This document shows positions 1 through 52,530 of a stretch of DNA of 52,530 nucleotides, one piece after another (position 1 is the first letter of the stretch; the number at the start of each line of letters is the position of its first letter). The DNA lies in assembly GCF_902168435.1 (NCBI RefSeq), contig NZ_LR656183.1, positions 1 through 52,530 on the forward strand. The letters are read 5' to 3'. This stretch comes from Bacillus marasmi. GTDB taxonomy: Bacteria > Bacillota > Bacilli > Bacillales > Cytobacillaceae. The notes under the pieces were generated by a model. The model did no database searches. It was not told the DNA's origin and worked only from the letters and a program-made list of their open reading frames with translations. The translations under genes were made by a program, and so were the position numbers.

Positions 1-35
1 GTATTTTTAAGAAATAGGTATTACTTAATTGAAAT

Positions 36-236
36 ATTTGCACAGAAAAATAGCGATATGCACGCCCAATCGTGAATATGATACAATTCAAAAAATATAT
101 GCACGACTTTTGAAATATATGATACAAGTTTTCAAATATATGCACGACTTTTGGCGTAACAAAATTTATATGCACACAAAATCACAGATATGCACGTTTA
201 AATGTGGATATGCACACAAATAGTCATATATGCACA
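36..236 (+). repeat. Phased array of ATATGCAC boxes (left array)
   Basis: Ten boxes of ATATGCAC or a close variant begin at 36, 56, 76, 97, 117, 138, 168, 188, 208 and 228. Steps are 20-21 bp except one of 30 bp after the sixth box. Boxes 3 and 5 are ATATGATAC and box 1 is ATTTGCAC. Spacers are loosely related, often with ACTTTT or AAGTTTTC. The period is not a multiple of three, so this is not a peptide repeat. A matching array in reverse orientation lies at 33760-33961. I do not recognise the family. Confidence 0.85.
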
Positions 237-434
237 GGTGCTTCCCCACCCCTACGGCACCCCAATCCCAACACCCCACCTCCTAACCACCCGGAGCGTC
301 CCCCTAATCCTTAAATACCAAACCAGTAGCGGAAAATGTTATTTTTAAAAAACCTCCAAATAGACATACACCCAATCGCTTAATAAAACATACAATAAAA
401 TGCGGTCATCTCCGAGTTGAATATTCAAAAAATT
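237..434. other. Intergenic stretch with C-rich, G-poor tract
   Basis: About 237-320 is rich in C and almost devoid of G on the plus strand, unlike the AT-rich surroundings. The rest is ordinary AT-rich DNA leading to the csfB promoter. No credible gene is seen. The C-rich tract directly follows box 10 of the left array, as a similar tract does next to the right array. Confidence 0.6.
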
Positions 435-464
435 GTATACAAATCAAACAGCACGGCAAGAATA
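435..464 (+). promoter_or_regulatory. Sigma-F promoter of csfB
   Basis: GTATA at 435-439 and GGCAAGAATA at 455-464 are separated by 15 bases. Both match the sigma-F consensus (GywTA, 15, GGnrAnAnTw). Transcription would start near 471, which excludes the ATG at 470 and supports the TTG start at 485. Confidence 0.75.
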
Positions 465-484
465 GGCGTATGGAGGTGGGAATA

Positions 485-676
485 TTGAATTCGCAGCATT
501 TAGGGGAAAAATGTGTCATCTGTCAGAAAAATAAGTTGAAGGGAATTCATCTTTATACATCGTATATATGCACAGATTGTGAGACAGATTTGATTAAAAC
601 AGAAACGGATGATCCTAAATATAGGTTTTATGTTCAGCAGTTAAAGAAGGCAACAACACCTGAAATATATTCTTAA
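485..676 (+). CDS. csfB: Anti-sigma-G factor Gin (CsfB)
   Basis: Encodes 63 residues with two CxxC pairs (CVIC and CTDC) that form the zinc knuckle of the Gin family. It has the family's IHLYTSYIC core and an xxYS C-terminus. Gin dimers bind sigma-G (and sigma-E) and hold it inactive in the early forespore. The start is taken as TTG at 485 because GGAGGTG at 472-478 lies six bases upstream and the sigma-F start site falls at about 471. In B. subtilis csfB lies just upstream of xpaC-yaaN-yaaO; here yaaO follows directly, after a terminator. Forespore expression is predicted from the promoter. Confidence 0.88.
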   Translation: MNSQHLGEKCVICQKNKLKGIHLYTSYICTDCETDLIKTETDDPKYRFYVQQLKKATTPEIYS

Positions 677-705
677 AATCAAATAATCATATATTTTTGA
701 ACGCA

Positions 706-737
706 AAGTGCTCTAAAGGGGGCACTTATTTTTTTTA
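706..737 (+). terminator. Terminator after csfB
   Basis: AAGTGC (706-711) pairs with GCACTT (722-727) around a 10-base loop, followed by a run of T. It separates the forespore gene from the decarboxylase gene. Confidence 0.7.
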
Positions 738-760
738 TAAAGAAGAGTTTGTCAAAAAGT

Positions 761-806
761 GATGAGGATTTGTTAAAATAAACATTAGTGTTAACAAATC
801 CTTATC
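761..806 (+). promoter_or_regulatory. Long inverted repeat upstream of yaaO-like gene
   Basis: Bases 761-776 and 791-806 form a 16-bp inverted repeat with a single non-Watson-Crick position (G.U in RNA) and a 14-base loop. There is no T-run directly after it, so a plain terminator is unlikely. It ends 20-30 bases before the possible starts of the next gene, so it could be an operator or a leader hairpin. Confidence 0.5.
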
Positions 807-825
807 TTAACAGAGATAATTAGCG

Positions 826-2271
826 GTGATGAAGATGGAAATACAATTGAAAACACCATTATATGATAAATTAATTACCTACTCGAGCGATAATCCGATC
901 TCCTTTCATGTTCCAGGACATAAAAATGGGGTTATTTTTCAAGAAAAGGGTAGACCTATATTTGAAGGCTTATTAAAGCTTGATGTCACTGAATTAACAG
1001 GATTGGATGATTTGCATTCTCCAGAGGGTGTTATTCAGGAATCTCAAAAGTTATTAACTAAGCTTTATGAGGTGGATACAAGCTATTTCTTAGTTAATGG
1101 GACAACCGTTGGCAATTTAGCGATGATTATGGCAGCAGTTAATGAAGGCGATGTAGTACTAGTTCAAAGAAACTGTCATAAATCAGTATTAAATGGGCTT
1201 CAATTAAGTGGTGCTCGGCCAGTGTTTATCAATCCGGAATATGATGTTGACTGGAATGTAGCATCAGGACTGTCAGTTAATTCGGTACAATCGGCATTAA
1301 AGCAATATCCAGATGCTAGAGCGTTAATTGTTACTTATCCTAATTATTATGGGATGGTATATAATCTGAGTGAAATCATTGAACTAGCACATCAAAAAAA
1401 CATTCCCGTTTTAGTGGATGAAGCCCATGGAGCTCATTTTATTGCAGGGGGGCCTTTCCCAAGCTCTGCAGTTACACTAGGGGCAGATATCGTCGTACAA
1501 TCTGCACATAAAACTTTACCGGCGCTGACAATGGGGTCTTTTTTACACTTTAATAGTAAGCTTGTCTCGAAAAGCAGACTAGAAAAATATTTGCACATAC
1601 TGCAATCAAGCAGTCCATCTTATCTCATTATGGCATCATTAGACTTGGCACGAAGTTATGTTGGAACGCTTAATGATTTAGATATAGAGTATTTAACGGA
1701 GCAAGTTACCGAGTTTCGCAGGTGTTTAGGAAATCTGCCAGGTATTAAAGTACTGTCATATGAAAATGATGAAGGTGACTTATTAAAAGTTACGATTCAG
1801 TCTACCAGAGGAATGAGTGGATTTGAGCTCCAAGATATTTTTGAAAAGGCTGGTATTTATGCGGAGTTAGCTGATCCGGTAAATGTATTGTTGATTTTTC
1901 CATTGATAAAAGTTGGTATTAGTTATCCTTTAGTAGAAATCATTTCACGACTCAGACAAGCATTACTTTCATTAGAAGAGCAAGAAGAAAAACAAAAAGA
2001 ATTCCTTCCCCTTACTAAAGAAGGTACTTCAACACTTGAATTGTCTTTTGGAGAAATGGAAAAACGAGAAATGAAGAAGGTTGACTTCGATCAAGCAGTT
2101 GGAAAAATATGTGCTGAAATGATTATTCCATATCCACCTGGAATTCCACTGTTATTTCCTGGGGAAATGATTTCCGAGGAAGATGTGAAGCAAATTGTTT
2201 GGCATTTAAATAAAGGAACAAGATTCCAAGGTGGAGAATTGTTAAGGGAAGGCTACTTGAGAGTATTTTAG
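826..2271 (+). CDS. yaaO: YaaO-family PLP-dependent Arg/Lys/Orn decarboxylase
   Basis: A 481-residue fold-type I PLP enzyme of the Orn/Lys/Arg decarboxylase major-domain family. Visible motifs are SFHVPGHKNG near the N-terminus, LTGLDDLHSPEG, the cofactor-binding NGTTVGN, the aspartate motif VDEAHGAHF and the Schiff-base lysine in SAHKTLPAL, followed by a C-terminal decarboxylase domain. The substrate of this paralogue is not settled; SpeA-like relatives decarboxylate arginine. It sits directly before tmk as in B. subtilis. Three in-frame starts are possible: GTG 826, ATG 829 and ATG 835. The last has GGTGAT just upstream; none has a strong ribosome site. Confidence 0.88.
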   Translation: MMKMEIQLKTPLYDKLITYSSDNPISFHVPGHKNGVIFQEKGRPIFEGLLKLDVTELTGLDDLHSPEGVIQESQKLLTKLYEVDTSYFLVNGTTVGNLAMIMAAVNEGDVVLVQRNCHKSVLNGLQLSGARPVFINPEYDVDWNVASGLSVNSVQSALKQYPDARALIVTYPNYYGMVYNLSEIIELAHQKNIPVLVDEAHGAHFIAGGPFPSSAVTLGADIVVQSAHKTLPALTMGSFLHFNSKLVSKSRLEKYLHILQSSSPSYLIMASLDLARSYVGTLNDLDIEYLTEQVTEFRRCLGNLPGIKVLSYENDEGDLLKVTIQSTRGMSGFELQDIFEKAGIYAELADPVNVLLIFPLIKVGISYPLVEIISRLRQALLSLEEQEEKQKEFLPLTKEGTSTLELSFGEMEKREMKKVDFDQAVGKICAEMIIPYPPGIPLLFPGEMISEEDVKQIVWHLNKGTRFQGGELLREGYLRVF

Positions 2272-2298
2272 ACGTTTAAAATTATTGGAGGCTTTATA

Positions 2299-2931
2299 AT
2301 GATAGATAAAGGTGTATTTATTTCGATTGAAGGCCCTGAAGGTGCTGGAAAATCTACTATTGTTGGAATGATTGCGGAGCATCTGGAGCAAAAAGGATAT
2401 AAAATTGTTCAAACTAGGGAGCCTGGTGGAATAGATATCGCTGAGCAAATTCGTAATGTGATTCTAGCAAAGGAAAACACAGCGATGGACCCGCGCACTG
2501 AGGCATTGTTGTACGCGGCAGCAAGGAGGCAACATTTAGTTGAAAGAGTGAAGCCGGCGCTTGAACAAGGCGCAATCGTTCTTTGCGACCGCTTTATCGA
2601 TAGCTCGTTAGCATATCAAGGTTATGCTCGGGGCTTGGGGATTGACGAAGTATATAGCATTAATGAGTTTGCCATTGAAAATATGATGCCGAAACTAACT
2701 CTTTACTTTGATATTGAGCCAGAGGTGGGCTTGCAGAGAATAAACCAACATAAAGGTCGGGAAGTCAATCGATTAGACTTAGAGGCTATTGATTTTCACC
2801 GAAAGGTCCGTGAAGGATATATTCAGTTAAGTAAAAGGTTTGGAAGTCGAATCAAAACCATAGATGCGTCCAAGCCGGTACAGGCTGTTTTTGATGATGC
2901 TTTAGGTATAATTGGGAAAATTTTAAAATAG
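2299..2931 (+). CDS. tmk: Thymidylate kinase
   Basis: Phosphorylates dTMP to dTDP with ATP, the last dedicated step of dTTP supply. The 210 residues contain the P-loop GPEGAGKST at residues 12-20, the TREPGG motif that contacts the nucleotide and the [12 protein letters not shown] motif. Length is normal for the family. GGAGG lies at a usual distance before the ATG. In B. subtilis darA (yaaQ) and yaaR separate tmk from holB; here only 25-35 bases do. Confidence 0.97.
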
Positions 2932-2959
2932 GGATGTTACTAATTTACGTAAGTGAGTG

Positions 2960-3973
2960 ATGGATTTGCCAAAAACTTGGGACCAACTTGAAGTCATCCA
3001 GCCAACTGTGTTGAAAATGTTAAGGAATAGTTTGATTCGTAATCGTGTGGCCCACGCCTACCTTTTTGAAGGTTTGAGAGGTACTGGTAAGAAGGAAGTT
3101 GGCTTGCTTTTAGCAAAAAGTTTATTTTGCCTCGAACCACAGGATGGATATTTTCCTTGTGACAAATGCGTGAATTGTAGAAGAATCGATAATGGTAATC
3201 ATCCAGATTTCCATATTATTGAGCCAGACGGATTATCTATTAAAAAGCAACAAATTCTCGCATTGCAGGAGGAATTTTCAAAAACAGGTGTAGAATCTAA
3301 GCAAAAAATATATATGATTGTTCATGCGGATAAGATTACGGTTAATGCTGCTAACAGTCTATTAAAATTTTTAGAGGAACCACATCAACAGACCTATGCT
3401 ATCTTAATAACGGAGCAGATTCAAAGGATTCTGCCAACTATCCTGTCTAGGTGCCAAATATTAACCTTCACACCACTTTCTCCTAAACATTTGATAGAAA
3501 AGCTCGTATCTGAGGGAGTAGAACCAAGCGTTGCGCCATTATTGGCTCAGTTGACGAATAATATTGATGAAGCAATGGAGTTAAGTAAGAATGATTGGTT
3601 TGCACAAGCACAAAAGATAGTGGTAAAATTATATGAAGTGCTAAAAAAGAATTCGCTAGAAGCTTTAGTTTCACTTCAAGATCAATGGTTTGAGCACTTT
3701 AAAGAAAAAGAACAATTGGATAGAGGATTAGATTTATTACTTCTTATTTATAAGGATTTATTATATATACAATTGGGAAATGACCAACAGGTTGTTTTTC
3801 AGTCAGAAATGGATCGGTTAAGGCAGTATTCGTTGCAAACAACAGGACGAAGCTTGGCTGAGCAAATGTCAGCAATATTAGAGGCAAAGCGTAAGCTGCA
3901 GGCAAATATGAATCAACAGCTGTTAATGGAGCAGCTTGTGCTAAAATTGCAGGAGGGATCTTCATTTGTATGA
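2960..3973 (+). CDS. holB: DNA polymerase III delta-prime subunit
   Basis: Clamp-loader subunit of the replicative polymerase, AAA+ family. It has a degenerate P-loop GLRGTGKKE near residue 40, a four-cysteine zinc module (CDKCVNC and an earlier Cys) and the sensor-1 motif LSRCQ. About 337 residues, close to the usual 330. The start is uncertain: GTG 2957, ATG 2960 and TTG 2966 are all in frame. TTG 2966 would give the typical short N-terminus (M-x-x-x-W) and better spacing from AAGTGAG at 2951. The 3' end overlaps ricT by eight bases, indicating translational coupling. Confidence 0.93.
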   Translation: MDLPKTWDQLEVIQPTVLKMLRNSLIRNRVAHAYLFEGLRGTGKKEVGLLLAKSLFCLEPQDGYFPCDKCVNCRRIDNGNHPDFHIIEPDGLSIKKQQILALQEEFSKTGVESKQKIYMIVHADKITVNAANSLLKFLEEPHQQTYAILITEQIQRILPTILSRCQILTFTPLSPKHLIEKLVSEGVEPSVAPLLAQLTNNIDEAMELSKNDWFAQAQKIVVKLYEVLKKNSLEALVSLQDQWFEHFKEKEQLDRGLDLLLLIYKDLLYIQLGNDQQVVFQSEMDRLRQYSLQTTGRSLAEQMSAILEAKRKLQANMNQQLLMEQLVLKLQEGSSFV

Positions 3974-4793
3974 TGTAGTAGGAGTACGCTTTAAAAAAGC
4001 GGGTAAAATATATTACTTTGATCCCGGGGATCTTCAAATTCAAAAAGATGAATTTGTCATAGTAGAAACTGTTCGTGGTGTTGAGTACGGTAAAGTGGTT
4101 ACTGGTCGTAAGCAGGTTGACGAACAGGATGTTGTTCTTCCTCTTAAGAAAGTTTTGCGTTTAGCAGATCAAAAGGATAAACTGATTGTTGAAGAAAACA
4201 AGCAAGCTGCGAAGGAAGCCTATGAAGTTTGCTGTAGCAAAGTGAATGAACATCAACTAGATATGAAACTGGTAGATGTGGAATATACGTATGACCGAAA
4301 CAAAGTTATTTTTTATTTTACCGCTGATGGACGCGTCGATTTTCGCGAATTAGTTAAGGATTTAGCAGCGATTTTCCGAACAAGAATTGAGCTTCGCCAA
4401 ATTGGGGTTCGTGATGAAGCGAAAATGCTAGGCGGAATTGGCCCTTGTGGTAGAATGCTGTGCTGTTCCACATTTTTAGGTGATTTTGACCCAGTTTCAA
4501 TAAAAATGGCGAAGGATCAAAACCTTTCATTGAATCCAACTAAAATATCCGGCTTGTGCGGACGTCTAATGTGTTGTTTGAAGTATGAGAATGATGAATA
4601 TGAAAATGCTAAAGAGCAGCTGCCTGATTTAGGGGAAAAAATTGAAACACCTCATGGAATCGGGAAGGTCGTTGGTTTAAATATTTTAGAACGGGTCCTT
4701 CAAGTAGAATACAGCGATCAAGGCCGTGTACTTGAATTCACGCTTGATGAGATTATTAAAGCGGGCGCCGTTTCGATACAATCCACAGATTAA
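3966..4793 (+). CDS. ricT: PSP1-domain protein RicT (YaaT)
   Basis: A 275-residue PSP1 protein. In B. subtilis RicT works with RicA (YmcA) and RicF (YlbF) as a [4Fe-4S]-bearing complex that promotes RNase Y processing and affects sporulation, competence and biofilms. The conserved cysteine cluster is visible: GPCGRMLCC, then SGLCGRLMCC. The start is TTG 3966, eight bases after AGGAGGG (3951-3957), inside the end of holB. ATG codons downstream are out of frame. yabA follows after 13 bases. Confidence 0.95.
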   Translation: MYDVVGVRFKKAGKIYYFDPGDLQIQKDEFVIVETVRGVEYGKVVTGRKQVDEQDVVLPLKKVLRLADQKDKLIVEENKQAAKEAYEVCCSKVNEHQLDMKLVDVEYTYDRNKVIFYFTADGRVDFRELVKDLAAIFRTRIELRQIGVRDEAKMLGGIGPCGRMLCCSTFLGDFDPVSIKMAKDQNLSLNPTKISGLCGRLMCCLKYENDEYENAKEQLPDLGEKIETPHGIGKVVGLNILERVLQVEYSDQGRVLEFTLDEIIKAGAVSIQSTD

Positions 4794-4806
4794 TGAGGTG
4801 GAATAG

Positions 4807-5181
4807 GTGGATAAAAAGGAAATCTTTGACTCAGTAATCAATATGGAAGAACAAATTGGTCAATTATACAAACAGCTTGGCGAGTTAAAGCAGCATCTTG
4901 CGGAAATACTAGAAGAAAACAATTCGCTAAAGCTTGAAAATGATTTGTTAAGAAGACGGTTTGAATTAACTGCGGAAAAAGAAGAGCAGAAGAAAAAGCC
5001 GGCTAAAAAAAATAAAACTCAAGTTGCAGCAACGGATCGATCCAGTTTTGATATTGGTGAAGGCTATGATAATCTTGCCCGACTTTATCAGGAAGGCTTC
5101 CATATTTGTAACATCCATTTTGGAAGTCCTAGAAAAGAAGGGGATTGCTTATTCTGCCTATCCTTTTTAAATAAGAAATAA
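4807..5181 (+). CDS. yabA: Replication initiation control protein YabA
   Basis: Binds DnaA and the DnaN clamp and limits re-initiation of replication. The 124 residues show an N-terminal leucine-rich coiled coil (about residues 1-60) for tetramer formation, a lysine-rich linker and a C-terminal zinc module (C-x3-H then CLFC). The start is GTG 4807 with GAGGTGG at 4795-4801. It is the last gene before a strong terminator. Confidence 0.96.
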
Positions 5182-5186
5182 TCGCG

Positions 5187-5216
5187 GCCTTCCTCAATTA
5201 GGAAGGCTGTTTTTTC
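5187..5216 (+). terminator. Terminator after yabA
   Basis: GCCTTCCT (5187-5194) and AGGAAGGC (5200-5207) form a perfect 8-bp stem with a 5-base loop, then TGTTTTTT. It ends the tmk-to-yabA group. Confidence 0.9.
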
Positions 5217-5264
5217 GAACATACAAGTTTGGGCTTTATGGTTTTGGTTAGGAGGAATAGGACG

Positions 5265-6005
5265 ATGGTAATGTTAAAAGACGACGAGCGTTTGGATTAC
5301 TTGTTAGCAGAAAAATTGAGGATTATTCAAAGTCCGTCTGTTTTTGCTTTTTCATTAGATGCGGTCTTGTTAGCAAAATTTGTTTATGTTCCTATACAAA
5401 AGGGACAAATTATTGATTTATGTAGTGGAAACGGGATTATTCCGCTTTTATTAAGCACAAGGTCAAAAGCACGGATTACTGGAGTTGAAATACAAGCACG
5501 TCTCTATGATATGGCAATGCGCAGTATTGATTACAATCAATTGACTTCGCAGTTGCAAATGATTCATGGTGATATTAAGGAAATGCCAAAGCAACTTGGC
5601 CATGGAAAATTCGATGTAGTGACTTGTAATCCACCGTATTTTATAACGCCTAATAAGAATGAAATCAACGAAAATGAACACTTAGCAATTGCTCGGCATG
5701 AAATTTTATGCACGCTAGAAGATGCCGTACGTGTATCGAGCCAGCTTGTTAGACAGGGCGGAAAAGTCGCCTTTGTTCATCGTCCCGGTCGATTGTTGGA
5801 TATTATTACGTTAATGCGGCAGTATCGCTTAGAGCCAAAACGAATCCAGTTTGTTCATCCCAAAATGGGGAAAGAGGCTAATACGCTATTAATTGAAGCC
5901 ATTAAGGATGGTCAACCTGATTTAAAAATCTTACCACCATTGTTTGTATATAATAAAAATCAAGAGTATACTCCTGAGGTTAACGAGATTTTGTATGGAA
6001 AATAA
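5265..6005 (+). CDS. trmN6: tRNA1(Val) adenine-37 N6-methyltransferase
   Basis: A class I SAM-dependent methyltransferase of the TrmN6/YfiC family (YabB in B. subtilis). Motif I is [14 protein letters not shown] near residue 50. The N6-adenine catalytic motif is CNPPYF near residue 124. The start is ATG 5265, nine bases after AGGAGG (5250-5255); an upstream in-frame ATG at 5229 has no ribosome site and precedes the Shine-Dalgarno. Gives 246 residues. Overlaps yazA by 11 bases, so yabB-yazA-rsmI form one tight operon. Confidence 0.9.
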
Positions 6006-6279
6006 TCATTATTTTTATGTGCTCAAATGTAAGGATGGCAGTTTTTACGGAGGCTATACGAATAATCTTAAACGGCGCATTGAGATGCATAACCAAGGTA
6101 AGGGCGCAAAGTATACAAGAGGTCGAGGTCCGGTAGAGCTTTTGTACCAAAAAGCCTTTTCAAACAAAAGTGATGCATTAAAGGCGGAGTATGAGTTTAA
6201 GAGTTGGTCGCGGAAAAAGAAGGAACTATTTTTATTAGAAGAGGCAGGTGAAGGGTATGTGGCAGCAGAAGAGCTTTGA
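5995..6279 (+). CDS. yazA: GIY-YIG nuclease-superfamily protein YazA
   Basis: 94 residues with a single GIY-YIG domain. It shows the diagnostic FYVLKC...[12 protein letters not shown] pattern with the catalytic arginine and a downstream glutamate region (ALKAEYEFK). UPF0213 members are small stand-alone GIY-YIG proteins of unproven function, suspected of nucleic-acid cleavage. It starts inside the end of trmN6 and overlaps rsmI by about 23 bases. There is no strong ribosome site, so it probably depends on coupling. Confidence 0.9.
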
Positions 6280-7141
6280 GGCGGGGGGACTTGGTGGGAT
6301 TCTTTATTTAGTGCCAACACCAATTGGGAATTTAGAGGATATGAGCTTTCGGGCAATCCGGATATTAAAAGAAGCGAATGTCATAGCAGCAGAAGATACA
6401 AGGAATACAATTAAGCTTCTTAATCATTTTGAAATTGAAACACCTATCGTCAGCTATCATGAACATAATAAACGGAATAGTGGCGAAAAACTGTTAAGCA
6501 GATTACGTGCAGGTGAGATTGTAGCACTTGTTAGCGATGCTGGGATGCCAACAATTTCTGACCCAGGCTACGAATTGGTACAAGCGGCTGTTGAGGAACA
6601 ATTAAAGGTAGTACCACTCCCGGGTGCAAATGCGGCGTTAACTGCTTTAATTGCCTCCGGTTTATGTACTCAACCGTTTTATTTTTACGGTTTTTTAAAT
6701 CGGCAGAAGAAAGAAAAACGCAAGGAGCTTGAAAAACTGTCGAAAGAGACCGCTACCATTCTGTTATATGAATCTCCTCATCGTTTAAAGGAAACTCTGC
6801 AATTAATGAGAGAGAATTTAGGGAATCGGGAAATTGTCTTATGCCGGGAGTTAACAAAGAAATTTGAAGAGTTTATCCGTGGGACCATTGAAGAGGTAAT
6901 TGAATGGTCGAGCAAGGATGAAATTAGAGGTGAATTTTGCATCGTTGTTGAGGGTGCTAGTGATGAACAATTAGAAGCCGTGGAACATTGGTGGAAGGAA
7001 ATGAACATAGTAGATCATGTTGATTTTTACATTTCAGACAAGGGTATGCCATCTAAAGAGGCGATTAAGGCAGTTGCAAAAGATCGTCAGCTAAATAAGC
7101 GGGATGTCTATCAGGCTTACCATGTTGAAGACGAAAAATAA
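6257..7141 (+). CDS. rsmI: 16S rRNA (cytidine-1402-2'-O)-methyltransferase
   Basis: RsmI (YabC) methylates the ribose of C1402 in the decoding centre. It has the tetrapyrrole-methylase fold seen in LYLVPTPIGNLEDM, AAEDTRNT, LVSDAGMPTISDPG and VPLPGANA. About 294 residues. The start is taken as ATG 6257, preceded by AGGTGAAGGG; GTG 6248 is an in-frame alternative. It closes the yabB operon at a terminator shared with convergent abrB. Confidence 0.94.
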   Translation: MWQQKSFEAGGLGGILYLVPTPIGNLEDMSFRAIRILKEANVIAAEDTRNTIKLLNHFEIETPIVSYHEHNKRNSGEKLLSRLRAGEIVALVSDAGMPTISDPGYELVQAAVEEQLKVVPLPGANAALTALIASGLCTQPFYFYGFLNRQKKEKRKELEKLSKETATILLYESPHRLKETLQLMRENLGNREIVLCRELTKKFEEFIRGTIEEVIEWSSKDEIRGEFCIVVEGASDEQLEAVEHWWKEMNIVDHVDFYISDKGMPSKEAIKAVAKDRQLNKRDVYQAYHVEDEK

Positions 7142-7167
7142 AGGCTGACGTATGTCAGCCTTTTGAT
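7141..7167. terminator. Bidirectional terminator between rsmI and abrB
   Basis: AAGGCTGAC (7141-7149) and GTCAGCCTT (7154-7162) form a 9-bp stem with a 4-base loop. T-rich sequence follows on both strands, so it serves both convergent genes. Confidence 0.88.
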
Positions 7168-7173
7168 TTTATA

Positions 7174-7458
7174 TTATTTGTTTAGATCAAATGTAGCTTT
7201 GATCTCTTCCATTAATTGTTCTGCACCTTCACGGCTTAAAATTAATTTCCCGTCTGCTAAGGTAACATTTTCATCTGAAACTTCGCCAGTAACTTGGCAA
7301 GTCATATTTGGTTTATATTTTTTTAATATAATTCTTTCGTCATCAACATAAATCTCTAAAGCATCTTTTTCTGCGATTCCAAGCGTTCTTCTCAATTCAA
7401 TCGGGATTACAACACGACCTAATTCATCAACTTTACGTACAATTCCTGTAGACTTCAT
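7174..7458 (-). CDS. abrB: Transition-state regulator AbrB
   Basis: A 94-residue global repressor of stationary-phase genes that binds AT-rich DNA as a tetramer. The N-terminal swapped-hairpin domain is nearly identical to the family type (KSTGIVRKVDELGRVVIPIE). The single cysteine near residue 54 is kept. The start ATG at 7458 follows GAGGAG on the minus strand. It is convergent with rsmI and divergent from metS. The upstream promoter carries downstream Spo0A boxes, as expected for repression of abrB by Spo0A~P. Confidence 0.98.
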   Translation of the reverse strand: MKSTGIVRKVDELGRVVIPIELRRTLGIAEKDALEIYVDDERIILKKYKPNMTCQVTGEVSDENVTLADGKLILSREGAEQLMEEIKATFDLNK

Positions 7459-7508
7459 TCCATTAATCTCCTCTCAAATCTGTGTGTTTCTCTCTATTAT
7501 GGTTTTTA

Positions 7509-7571
7509 TTCGTCATTATTCGACATTTTTTAATCTGTCTTTATAATACCAGCCATTCCCATAATCGTCAA
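7509..7571 (-). promoter_or_regulatory. abrB promoter with two Spo0A boxes
   Basis: On the minus strand TTGACG (7566-7571), 17 bases, TATTAT (7543-7548). Just downstream of the expected start lie two 0A-box-like heptamers ten bases apart: TGTCGAA (7519-7525) and TGACGAA (7509-7515). This matches the known mode by which Spo0A~P represses abrB from sites downstream of the start. Confidence 0.75.
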
Positions 7572-9906
<2,335 letters not shown>

Positions 9907-9910
9907 CTTT

Positions 9911-9956
9911 AAAAACTCCTGTGCACAATGTAAAGTACAGGAGTTTTTCTTTATTT
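9911..9956 (+). terminator. Terminator after metS
   Basis: AAAAACTCCTGT (9911-9922) and ACAGGAGTTTTT (9937-9948) form a 12-bp stem with a 14-base loop, then a T-rich tail. Confidence 0.9.
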
Positions 9957-9980
9957 TTTTAAGAAACTATTTTTCAAAAA

Positions 9981-9996
9981 TGTTCCACATGAAACA
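9981..9996 (+). promoter_or_regulatory. parS-like ParB/Spo0J binding site
   Basis: TGTTCCACATGAAACA matches the Bacillus parS consensus TGTTNCACGTGAAACA at every position but one (A for G in the central CACGTG). Origin-proximal parS sites are expected in this region; in B. subtilis I recall one near metS. It lies between the metS terminator and tatD, in non-coding DNA. Confidence 0.7.
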
Positions 9997-10077
9997 TTTT
10001 CCATCCTAATGATTTGTTTTTAAATCAGAAAAAGTTAAACTATAAAAGAATTCACAAGATAAAGGGAGTAATAAATC

Positions 10078-10845
10078 ATGCTTTTCGATACACATGTCCA
10101 TTTAAATGCTGAACAATATAAAGAAGATTTACAAGAAGTGATCCAGCGAGCGCAAGCAGAAGGCGTTACAAAGATGGTTGTGGTTGGTTTTGACAGACCT
10201 ACGATTACAAAAGCGATTGAGCTTGCTGAAGCTTATGAGTTTCTATATGCAAGTGTTGGCTGGCATCCAGTTGACGCCATCGATATGACAGACGAGGATT
10301 TAATCTGGATTGAAGAGTTAGCAACTCATCCTAAAGTGGTAGCGCTTGGAGAAATGGGCTTAGATTACTATTGGGACAAATCTCCTAAAGAAGTGCAAAA
10401 AGAAGTGTTCAGGAAGCAAATTCGGTTAGCGCGTAAAGTTAAACTGCCAATTATCATTCATAACCGTGATGCAACCGCTGATATCATTGAAATCTTGAAG
10501 GAAGAGAACGCCAGTGAGGTTGGCGGAATCATGCATTGCTTTAGTGGAAGTCCAGAAATTGCCTTGGAGTGTATAAAAATGAACTTCTACATTTCACTTG
10601 GAGGCCCAGTTACATTTAAAAATGCCAAACAACCGAAAAAAGTGGCAGAAATGATTCCGTTGGATCGCTTATTAATTGAAACTGATTGTCCATATCTTAC
10701 TCCACACCCTTATCGAGGAAAACGTAATGAACCTAGTTATGTAAAATTGGTCGCTGAACAAATAGCTGACATAAAGGGTGAAAGTTTTGAAGATATTTGT
10801 AAGATTACAACGGAAAATGCCAAGAAAGTATTCGACATAAAATGA
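10078..10845 (+). CDS. yabD: TatD-family metal-dependent hydrolase YabD
   Basis: A 255-residue TIM-barrel hydrolase of the TatD DNase family. The HxH metal motif is DTHVHLN at the N-terminus. Other markers are the glutamate in ALGEMGLDYY, HNRDA, MHCFSG and ETDCPYL, all typical of two-metal TatD enzymes. Family members act as 3'-5' exonuclease or DNase; the cellular role in Bacillus is unclear. AAAGGGAG precedes the ATG. Same position as in B. subtilis. Confidence 0.94.
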   Translation: MLFDTHVHLNAEQYKEDLQEVIQRAQAEGVTKMVVVGFDRPTITKAIELAEAYEFLYASVGWHPVDAIDMTDEDLIWIEELATHPKVVALGEMGLDYYWDKSPKEVQKEVFRKQIRLARKVKLPIIIHNRDATADIIEILKEENASEVGGIMHCFSGSPEIALECIKMNFYISLGGPVTFKNAKQPKKVAEMIPLDRLLIETDCPYLTPHPYRGKRNEPSYVKLVAEQIADIKGESFEDICKITTENAKKVFDIK

Positions 10846-11009
10846 TGGCGGATACTGTCGAATATAAGAGAAACTTGTCCTAATTTTTAATAATAACTTA
10901 CTGTTCTACACGCCTCCGAGGATTCATAGGATAAACATGTCGATATAAATTTCTTTACATTTTCACTTGACTTTTTGCATAATAAGTTTACACCAAGGGA
11001 AGTGTTTAG

Positions 11010-11038
11010 TTGACAGTCGGCAGAATAGTCTATATAAT
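11010..11038 (+). promoter_or_regulatory. Consensus sigma-A promoter of yabE
   Basis: TTGACA (11010-11015), 17 bases, TATAAT (11033-11038): a perfect vegetative promoter. The rest of 10846-11009 is AT-rich with no gene and no clear terminator for tatD. Confidence 0.8.
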
Positions 11039-11079
11039 TCACTCGAGAAAAGGAGGCGTTTTTCATCGTACTCAAAAAC

Positions 11080-12273
11080 ATGAAAAACCTGTATTCCGAT
11101 CTTTCGAGGAAGAGGAGATGGACCGTATTAATTGCTAGTTTTATAGTTTTTGTTGCAGCGGCTTTCGGAATTATTTATGAAACGAGTAAGAAAACTGTAG
11201 CATTAACAATCGACGGTCAAGAAAAAATCATTAGGACCCATGCGAACACCGTTGAGGGAATTTTTGATGATTTAAAAGTCTCACTTCGCTCAGAAGACTA
11301 TGTGTTTCCTTCGGTAAACACTAAGGTAAAAAACAATCTTAAGGTTGTTTATAAACCGGTAAAACAGGTCGAACTTGTCAAGAATGGCGAGAAGAAAACG
11401 GTTTTAACGACAGCTATAACAGTTGCACAGTTATTAAAGGAGCAAAAAATATCATTACAAGAACATGACGAGGTACTTCCCAGGCCGAAGACTAAACTAA
11501 GAAACAACTTAACTGTAGATGTGAAATCGGCTCTTTCAGTAACACTTATTGAGGGTGGTAAAGAGCAGAAGGTATGGTCAACTTCGACTACGGTCGCTGA
11601 CTTTTTAGTACAACAAGGAATTAAACTAAACAAACTAGACCGAGTTGAGCCTAAGCCCGAGCAATCACTCACTAATGATGTGGTGGTTAACGTGATTAGG
11701 GTTGAAAAAGTCACCGATGTGGTGGAAGAACCAGTTGATTTCGCGACAATCACGAAACAAGATAATAACCTCGCACAAGGTACTAAACAAGTTGTACAAG
11801 AAGGTCAACAAGGTCTAACGAAGCGCACATACGAAATAGTTTACGAGAATGGTAAGGAAGTTGTTCGAAATATATTGAATGAAACAAAGCTCAAAGAAAA
11901 AATTGATAAAGTTGTAGCTGTGGGCACAGGTTCGCTGGCGGTGGCTCAACAAGTTTCCCGTGGCGATGCTAACGCTAATACTAACGGTCAAGAGTTTTAT
12001 GTTACTTCTACTGCTTATACAGCCTCGTGCAATGGCTGTTCTGGTACAACCGCAACAGGGATTAATTTATTAGCAAATCCAAATGCCAAAGTCATTGCTG
12101 TTGATCCAAGAATTATTCCACTTGGTACAAAGGTGTATGTAGAAGGTTATGGATATGCAGTGGCTGCTGACACAGGATCAGCGATTAAAGGTTATAAAAT
12201 CGATGTATTTATTCCTTCAAAAGCGGATGCTTACCGTTGGGGTGTTAGAAAAGTTAAAATCAAAATCTTATAA
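11080..12273 (+). CDS. yabE: Cell-wall-active 3D-domain protein YabE (Rpf/Sps-like)
   Basis: Has a short cytoplasmic N-terminus, one membrane helix (about residues 14-33), three DUF348 repeats, a G5 domain (about 200-280) and a C-terminal 3D domain (FYVTSTAYTA...GxTATG...DTGSAIKG...D) related to lytic transglycosylases. It is expected to be anchored outside the membrane and to act on peptidoglycan. The good ribosome site AGGAGG (11051-11056) is 23 bases from ATG 11080 but eight bases from an in-frame ATC at 11065, so translation may start at that rare codon. Confidence 0.92.
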   Translation: MKNLYSDLSRKRRWTVLIASFIVFVAAAFGIIYETSKKTVALTIDGQEKIIRTHANTVEGIFDDLKVSLRSEDYVFPSVNTKVKNNLKVVYKPVKQVELVKNGEKKTVLTTAITVAQLLKEQKISLQEHDEVLPRPKTKLRNNLTVDVKSALSVTLIEGGKEQKVWSTSTTVADFLVQQGIKLNKLDRVEPKPEQSLTNDVVVNVIRVEKVTDVVEEPVDFATITKQDNNLAQGTKQVVQEGQQGLTKRTYEIVYENGKEVVRNILNETKLKEKIDKVVAVGTGSLAVAQQVSRGDANANTNGQEFYVTSTAYTASCNGCSGTTATGINLLANPNAKVIAVDPRIIPLGTKVYVEGYGYAVAADTGSAIKGYKIDVFIPSKADAYRWGVRKVKIKIL

Positions 12274-12283
12274 TTAGCGATTT

Positions 12284-12318
12284 GCAGAGGAAAAGGCTTC
12301 CTCTGCATTTTGCATTTT
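12284..12318 (+). terminator. Terminator after yabE
   Basis: GCAGAGGAA (12284-12292) and TTCCTCTGC (12298-12306) form a perfect 9-bp stem with loop AAGGC. The following T-run is interrupted (ATTTTGCATTTT). Confidence 0.75.
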
Positions 12319-12373
12319 CGCAAATTTTCTTTAATATAGTAAGAGGATCATTTTGATGGAGGAAGGCTTTTAA

Positions 12374-13814
<1,441 letters not shown>

Positions 13815-13858
13815 TAATATATAGTTTCGTTATTATATTAATGTATTATTTTCGTGAT

Positions 13859-13897
13859 AAGGATTGCCTTTTTGAGAAGAGGGCAATCCTTTTTAAT
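13859..13897 (+). terminator. Terminator after ksgA
   Basis: AAGGATTGCC (13859-13868) and GGCAATCCTT (13882-13891) form a 10-bp stem, followed by a T-rich tail. Confidence 0.88.
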
Positions 13898-13911
13898 TTT
13901 TAACGTAAATT

Positions 13912-13940
13912 CACACTTTCTCCCGTAGTTGCATAGCCTA
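13912..13940 (+). promoter_or_regulatory. Candidate sigma-K promoter of yabG
   Basis: CATAGCCTA (13932-13940) fits the sigma-K -10 element CATAnnnTA, with CACAC at 13912-13916 in the -35 position 15 bases upstream. yabG is mother-cell, sigma-K controlled in B. subtilis. Confidence 0.6.
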
Positions 13941-13996
13941 TACTAGAAATATTTAGTTTAGGAAGGCCAGGCATTGGCCATTTGGAGTGGATGACT

Positions 13997-14887
13997 GTGA
14001 CGATAAAAATGATGGATATAGTCGGTAGAAAGTCATACCATTGTGACATCCTCTTCCGCGTGATTGATCTTAGGCAAGATTCAGGAAAAAAAATTGCTAT
14101 CCTTTATGGAGAGGATTTTCGGTTAATTGCCGATGCACCTTATGAGGATCTCATTATTATCAACCCAGCACAATTACGAAAAAAAACACAAGAGTTCAGG
14201 TCGTTGGAGCAACAATCATTTGAATTATTTCGACAAGATGTAAGCTTGCTAAAAGAAAAACAAGAGTTTGCAGCAACCGAAGGATTTAGTAAGGATATAA
14301 ATATTTTTCAAGTTCCTGGAAAGGTTTTGCATCTTGATGGTGACCCATCGTATTTAAAGAAATGTATGATGGTTTACGAAAAGGTCGGCGTTCCGGTATA
14401 TGGGGTCCATTGTAATGAAAAGGAAATGCCGCTTAAGGTGGGGCAGCTTTTGGATTATTATCGCCCAGATATATTAGTCATCACTGGACATGATTCTTAT
14501 TCAAAGTCAAAGGGGAAAATGTCTGATATAAATGCTTATCGACATTCATTACATTTTATGCAAACTGTAATGGAGGCAAGGAAAAAGAACCCCCATCTAG
14601 ATCAGTTGGTGATCTTTGCTGGTGCATGCCAGTCTCATTTTGAGTCATTAATTCAAGCAGGTGCCAACTTTGCGAGTTCTCCATCCCGCGTTAATATTCA
14701 TGCGCTGGATCCTGTATATATAGTAGCAAAAATCAGTTTTACTCCTTTTATGGAAAGAATTCATGTCTGGGACGTTCTAAGGAACACGTTAACTGGTGAA
14801 AAAGGTCTTGGTGGAATTGAAACAAGAGGAGTTCTTAGAACTGGTATGCCCTACAAGCTTCCATTGGAAGATGAAAGTCAAAAATAA
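13997..14887 (+). CDS. yabG: Sporulation-specific coat protease YabG
   Basis: Peptidase family U57, made in the mother cell under sigma-K. It trims coat proteins such as SpoIVA, CotT and SafA. 296 residues with a DILVITGHDSYSK segment and an AGACQSHFES segment that probably carry catalytic residues. The start is taken as GTG 13997, nine bases after GGAG, because this gives the family's usual spacing to IVGRKSY; ATG 13991 is too close to the ribosome site. Monocistronic, between ksgA and veg. Confidence 0.92.
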   Translation: MTIKMMDIVGRKSYHCDILFRVIDLRQDSGKKIAILYGEDFRLIADAPYEDLIIINPAQLRKKTQEFRSLEQQSFELFRQDVSLLKEKQEFAATEGFSKDINIFQVPGKVLHLDGDPSYLKKCMMVYEKVGVPVYGVHCNEKEMPLKVGQLLDYYRPDILVITGHDSYSKSKGKMSDINAYRHSLHFMQTVMEARKKNPHLDQLVIFAGACQSHFESLIQAGANFASSPSRVNIHALDPVYIVAKISFTPFMERIHVWDVLRNTLTGEKGLGGIETRGVLRTGMPYKLPLEDESQK

Positions 14888-14915
14888 GCCGTCTACAAAA
14901 TTCGGCTTATTTTTG
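14886..14915 (+). terminator. Terminator after yabG
   Basis: AAGCCG (14886-14891) and CGGCTT (14903-14908) form a 6-bp stem overlapping the stop codon, then ATTTTT. Confidence 0.75.
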
Positions 14916-15094
14916 CATTATGCATAATACGATCAAATGTTTTTTATGAAAAGCGTTTTTAATTCCTGTCCTTTAACGTATTAACGTTTGTGATCGGATA
15001 TTGTTATACTAATGAAATTTAGTTACATAATCTATAGTGAATTCGGCAATTATAAAAATGTAGAAATTTAGCAAAAAAAGTGGAATGAAAAACA

Positions 15095-15165
15095 TTGACA
15101 ATCGATTAATTTGACTGTTATAATTTTATATTTTATTTGACTTTTTAAGCTAAAAGTGTTATACT
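15095..15165 (+). promoter_or_regulatory. Two tandem sigma-A promoters of veg
   Basis: P1 is TTGACA (15095-15100), 18 bases, TATAAT (15119-15124). P2 is TTGACT (15137-15142), 17 bases, TATACT (15160-15165). Strong vegetative expression is known for veg in B. subtilis. The upstream 14916-15094 is AT-rich without genes. Confidence 0.75.
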
Positions 15166-15186
15166 TTTCATAGTGAGGTGGACCGA

Positions 15187-15453
15187 ATGCCAAAAACATT
15201 AGCGGATATTAAGAAGGCTCTCGACTCAAATCTAGGGAAAAGACTGATGCTAAAGGCGAATGGGGGACGAAGAAAGACGATTGAACGTTCCGGTGTTTTA
15301 GCAGAAACCTATCCTTCTGTATTTGTGATTGAATTGGATCAGGAAGAAAATGCGTTTGAACGGGTATCATACAGCTACGCAGATATTTTAACAGAGACGG
15401 TTCAGATTACCTTCTATGAGGATCCAACAACTGGTACTGTAGCTTTAAGTTAA
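15187..15453 (+). CDS. veg: Veg protein (biofilm-related)
   Basis: An 88-residue, strongly expressed small protein. In B. subtilis Veg stimulates biofilm formation by interfering with the SinR repressor. The core [29 protein letters not shown] is kept in order. The start is ATG 15187, six bases after GAGGTGG (15174-15180); the in-frame GTG at 15178 lies inside that ribosome site. Confidence 0.94.
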
Positions 15454-15468
15454 TACTTGTTTTAAATT

Positions 15469-15500
15469 GCAGTGGACTCTTGTTTACTGCTTTTTATTTT
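15469..15500 (+). terminator. Possible weak terminator after veg
   Basis: GCAGT (15469-15473) and ACTGC (15486-15490) can form a 5-bp stem before TTTTTATTTTG. The stem is short, so confidence is low. Confidence 0.4.
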
Positions 15501-15512
15501 GTTTTCTTTTTG

Positions 15513-15542
15513 GGACTATATTTGCTCGAATATCACAAACTA
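15513..15542 (+). promoter_or_regulatory. Candidate sigma-G promoter of sspF
   Basis: GGACTA (15513-15518), 17 bases, CAAACTA (15536-15542). The -10 differs at one position from CATACTA; the -35 is weaker. sspF is a forespore sigma-G gene in B. subtilis. Confidence 0.45.
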
Positions 15543-15575
15543 CTAAGGCCGATGTGAATGAGGAGGTTGTTTGAT

Positions 15576-15755
15576 TTGAGCAGAAGAAGAAGAGGGATTA
15601 TGTCTGAACATTTTAAAGAGGAGCTCGCTAAGGAGCTTGGTTTTTATGATGTGGTTCAAAAGGAAGGTTGGGGCGGAATTAGAGCCAAAGATGCTGGGAA
15701 TATGGTGAAAAGAGCCATCCAACTTGCTCAGCAGCAGCTTGCGAACAAACAATAA
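15576..15755 (+). CDS. sspF: Small acid-soluble spore protein SspF (alpha/beta-type)
   Basis: 59 residues of the alpha/beta-type SASP superfamily, 0sp4/SspF branch. It shows [20 protein letters not shown] and the conserved [17 protein letters not shown] segment that binds forespore DNA in an A-like form. The start is TTG 15576, nine bases after AGGAGG (15561-15566). An upstream ATG at 15558 precedes the ribosome site and is rejected. Confidence 0.92.
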
Positions 15756-15807
15756 TTTCTCTTATTATTTAGCTTTTGATGCAATCAATATACATCACAC
15801 GGCACAG

Positions 15808-15841
15808 GAAGTCAGGGAATAGCCTTGACTTCTTTCTTTTT
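15808..15841 (+). terminator. Terminator after sspF
   Basis: GAAGTCAGG(G) (15808-15817) pairs with CCTTGACTTC (15823-15832) around a 5-base loop, then CTTTCTTTTT. The region 15842-16000 is AT-rich with only weak promoter-like sequence for ispE. Confidence 0.75.
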
Positions 15842-16004
15842 GTGCTTCAAAACGCTGCTTCTTCTGTTTTGTAAAAGTATTTTAGGAAAATAATGTTTAT
15901 AATTCAGAATAATGTAAGGAAGTTCCGTTCTTCCTCGTCTGTTTTATGGTAAAATAGGACAAAATATGAAGATATCGTCGAATTTTGTAAAGTAGGTGGA
16001 TATG

Positions 16005-16874
16005 TTGAAGCTGTTAGTGAAAGCACCGGCGAAGATCAATTTGTCATTAGATGTACTGCATAAACGTCCTGATGGTTACCATGAGGTGGAAATGATTATG
16101 ACGACAATTGATCTCGCTGATCGCCTTGAGCTTTCTTTATTAGATAAAGATGAAATACATATTGTTTCTCATAATCGCTTTGTTCCTGATGATCAAAGGA
16201 ATTTAGCCTATCAGGCAGCTAAGCTATTGAAGGAACGTTTCCATGTTAAGCAAGGTGTACGTATTGCCATAGAAAAAATGATTCCAGTAGCTGCTGGTCT
16301 GGCGGGAGGAAGCAGTGATGCAGCAGCAGCTCTAAGAGGGCTTAATAAGCTTTGGGGATTGGGTTTATCTTTAGATGAACTTGCAGTGCTAGGGGCAGAA
16401 ATCGGCTCAGATGTCTCTTTTTGTGTGTACGGAGGGACTGCACTGGCCACAGGGCGTGGAGAAATCATTTCTGAGCTTCCGGTTCCACCGACATGTTGGG
16501 TGATTTTAGCTAAGCCGTTTATTGGAGTATCCACCGCAGATGTATATAGACGTTTAGATATCAATAAAATTAATCACCCTAATACAGCTGCAATGATAAA
16601 CGCCATTCATTCCAAAAACTATCAGCAGATTTGTCAACAAGTCGGAAATGTTCTGGAAGATGTCACGTTGAATCTTCATCCAGAGGTTGCCCAGATTAAG
16701 GATCAAATGCGGCGTTTTGGTGCTGATGCGGTATTAATGAGCGGTAGTGGTCCTACAGTGTTTTGTCTTGTTCAGCATGATTCAAGGATGCATCGGATCT
16801 ATAATGGCTTAAGAGGTTTTTGTGATCAAGTATTTGCTGTGAGGATATTAGGTGACCGTCATAAGCTTGATTAA
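16005..16874 (+). CDS. ispE: 4-diphosphocytidyl-2-C-methyl-D-erythritol kinase
   Basis: Fourth enzyme of the MEP isoprenoid pathway, GHMP kinase superfamily. Motifs are [12 protein letters not shown], the phosphate loop [15 protein letters not shown] and the C-terminal SGSGPTVF. The start is most likely TTG 16005, five bases after AGGTGG, because it gives the usual M-x-x-L-x-KAPAKIN terminus (289 residues); ATG 16002 is only two bases from that site. purR follows after 56 bases. Confidence 0.95.
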
Positions 16875-16916
16875 AGCCGGATATTAATGATATATTATCG
16901 TTAAACATTCGGTTTT
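16873..16916 (+). promoter_or_regulatory. Candidate PurBox pair before purR
   Basis: Two inverted elements resemble the PurR box (core CCGAAC): CCGGAT at 16877-16882 and, on the minus strand, CCGAAT at 16907-16912. B. subtilis purR is autoregulated through PurBoxes. The 18-base gap and core mismatches make this tentative; the same bases could act as a weak hairpin. Confidence 0.35.
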
Positions 16917-16930
16917 TGGAGGTCCCTTTT

Positions 16931-17773
16931 ATGAAATTCCGACGGAGTGAACGTTTACTTGACATGGCTCATTATTTAATTGAACATCCCCGCCAATTGG
17001 TTTCGCTTACATTTTTTGCTGAACGCTATAAATCGGCTAAATCGTCCATAAGTGAGGATTTAGCTATTATTAAAGATACCTTTGAACAACGAGGTATTGG
17101 CACGCTGCAAACGGTTCCTGGAGCGGCAGGAGGGGTAAAATATTATGTTAAGGTCGGTGAGACAGAAGCCAAGGAATACGTCCAAGAGCTCTGTGAGTTG
17201 ATGGCTAGTCCAGAGCGACTTCTACCGGGTGGTTATTTGTATATGACAGATATTATCGGGAATCCTTCTATTATCCGAAAAGCAGGTCGGATGTTTGCAT
17301 CAGCATATGCTTTTGCGGATATTGATGCTGTTATGACTGTTGCAACTAAGGGGATTCCACTAGCATATGCTGTGGCAGCACAAATAAATGTCCCGGTTGT
17401 AATCGTTAGAAGAGACAGTAAGGTGACAGAAGGATCGACTGTAAGCATAAATTATGTGTCGGGTTCTTCCAAACGAATTCAAACGATGGTCCTATCGAAG
17501 CGAAGCTTAGCGGAAGGTTCAAAAGTTCTGATTGTTGACGATTTTATGAAAGCAGGCGGAACGGTTAATGGGATGAAGAGCCTGTTAGAGGAATTTAAAG
17601 CTCAGCTAGCTGGAATTGCAGTGTTGGTTGAATCAGAAAATATCGAGGAAAGACTAGTAGATGAATATATTTCGTTAGTCAGATTATCAAATGTCGATGA
17701 AAAGGCGAAAACGATTAATGTAAGTGAAGGTAATTATTTTACATTATCGGGCAATATGTCTTGGGAAAAATAA
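16931..17773 (+). CDS. purR: Purine operon repressor PurR
   Basis: 280 residues: an N-terminal winged-helix DNA-binding domain (about 1-75) and a phosphoribosyltransferase-like domain that senses PRPP through VLIVDDFMKAGGT near residue 200. PRPP relieves repression of purine synthesis and salvage genes. GGAGGT precedes ATG 16931. ridA follows after 43 bases, as in B. subtilis where the two are linked. Confidence 0.96.
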   Translation: MKFRRSERLLDMAHYLIEHPRQLVSLTFFAERYKSAKSSISEDLAIIKDTFEQRGIGTLQTVPGAAGGVKYYVKVGETEAKEYVQELCELMASPERLLPGGYLYMTDIIGNPSIIRKAGRMFASAYAFADIDAVMTVATKGIPLAYAVAAQINVPVVIVRRDSKVTEGSTVSINYVSGSSKRIQTMVLSKRSLAEGSKVLIVDDFMKAGGTVNGMKSLLEEFKAQLAGIAVLVESENIEERLVDEYISLVRLSNVDEKAKTINVSEGNYFTLSGNMSWEK

Positions 17774-17816
17774 GTAATTATTCATTACATATAAACTATC
17801 TTGGGAGGTTTTTAAG

Positions 17817-18191
17817 GTGAAAGTAGTACAAACGAATGCTGCACCTGCAGCGATCGGTCCGTATTCACAAGGGATTATCGTTAATAATATGTTTTATAGT
17901 TCAGGTCAAATCCCTTTAACAGCAGACGGTGTCTTAATTGAGGGGGATGTTCAAGTTCAAACACATCAAGTGTTTAAAAACCTTCAAGCAGTTCTAGAAG
18001 AAGCAGGCTCTTCACTTGAAAAGGTTGTTAAAACGACTGTGTTTATTAAGGACATGAACGATTTTGCAGCAATGAATGAAATTTATGGGGAATATTTTTC
18101 TGTTCATAAGCCAGCACGTTCTTGCGTAGAGGTTGCAAGACTTCCAAAAGATGTATTGGTTGAAATTGAAGTAATAGCGCTCGTTAGCTAA
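17817..18191 (+). CDS. ridA: RidA-family 2-iminobutanoate/2-iminopropanoate deaminase (YabJ)
   Basis: A 124-residue trimeric RidA protein that hydrolyses reactive enamines and imines from PLP-enzyme reactions; YabJ was originally linked to purR function. Shows the family signature with the catalytic arginine in [13 protein letters not shown]. The start is GTG 17817, eight bases after GGGAGG. The stop overlaps the stem of its terminator. Confidence 0.95.
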
Positions 18192-18207
18192 TAACGAGCT
18201 TTTTTTA
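18179..18207 (+). terminator. Terminator after ridA
   Basis: GCTCGTTA (18179-18186) and TAACGAGC (18192-18199) form a perfect 8-bp stem that includes the ridA stop, followed by eight T. Confidence 0.9.
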
Positions 18208-18272
18208 TTTATGGCTATGTATTGTTGTTTTCCGCTGCAGGCACGTGCGGTTCACGGGGCCAGTTGGGAGCC

Positions 18273-18389
18273 TGTCTAGCTGCAGCGGCTAGGAGCTCGG
18301 GGTCATAAGCCAAATCACTCCAGAGACTAACGTCTCTTGCGCGATTCGTCTTATGCCTGTCGCCCCTGGGCAAGCCACTTCCGCTTTTC
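18273..18389 (+). repeat. Family-A structured repeat, copy 1
   Basis: 117 bp from TGTCTAGC to CCGCTTTTC. Contains the invariant CATAAG/CTTATG pair and the inner AGAGAC/GTCTCT hairpin. Its outer arms have two mismatches, unlike most other copies. Confidence 0.85.
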
Positions 18390-18506
18390 TGTCTAGCTCC
18401 AGTGGCTAGGAGCTCGGGGTCATAAGCCAAATCACTCCAGAGACTAACGTCTCTTGCGCGATTCGTCTTATGCCTGTCGCTCCTGGGCAAGCCACTTCCG
18501 CTTTTC
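18390..18506 (+). repeat. Family-A structured repeat, copy 2
   Basis: 117 bp, directly abutting copy 1. The outer arms pair perfectly: GTGGCT with AGCCAC and AGGAGC with GCTCCT, then CATAAG with CTTATG and inner AGAGAC with GTCTCT. Confidence 0.88.
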
Positions 18507-18590
18507 GAACTCCTCGGCGCATTTGCGCCTGTGGGGTCTCCCATACCAGCTACTCCCGTAGGAGTCTCCGTGCCTTCCGCTCCAATCAAC

Positions 18591-18771
18591 TCAAAAAAGT
18601 AAATTATAAGCTTTAAAATTTCATTCTAATTATTAAAAAAATATCAAAAATTCAAAACAATATAAGCATAATGTAAACCGCATTGCAGTGCGTTTAGTCA
18701 CACTATTTCGAAAATCGATTCATTTTTTGTTCACAATTTGAGCCAATTTTTTGAAAAAAAGTATTTCTTGG
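18591..18771. other. AT-rich region upstream of spoVG
   Basis: About 180 bases rich in A/T runs, no gene. In B. subtilis the corresponding DNA upstream of spoVG is AT-rich, raises promoter activity and binds AbrB; that role here is an inference from position. Confidence 0.4.
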
Positions 18772-18801
18772 GGAGGAAATTTGGAAATACTTGTTGAATA
18801 A
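18772..18801 (+). promoter_or_regulatory. Sigma-H promoter of spoVG
   Basis: GGAGGAAAT (18772-18780) and GTTGAATAA (18793-18801) match the sigma-H consensus (RnAGGAwWW and RnnGAATww) at every position, with a 12-base spacer. Confidence 0.85.
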
Positions 18802-18845
18802 TTTAGGTGGTTTTCATTTTGAAAATTAAAAAGGTGGTGAACATG

Positions 18846-19136
18846 ATGGAAGTGACAGACGTAAGATTACGCCGAGTTAACACAGATGGACGTATGAGAG
18901 CAATCGCTTCAATTACATTAGACAATGAATTCGTAGTTCATGATATCCGTGTAATTGACGGTAATAATGGATTATTTGTAGCGATGCCGAGCAAACGGAC
19001 ACCAGATGGAGAGTTTCGTGATATTGCCCATCCAATTAATTCGGGGACTCGTGGCAAAATTCAAGAAGCCGTGTTGGCGGAATACCATCGATTAGGTGAA
19101 TTAGAAGTTGAATTTGAAGAAGCTGGAGCGTCCTAA
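18846..19136 (+). CDS. spoVG: Regulator SpoVG
   Basis: 96-residue RNA/DNA-binding protein that affects septation and cortex formation and, in relatives, virulence gene expression. Near-invariant core: [19 protein letters not shown], then [17 protein letters not shown]. The start is ATG 18846, eight bases after AGGTGG (18832-18837); ATG 18843 and an upstream 18807 start are less likely. Early stationary-phase expression is predicted from the sigma-H promoter. Confidence 0.95.
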
Positions 19137-19156
19137 AAACAATTAGCTAAACAACG

Positions 19157-19189
19157 AGAGCCTGCTATCATAAGTAAGGCTCTTTTTTT
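19157..19189 (+). terminator. Terminator after spoVG
   Basis: AGAGCCT (19157-19163) and AGGCTCT (19177-19183) flank a 13-base loop, followed by a T-run. Confidence 0.85.
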
Positions 19190-19303
19190 ATGGGATTACA
19201 AAATTACCCTTGAAAAACCCCTATAAACATTGATTATTTTCCTCGAAAAACATTTCCATTTAATTCCCACATATAACAATTATTCGCACTTTGTGAGGAT
19301 TCC

Positions 19304-19332
19304 TTGAAATAAGCAGCTTTTTAAGATATATT
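19304..19332 (+). promoter_or_regulatory. Sigma-A promoter of glmU-prs
   Basis: TTGAAA (19304-19309), 17 bases, TATATT (19327-19332), ending about 35 bases before glmU. Confidence 0.6.
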
Positions 19333-19352
19333 CTTAATGGATAAAAAGGTAA

Positions 19353-20741
<1,389 letters not shown>

Positions 20742-20757
20742 GCTGGAGGGGCTTTAC

Positions 20758-21714
20758 ATGTCTAATCAATATTTAGATCCAAATTTAAAGGTATTTAGCT
20801 TAAATTCGAACAAAGAGCTTGCTGAAGAAATTGCTAAAGTAATTGGTGTTGAACTAGGGAAATGCTCAGTTAAACGTTTTAGTGATGGCGAAATCCAAAT
20901 TAACATCGAAGAGAGTATTCGTGGTTGTGATGTATTTATTATTCAATCAACTAGTTCTCCAGTTAATGAGCACCTAATGGAGTTACTTATTTTAATTGAT
21001 GCATTAAAGCGCGCCTCTGCAAAAACAATCAATCTTGTTATCCCTTATTACGGTTATGCACGACAAGACCGTAAAGCACGGGCCCGTGAGCCAATTACAG
21101 CGAAGCTTGTGGCAAATCTGCTTGAAACAGCTGGTGCAACACGTGTTATTACTTTAGATTTGCATGCACCACAAATTCAAGGCTTCTTCGATATTCCAAT
21201 CGATCACTTAATGGGTGTACCAATTCTTGCAGAATACTTTAAAAATAAACATTATGATAAAGATATTGTCATTGTATCACCAGACCATGGTGGTGTAACA
21301 CGTGCTCGTAAAATGGCTGAGCGCCTAAAAGCACCGATTGCGATTATTGACAAACGTCGACCAAAGCCAAACGTGGCAGAAGTAATGAATATTGTCGGTA
21401 ATATCGAAGGTAAGGTTGCTATTTTAATTGATGATATTATTGATACAGCTGGTACAATTACGCTTGCTGCTAACGCCTTGGTGGAAAACGGCGCAGCGGA
21501 AGTATATGCTTGCTGTACGCACCCTGTATTATCAGGTCCGGCAATGAGCCGAATTGAAAATTCTAATATTAAAGAGCTTGTTATTACAAATTCAATTGCT
21601 CTTCCGGAAGACAAAATGATTGATAAAATTGTTAATCTGTCAGTTGCTTCATTGCTAGGTGATGCGATCATTCGCGTCCATGAAGAACAATCTGTCAGTG
21701 TATTATTTGAATAG
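20758..21714 (+). CDS. prs: Ribose-phosphate pyrophosphokinase
   Basis: Makes PRPP from ribose-5-phosphate and ATP, feeding purine, pyrimidine, His, Trp and NAD synthesis and the PurR effector pool. 318 residues, class I. Motifs include [19 protein letters not shown] and the PRPP loop [19 protein letters not shown] precedes the ATG. Confidence 0.98.
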
Positions 21715-21729
21715 TCGCTAAGAAAAGAT

Positions 21730-21755
21730 GTTTATTCCTTCCTCATTTAGGGAAC
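21730..21755 (+). promoter_or_regulatory. Candidate sigma-B promoter of ctc
   Basis: GTTTAT (21730-21735), 14 bases, GGGAAC (21750-21755), close to the sigma-B consensus GTTTAA/GGGTAT. ctc is a classic general-stress gene in B. subtilis. Confidence 0.6.
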
Positions 21756-21791
21756 TTTTATAGAGAACCTATCGATAATAAATGAGGAAGG
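21737..21791 (+). promoter_or_regulatory. 13-bp inverted repeat covering the ctc ribosome site
   Basis: CCTTCCTCATTTA (21737-21749) and TAAATGAGGAAGG (21779-21791) are perfect complements with a 29-base loop. The right arm contains the GAGGAAGG ribosome site of ctc. A read-through message from prs could fold so as to hide that site; a sigma-B message starting near 21762 would lack the left arm. Confidence 0.7.
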
Positions 21792-21800
21792 TGTATATTG

Positions 21801-22433
21801 ATGAATGTAGAATTAGAAGCTAGGGAACGTACTGGTTCCCAACGCTCGATTTTAAAGAGCTTGCGTGATAATGGTGATATCCCGGCGATTATCTATGGTG
21901 CAAATACCGGTAATCAAACCGTTTCCGTCAATGTTGGCGATTTGATGAAAACGATTCGTGACAACGGACGGAATAGTGTTATTTCCTTACAGGTTGAAGG
22001 AAAGAGCTGCAATGTGATTTTATCGGACTATCAGAAGGATCCGGTTAAACAGGATATCATTCATGCTGATTTTCTCACCGTCGATATGACAACCGAGATT
22101 TCAGTAAATGTGCGGATCCAATTAGATGGAGAACCACAAGGAGTAAAGGATGGCGGAGTATTGCAGCAAACCCTCCATGAAGTCTCCATTACGGCAACAC
22201 CAGATCAAATTCCACAATCAATCAATATTAATATCTCGGACTTGCAGGTTAATGAACACATGACTGTTGCCGATATTTATACGGCCAATCAGTTTACGAT
22301 TAATCATGATCCAGAAGAAGTACTTGTAACGATTCTTCCTCCGAAGCAGGAGAAGGAAATTAGTACCGGAGAACAGCAGGAAGGTGGCCTGCCAGACAAC
22401 CTTGAAGGCAGGGAAACAGACCCTTCTCAATAA
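21801..22433 (+). CDS. ctc: General stress protein Ctc (ribosomal protein bL25)
   Basis: 210 residues: an N-terminal L25 5S-rRNA-binding domain (about 1-95) and a C-terminal TL5-type beta domain, with an acidic tail. In B. subtilis Ctc joins ribosomes under stress and depends on sigma-B. The start is ATG 21801, seven bases after GAGGAAGGTG; the in-frame TTG 21798 is closer than usual. Confidence 0.94.
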   Translation: MNVELEARERTGSQRSILKSLRDNGDIPAIIYGANTGNQTVSVNVGDLMKTIRDNGRNSVISLQVEGKSCNVILSDYQKDPVKQDIIHADFLTVDMTTEISVNVRIQLDGEPQGVKDGGVLQQTLHEVSITATPDQIPQSININISDLQVNEHMTVADIYTANQFTINHDPEEVLVTILPPKQEKEISTGEQQEGGLPDNLEGRETDPSQ

Positions 22434-22440
22434 TAAATTT

Positions 22441-22470
22441 AGACGTAACCTAGTTCAGGTTACGTCTTTT
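22441..22470 (+). terminator. Terminator after ctc
   Basis: AGACGTAACCT (22441-22451) and AGGTTACGTCT (22457-22467) form an 11-bp stem with a 5-base loop, then TTTT. Confidence 0.9.
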
Positions 22471-22511
22471 ATAGTATTATGGAAATAGCCATAAATGAGG
22501 GAGGTGGAAGC

Positions 22512-23072
22512 GTGAAGTTAATAGTGGGTCTGGGTAACCCAGGAAAGCAATATGAGCAGACTAGACATAATATTGGTTTTAAGGTTATTGATAAGCTTGC
22601 TAATGAGCTTGACATACAGTTAGATCAAGCTAAGCATAAAGGTCTTTACGGAATGAAAAATATTAGCGGAGAAAAAGTCTTTTTATTGAAGCCGCTTACT
22701 TATATGAATTTATCTGGAGAGTCAATTCGCGCAGTGATGGATTATTATCAAATTGAACCTGATGAAATAGTTGTCATTTATGACGATTTAGATTTACCTG
22801 TTGGGAAGATTCGCCTCCGTCAGAAGGGAAGCCCGGGTGGTCATAACGGGATGAAATCAACAATTGCTCATTTAGGTACTGAGAATTTTAATCGTATCCG
22901 TGTTGGTATTGATCGTCCGAAAAATGGAATGAAGGTCACTGATTATGTACTAGGGAGATTTTCTAAGGAAGAAGAAGAAGTACTGGTTGAAGTGATCGAT
23001 AAAAGCGCTGCTGCCGCTATGAAATGGCTCAACCAACCATTTTTACAAGTAATGAATGAATTCAATGCTTAA
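22512..23072 (+). CDS. pth: Peptidyl-tRNA hydrolase (SpoVC)
   Basis: Frees tRNA from prematurely released peptidyl-tRNA. 186 residues with [15 protein letters not shown] (catalytic His), YDDLDLP (catalytic Asp) and GGHNGMKS. The start is GTG 22512 after GGGAGGTGG; an upstream ATG at 22479 is not supported. First gene of the pth-fin-mfd-spoVT segment. Confidence 0.97.
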
Positions 23073-23113
23073 TTGATTCATGTTTACTAGGAAAATAACA
23101 TACAATAGGCTTA

Positions 23114-23144
23114 CGAATAAGTTTCCTTGAAACCGTAAATAATA
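23114..23144 (+). promoter_or_regulatory. Candidate forespore (sigma-G-type) promoter of fin
   Basis: CGAATA (23114-23119), 18 bases, AATAATA (23138-23144), each one base from the sigma-G consensus TGAATA and CATAATA. fin is read by sigma-F and sigma-G in B. subtilis. Confidence 0.45.
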
Positions 23145-23176
23145 ACATTATCTACGGAGTTTGAGGAGGAAGTCAT

Positions 23177-23407
23177 TTGGCTATACATTATCATTGCAGA
23201 CATTGTGGGATGAAAATGGGCACGATTGATCAAGTGTCTATACATAGCGAACAACTTGGTTTACACAAGTTATCAGCTGAGGAACGCCAGGAAATGGTTT
23301 CGTATGATCAACAAGGCGAAATTCATATAGCCACAATTTGTGAGGATTGTCAGGAGTATTTGACAAGAAATCCTGAGTATCATCAATATGATTTTTTAAT
23401 ACATTAA
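23177..23407 (+). CDS. fin: Anti-sigma-F factor Fin (YabK)
   Basis: 76-residue zinc-finger protein that inhibits sigma-F and so helps the forespore change from sigma-F to sigma-G. The HCRHCGMKMG and ICEDCQEYL pairs supply four cysteines for metal. The start is TTG 23177 after GAGGAGGA. Position between pth and mfd is conserved. Confidence 0.94.
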   Translation: MAIHYHCRHCGMKMGTIDQVSIHSEQLGLHKLSAEERQEMVSYDQQGEIHIATICEDCQEYLTRNPEYHQYDFLIH

Positions 23408-23409
23408 CA

Positions 23410-23436
23410 GCTTTGGAAGCAATCCAAAGCGTTTTT
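23410..23436 (+). terminator. Terminator after fin
   Basis: GCTTTGGA (23410-23417) and TCCAAAGC (23423-23430) form an 8-bp stem with a 5-base loop, then GTTTTT. Confidence 0.88.
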
Positions 23437-23459
23437 CTGTTATATATATGGGTTAAAAA

Positions 23460-23502
23460 GTAGGTAGGTCTGTCGCCCCTGAGCAAGCCACCTACGCTTT
23501 TC
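23460..23502 (+). repeat. Truncated family-A repeat
   Basis: Only the 3' part is present (TCTGTCGCCCCTGAGCAAGCC and CGCTTTTCG). The residual outer arm ACCTAC pairs with GTAGGT just upstream, so a short hairpin remains. Confidence 0.65.
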
Positions 23503-23506
23503 GTTT

Positions 23507-23621
23507 TGTCTAGCTACAGCGGCTAGGAGCACATGTCATAAGCCAAATCTCTCCAGAGACTAACGTCTCTTGCGTGATTCGTCTTATGCCAATGCTCCTG
23601 AGCAAGCCGCTTTCGCTTTTC
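23507..23621 (+). repeat. Family-A structured repeat, copy 3
   Basis: 115 bp. Outer arms GCGGCT/AGCCGC and AGGAGC/GCTCCT, CATAAG/CTTATG, inner AGAGAC/GTCTCT. Compared with copy 2 both sides of the outer stem changed together. Confidence 0.88.
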
Positions 23622-23625
23622 GTTT

Positions 23626-23747
23626 TGTCTAGCTTCGGTGGCTAGGGGCTCGGGGTCATAAGCCAATCCGTCCAGAAGGTCAAAGAACGACCTTCTAGCC
23701 GGCTCGTCTTATGCCTGTCGCCCCTGAGCAAGCCACCTACGCTTTTC
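23626..23747 (+). repeat. Family-A structured repeat, copy 4
   Basis: 122 bp. Outer arms GGTGGCT/AGCCACC and AGGGGC/GCCCCT, CATAAG/CTTATG, and a longer inner hairpin AGAAGGTC/GACCTTCT. It ends just before the mfd ribosome site. Confidence 0.88.
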
Positions 23748-23765
23748 TTTGAGAGGAGGGTTCGG

Positions 23766-26700
23766 ATGGAAGGGCTTAAAAATGTCATAACAAATTTAGA
23801 TGATGTTCAATCGGTTATTGCCGGTGTGAATGAAGGATTAAAGGAACAGTTAATCGCCGGATTATCTGGTTCGGCGCGAACACTTTTCCTTGCTTCTGTC
23901 TATGAAAAAACAAATAAACCACAACTAATCGTGACTCATAATTTACTACAAGCCCAAAAAATTTATGATGACATGATTAATTTACTCGGAGAGAAGGAAG
24001 TCTTTCTATACCCGGCTAATGAATTAATTGCTGCAGAAATCAGTATTGCTAGTCCAGAGCTAAAGGCGCAACGGATTGATACAATCAATCATTTAATTAG
24101 TGGGAATAGCGGAATCGTCATCGTTCCTGTTGCAGGTCTCAGAAAAATAGTGCCTCCAAAAGCACTTTGGGAAATCTATCAGATTTCACTTAAAGTTGGG
24201 GATGATATCAATCTAGATGAGCTATTAAATAAATTAGTAAAAATGGGCTATATTCGCGCTGATATGGTTTCCGCACCTGGTGAATTTAGCGTTCGCGGCG
24301 GGATCGTTGATATATATCCGCTAACCGAGGCAGATCCTCTCCGGATTGAGCTATTTGATACAGAGATTGATTCAATTCGGACATTTTCACTAGACAATCA
24401 GCGCTCTAAACTTAAGTTAAAGGAAGTCAGCATCGCCCCAGCGACTGAATATATATTTGAGTCTGAGCATTTTGGGAAATTGATAGAGCACATCGAGACA
24501 GGACTTGCCAAAACGTTAAAATCGGTAAAACAAGATAATGTTAAAACTTTGCTTACGCAAAATGTTGGCTATGAGCTCGAACAGCTTAAAGCGGGACAAA
24601 AACCGGAGCAAGTCTTTAAATATTTATCATTTGCTTATGAAAAAGAAAATAGTTTACTAGATTATTTACCTTCACATGCTCTCGTTTTTGTTGATGAAAT
24701 TAGCAGAGTTCAAGAAATGAATGATTCTTTGGAAAAAGAAGAAGCTGAATGGTATACAAGCTTATTAGGTGAAGGGAAAATTGTTCATGATGTAAAGATA
24801 TCCCATCAACTTACGCCTTTACTACATAAATCGCCACAGGCAATTGCATATTTATCATTATTCTTGCGGCATGTACCGAACACGAATCCGCAAAACATTA
24901 TCAATGTATCTTGTAAGCAAATGCAAAACTTTCATGGCCAAATGAATGTGTTAAAAACAGAGCTAGATCGCTGGGCGAAAGGTAAGTATACCGTTTTATT
25001 TCTTGGACCAGACGAAGAACGGGTCGATAAACTGCAGCGTGTACTAGAAGATTATGACATAGAAGCATCATTTATTGGAAAAGGACAGGATTTGCGGATA
25101 GGCAATATTCAGATAGCTGAAGGGAATTTACTAACCGGCTTTGAACTACCTATTCAAAAATTAGCTGTCATTACCGAAGAAGAATTATTTAATAAACGAA
25201 CAGCAAAAAAATCAACAAGACGCCAAAAGCTTTCGAATGCTGAACGGATAAAAAGCTACTCTGAGCTTCGTGTTGGTGATCATGTCGTTCACGTCAATCA
25301 TGGGATTGGGAAATATCTTGGTATTGAAACACTAGTGATCAATGGTGTCCATAAAGACTATCTTCATATTCGTTATCAAGGTAGTGACAAGCTTTATGTA
25401 CCAGTTGAACAAATTGATTTAGTACAAAAATACGTTGGCTCTGAAGGTAAAGAGCCAAAAATCTATAAATTAGGTGGTTCTGATTGGAAGCGGGTCAAGA
25501 AGAAAGTTGAATCGTCTGTACAAAATATTGCGGAGGATTTAATAAAGCTATATGCAGAACGTGAAGCTGCGAAAGGGCATGCTTTCTCGCCTGATGGAGA
25601 TATGCAACGTGAATTTGAAATGGCGTTCCCTTATCAAGAGACCGATGATCAAATTCGCTCTATTAACGAAATTAAAAAAGATATGGAACGAGAACGTCCA
25701 ATGGATCGTTTGCTATGCGGTGATGTCGGCTACGGGAAAACTGAAGTCGCAATTCGTGCTGCTTTTAAAGCTATCGCTGATGGGAAACAAGTGGCCTTCT
25801 TAGTACCAACAACTATTCTAGCGCAACAGCATTATGAAACTATGCGTGAGCGTTTCCAGGAATATCCGATTAAAATAGGTTTACTTAGCCGCTTTCGCAC
25901 AAGGAAGGAACAGCAGGAAACAATGAAGGGCTTAAAAGCCGGAACAGTCGATATTGTTGTCGGCACACATCGCTTGTTATCCAAGGATATTACCTATCGT
26001 GATTTAGGGTTATTAATTATTGATGAAGAGCAGCGCTTCGGTGTTACTCATAAGGAAAAAATAAAACAGTTAAAGACGAATGTTGATGTATTGACCTTAA
26101 CAGCAACACCAATTCCTAGAACGCTCCATATGTCGATGTTAGGGGTACGCGATTTATCCGTAATTGAAACTCCGCCAGAAAATCGTTTTCCAGTGCAAAC
26201 ATATGTTATGGAGTATAATGGCGGCTTAGTTAGGGAAGCAATTGAACGTGAATTAGCACGGGATGGACAGGTTTATTTCCTATATAACCGTGTCGAGGAT
26301 ATTGAGCGGAAGGCTGAAGAAATCTCGATGCTTGTTCCCGATGCCCGCGTAACTTATGCACATGGACAAATGTCTGAAAATGAACTTGAATCAGTCATGC
26401 TCGGCTTTTTAGAAGGCGAATTTGATGTATTAGTTAGCACAACCATTATTGAAACAGGTGTAGATATTCCAAATGTTAATACCCTAATTGTTTTTGATGC
26501 CGATCGGATGGGACTTTCGCAGCTTTACCAGCTCCGCGGGCGTGTTGGACGTTCAAACCGCGTTGCATATGCTTATTTTACCTATCGCAAGGATAAAGTG
26601 CTGACTGAAGTAGCTGAAAAACGTTTGCAGGCAATAAAAGAATTCACAGAACTAGGCTCAGGCTTTAAAATTGCTATGCGCGATTTATCGATTCGAGGCG

Positions 26701-27314
26701 CAGGTAATTTGCTAGGGGCAGAGCAGCATGGTTTTATTGATTCTGTCGGGTTTGATCTTTATTCGCAAATGCTAAAAGATGCTATTGAAGCTAGAAAAGG
26801 TGATTTGAATTTAGCAGAAACGGCTGCTTTAGAGATTGATGTAGAGGTTGATGCTTATATTCCAGACGCATATATTGGTGACGGTCATCAAAAAATTGAA
26901 ATGTATAAGCGATTCCGCTCATTAGCAAACGTCGAGGAATTAGAGGAGCTACAAGAGGAAATGATTGATCGCTTTGGCGAGTATCCTGATGAGGTAGCTT
27001 TTTTATTCCAAATAGCTGAGATAAAGGTATTTGCCCAATTAGCAAAGGTTGAATACATTAAGCAAGTTAAACACGATGTGACCATTCTTTTTTCAGAAAA
27101 AGGAAGTCAAAATAACGATATGAAACAAATTGTTCAAATTCTTAATAAATACGGACGTATGGTTGGCATGGGTCAAGATGGAACAAAGTTTAAGCTGGTC
27201 CTTCACATTAAGGGAGTTTCTCCGCAAAAGTGGATGGAGGTAGCCTTAGAGCTCATCCAAGCCGTTTATGAATCAAAGACAGAGCCAGAAAAAAACATTG
27301 TTTCAAAACAATAA
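23766..27314 (+). CDS. mfd: Transcription-repair coupling factor Mfd
   Basis: 1182-residue ATP-dependent DNA translocase that removes stalled RNA polymerase and recruits UvrA. N-terminal UvrB-homology modules, an RNA-polymerase-interaction CarD-like domain (LRVGDHVVHVNHGIGKYLG, about residue 500), RecG-like motor with Walker A GDVGYGKT (652-659), DEEQ box, helicase motifs TATPIPRT and QLRGRVGRS, then a TRCF C-terminal domain. GAGGAGGG precedes the ATG. Family-A repeats fill the DNA up to this ribosome site, so no ordinary promoter is visible nearby. Confidence 0.98.
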   Translation: MEGLKNVITNLDDVQSVIAGVNEGLKEQLIAGLSGSARTLFLASVYEKTNKPQLIVTHNLLQAQKIYDDMINLLGEKEVFLYPANELIAAEISIASPELKAQRIDTINHLISGNSGIVIVPVAGLRKIVPPKALWEIYQISLKVGDDINLDELLNKLVKMGYIRADMVSAPGEFSVRGGIVDIYPLTEADPLRIELFDTEIDSIRTFSLDNQRSKLKLKEVSIAPATEYIFESEHFGKLIEHIETGLAKTLKSVKQDNVKTLLTQNVGYELEQLKAGQKPEQVFKYLSFAYEKENSLLDYLPSHALVFVDEISRVQEMNDSLEKEEAEWYTSLLGEGKIVHDVKISHQLTPLLHKSPQAIAYLSLFLRHVPNTNPQNIINVSCKQMQNFHGQMNVLKTELDRWAKGKYTVLFLGPDEERVDKLQRVLEDYDIEASFIGKGQDLRIGNIQIAEGNLLTGFELPIQKLAVITEEELFNKRTAKKSTRRQKLSNAERIKSYSELRVGDHVVHVNHGIGKYLGIETLVINGVHKDYLHIRYQGSDKLYVPVEQIDLVQKYVGSEGKEPKIYKLGGSDWKRVKKKVESSVQNIAEDLIKLYAEREAAKGHAFSPDGDMQREFEMAFPYQETDDQIRSINEIKKDMERERPMDRLLCGDVGYGKTEVAIRAAFKAIADGKQVAFLVPTTILAQQHYETMRERFQEYPIKIGLLSRFRTRKEQQETMKGLKAGTVDIVVGTHRLLSKDITYRDLGLLIIDEEQRFGVTHKEKIKQLKTNVDVLTLTATPIPRTLHMSMLGVRDLSVIETPPENRFPVQTYVMEYNGGLVREAIERELARDGQVYFLYNRVEDIERKAEEISMLVPDARVTYAHGQMSENELESVMLGFLEGEFDVLVSTTIIETGVDIPNVNTLIVFDADRMGLSQLYQLRGRVGRSNRVAYAYFTYRKDKVLTEVAEKRLQAIKEFTELGSGFKIAMRDLSIRGAGNLLGAEQHGFIDSVGFDLYSQMLKDAIEARKGDLNLAETAALEIDVEVDAYIPDAYIGDGHQKIEMYKRFRSLANVEELEELQEEMIDRFGEYPDEVAFLFQIAEIKVFAQLAKVEYIKQVKHDVTILFSEKGSQNNDMKQIVQILNKYGRMVGMGQDGTKFKLVLHIKGVSPQKWMEVALELIQAVYESKTEPEKNIVSKQ

Positions 27315-27411
27315 AAATCAACTAAGTTAGTAGTAAGCCATAGTTTGAAGTAATTGTTAAGATTTTACATTATTGGTATAACTATCATTATTGAGAAAAA
27401 ATCGTTGATTG

Positions 27412-27441
27412 TGCATAGAACTTTCCAGATGAAAGATAATA
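27412..27441 (+). promoter_or_regulatory. Sigma-G promoter of spoVT
   Basis: TGCATA (27412-27417), 17 bases, GATAATA (27435-27441), one base from the sigma-G -10 consensus CATAMTA. The rest of 27315-27528 is AT-rich with no clear mfd terminator. Confidence 0.6.
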
Positions 27442-27528
27442 TATCTAACATGGTGATGATTTACCAAATGAACCACCATGAATCATTGCCAAACAACAAA
27501 TCATCAGATGAAAGTGAGGCAACATTGG

Positions 27529-28065
27529 ATGAAAGCAACTGGTATTGTTCGTCGAATCGATGATTTAGGTCGTGTGGTTATTCCAAAGGAAATTCGTAGG
27601 ACGTTAAGAATTCGCGAAGGTGATCCACTCGAAATATTCGTGGACCGAGACGGAGAGGTAATTTTAAAGAAGTATTCTCCAATCAGTGAGCTAAGCGATT
27701 TCGCGAAGGAGTATGCCGAGGCATTATATGATAGTCTTGGCAATCCAGTATTAATTTGCGACAGAGATACATATATTGCTGTTGCAGGAGGTTCCAAAAA
27801 GGACTATTTAAATAAGAATATTAGTGACTTAGTTGAAAAAACAATGGAAGATCGCAATTCTGTACTGGTGAATCAGCAGGAAAATGCTTCACTAGTAGAT
27901 GGTAATGATGAGAGTATTTCAGCATATACAATTGGTCCAATCATTGCAAATGGTGATCCAATTGGAGCAGTGATTATTGTGGCGAAAGAAGGTTCATTAG
28001 GTGAGGTGGAACAAAAAGCTGTTGAAACAGCTTCTAGCTTTCTAGCTCGCCAAATGGAATCGTAA
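27529..28065 (+). CDS. spoVT: Stage V sporulation regulator SpoVT
   Basis: 178 residues: an N-terminal AbrB-like swapped-hairpin DNA-binding domain (MKATGIVRRIDDLGRVVIP) and a C-terminal GAF domain (about 60-178). It tunes sigma-G-dependent genes, activating some and repressing others, and affects spore resistance and germination. The start is ATG 27529; longer upstream starts would add sequence absent from the family. Confidence 0.96.
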   Translation: MKATGIVRRIDDLGRVVIPKEIRRTLRIREGDPLEIFVDRDGEVILKKYSPISELSDFAKEYAEALYDSLGNPVLICDRDTYIAVAGGSKKDYLNKNISDLVEKTMEDRNSVLVNQQENASLVDGNDESISAYTIGPIIANGDPIGAVIIVAKEGSLGEVEQKAVETASSFLARQMES

Positions 28066-28119
28066 CAGAATGAAGATTTTTGATTCGATATTTTGCAACA
28101 TAAACATAGTGTTTTTGAT

Positions 28120-28147
28120 AAAAAGGTGGCGAAAAGCTGCCTTTTTT
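28120..28147 (+). terminator. Terminator after spoVT
   Basis: AAAAAGGTGGC (28120-28130) pairs with GCTGCCTTTTT (28136-28146) around GAAAA, counting two G.U pairs. Confidence 0.82.
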
Positions 28148-28187
28148 CCATTTGTGCTCTGGGCAAGTTATCGTGATTTATTAGAAA

Positions 28188-28217
28188 CTGACCGTAAAGC
28201 CCTTAGTATGCTATAAT
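28188..28217 (+). promoter_or_regulatory. Sigma-A promoter of yabM
   Basis: TATAAT (28212-28217) with an extended -10 (TGC before it) and a weak -35 CTGACC (28188-28193) 18 bases upstream. Confidence 0.6.
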
Positions 28218-28265
28218 ACGTTGGAAAAATGATAAGGAAAATATTTCTGGAAGGTGAGATGGGCG

Positions 28266-29867
28266 ATGAGCCCTATACATGAACAAAAAACGGTTTTAAA
28301 AGGTGTATTTATTTTAACTATAGGGGCTATTTTAACGAAAATTTTGAGCGCCGTCTATCGAATCCCGTTTCAAAATATGGTAGGGGATGTCGGTTTTTAT
28401 ATTTATCAACAAGTCTATCCTTTTTATGGCTTGGCACTCGTTATGACTACAAGTGGCTTTCCGGTCATCATTTCAAAGCTTTATGCGGAAAGAAAGGGAA
28501 ATGATGCGAAGCGGTTGCTGCTAATCTCCTTCTTTTTCTTATTTGGTCTTGGGCTGGTGAGCTTTATTGCGATGTATTTAGGCGCGGACTTGCTCGCTGC
28601 AAGTATGAATGATGCACATTTAGCAATCTTGTTTCGCGTTATATCGATTATTTTCCTCATTCTCCCATTCACTGCTGTATTGCGCGGATATTTTCAGGGA
28701 GAAGGAGATATGCTACCAACTGCTGTATCTCAAGTTGGGGAACAGCTAATGCGTGTAGCAACAATCCTCGGTTTATCGGGTCTGTTTATGAGTGAAGGCT
28801 ATTCCCTTTATGTTGTCGGGAGCGGGGCGTCATTTGGTTCAATAACCGGAGGGATACTGGCTGTTATCCTTCTCCTTTTTTATTTTAAGAAAAGAAAACG
28901 GTCAAGGAGTCTTTCTTTAGCGCGCTTATTGAAAACCATTAGACTCAGAGAAGTTATCGCGGTTAGCAAAGTTCTTTCTTTGCAGGGCTTTGCTGTATGT
29001 ATTTCCGGGATGTTATTAATCTTTATACAATTGGCAGACTCTATTAATTTATATACTTTACTTATCTCATCTGGTTATGAGCCTTTGGAGGCTAAAGGGC
29101 TGAAGGGGATTTACGACCGCGGTCAGCCGCTTATTCAATTAGGAACCGTACTAGCAACATCGATGTCATTATCGTTAGTACCGCTCATTTCGAGCGAAAA
29201 AGTAAAAAGTGATAAACAATTATTATTGGAAAAAATACAAACAGCTTTAAAGATCAGCATGATGGTTGGTGCTGCAGGAGCGATTGGTCTAATATCTATT
29301 ATGAAGCCAACCAATATGATGTTGTTTAAAAATTCACATGGTACAAATGTGTTAGCAATCATCGCCATCGTTATTTTTTTCTCATCTGTGATTATTACGA
29401 TTTCAAGTATTCTACAAGGTTTAGGCGCAACGGTTTTTCCTGCAATAGTCATTTTAATTGGCTTTGCGATTAAGTGTATTGCCAATATTCCTTTGGTTCT
29501 TAAATTCGGAACTGTCGGAGCTGCAATCTCATCCGTTGTGGCGATGATGTTTATTTTCATTTTATTAAGTTTAAAATTAAAGAAGACTATCCAAGCACGG
29601 CTATTACCAAAGGGCTTTGGGCAATCCATTAGCTTAGCAACGATTATGATGGGAAGTAGTTTGCTAGCATACGTAAGATTAACTGATTTTCTTTTCGCAG
29701 GGGAGAGATTGTTAGCAACAATTCAAGCTCTTTCAGGGGTTATAATTGGAGGAAGTCTCTATTTGTTTATTGTTTTCAGAAGTGGAATTTTTAATGAGGC
29801 AGAATTATCACTGCTTCCATTTGGAGACAAACTTAAGGCGCTATTGCCAAATAAGAGCAGGAGATGA
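28266..29867 (+). CDS. yabM: MOP-superfamily flippase YabM (SpoVB/MurJ-like)
   Basis: 533-residue membrane protein with about 14 hydrophobic helices, polysaccharide-transporter branch of the MOP superfamily. Relatives move lipid-linked saccharides (SpoVB, MurJ); the substrate of YabM is not established. The start is ATG 28266, eight bases after AAGGTGAG; GTG 28254 is inside that site. The end overlaps the possible ATG of yabN and precedes its preferred TTG by five bases, so the two are coupled. Confidence 0.88.
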   Translation: MSPIHEQKTVLKGVFILTIGAILTKILSAVYRIPFQNMVGDVGFYIYQQVYPFYGLALVMTTSGFPVIISKLYAERKGNDAKRLLLISFFFLFGLGLVSFIAMYLGADLLAASMNDAHLAILFRVISIIFLILPFTAVLRGYFQGEGDMLPTAVSQVGEQLMRVATILGLSGLFMSEGYSLYVVGSGASFGSITGGILAVILLLFYFKKRKRSRSLSLARLLKTIRLREVIAVSKVLSLQGFAVCISGMLLIFIQLADSINLYTLLISSGYEPLEAKGLKGIYDRGQPLIQLGTVLATSMSLSLVPLISSEKVKSDKQLLLEKIQTALKISMMVGAAGAIGLISIMKPTNMMLFKNSHGTNVLAIIAIVIFFSSVIITISSILQGLGATVFPAIVILIGFAIKCIANIPLVLKFGTVGAAISSVVAMMFIFILLSLKLKKTIQARLLPKGFGQSISLATIMMGSSLLAYVRLTDFLFAGERLLATIQALSGVIIGGSLYLFIVFRSGIFNEAELSLLPFGDKLKALLPNKSRR

Positions 29868-29872
29868 TTGAT

Positions 29873-31339
29873 TTGTCTAATAAAATTACGATTATCGGGT
29901 TGGGAGCCGGAGATCTAAACCAAATACCGTTCGGTGTGTATAAAATGATGCTTAAGGCAGAGCTTGTTTATTTACGAACGAAGGAGCACCCAGTTGTAGC
30001 TGAACTCGAAAAAGAAGGTGTTCAGTTTATTTCCTATGATGATGTGTATGAGAAACATGATTCGTTCGGAAAGGTCTATGAAGAGATTAGTGAAAGCTTA
30101 TTAAATAAAGCACAGCAGCAATCGATTATTTATGCTGTTCCTGGTCATCCAATTGTTGCAGAACAAACCGTCCAGCTTTTATTGGAAAATGGACCAACAC
30201 AAGGAATACAAATTGAACTCGCCGGCGGTCAGAGCTTCATTGATGCCATTTTTCAAGCATTAAAAATTGACCCAATTGATGGCTTTCAATTATTAGATGG
30301 TACTTCGTTAACAAAAGAAAGCCTAAATCTGCACCAGCATATCGTGATAGGCCAAGTATATGATACATATGTAGCCTCAAATGTGAAATTGACATTAATG
30401 GAGCGCTTGCCAGACGATTATCAAATTGTTGTCGTTAGTGCAGCTGGAAGTGAAGCTGAACAAATCGAATCAATTCCGTTGTATGAATTGGACCGGGTTG
30501 TGAAAGTAAACAATTTAACATCTATTTATGTACCACCAGTTCAAGAAGAGACGATCCTTTACAAGGAGTTTGATAAGCTTCGCGAGGTGATTGCTGAACT
30601 GCGTGGACCAAACGGCTGTCCATGGGATAAAAAGCAAACCCATAGTAGCTTGAAAAAATACTTAATTGAAGAAGCTTACGAGTTAATTGAAGCCATTGGG
30701 CAGGATGATATCGATCATATGATTGAGGAGTTGGGGGATGTTCTACTTCAAGTCATGCTTCATGCCCAAATTGGTGAAGACGATGGGTATTTTTCAATAA
30801 ACGATGTGATCGAATCCATTACAGCAAAAATGATTCGTCGTCATCCGCACGTATTTGGAACAGTTGAAGTTAACGGTGTAGAAGATGTGCTTTCGAATTG
30901 GAACGAAATTAAAACACAGGAAAAATCCGGAGAGGATGACAAGTCACTGTTAGACTCTATCGGCTTGTCCCAACCATCGATGCTAAGGGCGTATGAACTG
31001 CAAAAGGCAGCAGCTAAAGTGGGCTTTGATTGGCAGGAGGTTGAACCAGTTTGGGACAAGGTAAAGGAAGAATTACAGGAATTTGAAGCAGAGTTAATCG
31101 GTAAAGAAGTAAATGAAAATGCTGTAAAAGAATTTGGTGACTTGATGTTTGCGATGATTAATTTAGCAAGATTTTATAAAATACATCCAGAAGAAGCACT
31201 ACTTTCAACTAACCTAAAGTTTACTGACCGTTTTAAGTTTGTGGAAAAACGGGTGAAGGAAAGCGGAAAAGACTTTGCCCAGCATTCGCTTGAGGAACTG
31301 GATCAATATTGGGATGAGGCAAAGGAACTCGGATTATAA
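29873..31339 (+). CDS. yabN: YabN: tetrapyrrole-methylase-like/MazG fusion
   Basis: 488 residues. The N-terminal half is a SAM-dependent tetrapyrrole methylase-like domain (IIGLGAGD, YAVPGHP). The C-terminal half has two MazG NTP-pyrophosphohydrolase modules (LRGPNGCPWDKKQTHSSLKKY, then EEAYELIEA and EELGDVLLQ; second near EFGDLMFA). Probably cleans non-canonical or alarmone nucleotides. The start is taken as TTG 29873, nine bases after AGGAG; ATG 29864 abuts the ribosome site. Confidence 0.92.
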   Translation: MSNKITIIGLGAGDLNQIPFGVYKMMLKAELVYLRTKEHPVVAELEKEGVQFISYDDVYEKHDSFGKVYEEISESLLNKAQQQSIIYAVPGHPIVAEQTVQLLLENGPTQGIQIELAGGQSFIDAIFQALKIDPIDGFQLLDGTSLTKESLNLHQHIVIGQVYDTYVASNVKLTLMERLPDDYQIVVVSAAGSEAEQIESIPLYELDRVVKVNNLTSIYVPPVQEETILYKEFDKLREVIAELRGPNGCPWDKKQTHSSLKKYLIEEAYELIEAIGQDDIDHMIEELGDVLLQVMLHAQIGEDDGYFSINDVIESITAKMIRRHPHVFGTVEVNGVEDVLSNWNEIKTQEKSGEDDKSLLDSIGLSQPSMLRAYELQKAAAKVGFDWQEVEPVWDKVKEELQEFEAELIGKEVNENAVKEFGDLMFAMINLARFYKIHPEEALLSTNLKFTDRFKFVEKRVKESGKDFAQHSLEELDQYWDEAKELGL

Positions 31340-31364
31340 AATGATATAAAAGGGAGTAGAGCAT

Positions 31365-31628
31365 ATGCGCTTAGATAAATTTTTAAAAGTTTCGCGATTG
31401 ATAAAACGTCGTACCGTAGCGAAAGAAATTTCCGACCAAGGTCGAATCGACATTAATGGTAAACAGGCAAAATCTAGTTCAACTGTGAAAGTTGGCGATG
31501 TGTTAACCGTAAAGTTTGGCCAAAGAATTGTTACCGTCAAAATTGAACGAATTCAGGAAACCTCTCGCAAGGAGGAAGCGGCTGAAATGTACTCGATTGT
31601 AAGTGAAGAACGGGTATCAGAGGCTTAA
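31365..31628 (+). CDS. rqcP: S4-domain ribosome quality-control factor RqcP (YabO)
   Basis: 87 residues that are essentially one S4 RNA-binding domain (MRLDKFLKVSRLIKRRTVAKE). RqcP binds stalled 50S subunits with RqcH and supports poly-alanine tailing. GGGAG precedes the ATG. It lies 25 bases after yabN. Confidence 0.95.
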   Translation: MRLDKFLKVSRLIKRRTVAKEISDQGRIDINGKQAKSSSTVKVGDVLTVKFGQRIVTVKIERIQETSRKEEAAEMYSIVSEERVSEA

Positions 31629-31656
31629 ACCTAGTTTATAGTCGAAACGAGTGTGT

Positions 31657-31686
31657 TCTAATTATCTCTCCAAGTTCATAAACTTG
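31657..31686 (+). promoter_or_regulatory. Candidate sigma-E promoter and palindrome before yabP
   Basis: CATAAACT (31677-31684) resembles the sigma-E -10 (CATACAnT) with a weak -35 (TCTAATT, 31657-31663). CAAGTT/AACTTG (31671-31676, 31681-31686) forms a perfect palindrome over the -10. yabP is a sigma-E gene in B. subtilis. Confidence 0.35.
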
Positions 31687-31719
31687 TACAAAAACCAGCA
31701 CTATGACTGTGAGGGATAA

Positions 31720-32025
31720 ATGTTGAACCAATATTATGATCAAAATACAACGAAATCATCAGTACAAGACCATGATGTGATTATGAGAGGAAGACGCCTG
31801 CTGGAAATTACCGGTGTCAAGCAGGTTGAAAGCTTTGATAATGAGGAGTTTCTTTTAGAAACAGTAATGGGCTTTCTGGCAATAAAAGGGCAAAACTTAC
31901 AAATGAAAAACCTTGATGTTGATAAAGGGATTGTTGCGATTAAAGGAAAGGTTTATGAATTACTTTATTTAGACGATCAGCATGGGGAGAAGGCTAAAGG
32001 CTTCTTTAGCAAGTTGTTCCGATGA
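31720..32025 (+). CDS. yabP: Sporulation protein YabP
   Basis: 101 residues of the YabP/YqfC family, needed for spore formation in the mother cell; molecular role unknown. Shows the family's MRGRRLLEITGVKQVESFDNEEFLLET block. GAGGG lies just upstream of the ATG. The stop overlaps yabQ (ATGA). Confidence 0.93.
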   Translation: MLNQYYDQNTTKSSVQDHDVIMRGRRLLEITGVKQVESFDNEEFLLETVMGFLAIKGQNLQMKNLDVDKGIVAIKGKVYELLYLDDQHGEKAKGFFSKLFR

Positions 32026-32663
32026 CACTGTCTACACAATTTATTACCATGCTGACAATGGTTGGCATGGGATCCTTTTTTGGAGCAGCATTTGATACGT
32101 ATAATCGCTTTTTGAAACGGGCTTCCCGGAAAAGTTGGCTCGTCTTCTTGAACGATGTGTTATTTTGGGTCCTGCAAGGTCTGTTAATTTTCTATGTGTT
32201 ATTTCTTGTGAATGAAGGAGAAATGCGATTTTATATATTCATAGCATTGGTGTGTGGCTTTGCTGCATACCAAAGCTTACTGAGACGAATATATTTGCAT
32301 GTTTTAGAAATCGTAATTACCTGGATCGTATCCATTTGGCGATTCCTTGTAAGGTTATTTATGGGCTTAATATATAAACCAATTTTAGCCTTGCTTGCGT
32401 TTTGCCTTTCGACCATCGTACTAATAGGCAAAGCGCTTTTTTCACTTAGCAAATCACTATTAAGACTTCTAGGTTGGATTGTTCTTATCATCTTAAAACC
32501 AATCCAATTGATATTGTTATTATTTTGGAAACTTTTGCCGAAAGGAATTAAAAAAAGCGTCGAGAAGTTATATAATAGAATGGCAGGATTTTTACGAAAA
32601 ATAAAGAAATATTTCAGTAAGGCAGTAGCTTTTCTTAAAAATAAAATTAAACATAAAAAATAA
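32022..32663 (+). CDS. yabQ: Spore cortex biosynthesis protein YabQ
   Basis: 213-residue membrane protein with about four to five hydrophobic helices and a strongly basic C-terminal tail. YabQ localises to the forespore outer membrane and is needed for cortex synthesis in B. subtilis. Translationally coupled to yabP by a 4-base overlap; followed by divIC. Confidence 0.92.
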   Translation: MTLSTQFITMLTMVGMGSFFGAAFDTYNRFLKRASRKSWLVFLNDVLFWVLQGLLIFYVLFLVNEGEMRFYIFIALVCGFAAYQSLLRRIYLHVLEIVITWIVSIWRFLVRLFMGLIYKPILALLAFCLSTIVLIGKALFSLSKSLLRLLGWIVLIILKPIQLILLLFWKLLPKGIKKSVEKLYNRMAGFLRKIKKYFSKAVAFLKNKIKHKK

Positions 32664-32683
32664 ATAAAGGGGGTTTTGCGTGA

Positions 32684-33076
32684 ATGGGTGCCATTAGAAG
32701 AAAAAAAGTAGCCAAGATTCAAACACAATTAACACAACAACATGAAATCACCGAGGTACGCGTTGCAAGAAAGCGAAAAAAACTAGTCCGTCGCTTGTTT
32801 TTTTTCGCGATGTTAGTTATTGCAACAGCATATATAATGGTCTCCACACTCATTTCGCAAGCCTCCACGATTGAAAAAAGGCAAGCCGAGAAGCAAAAGC
32901 TGCAGCATGAACTATCAGAATTAAGAGATGAACAAAGTGCCTTAAAAGAAGAAATCATTAAGCTTAACGATAAAGATTATATTGCTAAGCTTGCGCGAAG
33001 GGATTATTTCTTGTCAGAGAGTAATGAAATTATTTTTAATATTCCTGAGGAAAAGAAGCAGAAACAGGTTGAATAG
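32684..33076 (+). CDS. divIC: Cell-division protein DivIC
   Basis: 130-residue bitopic septum protein: basic cytoplasmic N-terminus, one membrane helix (about 39-59), then an extracellular leucine-zipper-like coiled coil and the DYIAKLARRDYFLS motif. Acts with FtsL and DivIB in the divisome and is essential for septation. GGGGG lies upstream of ATG 32684. Confidence 0.95.
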   Translation: MGAIRRKKVAKIQTQLTQQHEITEVRVARKRKKLVRRLFFFAMLVIATAYIMVSTLISQASTIEKRQAEKQKLQHELSELRDEQSALKEEIIKLNDKDYIAKLARRDYFLSESNEIIFNIPEEKKQKQVE

Positions 33077-33084
33077 TGGGTTTA

Positions 33085-33114
33085 TTGACACGCTTTTTTC
33101 CACTTTTGTATAAT
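33085..33114 (+). promoter_or_regulatory. Consensus sigma-A promoter of yabR
   Basis: TTGACA (33085-33090), 18 bases, TATAAT (33109-33114). Confidence 0.75.
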
Positions 33115-33162
33115 ATGGAATATGTATGATTTTTTATATTCTTAAGGAGGAAAATTCTTTAT

Positions 33163-33609
33163 ATGTCAATCGAAGTAGGCAGCAAGTTGCAAGGAAAGGT
33201 AACGGGCATTACGAAATTCGGAGCGTTTGTGGAGCTGCCAGAAGGTTCAACTGGTCTTGTTCACATCAGTGAGGTCGCAGATAATTATGTGAAGGATATC
33301 AATGATCATTTGAAAGTTGGCGACATTGTCGAAGTTAAAGTCATGAATGTTGAAAAAGATGGGAAGATTGGTCTTTCCATCAAGAAAGCTAAAGACAGAG
33401 CTGAACATAAGACACATTCGCATTCGAATTCCCACTCACACTCACAGCGTCCTCGTCATGGACGGTCAAATGATTACCGCAATAATAATAAAGTGGAAAA
33501 CTTTGAATCAAAGATGGCACGTTTCTTAAAGGATAGTGAAGATCGCTTATCGTCTTTGAAACGCAGTACTGAGTCAAAGCGCGGTGGCAGAGGGGCTAAA
33601 AGAGGTTAA
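33163..33609 (+). CDS. yabR: S1-domain RNA-binding protein YabR
   Basis: 148 residues: an N-terminal S1 domain (GSKLQGKVTGITKFGAFVEL ... GLVHISEVA ... GKIGLSIKKA, about 5-72), then a His/Ser-rich low-complexity segment and a basic Arg/Gly tail. Polynucleotide-phosphorylase-like S1 fold; likely binds RNA or ribosomes. Strong AAGGAGG before the ATG. Confidence 0.92.
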   Translation: MSIEVGSKLQGKVTGITKFGAFVELPEGSTGLVHISEVADNYVKDINDHLKVGDIVEVKVMNVEKDGKIGLSIKKAKDRAEHKTHSHSNSHSHSQRPRHGRSNDYRNNNKVENFESKMARFLKDSEDRLSSLKRSTESKRGGRGAKRG

Positions 33610-33664
33610 CTTGTTGCTTATTTTTTTGGTATATAGTTATGAATTTGATTATAGATTGCTTATT

Positions 33665-33693
33665 AGACAAGTCGTTATCCGGCTTGTCTTTTT
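33665..33693 (+). terminator. Terminator after yabR
   Basis: AGACAAGTC (33665-33673) and GGCTTGTCT (33681-33689) form a 9-bp stem (one G.U) with a 7-base loop, then TTTTT. Confidence 0.85.
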
Positions 33694-33759
33694 GGTGTGT
33701 TTGGGGTGCGGGGTAGAGGAATGGATTGAGTGTTTGAGTTGTAAGTTGTGGTAGGTAGT
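33694..33759 (-). other. G-rich, C-poor tract beside the right array
   Basis: This stretch has a single C on the plus strand. Read in array orientation (minus) it is the counterpart of the C-rich tract after the left array. Confidence 0.65.
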
Positions 33760-33961
33760 TGTGCATAAGAGGGGAAAACTGTGCATATATGTATTTTTTG
33801 TGCATATCGTGTTTTTCTTGTGCGAATATTTTCAGTGCTTCTCAAAAGTTGTGCATATATTTGAAAAGTCGTGTATATATCAAAAAAGTTGTATCATATA
33901 ATTTTGGAAGTGTTGCAAATAGACAATTTCGTGTGCATATATGAGTTTTGTTGTGCATATA
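33760..33961 (-). repeat. Phased array of ATATGCAC boxes (right array, inverted)
   Basis: Ten GTGCATAT-type boxes start (plus coordinates) at 33761, 33781, 33800, 33820, 33851, 33871, 33891, 33912, 33933 and 33953. Steps are 19-21 bp with one of 31. Read on the minus strand this is six boxes, a 30-bp gap and four boxes: the same layout as the left array. The last box, TTATGCACA on the minus strand, equals the relaxed DnaA box TTATNCACA. Confidence 0.85.
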
Positions 33962-34052
33962 TTTGCGTGGATAATAATAAAATTGATCAATTCTCGATTT
34001 TTTTATTAAAGTTTTCTTTTTTTAGAAAAAAATAAAGATCTTTCTTCCGGAA

Positions 34053-34088
34053 AAATAGAGATTTCCTAAAAAAATCTCTATTTTTTTA
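34053..34088 (+). terminator. Terminator-like hairpin
   Basis: AAATAGAGATTT (34053-34064) and AAATCTCTATTT (34072-34083) pair, followed by a T-run. It faces right with no plus-strand gene just upstream; on the minus strand it could be a second stop for the tRNA operon. Confidence 0.6.
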
Positions 34089-34128
34089 ATAAGACTAGTA
34101 AAAAAATGAGGAAATCAATAAATTACAC

Positions 34129-34169
34129 AAAAAAGGTTGTCCCGCACATAACTTGGGACAACCTTTTTT
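34129..34169 (-). terminator. Strong terminator at the end of the tRNA operon
   Basis: AAAAAAGGTTGTCCC (34129-34143) and GGGACAACCTTTTTT (34155-34169) form a perfect 15-bp stem with an 11-base loop. T-runs exist on both strands. On the minus strand it follows tRNA-Glu and a family-A repeat. Confidence 0.8.
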
Positions 34170-34170
34170 G

Positions 34171-34184
34171 TACTTCCGCTTTTC
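34171..34184 (+). repeat. Family-A 3' remnant
   Basis: ACTTCCGCTTTTCG is the 3' end of a family-A copy, directly before full copy 5. Too short to fold. Confidence 0.5.
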
Positions 34185-34187
34185 GTA

Positions 34188-34308
34188 TGTCCAGCTGCAG
34201 GTGCCATCGGCTCGAGGTCATAAGTCAATCAGTCCAAAAGGTAAAAAGCAACCTTTCGGCCTGCTCGCCTTATGCTTGTCGCCGATAAACGGGCACCTTC
34301 CGCTTTTC
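34188..34308 (+). repeat. Family-A structured repeat, copy 5
   Basis: 121 bp. Outer arms AGGTGCC/GGCACCT and ATCGGC/GCCGAT, CATAAG/CTTATG, inner AAAGGT/ACCTTT. The arm sequence is very different from other copies yet still pairs. It lies between tRNA-Glu and the operon terminator. Confidence 0.85.
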
Positions 34309-34311
34309 GTA

Positions 34312-34383
34312 TGACCCCTACGGGATTCGAACCCGTGTTACCGCCGTGAAAGGGCGGTGTCTTAACCGCTTGACCAAGGGGCC
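34312..34383 (-). tRNA. tRNA-Glu (anticodon TTC)
   Basis: 72 nt on the minus strand, complete cloverleaf: acceptor GGCCCCT/AGGGGTC, anticodon loop with TTC between GCC-rich stem arms, T-arm GGGTTCGAATCCC. The 3' CCA is not encoded. Second gene of the minus-strand tRNA operon. Confidence 0.95.
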
Positions 34384-34394
34384 GAGATAAATAA

Positions 34395-34516
34395 TGTCCA
34401 GCTGCAGTGGCTAGAGGCTCGGGGTCATAAGCCAATCCGTCCAGAAGGTTAAAGAACAACCTTCCGGCCGGCTCGTCTTATGCCTGTCGCCTCTGGGTAA
34501 GCCACTTCCGCTTTTC
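34395..34516 (+). repeat. Family-A structured repeat, copy 6
   Basis: 122 bp. Outer arms AGTGGCT/AGCCACT and AGAGGC/GCCTCT, CATAAG/CTTATG, inner GAAGGTT/AACCTTC. Lies between the two tRNA genes. Confidence 0.87.
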
Positions 34517-34519
34517 GTT

Positions 34520-34636
34520 TGTCTAGCTCCGTTCGCTAGCCCCTCGGGGTCATAAGCCAAATCACTCCAGAGGCTGACGCCTCCTGCGTGATTCGTCTTA
34601 TGCCTGTCGGGGCTGAGCAAGCGAACTCCGCTTTTC
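34520..34636 (+). repeat. Family-A structured repeat, copy 7
   Basis: 117 bp. Outer arms GTTCGCT/AGCGAAC and AGCCCC/GGGGCT, CATAAG/CTTATG, inner GAGGC/GCCTC. The most diverged copy and still fully paired. It ends five bases from tRNA-Met. Confidence 0.87.
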
Positions 34637-34640
34637 GTTA

Positions 34641-34714
34641 TAGCGGCGGAGGGGATCGAACCCCCGACCTTACGGGTATGAACCGTACGCTCTAGCCAGC
34701 TGAGCTACACCGCC
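34641..34714 (-). tRNA. tRNA-Met, elongator (anticodon CAT)
   Basis: 74 nt on the minus strand. Acceptor GGCGGTG pairs with CGCCGCT (two G.U); anticodon loop GGTTCATACC; T-loop TTCGATC. The normal G1.U72 pair and sequence resemble the Bacillus elongator tRNA-Met rather than the initiator. CCA is not encoded. First gene of the tRNA operon. Confidence 0.93.
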
Positions 34715-34735
34715 AAATATTTAAGCACAAAAAAT

Positions 34736-34764
34736 ATAATACAGTCGAATCATTATAGTGTCAA
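34736..34764 (-). promoter_or_regulatory. Sigma-A promoter of the tRNA operon
   Basis: On the minus strand TTGACA (34759-34764), 17 bases, TATTAT (34736-34741). It would drive tRNA-Met and tRNA-Glu. Confidence 0.78.
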
Positions 34765-34854
34765 TAATTTTTTAGCTGAATCTGTCGGTAAATGCTTGTT
34801 TTGTACAAAGACAGGGAATTAAGTCGAGAAAAAATTGGAATACCCCTTGTAATT

Positions 34855-34887
34855 GTGACAATATTCTGAAAATAATCTATTTATAAT
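34855..34887 (+). promoter_or_regulatory. spoIIE promoter with 21-bp spacer
   Basis: GTGACA (34855-34860) and TATAAT (34882-34887) are 21 bases apart. This over-long spacing is the hallmark of Spo0A-activated sigma-A promoters such as spoIIE and spoIIG. Upstream AAGTCGAGA (near 34821) may be a degenerate 0A box. Confidence 0.65.
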
Positions 34888-34920
34888 GAATATAATTATG
34901 AACGTAAGGGAGTGTGGTTA

Positions 34921-37395
34921 ATGGCTAAGACAGAGCAAAATTTTACTAAGCCAATTGGCGAAGTTAATTTTAATAGTCCAAAAATGGAATTCTCTAATGG
35001 ATTGAATAAAATGCTATTAAAACTAGACAGCTTTTTTATTAAAAAAGGCTATATTCTCTTATTTATTGGGTTTTTATTAGGACGAGCTCTTATCTTATCG
35101 AAACTAACTCCATTCAGTTTGCCATTTTTTGCAGCTGTATACTTGATGAAACGAGAGCGAGCTCCGCTTGCGCTAATTGGAATTATTGCAGGCGCGGCAA
35201 CGATAACGATTGCTGATTCCGTCCTATCATTTGCATGTGCTTGTGTTTTTTTACTGATCTACCGAATTACTCATAAATGGAATAGTAATGATTTAAAGGT
35301 AGTACCTGTCATTGTGTTCTTTACCCTCTTAGTTGGCAATCTACTACAAATATTATTCATCGAACAAAGGTTATCAGTTTATGATGGGGTGATGGCAGGG
35401 GTTGAGGCGGGTCTAGGCAGCATTTTAACTTTGATTTTCCAACAAAGCATTCCGTTAATAACGATGAACAAGCGAAAGCAACTGTTAAAAACAGAGGAAA
35501 TTGTTTGCATGATCATTATGCTGGCTTCAATCATGACGGGAACGATTGGCTGGGCTGTTTATAATCTATCAATTGAGCATATTGTTGCTAGATATTTAGT
35601 ATTACTATTTTCATTTGTAGCGGGTGCAACAGTCGGTTCCACAGTAGGAGTTGTCACAGGCCTAATTCTAAGCCTCGCTAATGTAACTAGCTTCTTCCAA
35701 ATGAGCCTACTCGCATTTTCTGGATTATTAGGTGGACTCCTTAAAGAGGGCAAAAGAATTGGTGTGGCTATCGGTCTATTAATTGCTACCGTATTAGTAG
35801 GAATGTATGGAGAAGGGGGCGGAGAATTATCGAAAACTATCTACGAATCATTAGCCGCAATATTATTATTTTTGATAACACCTAGAGTGATTACGACAAG
35901 ATTGGCCAGGCATATACCTGGAACAGCGGAATACGCTGCAGAACAGCAGCAATATATGAGGAAAATGCGCGACGTGACAGCTTCTAAGGTCTCCCAATTC
36001 TCCAGCGTGTTTCAGGCTTTGTCAAAAAGCTTCAATACAAATGAGGAAAATGAGCGTTATGATGATTCGGAACGAGAATTGGACTTTTTTCTAAGCAATG
36101 TTACCGAAAAAACCTGTCAAACATGTTTTAAAAAGGATTATTGCTGGACGAGGAACTTTGAGACTACCTACGAATATATGAGTGATATTATGCGAGAAAT
36201 GGATCATCACGATAGTGTTTTATCAGCAAAAACAATGCGTGAATGGGAAAAGCATTGTACAAGGGCCAATAAGGTGGTTGATTCCATCGGTCAGGAACTT
36301 ACCTACTTTCAGGCAAATCAAAAGCTAAAAAAACAAGTTCAAGAAAGTCGTAGATTAGTAGCCGAGCAGCTATTAGGTGTTTCCGAGGTAATGGAAAATT
36401 TCGCCAATGAAATACAGCGCGAAAGAGAAAACCACTATAAACAGGAGGAGCAAATATTAGAGGCAATACAAGAATTTGGTATACAAGTCGAACAGGTCGA
36501 AATTTATAGCTTAATTAAGGGAAATGTCGATATTGATATGACGATTCCGTATTGTAACGGTCATGGCGAATGTGAAAAGTTGGTCGCGCCGATGCTCTCA
36601 GATATTCTTGGTGAAACAATTGTTGTGAATTCAGAAGAATGCTCAGCTTATCCAAATGGATTTTGCCAGGTTACCTTTGGCTCAGCTAAAGCTTTTGTTG
36701 TTGAAACTGGTGTATCCCACGCCGCAAAGGATGGTGGTTTTGTTTCAGGTGATAGCTATTCAACCATTGAGCTTGGACTAGGCAAATATGCGATTGCTAT
36801 TAGTGATGGGATGGGAAATGGAGAGAGGGCTCATTTTGAAAGCATGGAAACCATCAGCTTGCTGCAAAAAATCCTTCAGTCCGGAATTGAAGAAAAGGTT
36901 GCGATTAAATCAGTCAACTCGGTGTTATCGTTACGGACAAATGACGAGATTTTTTCGACACTTGATTTAGCAATGATTGATCTGCAAAATGCTTCCGCAA
37001 AATTCTTGAAAATAAGTTCGACACCTAGTTTTATAAAACGAGGCAAGAAGGTAATGAAGATCCAAGCAAGTAATTTACCGATGGGTATTTTTCAGGACTT
37101 TGATGTGGATGTAGTAGGCGAACAATTAAAGGCTGGAGATTTGCTTATTATGATGAGTGATGGGGTATTTGAAGGTCCGAAGCATGTTGAAAATTATGAT
37201 TTATGGATGAAGCGGAAATTGCAGGAATTACAAACAGATGACCCACAGCAAATCGCTGATTTAATTATCGAAGAGGTGATTCGTTCAAGAGGTGGCTCAA
37301 TAGATGATGATATGACGATTGTTGTATCCAAAATTAAGCATAATACGCCAAAATGGGCATCCATTCCTGTTTCAAAACAACAAAAAAATGCATAA
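34921..37395 (+). CDS. spoIIE: Stage II sporulation protein E, PP2C phosphatase
   Basis: 824 residues. An N-terminal region of about ten membrane helices (about 40-330), a central regulatory/FtsZ-binding region with a cysteine cluster (CQTCFKKDYC), and a C-terminal PP2C/SpoIIE domain with metal aspartates in ISDGMGNGE and MMSDGVFEG and DDDMTIVV. It dephosphorylates SpoIIAA-P at the polar septum to release sigma-F. The start is ATG 34921 after AAGGGAG; GTG 34912 is part of that site. Confidence 0.97.
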   Translation: MAKTEQNFTKPIGEVNFNSPKMEFSNGLNKMLLKLDSFFIKKGYILLFIGFLLGRALILSKLTPFSLPFFAAVYLMKRERAPLALIGIIAGAATITIADSVLSFACACVFLLIYRITHKWNSNDLKVVPVIVFFTLLVGNLLQILFIEQRLSVYDGVMAGVEAGLGSILTLIFQQSIPLITMNKRKQLLKTEEIVCMIIMLASIMTGTIGWAVYNLSIEHIVARYLVLLFSFVAGATVGSTVGVVTGLILSLANVTSFFQMSLLAFSGLLGGLLKEGKRIGVAIGLLIATVLVGMYGEGGGELSKTIYESLAAILLFLITPRVITTRLARHIPGTAEYAAEQQQYMRKMRDVTASKVSQFSSVFQALSKSFNTNEENERYDDSERELDFFLSNVTEKTCQTCFKKDYCWTRNFETTYEYMSDIMREMDHHDSVLSAKTMREWEKHCTRANKVVDSIGQELTYFQANQKLKKQVQESRRLVAEQLLGVSEVMENFANEIQRERENHYKQEEQILEAIQEFGIQVEQVEIYSLIKGNVDIDMTIPYCNGHGECEKLVAPMLSDILGETIVVNSEECSAYPNGFCQVTFGSAKAFVVETGVSHAAKDGGFVSGDSYSTIELGLGKYAIAISDGMGNGERAHFESMETISLLQKILQSGIEEKVAIKSVNSVLSLRTNDEIFSTLDLAMIDLQNASAKFLKISSTPSFIKRGKKVMKIQASNLPMGIFQDFDVDVVGEQLKAGDLLIMMSDGVFEGPKHVENYDLWMKRKLQELQTDDPQQIADLIIEEVIRSRGGSIDDDMTIVVSKIKHNTPKWASIPVSKQQKNA

Positions 37396-37486
37396 ATCTT
37401 ATCTTACCCTCCGAGGCCGTTAAATATGTATAAATTTCTCTTTACATGGCGATGATGTTAGCAATTATATGCTGGAGGGGAAATAA

Positions 37487-38224
37487 GTGAAGACAGGAAC
37501 TTTAAGACAGGTTTTACTCATAACAGATGGTTGTTCAAATCAAGGTGAAGATCCAGTTGCAATGGCGGCACTTGCTTATGAGCAAGGGGTTACAATTAAC
37601 GTCATTGGGGTAATGGACCAAGACATTATTGACGAAAAAGGCATGCGCGAAATTGAAGATATTGCGATGGCGGGTAAAGGGGTTAGCCAAGTTGTTTATG
37701 CAACTCAGCTTTCACAAACCGTTCAAATGGTGACAAGAAAGGCGATGACCCAAACGCTTCAAGGATTAGTTAACAAGGAGCTTCAACATATTCTTGGGGG
37801 TGCAAAAACAGTTGAAGACCTCCCGCCGGAAAAGCGTGGCGAGGTGATGGAAGTTGTTGATGAACTCGGTGAAACTGCAAAATTAGAGGTGCTAATTCTT
37901 GTTGATACAAGTGCAAGTATGAAACAAAAGCTCCCTACCGTCAAAGAGGCATTATTAGATTTATCGCTTAGCTTGAATGCTAGATCTGGAGATAATCGGT
38001 TTGCGGTGTTTGTATTTCCTGGGAAAAAGAATGAAGTCGAGAAGCTGTTAGATTGGACTCCGGATTTAAGTGCCTTAACGAAGGTTTTTTCAAAGCTGAC
38101 AACAGGTGGAATTACTCCGACTGGTCCGGCTATCCGTGAGGCATTATCTTATTTCCAGAAAAAACGTTCACTAAGGAGTTTGTTATCTCGTGATGATGAA
38201 TCATTCTTTGAAGAATCAGTGTAA
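37487..38224 (+). CDS. yabS: VWA-domain protein YabS
   Basis: 245 residues with a von Willebrand factor A-type fold. An N-terminal VLLITDGCSNQG segment and a second block VDTSASMKQK (MIDAS DxSxS) with TGGITPTGPA are visible. In B. subtilis yabS-yabT are co-expressed in sporulation; the function of YabS is unknown. The start is GTG 37487 after GGAGGGG. Overlaps yabT by about 32 bases. I could not place a clear sporulation promoter in 37396-37486. Confidence 0.9.
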   Translation: MKTGTLRQVLLITDGCSNQGEDPVAMAALAYEQGVTINVIGVMDQDIIDEKGMREIEDIAMAGKGVSQVVYATQLSQTVQMVTRKAMTQTLQGLVNKELQHILGGAKTVEDLPPEKRGEVMEVVDELGETAKLEVLILVDTSASMKQKLPTVKEALLDLSLSLNARSGDNRFAVFVFPGKKNEVEKLLDWTPDLSALTKVFSKLTTGGITPTGPAIREALSYFQKKRSLRSLLSRDDESFFEESV

Positions 38225-39170
38225 AGTAAATCCTGGAACTATAATCGAAGGAAAATGGCATCGAAACCGTTATACAATAATAAAAGAACTAGGAAATGGT
38301 GCGAATGGCATCGTTTATCTAGCTCGAGCTAGCAATCACAAGCAGGTTGCACTAAAAATGAGCGATAATAGTATGTCAATCACTTCTGAAGTGAATGTGC
38401 TAAAATCCTTTGCTAAGGTCCAGGGGTCAACCCTTGGACCTTCTTTGCTTGATGTTGATGATTGGGTAAGACGCACTGGTAATATTTCATTTTATGTAAT
38501 GGAATATATCGATGGGCCTGACCTTTTGACTTATATTCAAAAAAGAGGTCAGGAGTGGACAAATGTATTAATTTTGCAATTATTATCAGATTTGGACCAA
38601 CTTCATCAAAATGGTTGGGTATTTGGAGATTTGAAGCCTGAGAATTTAATTGTGTCAGGTCCCCCGCCGCAAATCCGTTGCATCGATGTCGGAGGAACGA
38701 CGATTAAGGGGCGGGCAATCAAAGAGTTTACTGAGTTTTTTGACCGAGGCTTTTGGGGTATGGGAAGCAGAAAAGCTGACCCAAGCTATGACCTGTTTGC
38801 GGTTGCAATGATCATCTTAAACACGGTTTATCCAAAGCGATTCAACAAAACGAGCGGCGGGATTATCCAATTAAAGGAAATGATTCGCCAAAAAAGTGAA
38901 TTAAAGAAAATAGAGGGAGTGTTACTAAACGCATTACAAGGAAATTACACTTCAGCTGGGCAGATGCGAACGGAGATGTTGAATGCGCTAAATCGCGTCC
39001 CTAATCAAACTCGGCAAGCTCCAAACAAAGCACGTAACCCACACACAAATACAAGTAGAAGCCATTATACAAAGCGTAAAAAGAAGAGTAATTTTATTGA
39101 AACAATGGTTATTACGATGATTATTATCATTTTATATACGGTCTATATTTTTGGACAGCTATTACCGTAA
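38193..39170 (+). CDS. yabT: Sporulation Ser/Thr kinase YabT
   Basis: 325 residues: a Hanks-type kinase domain (glycine loop LGNGANGIVYLA, lysine in VALKMSD, catalytic FGDLKPENL), a basic linker, and one C-terminal membrane helix. In B. subtilis YabT is DNA-activated and phosphorylates RecA and other targets during sporulation. HRD is replaced by FGD and DFG by DVGG, which seem typical of YabT. ATG 38193 is chosen; GTG 38190 is possible. Confidence 0.92.
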   Translation: MMNHSLKNQCKVNPGTIIEGKWHRNRYTIIKELGNGANGIVYLARASNHKQVALKMSDNSMSITSEVNVLKSFAKVQGSTLGPSLLDVDDWVRRTGNISFYVMEYIDGPDLLTYIQKRGQEWTNVLILQLLSDLDQLHQNGWVFGDLKPENLIVSGPPPQIRCIDVGGTTIKGRAIKEFTEFFDRGFWGMGSRKADPSYDLFAVAMIILNTVYPKRFNKTSGGIIQLKEMIRQKSELKKIEGVLLNALQGNYTSAGQMRTEMLNALNRVPNQTRQAPNKARNPHTNTSRSHYTKRKKKSNFIETMVITMIIIILYTVYIFGQLLP

Positions 39171-39323
39171 AAATAATGAAAAGGCTGAAACCAAATTGAT
39201 TTTCATTCGTATGTAATAAGATTAAGTAATTTAATAAAAACCTGGCAAATAGAGGTAATGTTTTGGTACTGCTTAAGGAAAAGTGATAAGCTTTTATTAA
39301 CAATAATAATAAGGAAGATTATC

Positions 39324-41276
39324 ATGTTAGAAAATAAGGTGGACCTCTTTCTCAAACACCAAGGAATTGACTTAACAAATAAGGGAGTGATTGTAGGAGT
39401 TTCGGGTGGTCCAGATTCGTTAGCATTGCTCCATTTTTTATGGTCGCGTCGTAAAATTTGGAATTTAGCAATTGTGGCCGCCCATGTTGATCATATGTTT
39501 CGTGGTAACGAATCATATATGGAGGCGAAATTTGTAGAAGATTATTGCGAAAGGTTGGGTATTCCGTGTGAAATAAAGCATATTGATGTCCCTGCTATTA
39601 TTTCCAACACAAACAAGAATGCCCAGGTTGCTTCCAGAGAATGTCGATACCAATTCTATCAGCAAGTAATGGAGACTTATCAGTCAGACTTTTTGGCGCT
39701 CGGTCACCATGGTGATGACCAAATGGAAACCATATTAATGAGACTAACACGTGGAAGTACCGGGATGGCTAGAGCTGGTATTTTATTTAAACGTCCATTC
39801 AATCAAGGTCATATCATCCGACCGTTTTTATGCGTAAATCGTGATGAAATTGAAATGTACTGCCAAAGGAATCAGCTTGAGCCAAGACGCGATCCTAGCA
39901 ATCATAAGGACATTTATAGCCGTAATCGATTTCGAAAGCATATACTCCCTTTTTTAAAGAGAGAAAATCCCCAAGTACACAATCATTTTCAGCGGTATAG
40001 CGAAGAAATCCAAAGTGATGAGGAATTTCTGCAGGAATTAACGCTTCAAAAAATGAATACAGTAATGAAAAAAGAACAGGGAAAAATAACTCTTGACATT
40101 AAAATGTTTTCAACAATGCCAATGCCTTTACAACGGAGAGGGATTCAACTAATATTAAAATATCTTTATCAAGAAAGGCTTGAACTTCTATCGAATATAC
40201 ATACTGATCAAATTTTTAGCCTTATTACACATACTCATCCATCGGGAAAACTCGATTTACCTGAAAAGCTTTCGGTGACCCGCGCATATGACGTCATTAT
40301 TTTCCAATTTAAAGAAAAATGCGTAGAAACCTATCACTACGAAATACTTGATACTCAAACAATTGAGCTACCAAATGGACAAACACTATCTATCAACTTT
40401 AATCAGGACAAGATGTGCAAGCCTGATCATTTTTCTTTCTCGCTGAATCCACAGCAAATTAACTTGCCTCTCGTGATTCGTACCCGGAAAAATGGTGACA
40501 AAATGAGGATAAAGGGTATGTCTGGTACGAAAAAGATAAAAGATATCTTTATTGACCAAAAAATCCCGATTCATATGCGGAATCAATGGCCCGTTGTTAC
40601 AGACAGTAAAGATAATATTCTGTGGCTGCCCGGACTAAAAAAATCCAAATATGATGCTACGGGAACTGTTGAAACCGGCACTATACAATTAATATATAAT
40701 AGCAATGATTCTTCTAGGGGGCATCTAGTAATGAAAAGAGATATTGAAAAGGTATTGATCACAGAAGAAGAGATCCAAACGAAAATTAAGGATCTTGCAC
40801 ATCAATTGACTGAGGAATACCAAGATAAATTTCCTTTGGCGATTGGGGTTTTAAAGGGAGCTATGCCATTTATGGGCGATTTGTTAAAACGAATCGACAC
40901 CTATTTGGAAATGGATTTTATGGATGTATCCAGCTATGGAAATTCAACCGTATCTTCTGGGGAAGTGAAAATTTTAAAGGACCTCGATACTTCTGTTGAA
41001 GGGCGAAATATCTTGATTATTGAAGATATTATCGATAGCGGTTTAACTTTAAGCTACCTAGTTGAGCTATTCCGATATCGCAAAGCAAAGTCGATTAAAA
41101 TTGTGACCTTGCTTGATAAACCAACTGGACGTAAAGCAGACCTTCATGCAGATTATGTAGGGTTTGTCGTACCAGATGCTTTTGTTGTAGGGTATGGTCT
41201 AGATTATGCTGAAAAGTATCGCAACCTTCCATATATTGGGGTTTTAAAACCTGAGGTATACACCAATAACAAATAA
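39324..41276 (+). CDS. tilS-hprT: TilS-HprT fusion: tRNA-Ile lysidine synthase / hypoxanthine phosphoribosyltransferase
   Basis: One open frame of 650 residues. Residues 1 to about 465 are TilS: PP-loop SGGPDS at 27-32, HHGDDQMET, and the C-terminal TilS domain ending [13 protein letters not shown]. It makes lysidine at position 34 of tRNA-Ile(CAU). From M470 (ATG 40731) the sequence is a complete HprT with PRPP loop [11 protein letters not shown], for purine salvage. In B. subtilis these are two genes; here no stop separates them. TAGGGGG lies nine bases before ATG 40731, so free HprT may also be made. The TilS start is ATG 39324 after AAGGAAG. Confidence 0.93.
40731..41276 (+). other. hprT: HprT module with its own ribosome site
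   Basis: Within the fused frame, ATG 40731 starts the ordinary HprT N-terminus ([15 protein letters not shown]). A Shine-Dalgarno-like TAGGGGG at 40715-40721 is nine bases upstream. Internal initiation would give a 181-residue stand-alone enzyme. Confidence 0.6.
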
Positions 41277-41410
41277 GTGAAAAATAAGGAACGGGATGGC
41301 CGTTAATTCATGAACGTACATTGTAAGACAGACAAGGTCAATTCCTTGTAATAGCGCATTTTTTTATGATAGTATTTAGTATAGTTTGTTCAGTAGGGAG
41401 GAGGTAAGGG

Positions 41411-43354
41411 ATGAATCGGATCTTCCGAAATACCATCTTTTATTTATTAATATTCTTAGTCATAATTGGCGTAGTTAGCTTCTTTAACGGTAATAACGAG
41501 CCAACAGAAAATATAACATACGATAAGTTTATCCAACATCTGGAAGATGGTCAGGTTACTACACTTACATTACAACCTGAACGCGGTGTTTATCAAGTCC
41601 GTGGTCAGTTGAAAAATTATGAAGAAGGTAAGTTTTTCTTAACTTACGTTTGGAACAGTGAGGAATCATTGTCCCAAATCCAAAAAGCAGCAGCTAAAGC
41701 AGAGGTTGAAGTGTTGCCAGCTAAGGAAACAAGTGGTTGGGTAACATTTTTTACATCGATTATTCCTTTTATCATTATCTTTATTCTCTTTTTCTTCTTA
41801 TTAAACCAAGCTCAAGGTGGCGGCAGCCGTGTAATGAACTTTGGTAAAAGTAAAGCCAAGCTTTACAATGATGAAAAGAAAAAGGTTCGCTTCAAGGATG
41901 TAGCAGGAGCGGATGAAGAAAAGCAAGAATTAGTAGAAGTGGTTGAATTCTTAAAGGATCCACGCAAATTCGCAGAACTTGGAGCACGAATTCCTAAAGG
42001 CGTTCTGTTAGTTGGTCCTCCAGGAACAGGTAAAACCTTATTGGCAAGAGCGGTTGCTGGAGAAGCTGGCGTACCATTCTTCTCAATCAGTGGTTCTGAC
42101 TTCGTAGAGATGTTCGTTGGGGTAGGGGCATCCCGTGTTCGTGACTTGTTTGAAACAGCGAAGAAGAACTCCCCATGTATTATTTTTATTGACGAAATTG
42201 ATGCGGTTGGACGTCAACGTGGCGCTGGTTTAGGTGGCGGACATGATGAACGTGAACAAACGCTAAACCAATTACTCGTTGAGATGGATGGTTTCGGAGC
42301 TAACGAAGGTATCATAATTGTTGCGGCAACAAACCGCCCAGATATTTTAGACCCAGCACTATTAAGACCAGGTCGTTTTGACCGTCAAATTACCGTTGAC
42401 CGTCCGGATGTAAACGGACGTGAAGCAGTTCTGAAAGTACATGCCCGCAATAAACCGCTAGATGATTCAGTTAATCTTCGAGCGATTGCGACCAGAACGC
42501 CTGGATTCTCAGGTGCAGATTTAGAAAACCTATTAAATGAAGCTGCGTTAATAGCAGCAAGACGCAATAAGAAAAAAGTTGATATGTTAGATATTGATGA
42601 AGCAACCGACCGTGTTATCGCTGGACCAGCGAAAAAGAGCCGTGTTATCTCTAAAAAAGAGCGAAACATTGTTGCTTTCCATGAAGCAGGTCATACAGTA
42701 ATTGGTCTAATTCTGGACCAAGCTGATATGGTTCACAAAGTTACAATTGTCCCTCGTGGCCAAGCAGGCGGTTATGCTGTTATGCTTCCAAGAGAAGATC
42801 GCTATTTCATGACAAAGCCTGAATTATTAGATAAAATTACAGGTTTACTCGGTGGCCGTGTTGCTGAAGAAATCGTATTCGGTGAAGTAAGTACCGGCGC
42901 TCACAATGACTTCCAGCGTGCAACTGGAATTGCGCGTAAAATGATCACAGAATACGGGATGAGTGATAAGCTTGGACCGATGCAATTTGGTCAAGCCCAA
43001 GGTCAAGTATTCTTAGGCAGAGATATTGGAAATGAACAAAATTATTCTGATGCCATTGCATATGAAATCGATCTTGAAATGCAACGTTTCGTTAAAGATT
43101 GCTATGAAAATGCACGGAAGATTTTAACAGAGAATCGTGATTTATTGAATCTTATTGCCAATACACTATTGGAAGTTGAAACTTTAGATGCTGAACAAAT
43201 TATGAGTCTAAAGGATCACGGCACATTACCTGATCGTAAAGTCAGCTCTTCCAACAATGAAACACCAAGCTTAGATGATGTGATTGTAAACATCTCTTCA
43301 AAGCAAGAGGATTCTTCTAAGAAGGATGAAGATCCAAACAATAAAGTTGATTAA
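41411..43354 (+). CDS. ftsH: ATP-dependent zinc metalloprotease FtsH
   Basis: 647-residue membrane-bound AAA+ protease that degrades misfolded membrane proteins and regulators. Two membrane helices (about 8-25 and 113-131), Walker A GPPGTGKT (202-209), Walker B FIDEIDA, second region of homology [18 protein letters not shown], and zinc site HEAGH at 424-428. GGGAGGAGG precedes the ATG. Acidic, disordered C-terminus. Confidence 0.98.
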
Positions 43355-43362
43355 CAACTAGG

Positions 43363-43391
43363 AAGGCGCTCAAAGCGAGCGCCTTTTTTTT
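43363..43391 (+). terminator. Terminator after ftsH
   Basis: AAGGCGCT (43363-43370) and AGCGCCTT (43378-43385) form an 8-bp GC-rich stem, then a run of T. Confidence 0.92.
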
Positions 43392-43456
43392 CACGATTAA
43401 TCCCTAATGTGATATGATGCAAAATAGATAAAATTAATAGTAAAGTGGTGAGTGCG

Positions 43457-44236
43457 GTGATTTTTGTTTTTGACGTTGGCAATACGAATATCGTTTTGGG
43501 TGTTTATGACAATGATGAACTAAAACACCATTGGAGAATCGAAACGAATCGAAATAGAACTGAAGATGAATATGGAATGGTAGTGAAGCAATTATTTGAT
43601 CATGCTAAGTTATCCTTTTCAGAGATTAACGGTATCATCATTTCTTCCGTAGTTCCTCCAATTATGTTTGCTTTGGAAAGAATGTGCAATAAGTATTTCC
43701 ATGTAAAGCCCGTCGTAGTTGGGCCTGGAATTAAAACAGGACTCAATATTAAATATGAGAACCCACGTGAGGTTGGTGCAGATCGAATCGTCAATGCTGT
43801 CGCTGCCATTCACGAATATGGAAGTCCGCTCATTATTGTTGATTTTGGTACCGCTACTACATATTGTTATGTGAATGAACATAGTCAATATATGGGCGGG
43901 GCGATTGCACCGGGGATTGGTATATCTACCGAAGCGCTTTATTCAAGAGCGGCTAAATTACCGCGCATTGAAATCGTGCGCCCTGAACATGTCATCGGTA
44001 AGAATACCGTCGCAGCAATGCAGGCTGGTATTTTGTATGGATATGTTGGTCAAGTTGAAGGTATTGTCCAAAGAATGAAGGATCAAAGCCCAGTGCCGGC
44101 AAAAGTAATTGCTACTGGAGGTTTGGCGACGTTAATTGCTGAGGAATCCAAAGTAATCGATGTGGTCGACCCTTACCTCACTTTAAAGGGTTTAAAGCTT
44201 ATTTATAAACGTAATATGGAAAATATAAAGAGATAA
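43457..44236 (+). CDS. coaX: Type III pantothenate kinase
   Basis: First committed step of coenzyme A synthesis. 259 residues of the ASKHA fold: [10 protein letters not shown] at the N-terminus, [11 protein letters not shown] and [16 protein letters not shown]. Monovalent-cation dependent and poorly inhibited by CoA, as known for the type. The start is taken as GTG 43457 just after GTGGTGAG; GTG 43445 and 43448 lie in the ribosome site. Confidence 0.95.
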
Positions 44237-44263
44237 GCTTGCTATCAAGAAAGGAGCAAAAGC

Positions 44264-45142
44264 ATGAATGATTATTTAGTCAAAGCATTAGCCTTTGATG
44301 GTCAAATCAGAGCTTATGCAGTAAGGTCGACTGAAACGGTCAGTGAGGCACAAAAGCGTCACCATACATGGCCGATTGCCTCTGCCGCTTTGGGTAGAAC
44401 ATTGTCAGCTGGTGCCATGATGGGTGCGATGTTAAAGGGTGACGCAAAACTCACGATAAAAATTGAAGGTGGCGGTCCGATTGGGCCGATTTTAGTTGAC
44501 AGCAATACAAAAGGCGAAGTACGTGGCTATGTCACCAATCCTCATATACACTTTGAAAATAATGATCAAGGTAAATTAAATGTAGGTAAAGCGGTTGGCC
44601 GTGATGGAATGCTTTCAGTGGTAAAGGATCTTGGTATGCGTGACTTTTTCTCCGGTCAGGTACCGCTCATTTCAGGTGAATTAGGCGAGGACTTCACTTA
44701 TTATTTCGCCTCCTCTGAGCAGGTGCCATCGTCTGTAGGTGTTGGCGTATTGGTTAATCCGGACAACTCAATCCTAGCCGCAGGTGGCTTTATAATCCAG
44801 CTGATGCCGGATACAGATGATCAAACGATTTCAAAAATCGAGGAAAGTCTCAAAAACATTTCGCCAGTCTCAAGTCTTATTGAAAAAGGGTTAACTCCTG
44901 AAGAACTATTAGAGGAAGTGTTGGGTAAAGGAAATGTTCAATTCCTTGAAACTCTTCCGGTTAAGTTCTCATGTAATTGTTCAAAAGACCGATTTGCAAC
45001 GGCCATTATTGGTTTAGGAAAAAAGGAAATCGAAGATATGATTGACGAAGATGGACAAGCAGAAGTGCATTGTCATTTTTGTAATGAATATTATTTATTT
45101 ACAAAAGAGGAATTAACTGAATTACATAAAGAGGCACAATAA
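44264..45142 (+). CDS. hslO: Redox-regulated chaperone Hsp33
   Basis: 292-residue holdase activated by oxidation. The C-terminal zinc centre is visible as CNC and CHFC. The N-terminal domain shows [16 protein letters not shown] and the GPIGPI stretch. A good ribosome site (AAAGGAG) precedes the ATG. It lies between coaX and the PpiC foldase gene, as in B. subtilis. Confidence 0.96.
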
Positions 45143-45166
45143 AGGAGAAGCAGTGGAGGAAGAAAT

Positions 45167-46036
45167 GTGAAAAAACAGCATTTTCTTATCATAATTGCCT
45201 GTCTAGTAGTATTCAACATCGCTACCATTGCCTATTTTCTGTATCGCTCAACTGATTCTGGTGAATCTGTCGCTTCCATTGGGAAGGAAGATATTACGCG
45301 TCAGGAATGGCTCAATGAAATGGAAGCAAGGTACGGTGAGAGTGTTCTAAAGGATTTAGTTGATCAAAAAGTAATTAAACAAATTGCCCAAAAGTATAAT
45401 ATTACCGTAAGTGATAAGGAAGTTGAGCGCGAGCTATTATTTGTTAGGACAACTTCCTATATGGAAAATCAGCAGAAAAATAAGGAAAAGCTGAAAGAGC
45501 AGATTAAACTTAATCTACTGCTTGAGGAGATTCTTACGAAGGATGTTGCAATCCCCAATAAGGATTTAATGAACTATTATGAAGGAAACAAAAAGCAGTT
45601 CTCGATTCCTAATGCCTATCATCTTTCGCAAATTATAGTTAAAACTAAAAAAGAAGCGTTAAGGACAATACAGGAATTAGAGCAGGATTCAAGTTTTGAA
45701 GTCTTGGCAATGGAAAAATCAATTGATGATTTTTCTGCCAACCAAGGTGGAGATATTGGTTTTGTTAGTGAGAATGAGGAGCGGGTTTCCCCTGATATCC
45801 TCGTGAAAATTAAGAAATTATCACCGGGGAAATGGACTGAGCCAATTAAAACAGAAGAGGGATATGCTATTTTTCTGCTAAAGGAAAAAATTTCAGAAAG
45901 AAATTATGACTTTAAAGAGGTTAAAAACCAAATTAGACGTCAGCTCGCCTTGGAACAAATGGGGATGAGGTTAAACGCTGACGTGTTTTGGGATGAAGCA
46001 AAAGTTGAATGGTTTTACGGAAATAAGGAAAATTAA
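45167..46036 (+). CDS. yacD: PrsA-like PpiC peptidyl-prolyl isomerase (YacD)
   Basis: 289 residues: an N-terminal membrane anchor or signal helix (about 5-25), no obvious lipobox cysteine, a SurA-type N-domain and a parvulin domain (about 140-245; YHLSQIIVKTK ... FEVLAMEKSIDD ... GGDIGFVSE). Probably folds secreted proteins at the outer face of the membrane. The start is GTG 45167 after GGAGGAAG. Confidence 0.9.
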   Translation: MKKQHFLIIIACLVVFNIATIAYFLYRSTDSGESVASIGKEDITRQEWLNEMEARYGESVLKDLVDQKVIKQIAQKYNITVSDKEVERELLFVRTTSYMENQQKNKEKLKEQIKLNLLLEEILTKDVAIPNKDLMNYYEGNKKQFSIPNAYHLSQIIVKTKKEALRTIQELEQDSSFEVLAMEKSIDDFSANQGGDIGFVSENEERVSPDILVKIKKLSPGKWTEPIKTEEGYAIFLLKEKISERNYDFKEVKNQIRRQLALEQMGMRLNADVFWDEAKVEWFYGNKEN

Positions 46037-46046
46037 TAAAGATGGC

Positions 46047-46086
46047 TAAAAAAGGGTATCTGTTTTATAAACAAATACCCTTTTTA
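46047..46086 (+). terminator. Terminator before cysK
   Basis: AAAAAAGGGTAT (46047-46058) pairs with ATACCC plus TTTTTT (about 46075-46086) around a loop of about 16 bases. Confidence 0.85.
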
Positions 46087-46149
46087 ATACCCATTTTTTG
46101 ATGAATGAGGCCGACTAGATAAATTTTTTAATTTTTCTCTCAAAAATGA

Positions 46150-46196
46150 TTGACAATTACTTAGTAAGTTGGTAGGATTTAATTAAACCTATAAAA
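46150..46196 (+). promoter_or_regulatory. cysK promoter and possible operator
   Basis: TTGACA (46150-46155), 17 bases, TAGGAT (46173-46178). A near-palindrome TAGGnTTTAATTAAAnCCTA-like element at 46173-46191 overlaps the -10. cysK is repressed by CymR in B. subtilis; this element is a candidate operator, but I could not match the CymR consensus well. Confidence 0.45.
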
Positions 46197-46222
46197 ATAC
46201 TCGGATTAAGAGGTGGAGAGAA

Positions 46223-47149
46223 ATGGTACGTGTAGCAAACTCAGTTGCAGAATTAGTTGGGCAAACGCCAATCGTAAAATTAAATCGTGTATTAGATGAA
46301 AACAGCGCAGATGTTTATTTGAAATTAGAATATTTTAATCCAGGAAGCAGTGTAAAAGACCGTATCGCTTTAGCGATGATCGAAGCAGCAGAAGCAGAAG
46401 GTGCTTTAAAACCAGGAGCGACTATCATCGAGCCGACAAGTGGTAACACAGGAATTGGTTTAGCGATGATCGCAGCTGCCAAAGGCTATCGTGCAATCTT
46501 GGTAATGCCTGAAACAATGAGCTTGGAGCGTCGTAATTTACTACGTGCATATGGTGCGGAATTAGTATTAACTCCAGGACCAGAAGGAATGGGTGGAGCA
46601 ATTCGCAAAGCGGAAGAGTTAGCTAAAGAAAATGGCTACTTCGTTCCACAACAATTTAACAACTTTGCTAATCCAGAGGTTCATAAAAATACAACAGCAA
46701 AAGAAATTGTTGAACAAGTTGGGGGACAATTAGACGCATTTATCGCAGGTATCGGAACAGGTGGCACGATTACTGGTGTCGGTCAAGTTCTTCGTGAAGA
46801 AATTCCAGGAGTTAAAGTATATGCAGTAGAACCTTCTGATTCACCAGTATTGTCAGGTGGAAAACCAGGTCCACACAAAATCCAAGGTATCGGAGCAGGT
46901 TTCGTACCAAAAGTATTAAACACAGATATCTATGATGAAGTTATCCAAGTATCTACAGAACAAGCATATGAAGCAGCTCGTAATACTGCTAGCAAAGAGG
47001 GAATTCTTGCAGGTGTTTCTGGTGGAGCAGCAATTTACTCCGCGCTTAAAATTGCGAAAGAGCTAGGAAAAGGTAAAAAGGTTTTAGCGATTATTCCAGA
47101 TAATGGGGAGCGCTATTTCAGTACACCACTTTATCAATTTGAAGATTAA
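46223..47149 (+). CDS. cysK: Cysteine synthase A (O-acetylserine sulfhydrylase)
   Basis: Converts O-acetylserine and sulfide to cysteine. 308-residue PLP enzyme: Schiff-base lysine K45 in [10 protein letters not shown], substrate loop [11 protein letters not shown], phosphate-binding [16 protein letters not shown] precedes the ATG. In B. subtilis the pabB-pabA-pabC genes follow cysK; here a terminator and folP do. Confidence 0.97.
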
Positions 47150-47165
47150 TTTGAATGATAAATAG

Positions 47166-47195
47166 AGGCAGAAGCTTAGGCTGCTGCCTTTTTTT
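47166..47195 (+). terminator. Terminator after cysK
   Basis: AGGCAG (47166-47171) and CTGCCT (47184-47189), with inner AGC/GCT pairing, followed by seven T. Confidence 0.8.
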
Positions 47196-47346
47196 AATGG
47201 GGAAAATCAAGAATATTCTTACAACGCATCACGGTCTTTATTTGGATATATGAAAAATATTGTAAAATCATGTAGAATAAGAGTAGGAAAGTAAAGAAAG
47301 TATCCCTACTCGGAACAATGGTCGGTCATTACAGGAGGAAAATGAA

Positions 47347-48198
47347 TTGGAAAAAGGACCAAAAAAAATCATTCAGTGTGGCCCCTACACTCTTGACTAT
47401 GGAAAAAAGACATTAATTATGGGGATTTTAAATGTGACTCCAGATTCTTTCTCAGATGGAGGACGTTTTGATCAAATAGATCTAGCAGTTCAACATGCAA
47501 TGAGGATGGTTGATGAGGGAGCAGATATCATTGATGTTGGTGGAGAATCGACCCGTCCTGGCTACGAACAAATATCAGTTGAAGAGGAACTTAACCGTGT
47601 AATCCCAGTTATTAAGGCACTTGCTGAAAATGTTCAAGTTCCCATATCAATTGATACATATAAAGCAGAGGTAGCTCGACAAGCGATTCTTGCTGGGGCG
47701 CAAATTATTAATGATATATGGGGAGCTAAGGCAGACCCAAATATGGCAGCTGTGGCAGCTGAATTGAATGTCCCAATTATTCTCATGCACAATCGTCCCG
47801 AACGTGATTATCAAGTATTCATGCGAGATGTCCTTGGGGACTTATATGAGAGTATTTTGAAGGTCAAACAGGCAGGTGTTAAGGCTGAAAATATTATCCT
47901 CGACCCTGGTATCGGCTTCGCACGAGATCTTGAACAGAATCTGGAAACTATGAGGAACTTGGACAAGATAGTAGCTTTAGGTTATCCCGTTTTATTAGGA
48001 ACTTCCCGTAAATCTATGATTGGTAATGTCTTAAACTTACCGCCTAGTGAACGATTAGAAGGTACTGCTGCAACTGTTTGCTACGGAATCCAAAAGGGCT
48101 GCCAAATAGTTCGAGTTCATGACGTAAAGGAAATAGCCAGAACTGCCAAAATGATGGATGCGCTATTAGAGAAGGGGGAGTATAGTGGACAAAATTGA
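47347..48198 (+). CDS. folP: Dihydropteroate synthase
   Basis: Joins p-aminobenzoate to the pterin diphosphate in folate synthesis; target of sulfonamides (sul in B. subtilis). 283 residues with MGILNVTPDSFSDGG, DVGGESTRPG and LGTSRKS. The start is TTG 47347, eight bases after AGGAGG; the ATG at 47342 is out of frame. Overlaps folB by 14 bases. It leads folP-folB-folK-yazB-dusB. Confidence 0.96.
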   Translation: MEKGPKKIIQCGPYTLDYGKKTLIMGILNVTPDSFSDGGRFDQIDLAVQHAMRMVDEGADIIDVGGESTRPGYEQISVEEELNRVIPVIKALAENVQVPISIDTYKAEVARQAILAGAQIINDIWGAKADPNMAAVAAELNVPIILMHNRPERDYQVFMRDVLGDLYESILKVKQAGVKAENIILDPGIGFARDLEQNLETMRNLDKIVALGYPVLLGTSRKSMIGNVLNLPPSERLEGTAATVCYGIQKGCQIVRVHDVKEIARTAKMMDALLEKGEYSGQN

Positions 48199-48544
48199 AT
48201 TAAAACAAATGGAATTCTTCGGTTATCATGGAGTATTTCCAGAGGAAAATAAACTTGGGCAACGTTTTATCGTAGATTTAACCGTTTATACTGACTTAAG
48301 CAAGGCTGGGCAAACGGACAATCTTGAGGATTCAATTAATTACGCTGAGTTATTTTTTATTTGTCAAAAGGTGGTTGAGGGATCTCCATTTAAACTAATT
48401 GAAGCTATTGCTGAAAAGATTGCCAGCAATATATTGAATGGCTATTCCTCGATAAAAGAGTGCATTGTAAAAGTTATCAAACCTGACCCGCCTATTCCTG
48501 GTCATTACCAGCATGTTGCGGTTGAAATAAAAAGGAGCAGATAA
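48185..48544 (+). CDS. folB: Dihydroneopterin aldolase
   Basis: 119 residues. Cleaves 7,8-dihydroneopterin to hydroxymethyl-dihydropterin and glycolaldehyde. Motifs are FFGYHGVFPEENKLGQ and IEAIAEKIA, and the conserved lysine in VIKPDPPIPG. GTG start inside the end of folP (GGGGGAG upstream). One base separates its stop from folK. Confidence 0.96.
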   Translation: MDKIELKQMEFFGYHGVFPEENKLGQRFIVDLTVYTDLSKAGQTDNLEDSINYAELFFICQKVVEGSPFKLIEAIAEKIASNILNGYSSIKECIVKVIKPDPPIPGHYQHVAVEIKRSR

Positions 48545-48545
48545 A

Positions 48546-49076
48546 TTGGGGAAGAATATAGCTTATTTAGCCCTAGGATCAAACCTCGGTAATCGATTTG
48601 ATAACCTGAAACTAGCTATTAGAGCTTTGAAAAATGAAGAAGATATTGAAGTGGTAAATATTTCATCTGTCTATGAAACTGATCCTGTAGGATATGTTGA
48701 TCAAAGCTCGTTTTTAAATATGGTCATCCAAGTAGAAACTGGACTTTCCGCAATGGAACTGCTAAAGTTATGTTTAAAAATCGAAAACGACCTTGGCAGA
48801 ATTAGGGAAATAAAGTGGGGGCCAAGAACATTAGACCTTGACATTCTAATGTATAATCATGAAAATATTGAAACAGAAGAGTTAATAGTTCCTCATCCTC
48901 GGATGCATCAAAGAGCATTTGTATTAATACCTCTCTTAGAAATCAACCAACACATCCACGTACCGAAGATAGAGAAACCTTTGAAATTATGGGTAGAGAA
49001 TCTACCTGATAAAGAAGGAGTACGGATATGGAAGCGGATAAATGGGGAAGACGTATTCGCGCTTTTCGAAAGCTGA
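48546..49076 (+). CDS. folK: HPPK, hydroxymethyl-dihydropterin pyrophosphokinase
   Basis: 176 residues. Activates hydroxymethyl-dihydropterin for FolP. Motifs are LALGSNLGNR, and KWGPRTLDLDIL with the magnesium aspartates. TTG start at 48546 after AAAGGAGC. The last 49 bases overlap yazB. Confidence 0.96.
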   Translation: MGKNIAYLALGSNLGNRFDNLKLAIRALKNEEDIEVVNISSVYETDPVGYVDQSSFLNMVIQVETGLSAMELLKLCLKIENDLGRIREIKWGPRTLDLDILMYNHENIETEELIVPHPRMHQRAFVLIPLLEINQHIHVPKIEKPLKLWVENLPDKEGVRIWKRINGEDVFALFES

Positions 49077-49240
49077 AAGGTTTTACGCAAGAGAATTTTG
49101 CAAAAAAAGTCGGTGTGTCTGTATCGATTTTGGGGGAAATCGAAAGAGGCAATCGAATTCCAACACAAGAATTTCTTGAAGAAGTTGCAGGTATCCTGCA
49201 AATTGACGTCGTCGAACTAACACCACCAGATGAACTTTAA
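49028..49240 (+). CDS. yazB: XRE-family helix-turn-helix protein YazB
   Basis: 70 residues, almost entirely one Cro/C1-type helix-turn-helix: RRIRAFRKLKGFTQENFAKKVGVS, then GEIERGNRIP. DNA target unknown. ATG 49028 follows GAAGGAG inside the end of folK. Conserved at this place in Bacillus, which suggests a role tied to the folate/dusB operon but no function is proven. Confidence 0.92.
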   Translation: MEADKWGRRIRAFRKLKGFTQENFAKKVGVSVSILGEIERGNRIPTQEFLEEVAGILQIDVVELTPPDEL

Positions 49241-49289
49241 TTAATATTGGACATAAGTTTAGGCACCTTAGAAGAAAGGGGTAGCTTGT

Positions 49290-50294
49290 TTGTTAAAAAT
49301 CGGAAACATCGAAATGAAGAATCCAGTTGTTCTTGCACCGATGGCGGGAGTTTGTAATGTTGCTTTTCGTCTCACTGTGAAAGAGTTTGGTGCAGGTTTA
49401 GTTTGTGCAGAAATGGTAAGTGATAAAGGCATCGTCTATAAAAACGAGAAAACTCTGAATATGCTTTATATAGATGAGCAAGAAAAACCACTTAGCCTTC
49501 AAATTTTTGGAGGAGAAAAGAAGACGCTTGTAGAAGCGGCACAATTTGTTGATAAGCATACAAATGCCGACATCATTGATATTAATATGGGTTGCCCCGT
49601 TCCGAAAATTACAAAAGTAGATGCAGGTGCTAAATGGCTCCTCGATCCAGAAAAAATTTATGAAATGGTCTCGGCTGTTGTCGATGCAGTTGATAAGCCT
49701 GTCACCGTCAAAATGCGGATGGGCTGGGATCCAGCTCATATTTATGCAGTGCAAAATGCTCAAGCTGTTGAGAGAGCTGGAGGTCAAGCTGTTGCGTTGC
49801 ATGGTCGGACACGCTATCAAATGTATGAAGGTAAGGCTGATTGGGATATTATTCGTCAAGTTAAACAAGCGGTCAATATTCCGATAATCGGAAATGGAGA
49901 TGTAAATTCTCCCCAGGATGCGAAACAAATGCTTGAGGAGACCGGTTGTGATGGAGTTATGATTGGTCGAGCAGCACTAGGTAATCCGTGGATGATTTAT
50001 CGTACCGTCAAATACTTAGAATCTGGTGAACTGATTGGTGAGCCAACCCCTCGTGAAAAAATTGACGTCTGTGTCCTTCACCTTGATCGATTGATTGCCT
50101 TAAAAAATGAAAAAATCGGCGTCCGCGAAATGCGAAAGCACGCAGCATGGTACTTAAAAGGAATCAAAGGAAATGCTAGAGTTCGCAATGCAATTAACGA
50201 ATGTAATACAAGAGCAGAATTAGTAAATCTATTATATGGACTAGTTGAAGATATTGAAATTATTGAAGATCTTGATGCATCACAAGTCGTATAA
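49290..50294 (+). CDS. dusB: tRNA-dihydrouridine synthase B
   Basis: 334-residue FMN-dependent enzyme that reduces uridines in the tRNA D-loop. Motifs are LAPMAGVCN, DINMGCPVPK (catalytic Cys in the NMGCP loop), ALHGRTR, GNGDV and GVMIGRAALGNPW. The start is TTG 49290, about nine bases after AAAGGGG. Last gene before a strong terminator. Confidence 0.96.
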   Translation: MLKIGNIEMKNPVVLAPMAGVCNVAFRLTVKEFGAGLVCAEMVSDKGIVYKNEKTLNMLYIDEQEKPLSLQIFGGEKKTLVEAAQFVDKHTNADIIDINMGCPVPKITKVDAGAKWLLDPEKIYEMVSAVVDAVDKPVTVKMRMGWDPAHIYAVQNAQAVERAGGQAVALHGRTRYQMYEGKADWDIIRQVKQAVNIPIIGNGDVNSPQDAKQMLEETGCDGVMIGRAALGNPWMIYRTVKYLESGELIGEPTPREKIDVCVLHLDRLIALKNEKIGVREMRKHAAWYLKGIKGNARVRNAINECNTRAELVNLLYGLVEDIEIIEDLDASQVV

Positions 50295-50338
50295 GTTTGA
50301 CTTTGTATACAACTTTTCCTATAATACCTTTGTTAAAT

Positions 50339-50373
50339 AAATAAACTGCCAGTATAAAACTGGCAGTTTATTT
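50339..50373 (+). terminator. Terminator after dusB
   Basis: Bases 50339-50353 and 50359-50373 form a perfect 15-bp stem (core AACTGCCAGT/ACTGGCAGTT) with a 5-base loop. Confidence 0.92.
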
Positions 50374-50419
50374 GTATTTAAAATACATTTTTGATGTCTG
50401 AATAGCAAAGATTGTGTAA

Positions 50420-51988
<1,569 letters not shown>

Positions 51989-51995
51989 TATTTTG

Positions 51996-52026
51996 AAGCA
52001 GACCCATTTTGGGGTCTGCTTTTTTG
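51996..52026 (+). terminator. Terminator after lysS
   Basis: AAGCAGACCC (51996-52005) and GGGTCTGCTT (52012-52021) form a 10-bp stem, then TTTTT. Confidence 0.92.
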
Positions 52027-52151
52027 GTTTTTTAGAAATTTTTCGTGTTACGTTATTATTCTCAGATAGGAGAGATTCATTGAATGTAACTATAATAATA
52101 GTTTAAAAATTCCGTCTTTTTCGTTTGTACAAAAAAGTGACAAAAACGTAT

Positions 52152-52262
52152 TGCAACAATTATATAATGGTGGTATATTATTATCTGTTGCCACAACAAA
52201 GAAACATTTTGAAAAAATAATTTCAAAAAGATGTTGACGCAACATTAACAATCTGTTAATAT
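52152..52262 (+). promoter_or_regulatory. rRNA operon promoters P1 and P2
   Basis: P2: TTGACG (52234-52239), 17 bases, TAATAT (52257-52262). P1 candidate: TTGCAA (about 52152), 17 bases, TATATT. The region 52027-52230 is AT-rich, like UP-element DNA, with no gene. Confidence 0.6.
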
Positions 52263-52293
52263 TAAAAAGTCGCTTTTGAGAAGTGATAAAAAT

Positions 52294-52313
52294 TGCTCTT
52301 TGAAAACTAAACA
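52294..52313 (+). promoter_or_regulatory. rRNA leader boxA antitermination element
   Basis: TGCTCTTTGAAAACTAAACA is the typical Bacillus pre-16S boxA where NusB-NusE load the antitermination complex. Confidence 0.75.
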
Positions 52314-52398
52314 AACAAACGTCAACAATAAACAAATTTTAGTGTATCTGACTTCGGTTATGAACACTAGCCAACGTAACTTTATGAGCTAAATCAAC

Positions 52399-52530
52399 TT
52401 TCTTGGAGAGTTTGATCCTGGCTCAGGACGAACGCTGGCGGCGTGCCTAATACATGCAAGTCGAGCGGACTTGAGGGAGCTTGCTCCCGATAGTCAGCGG
52501 CGGACGGGTGAGTAACACGTGGGCAACCTG
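52399..52530 (+). rRNA. rrs: 16S ribosomal RNA, 5' end (cut by window)
   Basis: Starts near 52399 by comparison with Bacillus 16S; GAGTTTGATCCTGGCTCAG at 52408-52426 is the universal 27F site, followed by the conserved GAACGCTGGCGGCGTGCCTA. Variable region V1 (about 52470-52500) has the GGGAGCTTGCTCCC hairpin common in Bacillaceae. Truncated at the window end. Confidence 0.98.

Follow-up and report, generated by a model that had tools for sequence, protein, structure and literature searches.

Two ten-box arrays in the window

The stretch analysed here, hereafter the window, comprises 52,530 nucleotides (positions 1 to 52,530 of contig NZ_LR656183.1) of Bacillus marasmi and contains two arrays of ten short direct boxes. 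The right array (33761..33961, minus strand) has a yabR-like S1-domain gene (33163..33609, plus) ending in its direction, a predicted intrinsic terminator (33665..33689, plus) between this gene and the boxes, and, on the opposite side, the genes for tRNA-Glu and tRNA-Met (34312..34715, minus), which are transcribed towards it. Read on the minus strand, boxes 1 (33953-33960, or 33953-33961 as the limit of the array) and 2 (33933-33940) are followed by the variant ATTTGCAAC in box 3 (33912), ATATGATAC in box 4 (33891-33899), ATATACAC in box 5 (33871) and box 6 (33851), and then, after 31 bp, by ATTCGCAC in box 7 (33820), boxes 8 and 9 (33800 and 33781) and TTATGCAC in box 10 (33761-33768); the steps are thus 20, 20, 21, 21, 20, 31, 20, 19 and 20 bp. 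The left array (36..236, plus) is situated at the contig start, ahead of gin, with boxes beginning at 36, 56, 76, 97, 117 and 138 and, 30 bp further on, at 168, 188, 208 and 228 (steps of 20, 20, 21, 20, 21, 30, 20, 20 and 20 bp). Its leader is truncated by the contig start, and it belongs to another subtype, with the four-letter box ATATGATAC at positions 3 and 5. A sequence-only reading of the window had described ten boxes per array, six and four on either side of a gap, and minor box forms common to both; the box positions confirm the former, and the presence of ATATGATAC in the right and left arrays the latter. The inverted placement of the two copies, to which the same reading had drawn attention, means little, because copies of the array exist in both orientations.

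By gene content the window is origin-proximal. Its end, which is also the contig end (52400-52530), is the start of a 16S rRNA gene, so that an rRNA operon probably flanks the window on either side. A second dispersed repeat of approximately 117 bp (GTCATAAGCC...GCGATTCGTCTTATGCC) is found in spacers of the window (18272-18505, 23475-23775 and 34187-34635); it is partly tandem and adjoins the two tRNA genes, and similar letters are present in the yabR spacer of two congeners (G002 and G003).

The layout of both arrays is far beyond chance. With a word-independent self-similarity detector (offsets 19-22), only these two segments of the window scored 18 or more: the right array reached 41.2, and the left array, at 20.2 against 17.7 for the best of six Markov-shuffled windows, cleared the controls narrowly. 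At offsets 15-18 and 23-26 the detector returned no segment in the window. The two arrays had box-chain scores of 126 and 112, and none of 300 window segments exceeded 12.6; this control is partly circular, as the box matrix was trained on the same array copies.

A dispersed family in the B. marasmi genome

The search for further copies that the sequence-only reading had proposed revealed a family. A two-box pattern gave 28 matches in the genome (G000) and none when reversed, and reading of the loci together with box-chain scoring placed 19 arrays with the word CAC on both strands of the 4.64-Mb genome, a minimum number, since the count is based on exact patterns. Six boxes followed by a step of 30-31 bp are observed in 18 of the 19, with exactly four boxes after the gap in 14; the exception, C30, has eleven boxes without a gap. 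Two subtypes exist: four-letter boxes occupy positions 3 and 5 in one (the left window array, C1, C3, C17 and C30) and positions 3 and 4 in the remaining CAC arrays. A second family, with the word CTC (TATGCTCGACTTTT), comprises at least eight arrays in the same genome (L238, L239 and six more places); the arrays listed for G001, and most of those of G002, use TATGCTCGACTTTT too.

The left window array and C1, a copy behind a 5S gene, share 98% identity over 216 bp, and five copies (C13, C16a, C16b, C19 and C23; L031-L035) lie inside repeats of approximately 700 bp with inverted ends of the type GGCTGGGACAAAA, related pieces of which match other places devoid of an array. Both records are in line with a selfish satellite, whose units would multiply by slippage and spread by copying, some within the MITE-like repeat and some with rRNA operons, being tolerated only in gene-end spacers; the copies would then be alike in their core through recent spread or gene conversion and would have no function for the host. 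We consider this a serious rival, if a rather unlikely one, to the reading developed below. A MITE as the general carrier was rejected, as it accounts for five copies only: a regular-expression search for the end motif in twelve other copies (C3 and C17 lay outside the search) found it absent in eleven and present as one half in C27b.

Within the arrays of the 19 loci read, all boxes are direct, which bears on the possibility that they are transposase-binding ends of an IS21- or Tn7-like element. IS21-family ends are likewise direct repeats, IstA binds such multi-repeat ends (PMC10122671), and some right ends of the genus carry repeats that look similar by eye, e.g. GTGGATCACTTTC, in part with a similar CACTTT motif. 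However, the IS21 repeats are 23 bp apart (PMC10122671) and not 20-21 bp as here, they form paired inverted ends around istAB, whereas no facing pair around transposase genes was seen in the 19 loci, and the flanking genes that could be named are housekeeping genes. An IS21 origin was rejected on spacing and pairing, and ends of either element are a very improbable explanation.

A composite element with a core and a phased leader

Conservation was measured on eleven copies, namely ten diverged copies from B. marasmi and one from G002; outside this set are nine of the 19 CAC copies of B. marasmi, four as near-duplicates, four as members of the other subtype, and C1. Within boxes 1-6, the mean pairwise difference was 4% for TATG, 12% for the word, 9% for the end C and 25% for the spacers, against 64% in the 5' flank, the flanks being unrelated. 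A core of approximately 65 bp, boxes 4-6 with their spacers (33843..33907, minus, in the right array), is nearly invariant, with column differences near 0 over the eleven copies, and box 7 is conserved as well. Boxes 8-10 vary by 33-67% per column, a figure that stems partly from unrealigned 19-bp steps and one truncated copy. Constraint on the six-plus-four pattern, as claimed from the window, is therefore strong in boxes 2 and 4-7 and weak in boxes 8-10, and the 'four' is its loosest part. For a selfish satellite, the poor conservation of boxes 8-10 is as expected, but almost invariant boxes 4-6 between flanks that have diverged beyond alignment are not.

The steps follow the length of the word: three-letter words are followed by a 20-bp step in 66 of 72 cases and four-letter words by a 21-bp step in 24 of 25, as counted in 12 of 35 scored chains, whose copies are related and hence not independent. 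It is thus the spacer length that is held. Steps of 19-21 bp amount to two turns of the helix and those of 30-31 bp to three, which makes the boxes face the same way; the commonest layout measures 193 bp over 19 turns, or 10.2 bp per turn.

On the 5' side of the boxes lies a leader of T- and A-tracts, which for the right array extends over 33965..34129 (minus); its membership in the element is based on group statistics, and the detector segment covers 33760-34095. Self-similarity of the leaders peaks at 20-21 bp, with 0.37 against about 0.29 at most other offsets. Over shuffles, the signal at 20/21 bp corresponds to z values of 4.3, 6.6, 4.4 and 5.8 in sets of 10, 16, 15 and 30 arrays, which include other families of the order and, in the last set, degenerate boxes that may contribute; the control offsets 16/17 are slightly high in G003 (0.339). 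The sequence-only reading had proposed a defined element of about 200 bp under constraint: it is defined, constrained and present in many copies, and, because of the phased leader, larger than 200 bp.

Genomic address

The arrays are non-coding and located in spacers; small open reading frames (ORFs) overlap a few of them (one of 116 aa), and the unit length shifts the frame. Of 61 arrays considered in B. marasmi and four congeners (G000-G004), seven at edges were set aside, and segments were dropped if they had only one or two boxes or if their strand was ambiguous. The 54 scored arrays comprise 25 in convergent, 28 in co-directional and one in divergent spacers, compared with 15, 55 and 29, respectively, among 99 array-free spacers of at least 250 bp from the same loci. 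Arrays are thus depleted in divergent spacers (1/54 vs 29/99, p=1e-5) and enriched in convergent ones (25/54 vs 15/99, p=5e-5). Only long ORFs were taken as genes, and for this reason the right array is counted as co-directional though it faces the tRNA genes. Avoidance of divergent spacers is also the expectation for a harmful insert and in this respect agrees with a selfish satellite.

The neighbours named by NCBIfam are ordinary or housekeeping genes (zwf, gnd, upp, ispH, acetate-CoA ligase and a pyridoxine kinase). Operons for rRNA appear to precede three of the 19 CAC copies (C1 and C17, both behind 5S genes, and the left window array), and in G003 a 6S gene precedes one array. Arrays use the spacer upstream of gin in four of the 19 genomes looked at there; those of G085, G013 and G202, from three other genera (L279, L283 and L285), have three other words.

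The gene-end location would suit an RNA-level element, either a small RNA or a 3'-UTR repeat, as has been proposed for published 52-nt repeats, which are transcribed in B. coagulans (PMC8161180, PMC8625621). However, array orientation in co-directional spacers shows no preference (17 vs 11, p=0.34), alignment of the arrays gave no consensus RNA structure (four pairs, none with changes on both sides), the window arrays have no Rfam match, and the right array stands behind a predicted terminator. Absence of an orientation preference and of covarying structure points to the DNA rather than the RNA level, and we give an RNA element hardly any chance. Elsewhere in the fetched loci, Rfam SECIS_3 matches just above the threshold were obtained in homologous neighbourhoods of G000 (L041 2398-2456) and G003 (L222 6283-6341).

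REP and BIME elements are situated at gene ends. They are also dispersed, extragenic and species-specific, with a suspected role in supercoiling or in the nucleoid. Their palindromic units in alternating orientation have no counterpart in the present arrays, where all boxes are direct and no structure was found.

Turnover and breadth in other genomes

Single array sites are dispensable: none of the four congeners has a CAC array behind yabR or before gin (395 bp before gin were available in G004). Such fast turnover, with both window loci empty in 4/4 congeners, is in accordance with a selfish satellite. One CAC locus is common to G000, G002 and, in degenerate form, G003, one CTC locus is common to G000 and G002, and most of the loci fetched have no common flank. 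The yabR spacer of G002 (L243 2098-2440), without CAC boxes, possesses four GGACAT or ATGTCC motifs, which might be the remains of TATGTCC boxes.

The layout with six boxes and a gap is lineage-specific. G003 has approximately 20 CAC array positions, taken in part from a congener survey that scored at most eleven candidates per genome, and the 15 whose box chains were scored, three two-array loci being scored once each, have eight to twelve boxes and no gap. The sequence-only reading had held that copies lacking the gap and the box count would make the shared layout a coincidence; this applies by half, with the gap kept in 18/19 arrays of B. marasmi and in 0/15 of G003. Conservation of the six-plus-four pattern between related species, which it had put forward for testing, holds for the one array of the CAC word in G002 and fails in all 15 scored in G003. 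A bias towards the origin, likewise put forward for testing, was not borne out: the arrays are spread all round the 4.6-Mb contig of G003, and both window loci are empty in the four congeners. On the same grounds, an origin or replichore role, and with it a DnaA-box cluster or another origin-linked element with a conserved position near the origin, was rejected. Nor is there a general rule of fork orientation, since 17 of 20 arrays run with the fork in G003 (if dnaA, whose position was inferred, is at 163.6 kb and the terminus is assumed to be opposite) but only two of the six arrays listed in G001.

In a wider survey, the strict scaffold TATGNNCNACTTTT occurring twice (the form with ACTTTT) was detected in one of 397 genomes of the order, B. 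marasmi itself, and only a looser three-box scaffold is widespread. With an open word (TATG-NN-C three times at steps of 19-21 bp), a match was found in 74 of 193 genomes of the family and in 112 of 394 genomes, or 59 of 135 genera, of the order, counting any match, single ones often being chance or coding repeats. At least five matches are present in 59 of the 394 genomes against 13 in the reversed-pattern control, some of the latter being arrays with other words. The words seen are CAC, CTC, TCC, AGC, CGC, GGC, AAC, ATC and GCC. Runs of N gave two false array calls (L252 and L282). Recurrence of helical phasing and of a phased leader with different words in other genera is not what a selfish satellite would predict.

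Relation to published Bacillus repeats

Subirana and Messeguer described tandem repeats in Bacillus and other bacteria with a constant unit of 20-21 nt (or 52 nt), species-specific sequence and a function given as unknown, and considered both binding of a nucleoid protein and transcription as possibilities (PMC8161180). Their class is delimited by units of 20-21 nt, at least four within 800 nt and mostly of equal length (PMC8161180). Each window array, with ten boxes and eight of nine steps of 19-21 bp, agrees with this unit length; as in that account, the arrays are non-coding, their words are species-specific, and several families (CAC and CTC in B. marasmi, others elsewhere) and tens of arrays occur per genome (PMC8161180). 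The signal TCGCGG of B. weihaiensis (PMC8161180) occurs in an array of G202, and its reverse complement CCGCGA in one of G012. On these shared signals we take the present arrays and the published repeats as one class, and constant size and species-specific words are accordingly reproduced here and not new.

The present arrays differ in being a degenerate composite element that is copied round the genome and has a 30-31 bp step, a phased T-tract leader and a bias towards gene ends. Moreover, the TATG-NN-C scaffold spans many genera, whereas no sequence conservation is stated in the published account, the main text of which lacks the words 'intergenic' and 'convergent' (PMC8161180). What is new comprises the open-word scaffold and the composite make-up of the element with its leader, together with the preference for gene ends and a resemblance to Rep_3 origins without rep.

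Comparison with plasmid origins

This resemblance raises the possibility of orphan iterons, i.e. origin-like pieces of Rep_3-type theta plasmids without rep, either as remnants or as decoys in the chromosome, which would titrate the initiators of plasmids that enter the cell. In 18 Bacillales records and L130, Rep_3 origins carry, upstream of rep, direct repeats of approximately 20-22 bp whose words are specific to the plasmid. On their 5' side, motif counts show a repetitive T-rich stretch in 12 of the 18 records; L340 has it as a mirror image, and in L338 and L343 it is recognisable by eye. In most of the records, the T-rich stretch, a gap and the direct repeats follow each other in the order and on the strand of leader and boxes in the present arrays. 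Both combine direct repeats spaced by roughly two helical turns with AT-rich DNA to one side. L130 has two TATGTGC units in the repeats just upstream of its Rep_3 gene, though, in a record picked out by scanning 84,980 genomes for a pattern, they may be there by chance. There is also a precedent for an effect on plasmids, as deletion of the iteron-type origin of the island SGI1 relieves incompatibility with a plasmid (PMC7433901).

Against orphan iterons, no initiator gene was found beside 15 arrays of B. marasmi: no Rep was named among their 26 flanking ORFs and four window genes, eight of these 30 being without any match. The plasmid T-rich stretch repeats at 8-17 bp, compared with 20-21 bp in the array leader, and was not seen in L337 and L344 (the L342 record is cut). 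In none of the iteron arrays of the 18 records is TATG-NN-C present more than once, and their iterons end in halves like TTTTGG-, TTTCGG- or TTTTGCG-, which the boxes lack by eye. The arrays also differ in their many chromosomal copies. A blastn comparison of four chromosomal arrays with 72,556 plasmids gave no Bacillales match: a CAC array, a CTC array and one array with another word had no plasmid match, and a second array with another word matched only five Pseudoalteromonas records and one Fischerella record at 73-78% identity. Searches of viral and phage collections with the CAC array and its patterns were negative, and the strict scaffold pattern was not found in viral contigs. Altogether we consider orphan iterons quite unlikely. 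A long shot in the same direction would be to read the published 20-21-nt repeats as iterons of the chromosome that lack an initiator, composite and origin-like (an unwinding-type leader with an iteron array), whose words record and titrate the initiators of the plasmids entering each lineage; if true, chromosomal iterons would be a passive, sequence-based defence against plasmids.

A proposed DNA platform at gene ends

Our preferred explanation, to which we assign a probability of about 50%, is that one kind of sequence-specific protein uses each array as a DNA platform, binding the boxes side by side on one helix face, with a role at gene ends in anchoring, bending or insulating the nucleoid. 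A DNA-level platform is favoured by the direct boxes, the spacing of two or three turns, the constant spacer, the leader in register and the absence of RNA structure and strand preference. The candidate protein may oligomerise along the array as an initiator does on iterons, whose cooperative binding depends on helical spacing (PMC4980987). The array would in this sense work like an iteron array, its nearest working analogue; we do not claim that it is a true one. The A/T-tract leader in box register could bend the DNA or ease its opening beside the protein array. Gene ends might keep such elements as they do no harm to promoters there, and converging or heavy transcription would strain the DNA at these places; some copies do lie behind rRNA, tRNA or 6S genes. 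Because the protein is as yet a candidate, the architectural role, of which anchoring, bending or insulating the nucleoid is the likeliest form, is one that we infer from placement.

Several observations speak against the platform. Conservation of the core may come partly from recent copying or gene conversion, the copies being related by descent; a strict ten-box complex does not predict variable boxes 8-10; the words vary between species and between arrays within one genome; and both window arrays are absent in four congeners.

Repeats to which no function has been assigned are given features in common, both in this lineage and in many of the genera sampled from the order: one scaffold, a leader, strict helical register and a location at gene ends. 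These enigmatic repeats can now be approached by looking concretely for a single family of DNA-binding proteins, for which bait DNA and negative controls are at hand. Among the named pattern stretches of other genomes, 14 of 40 were read, and many of the remaining ones are likely to be chance; convincing arrays were found in Metabacillus kandeliae, Tenuibacillus multivorans, Ureibacillus manganicus and Cytobacillus sp. NCCP-133.
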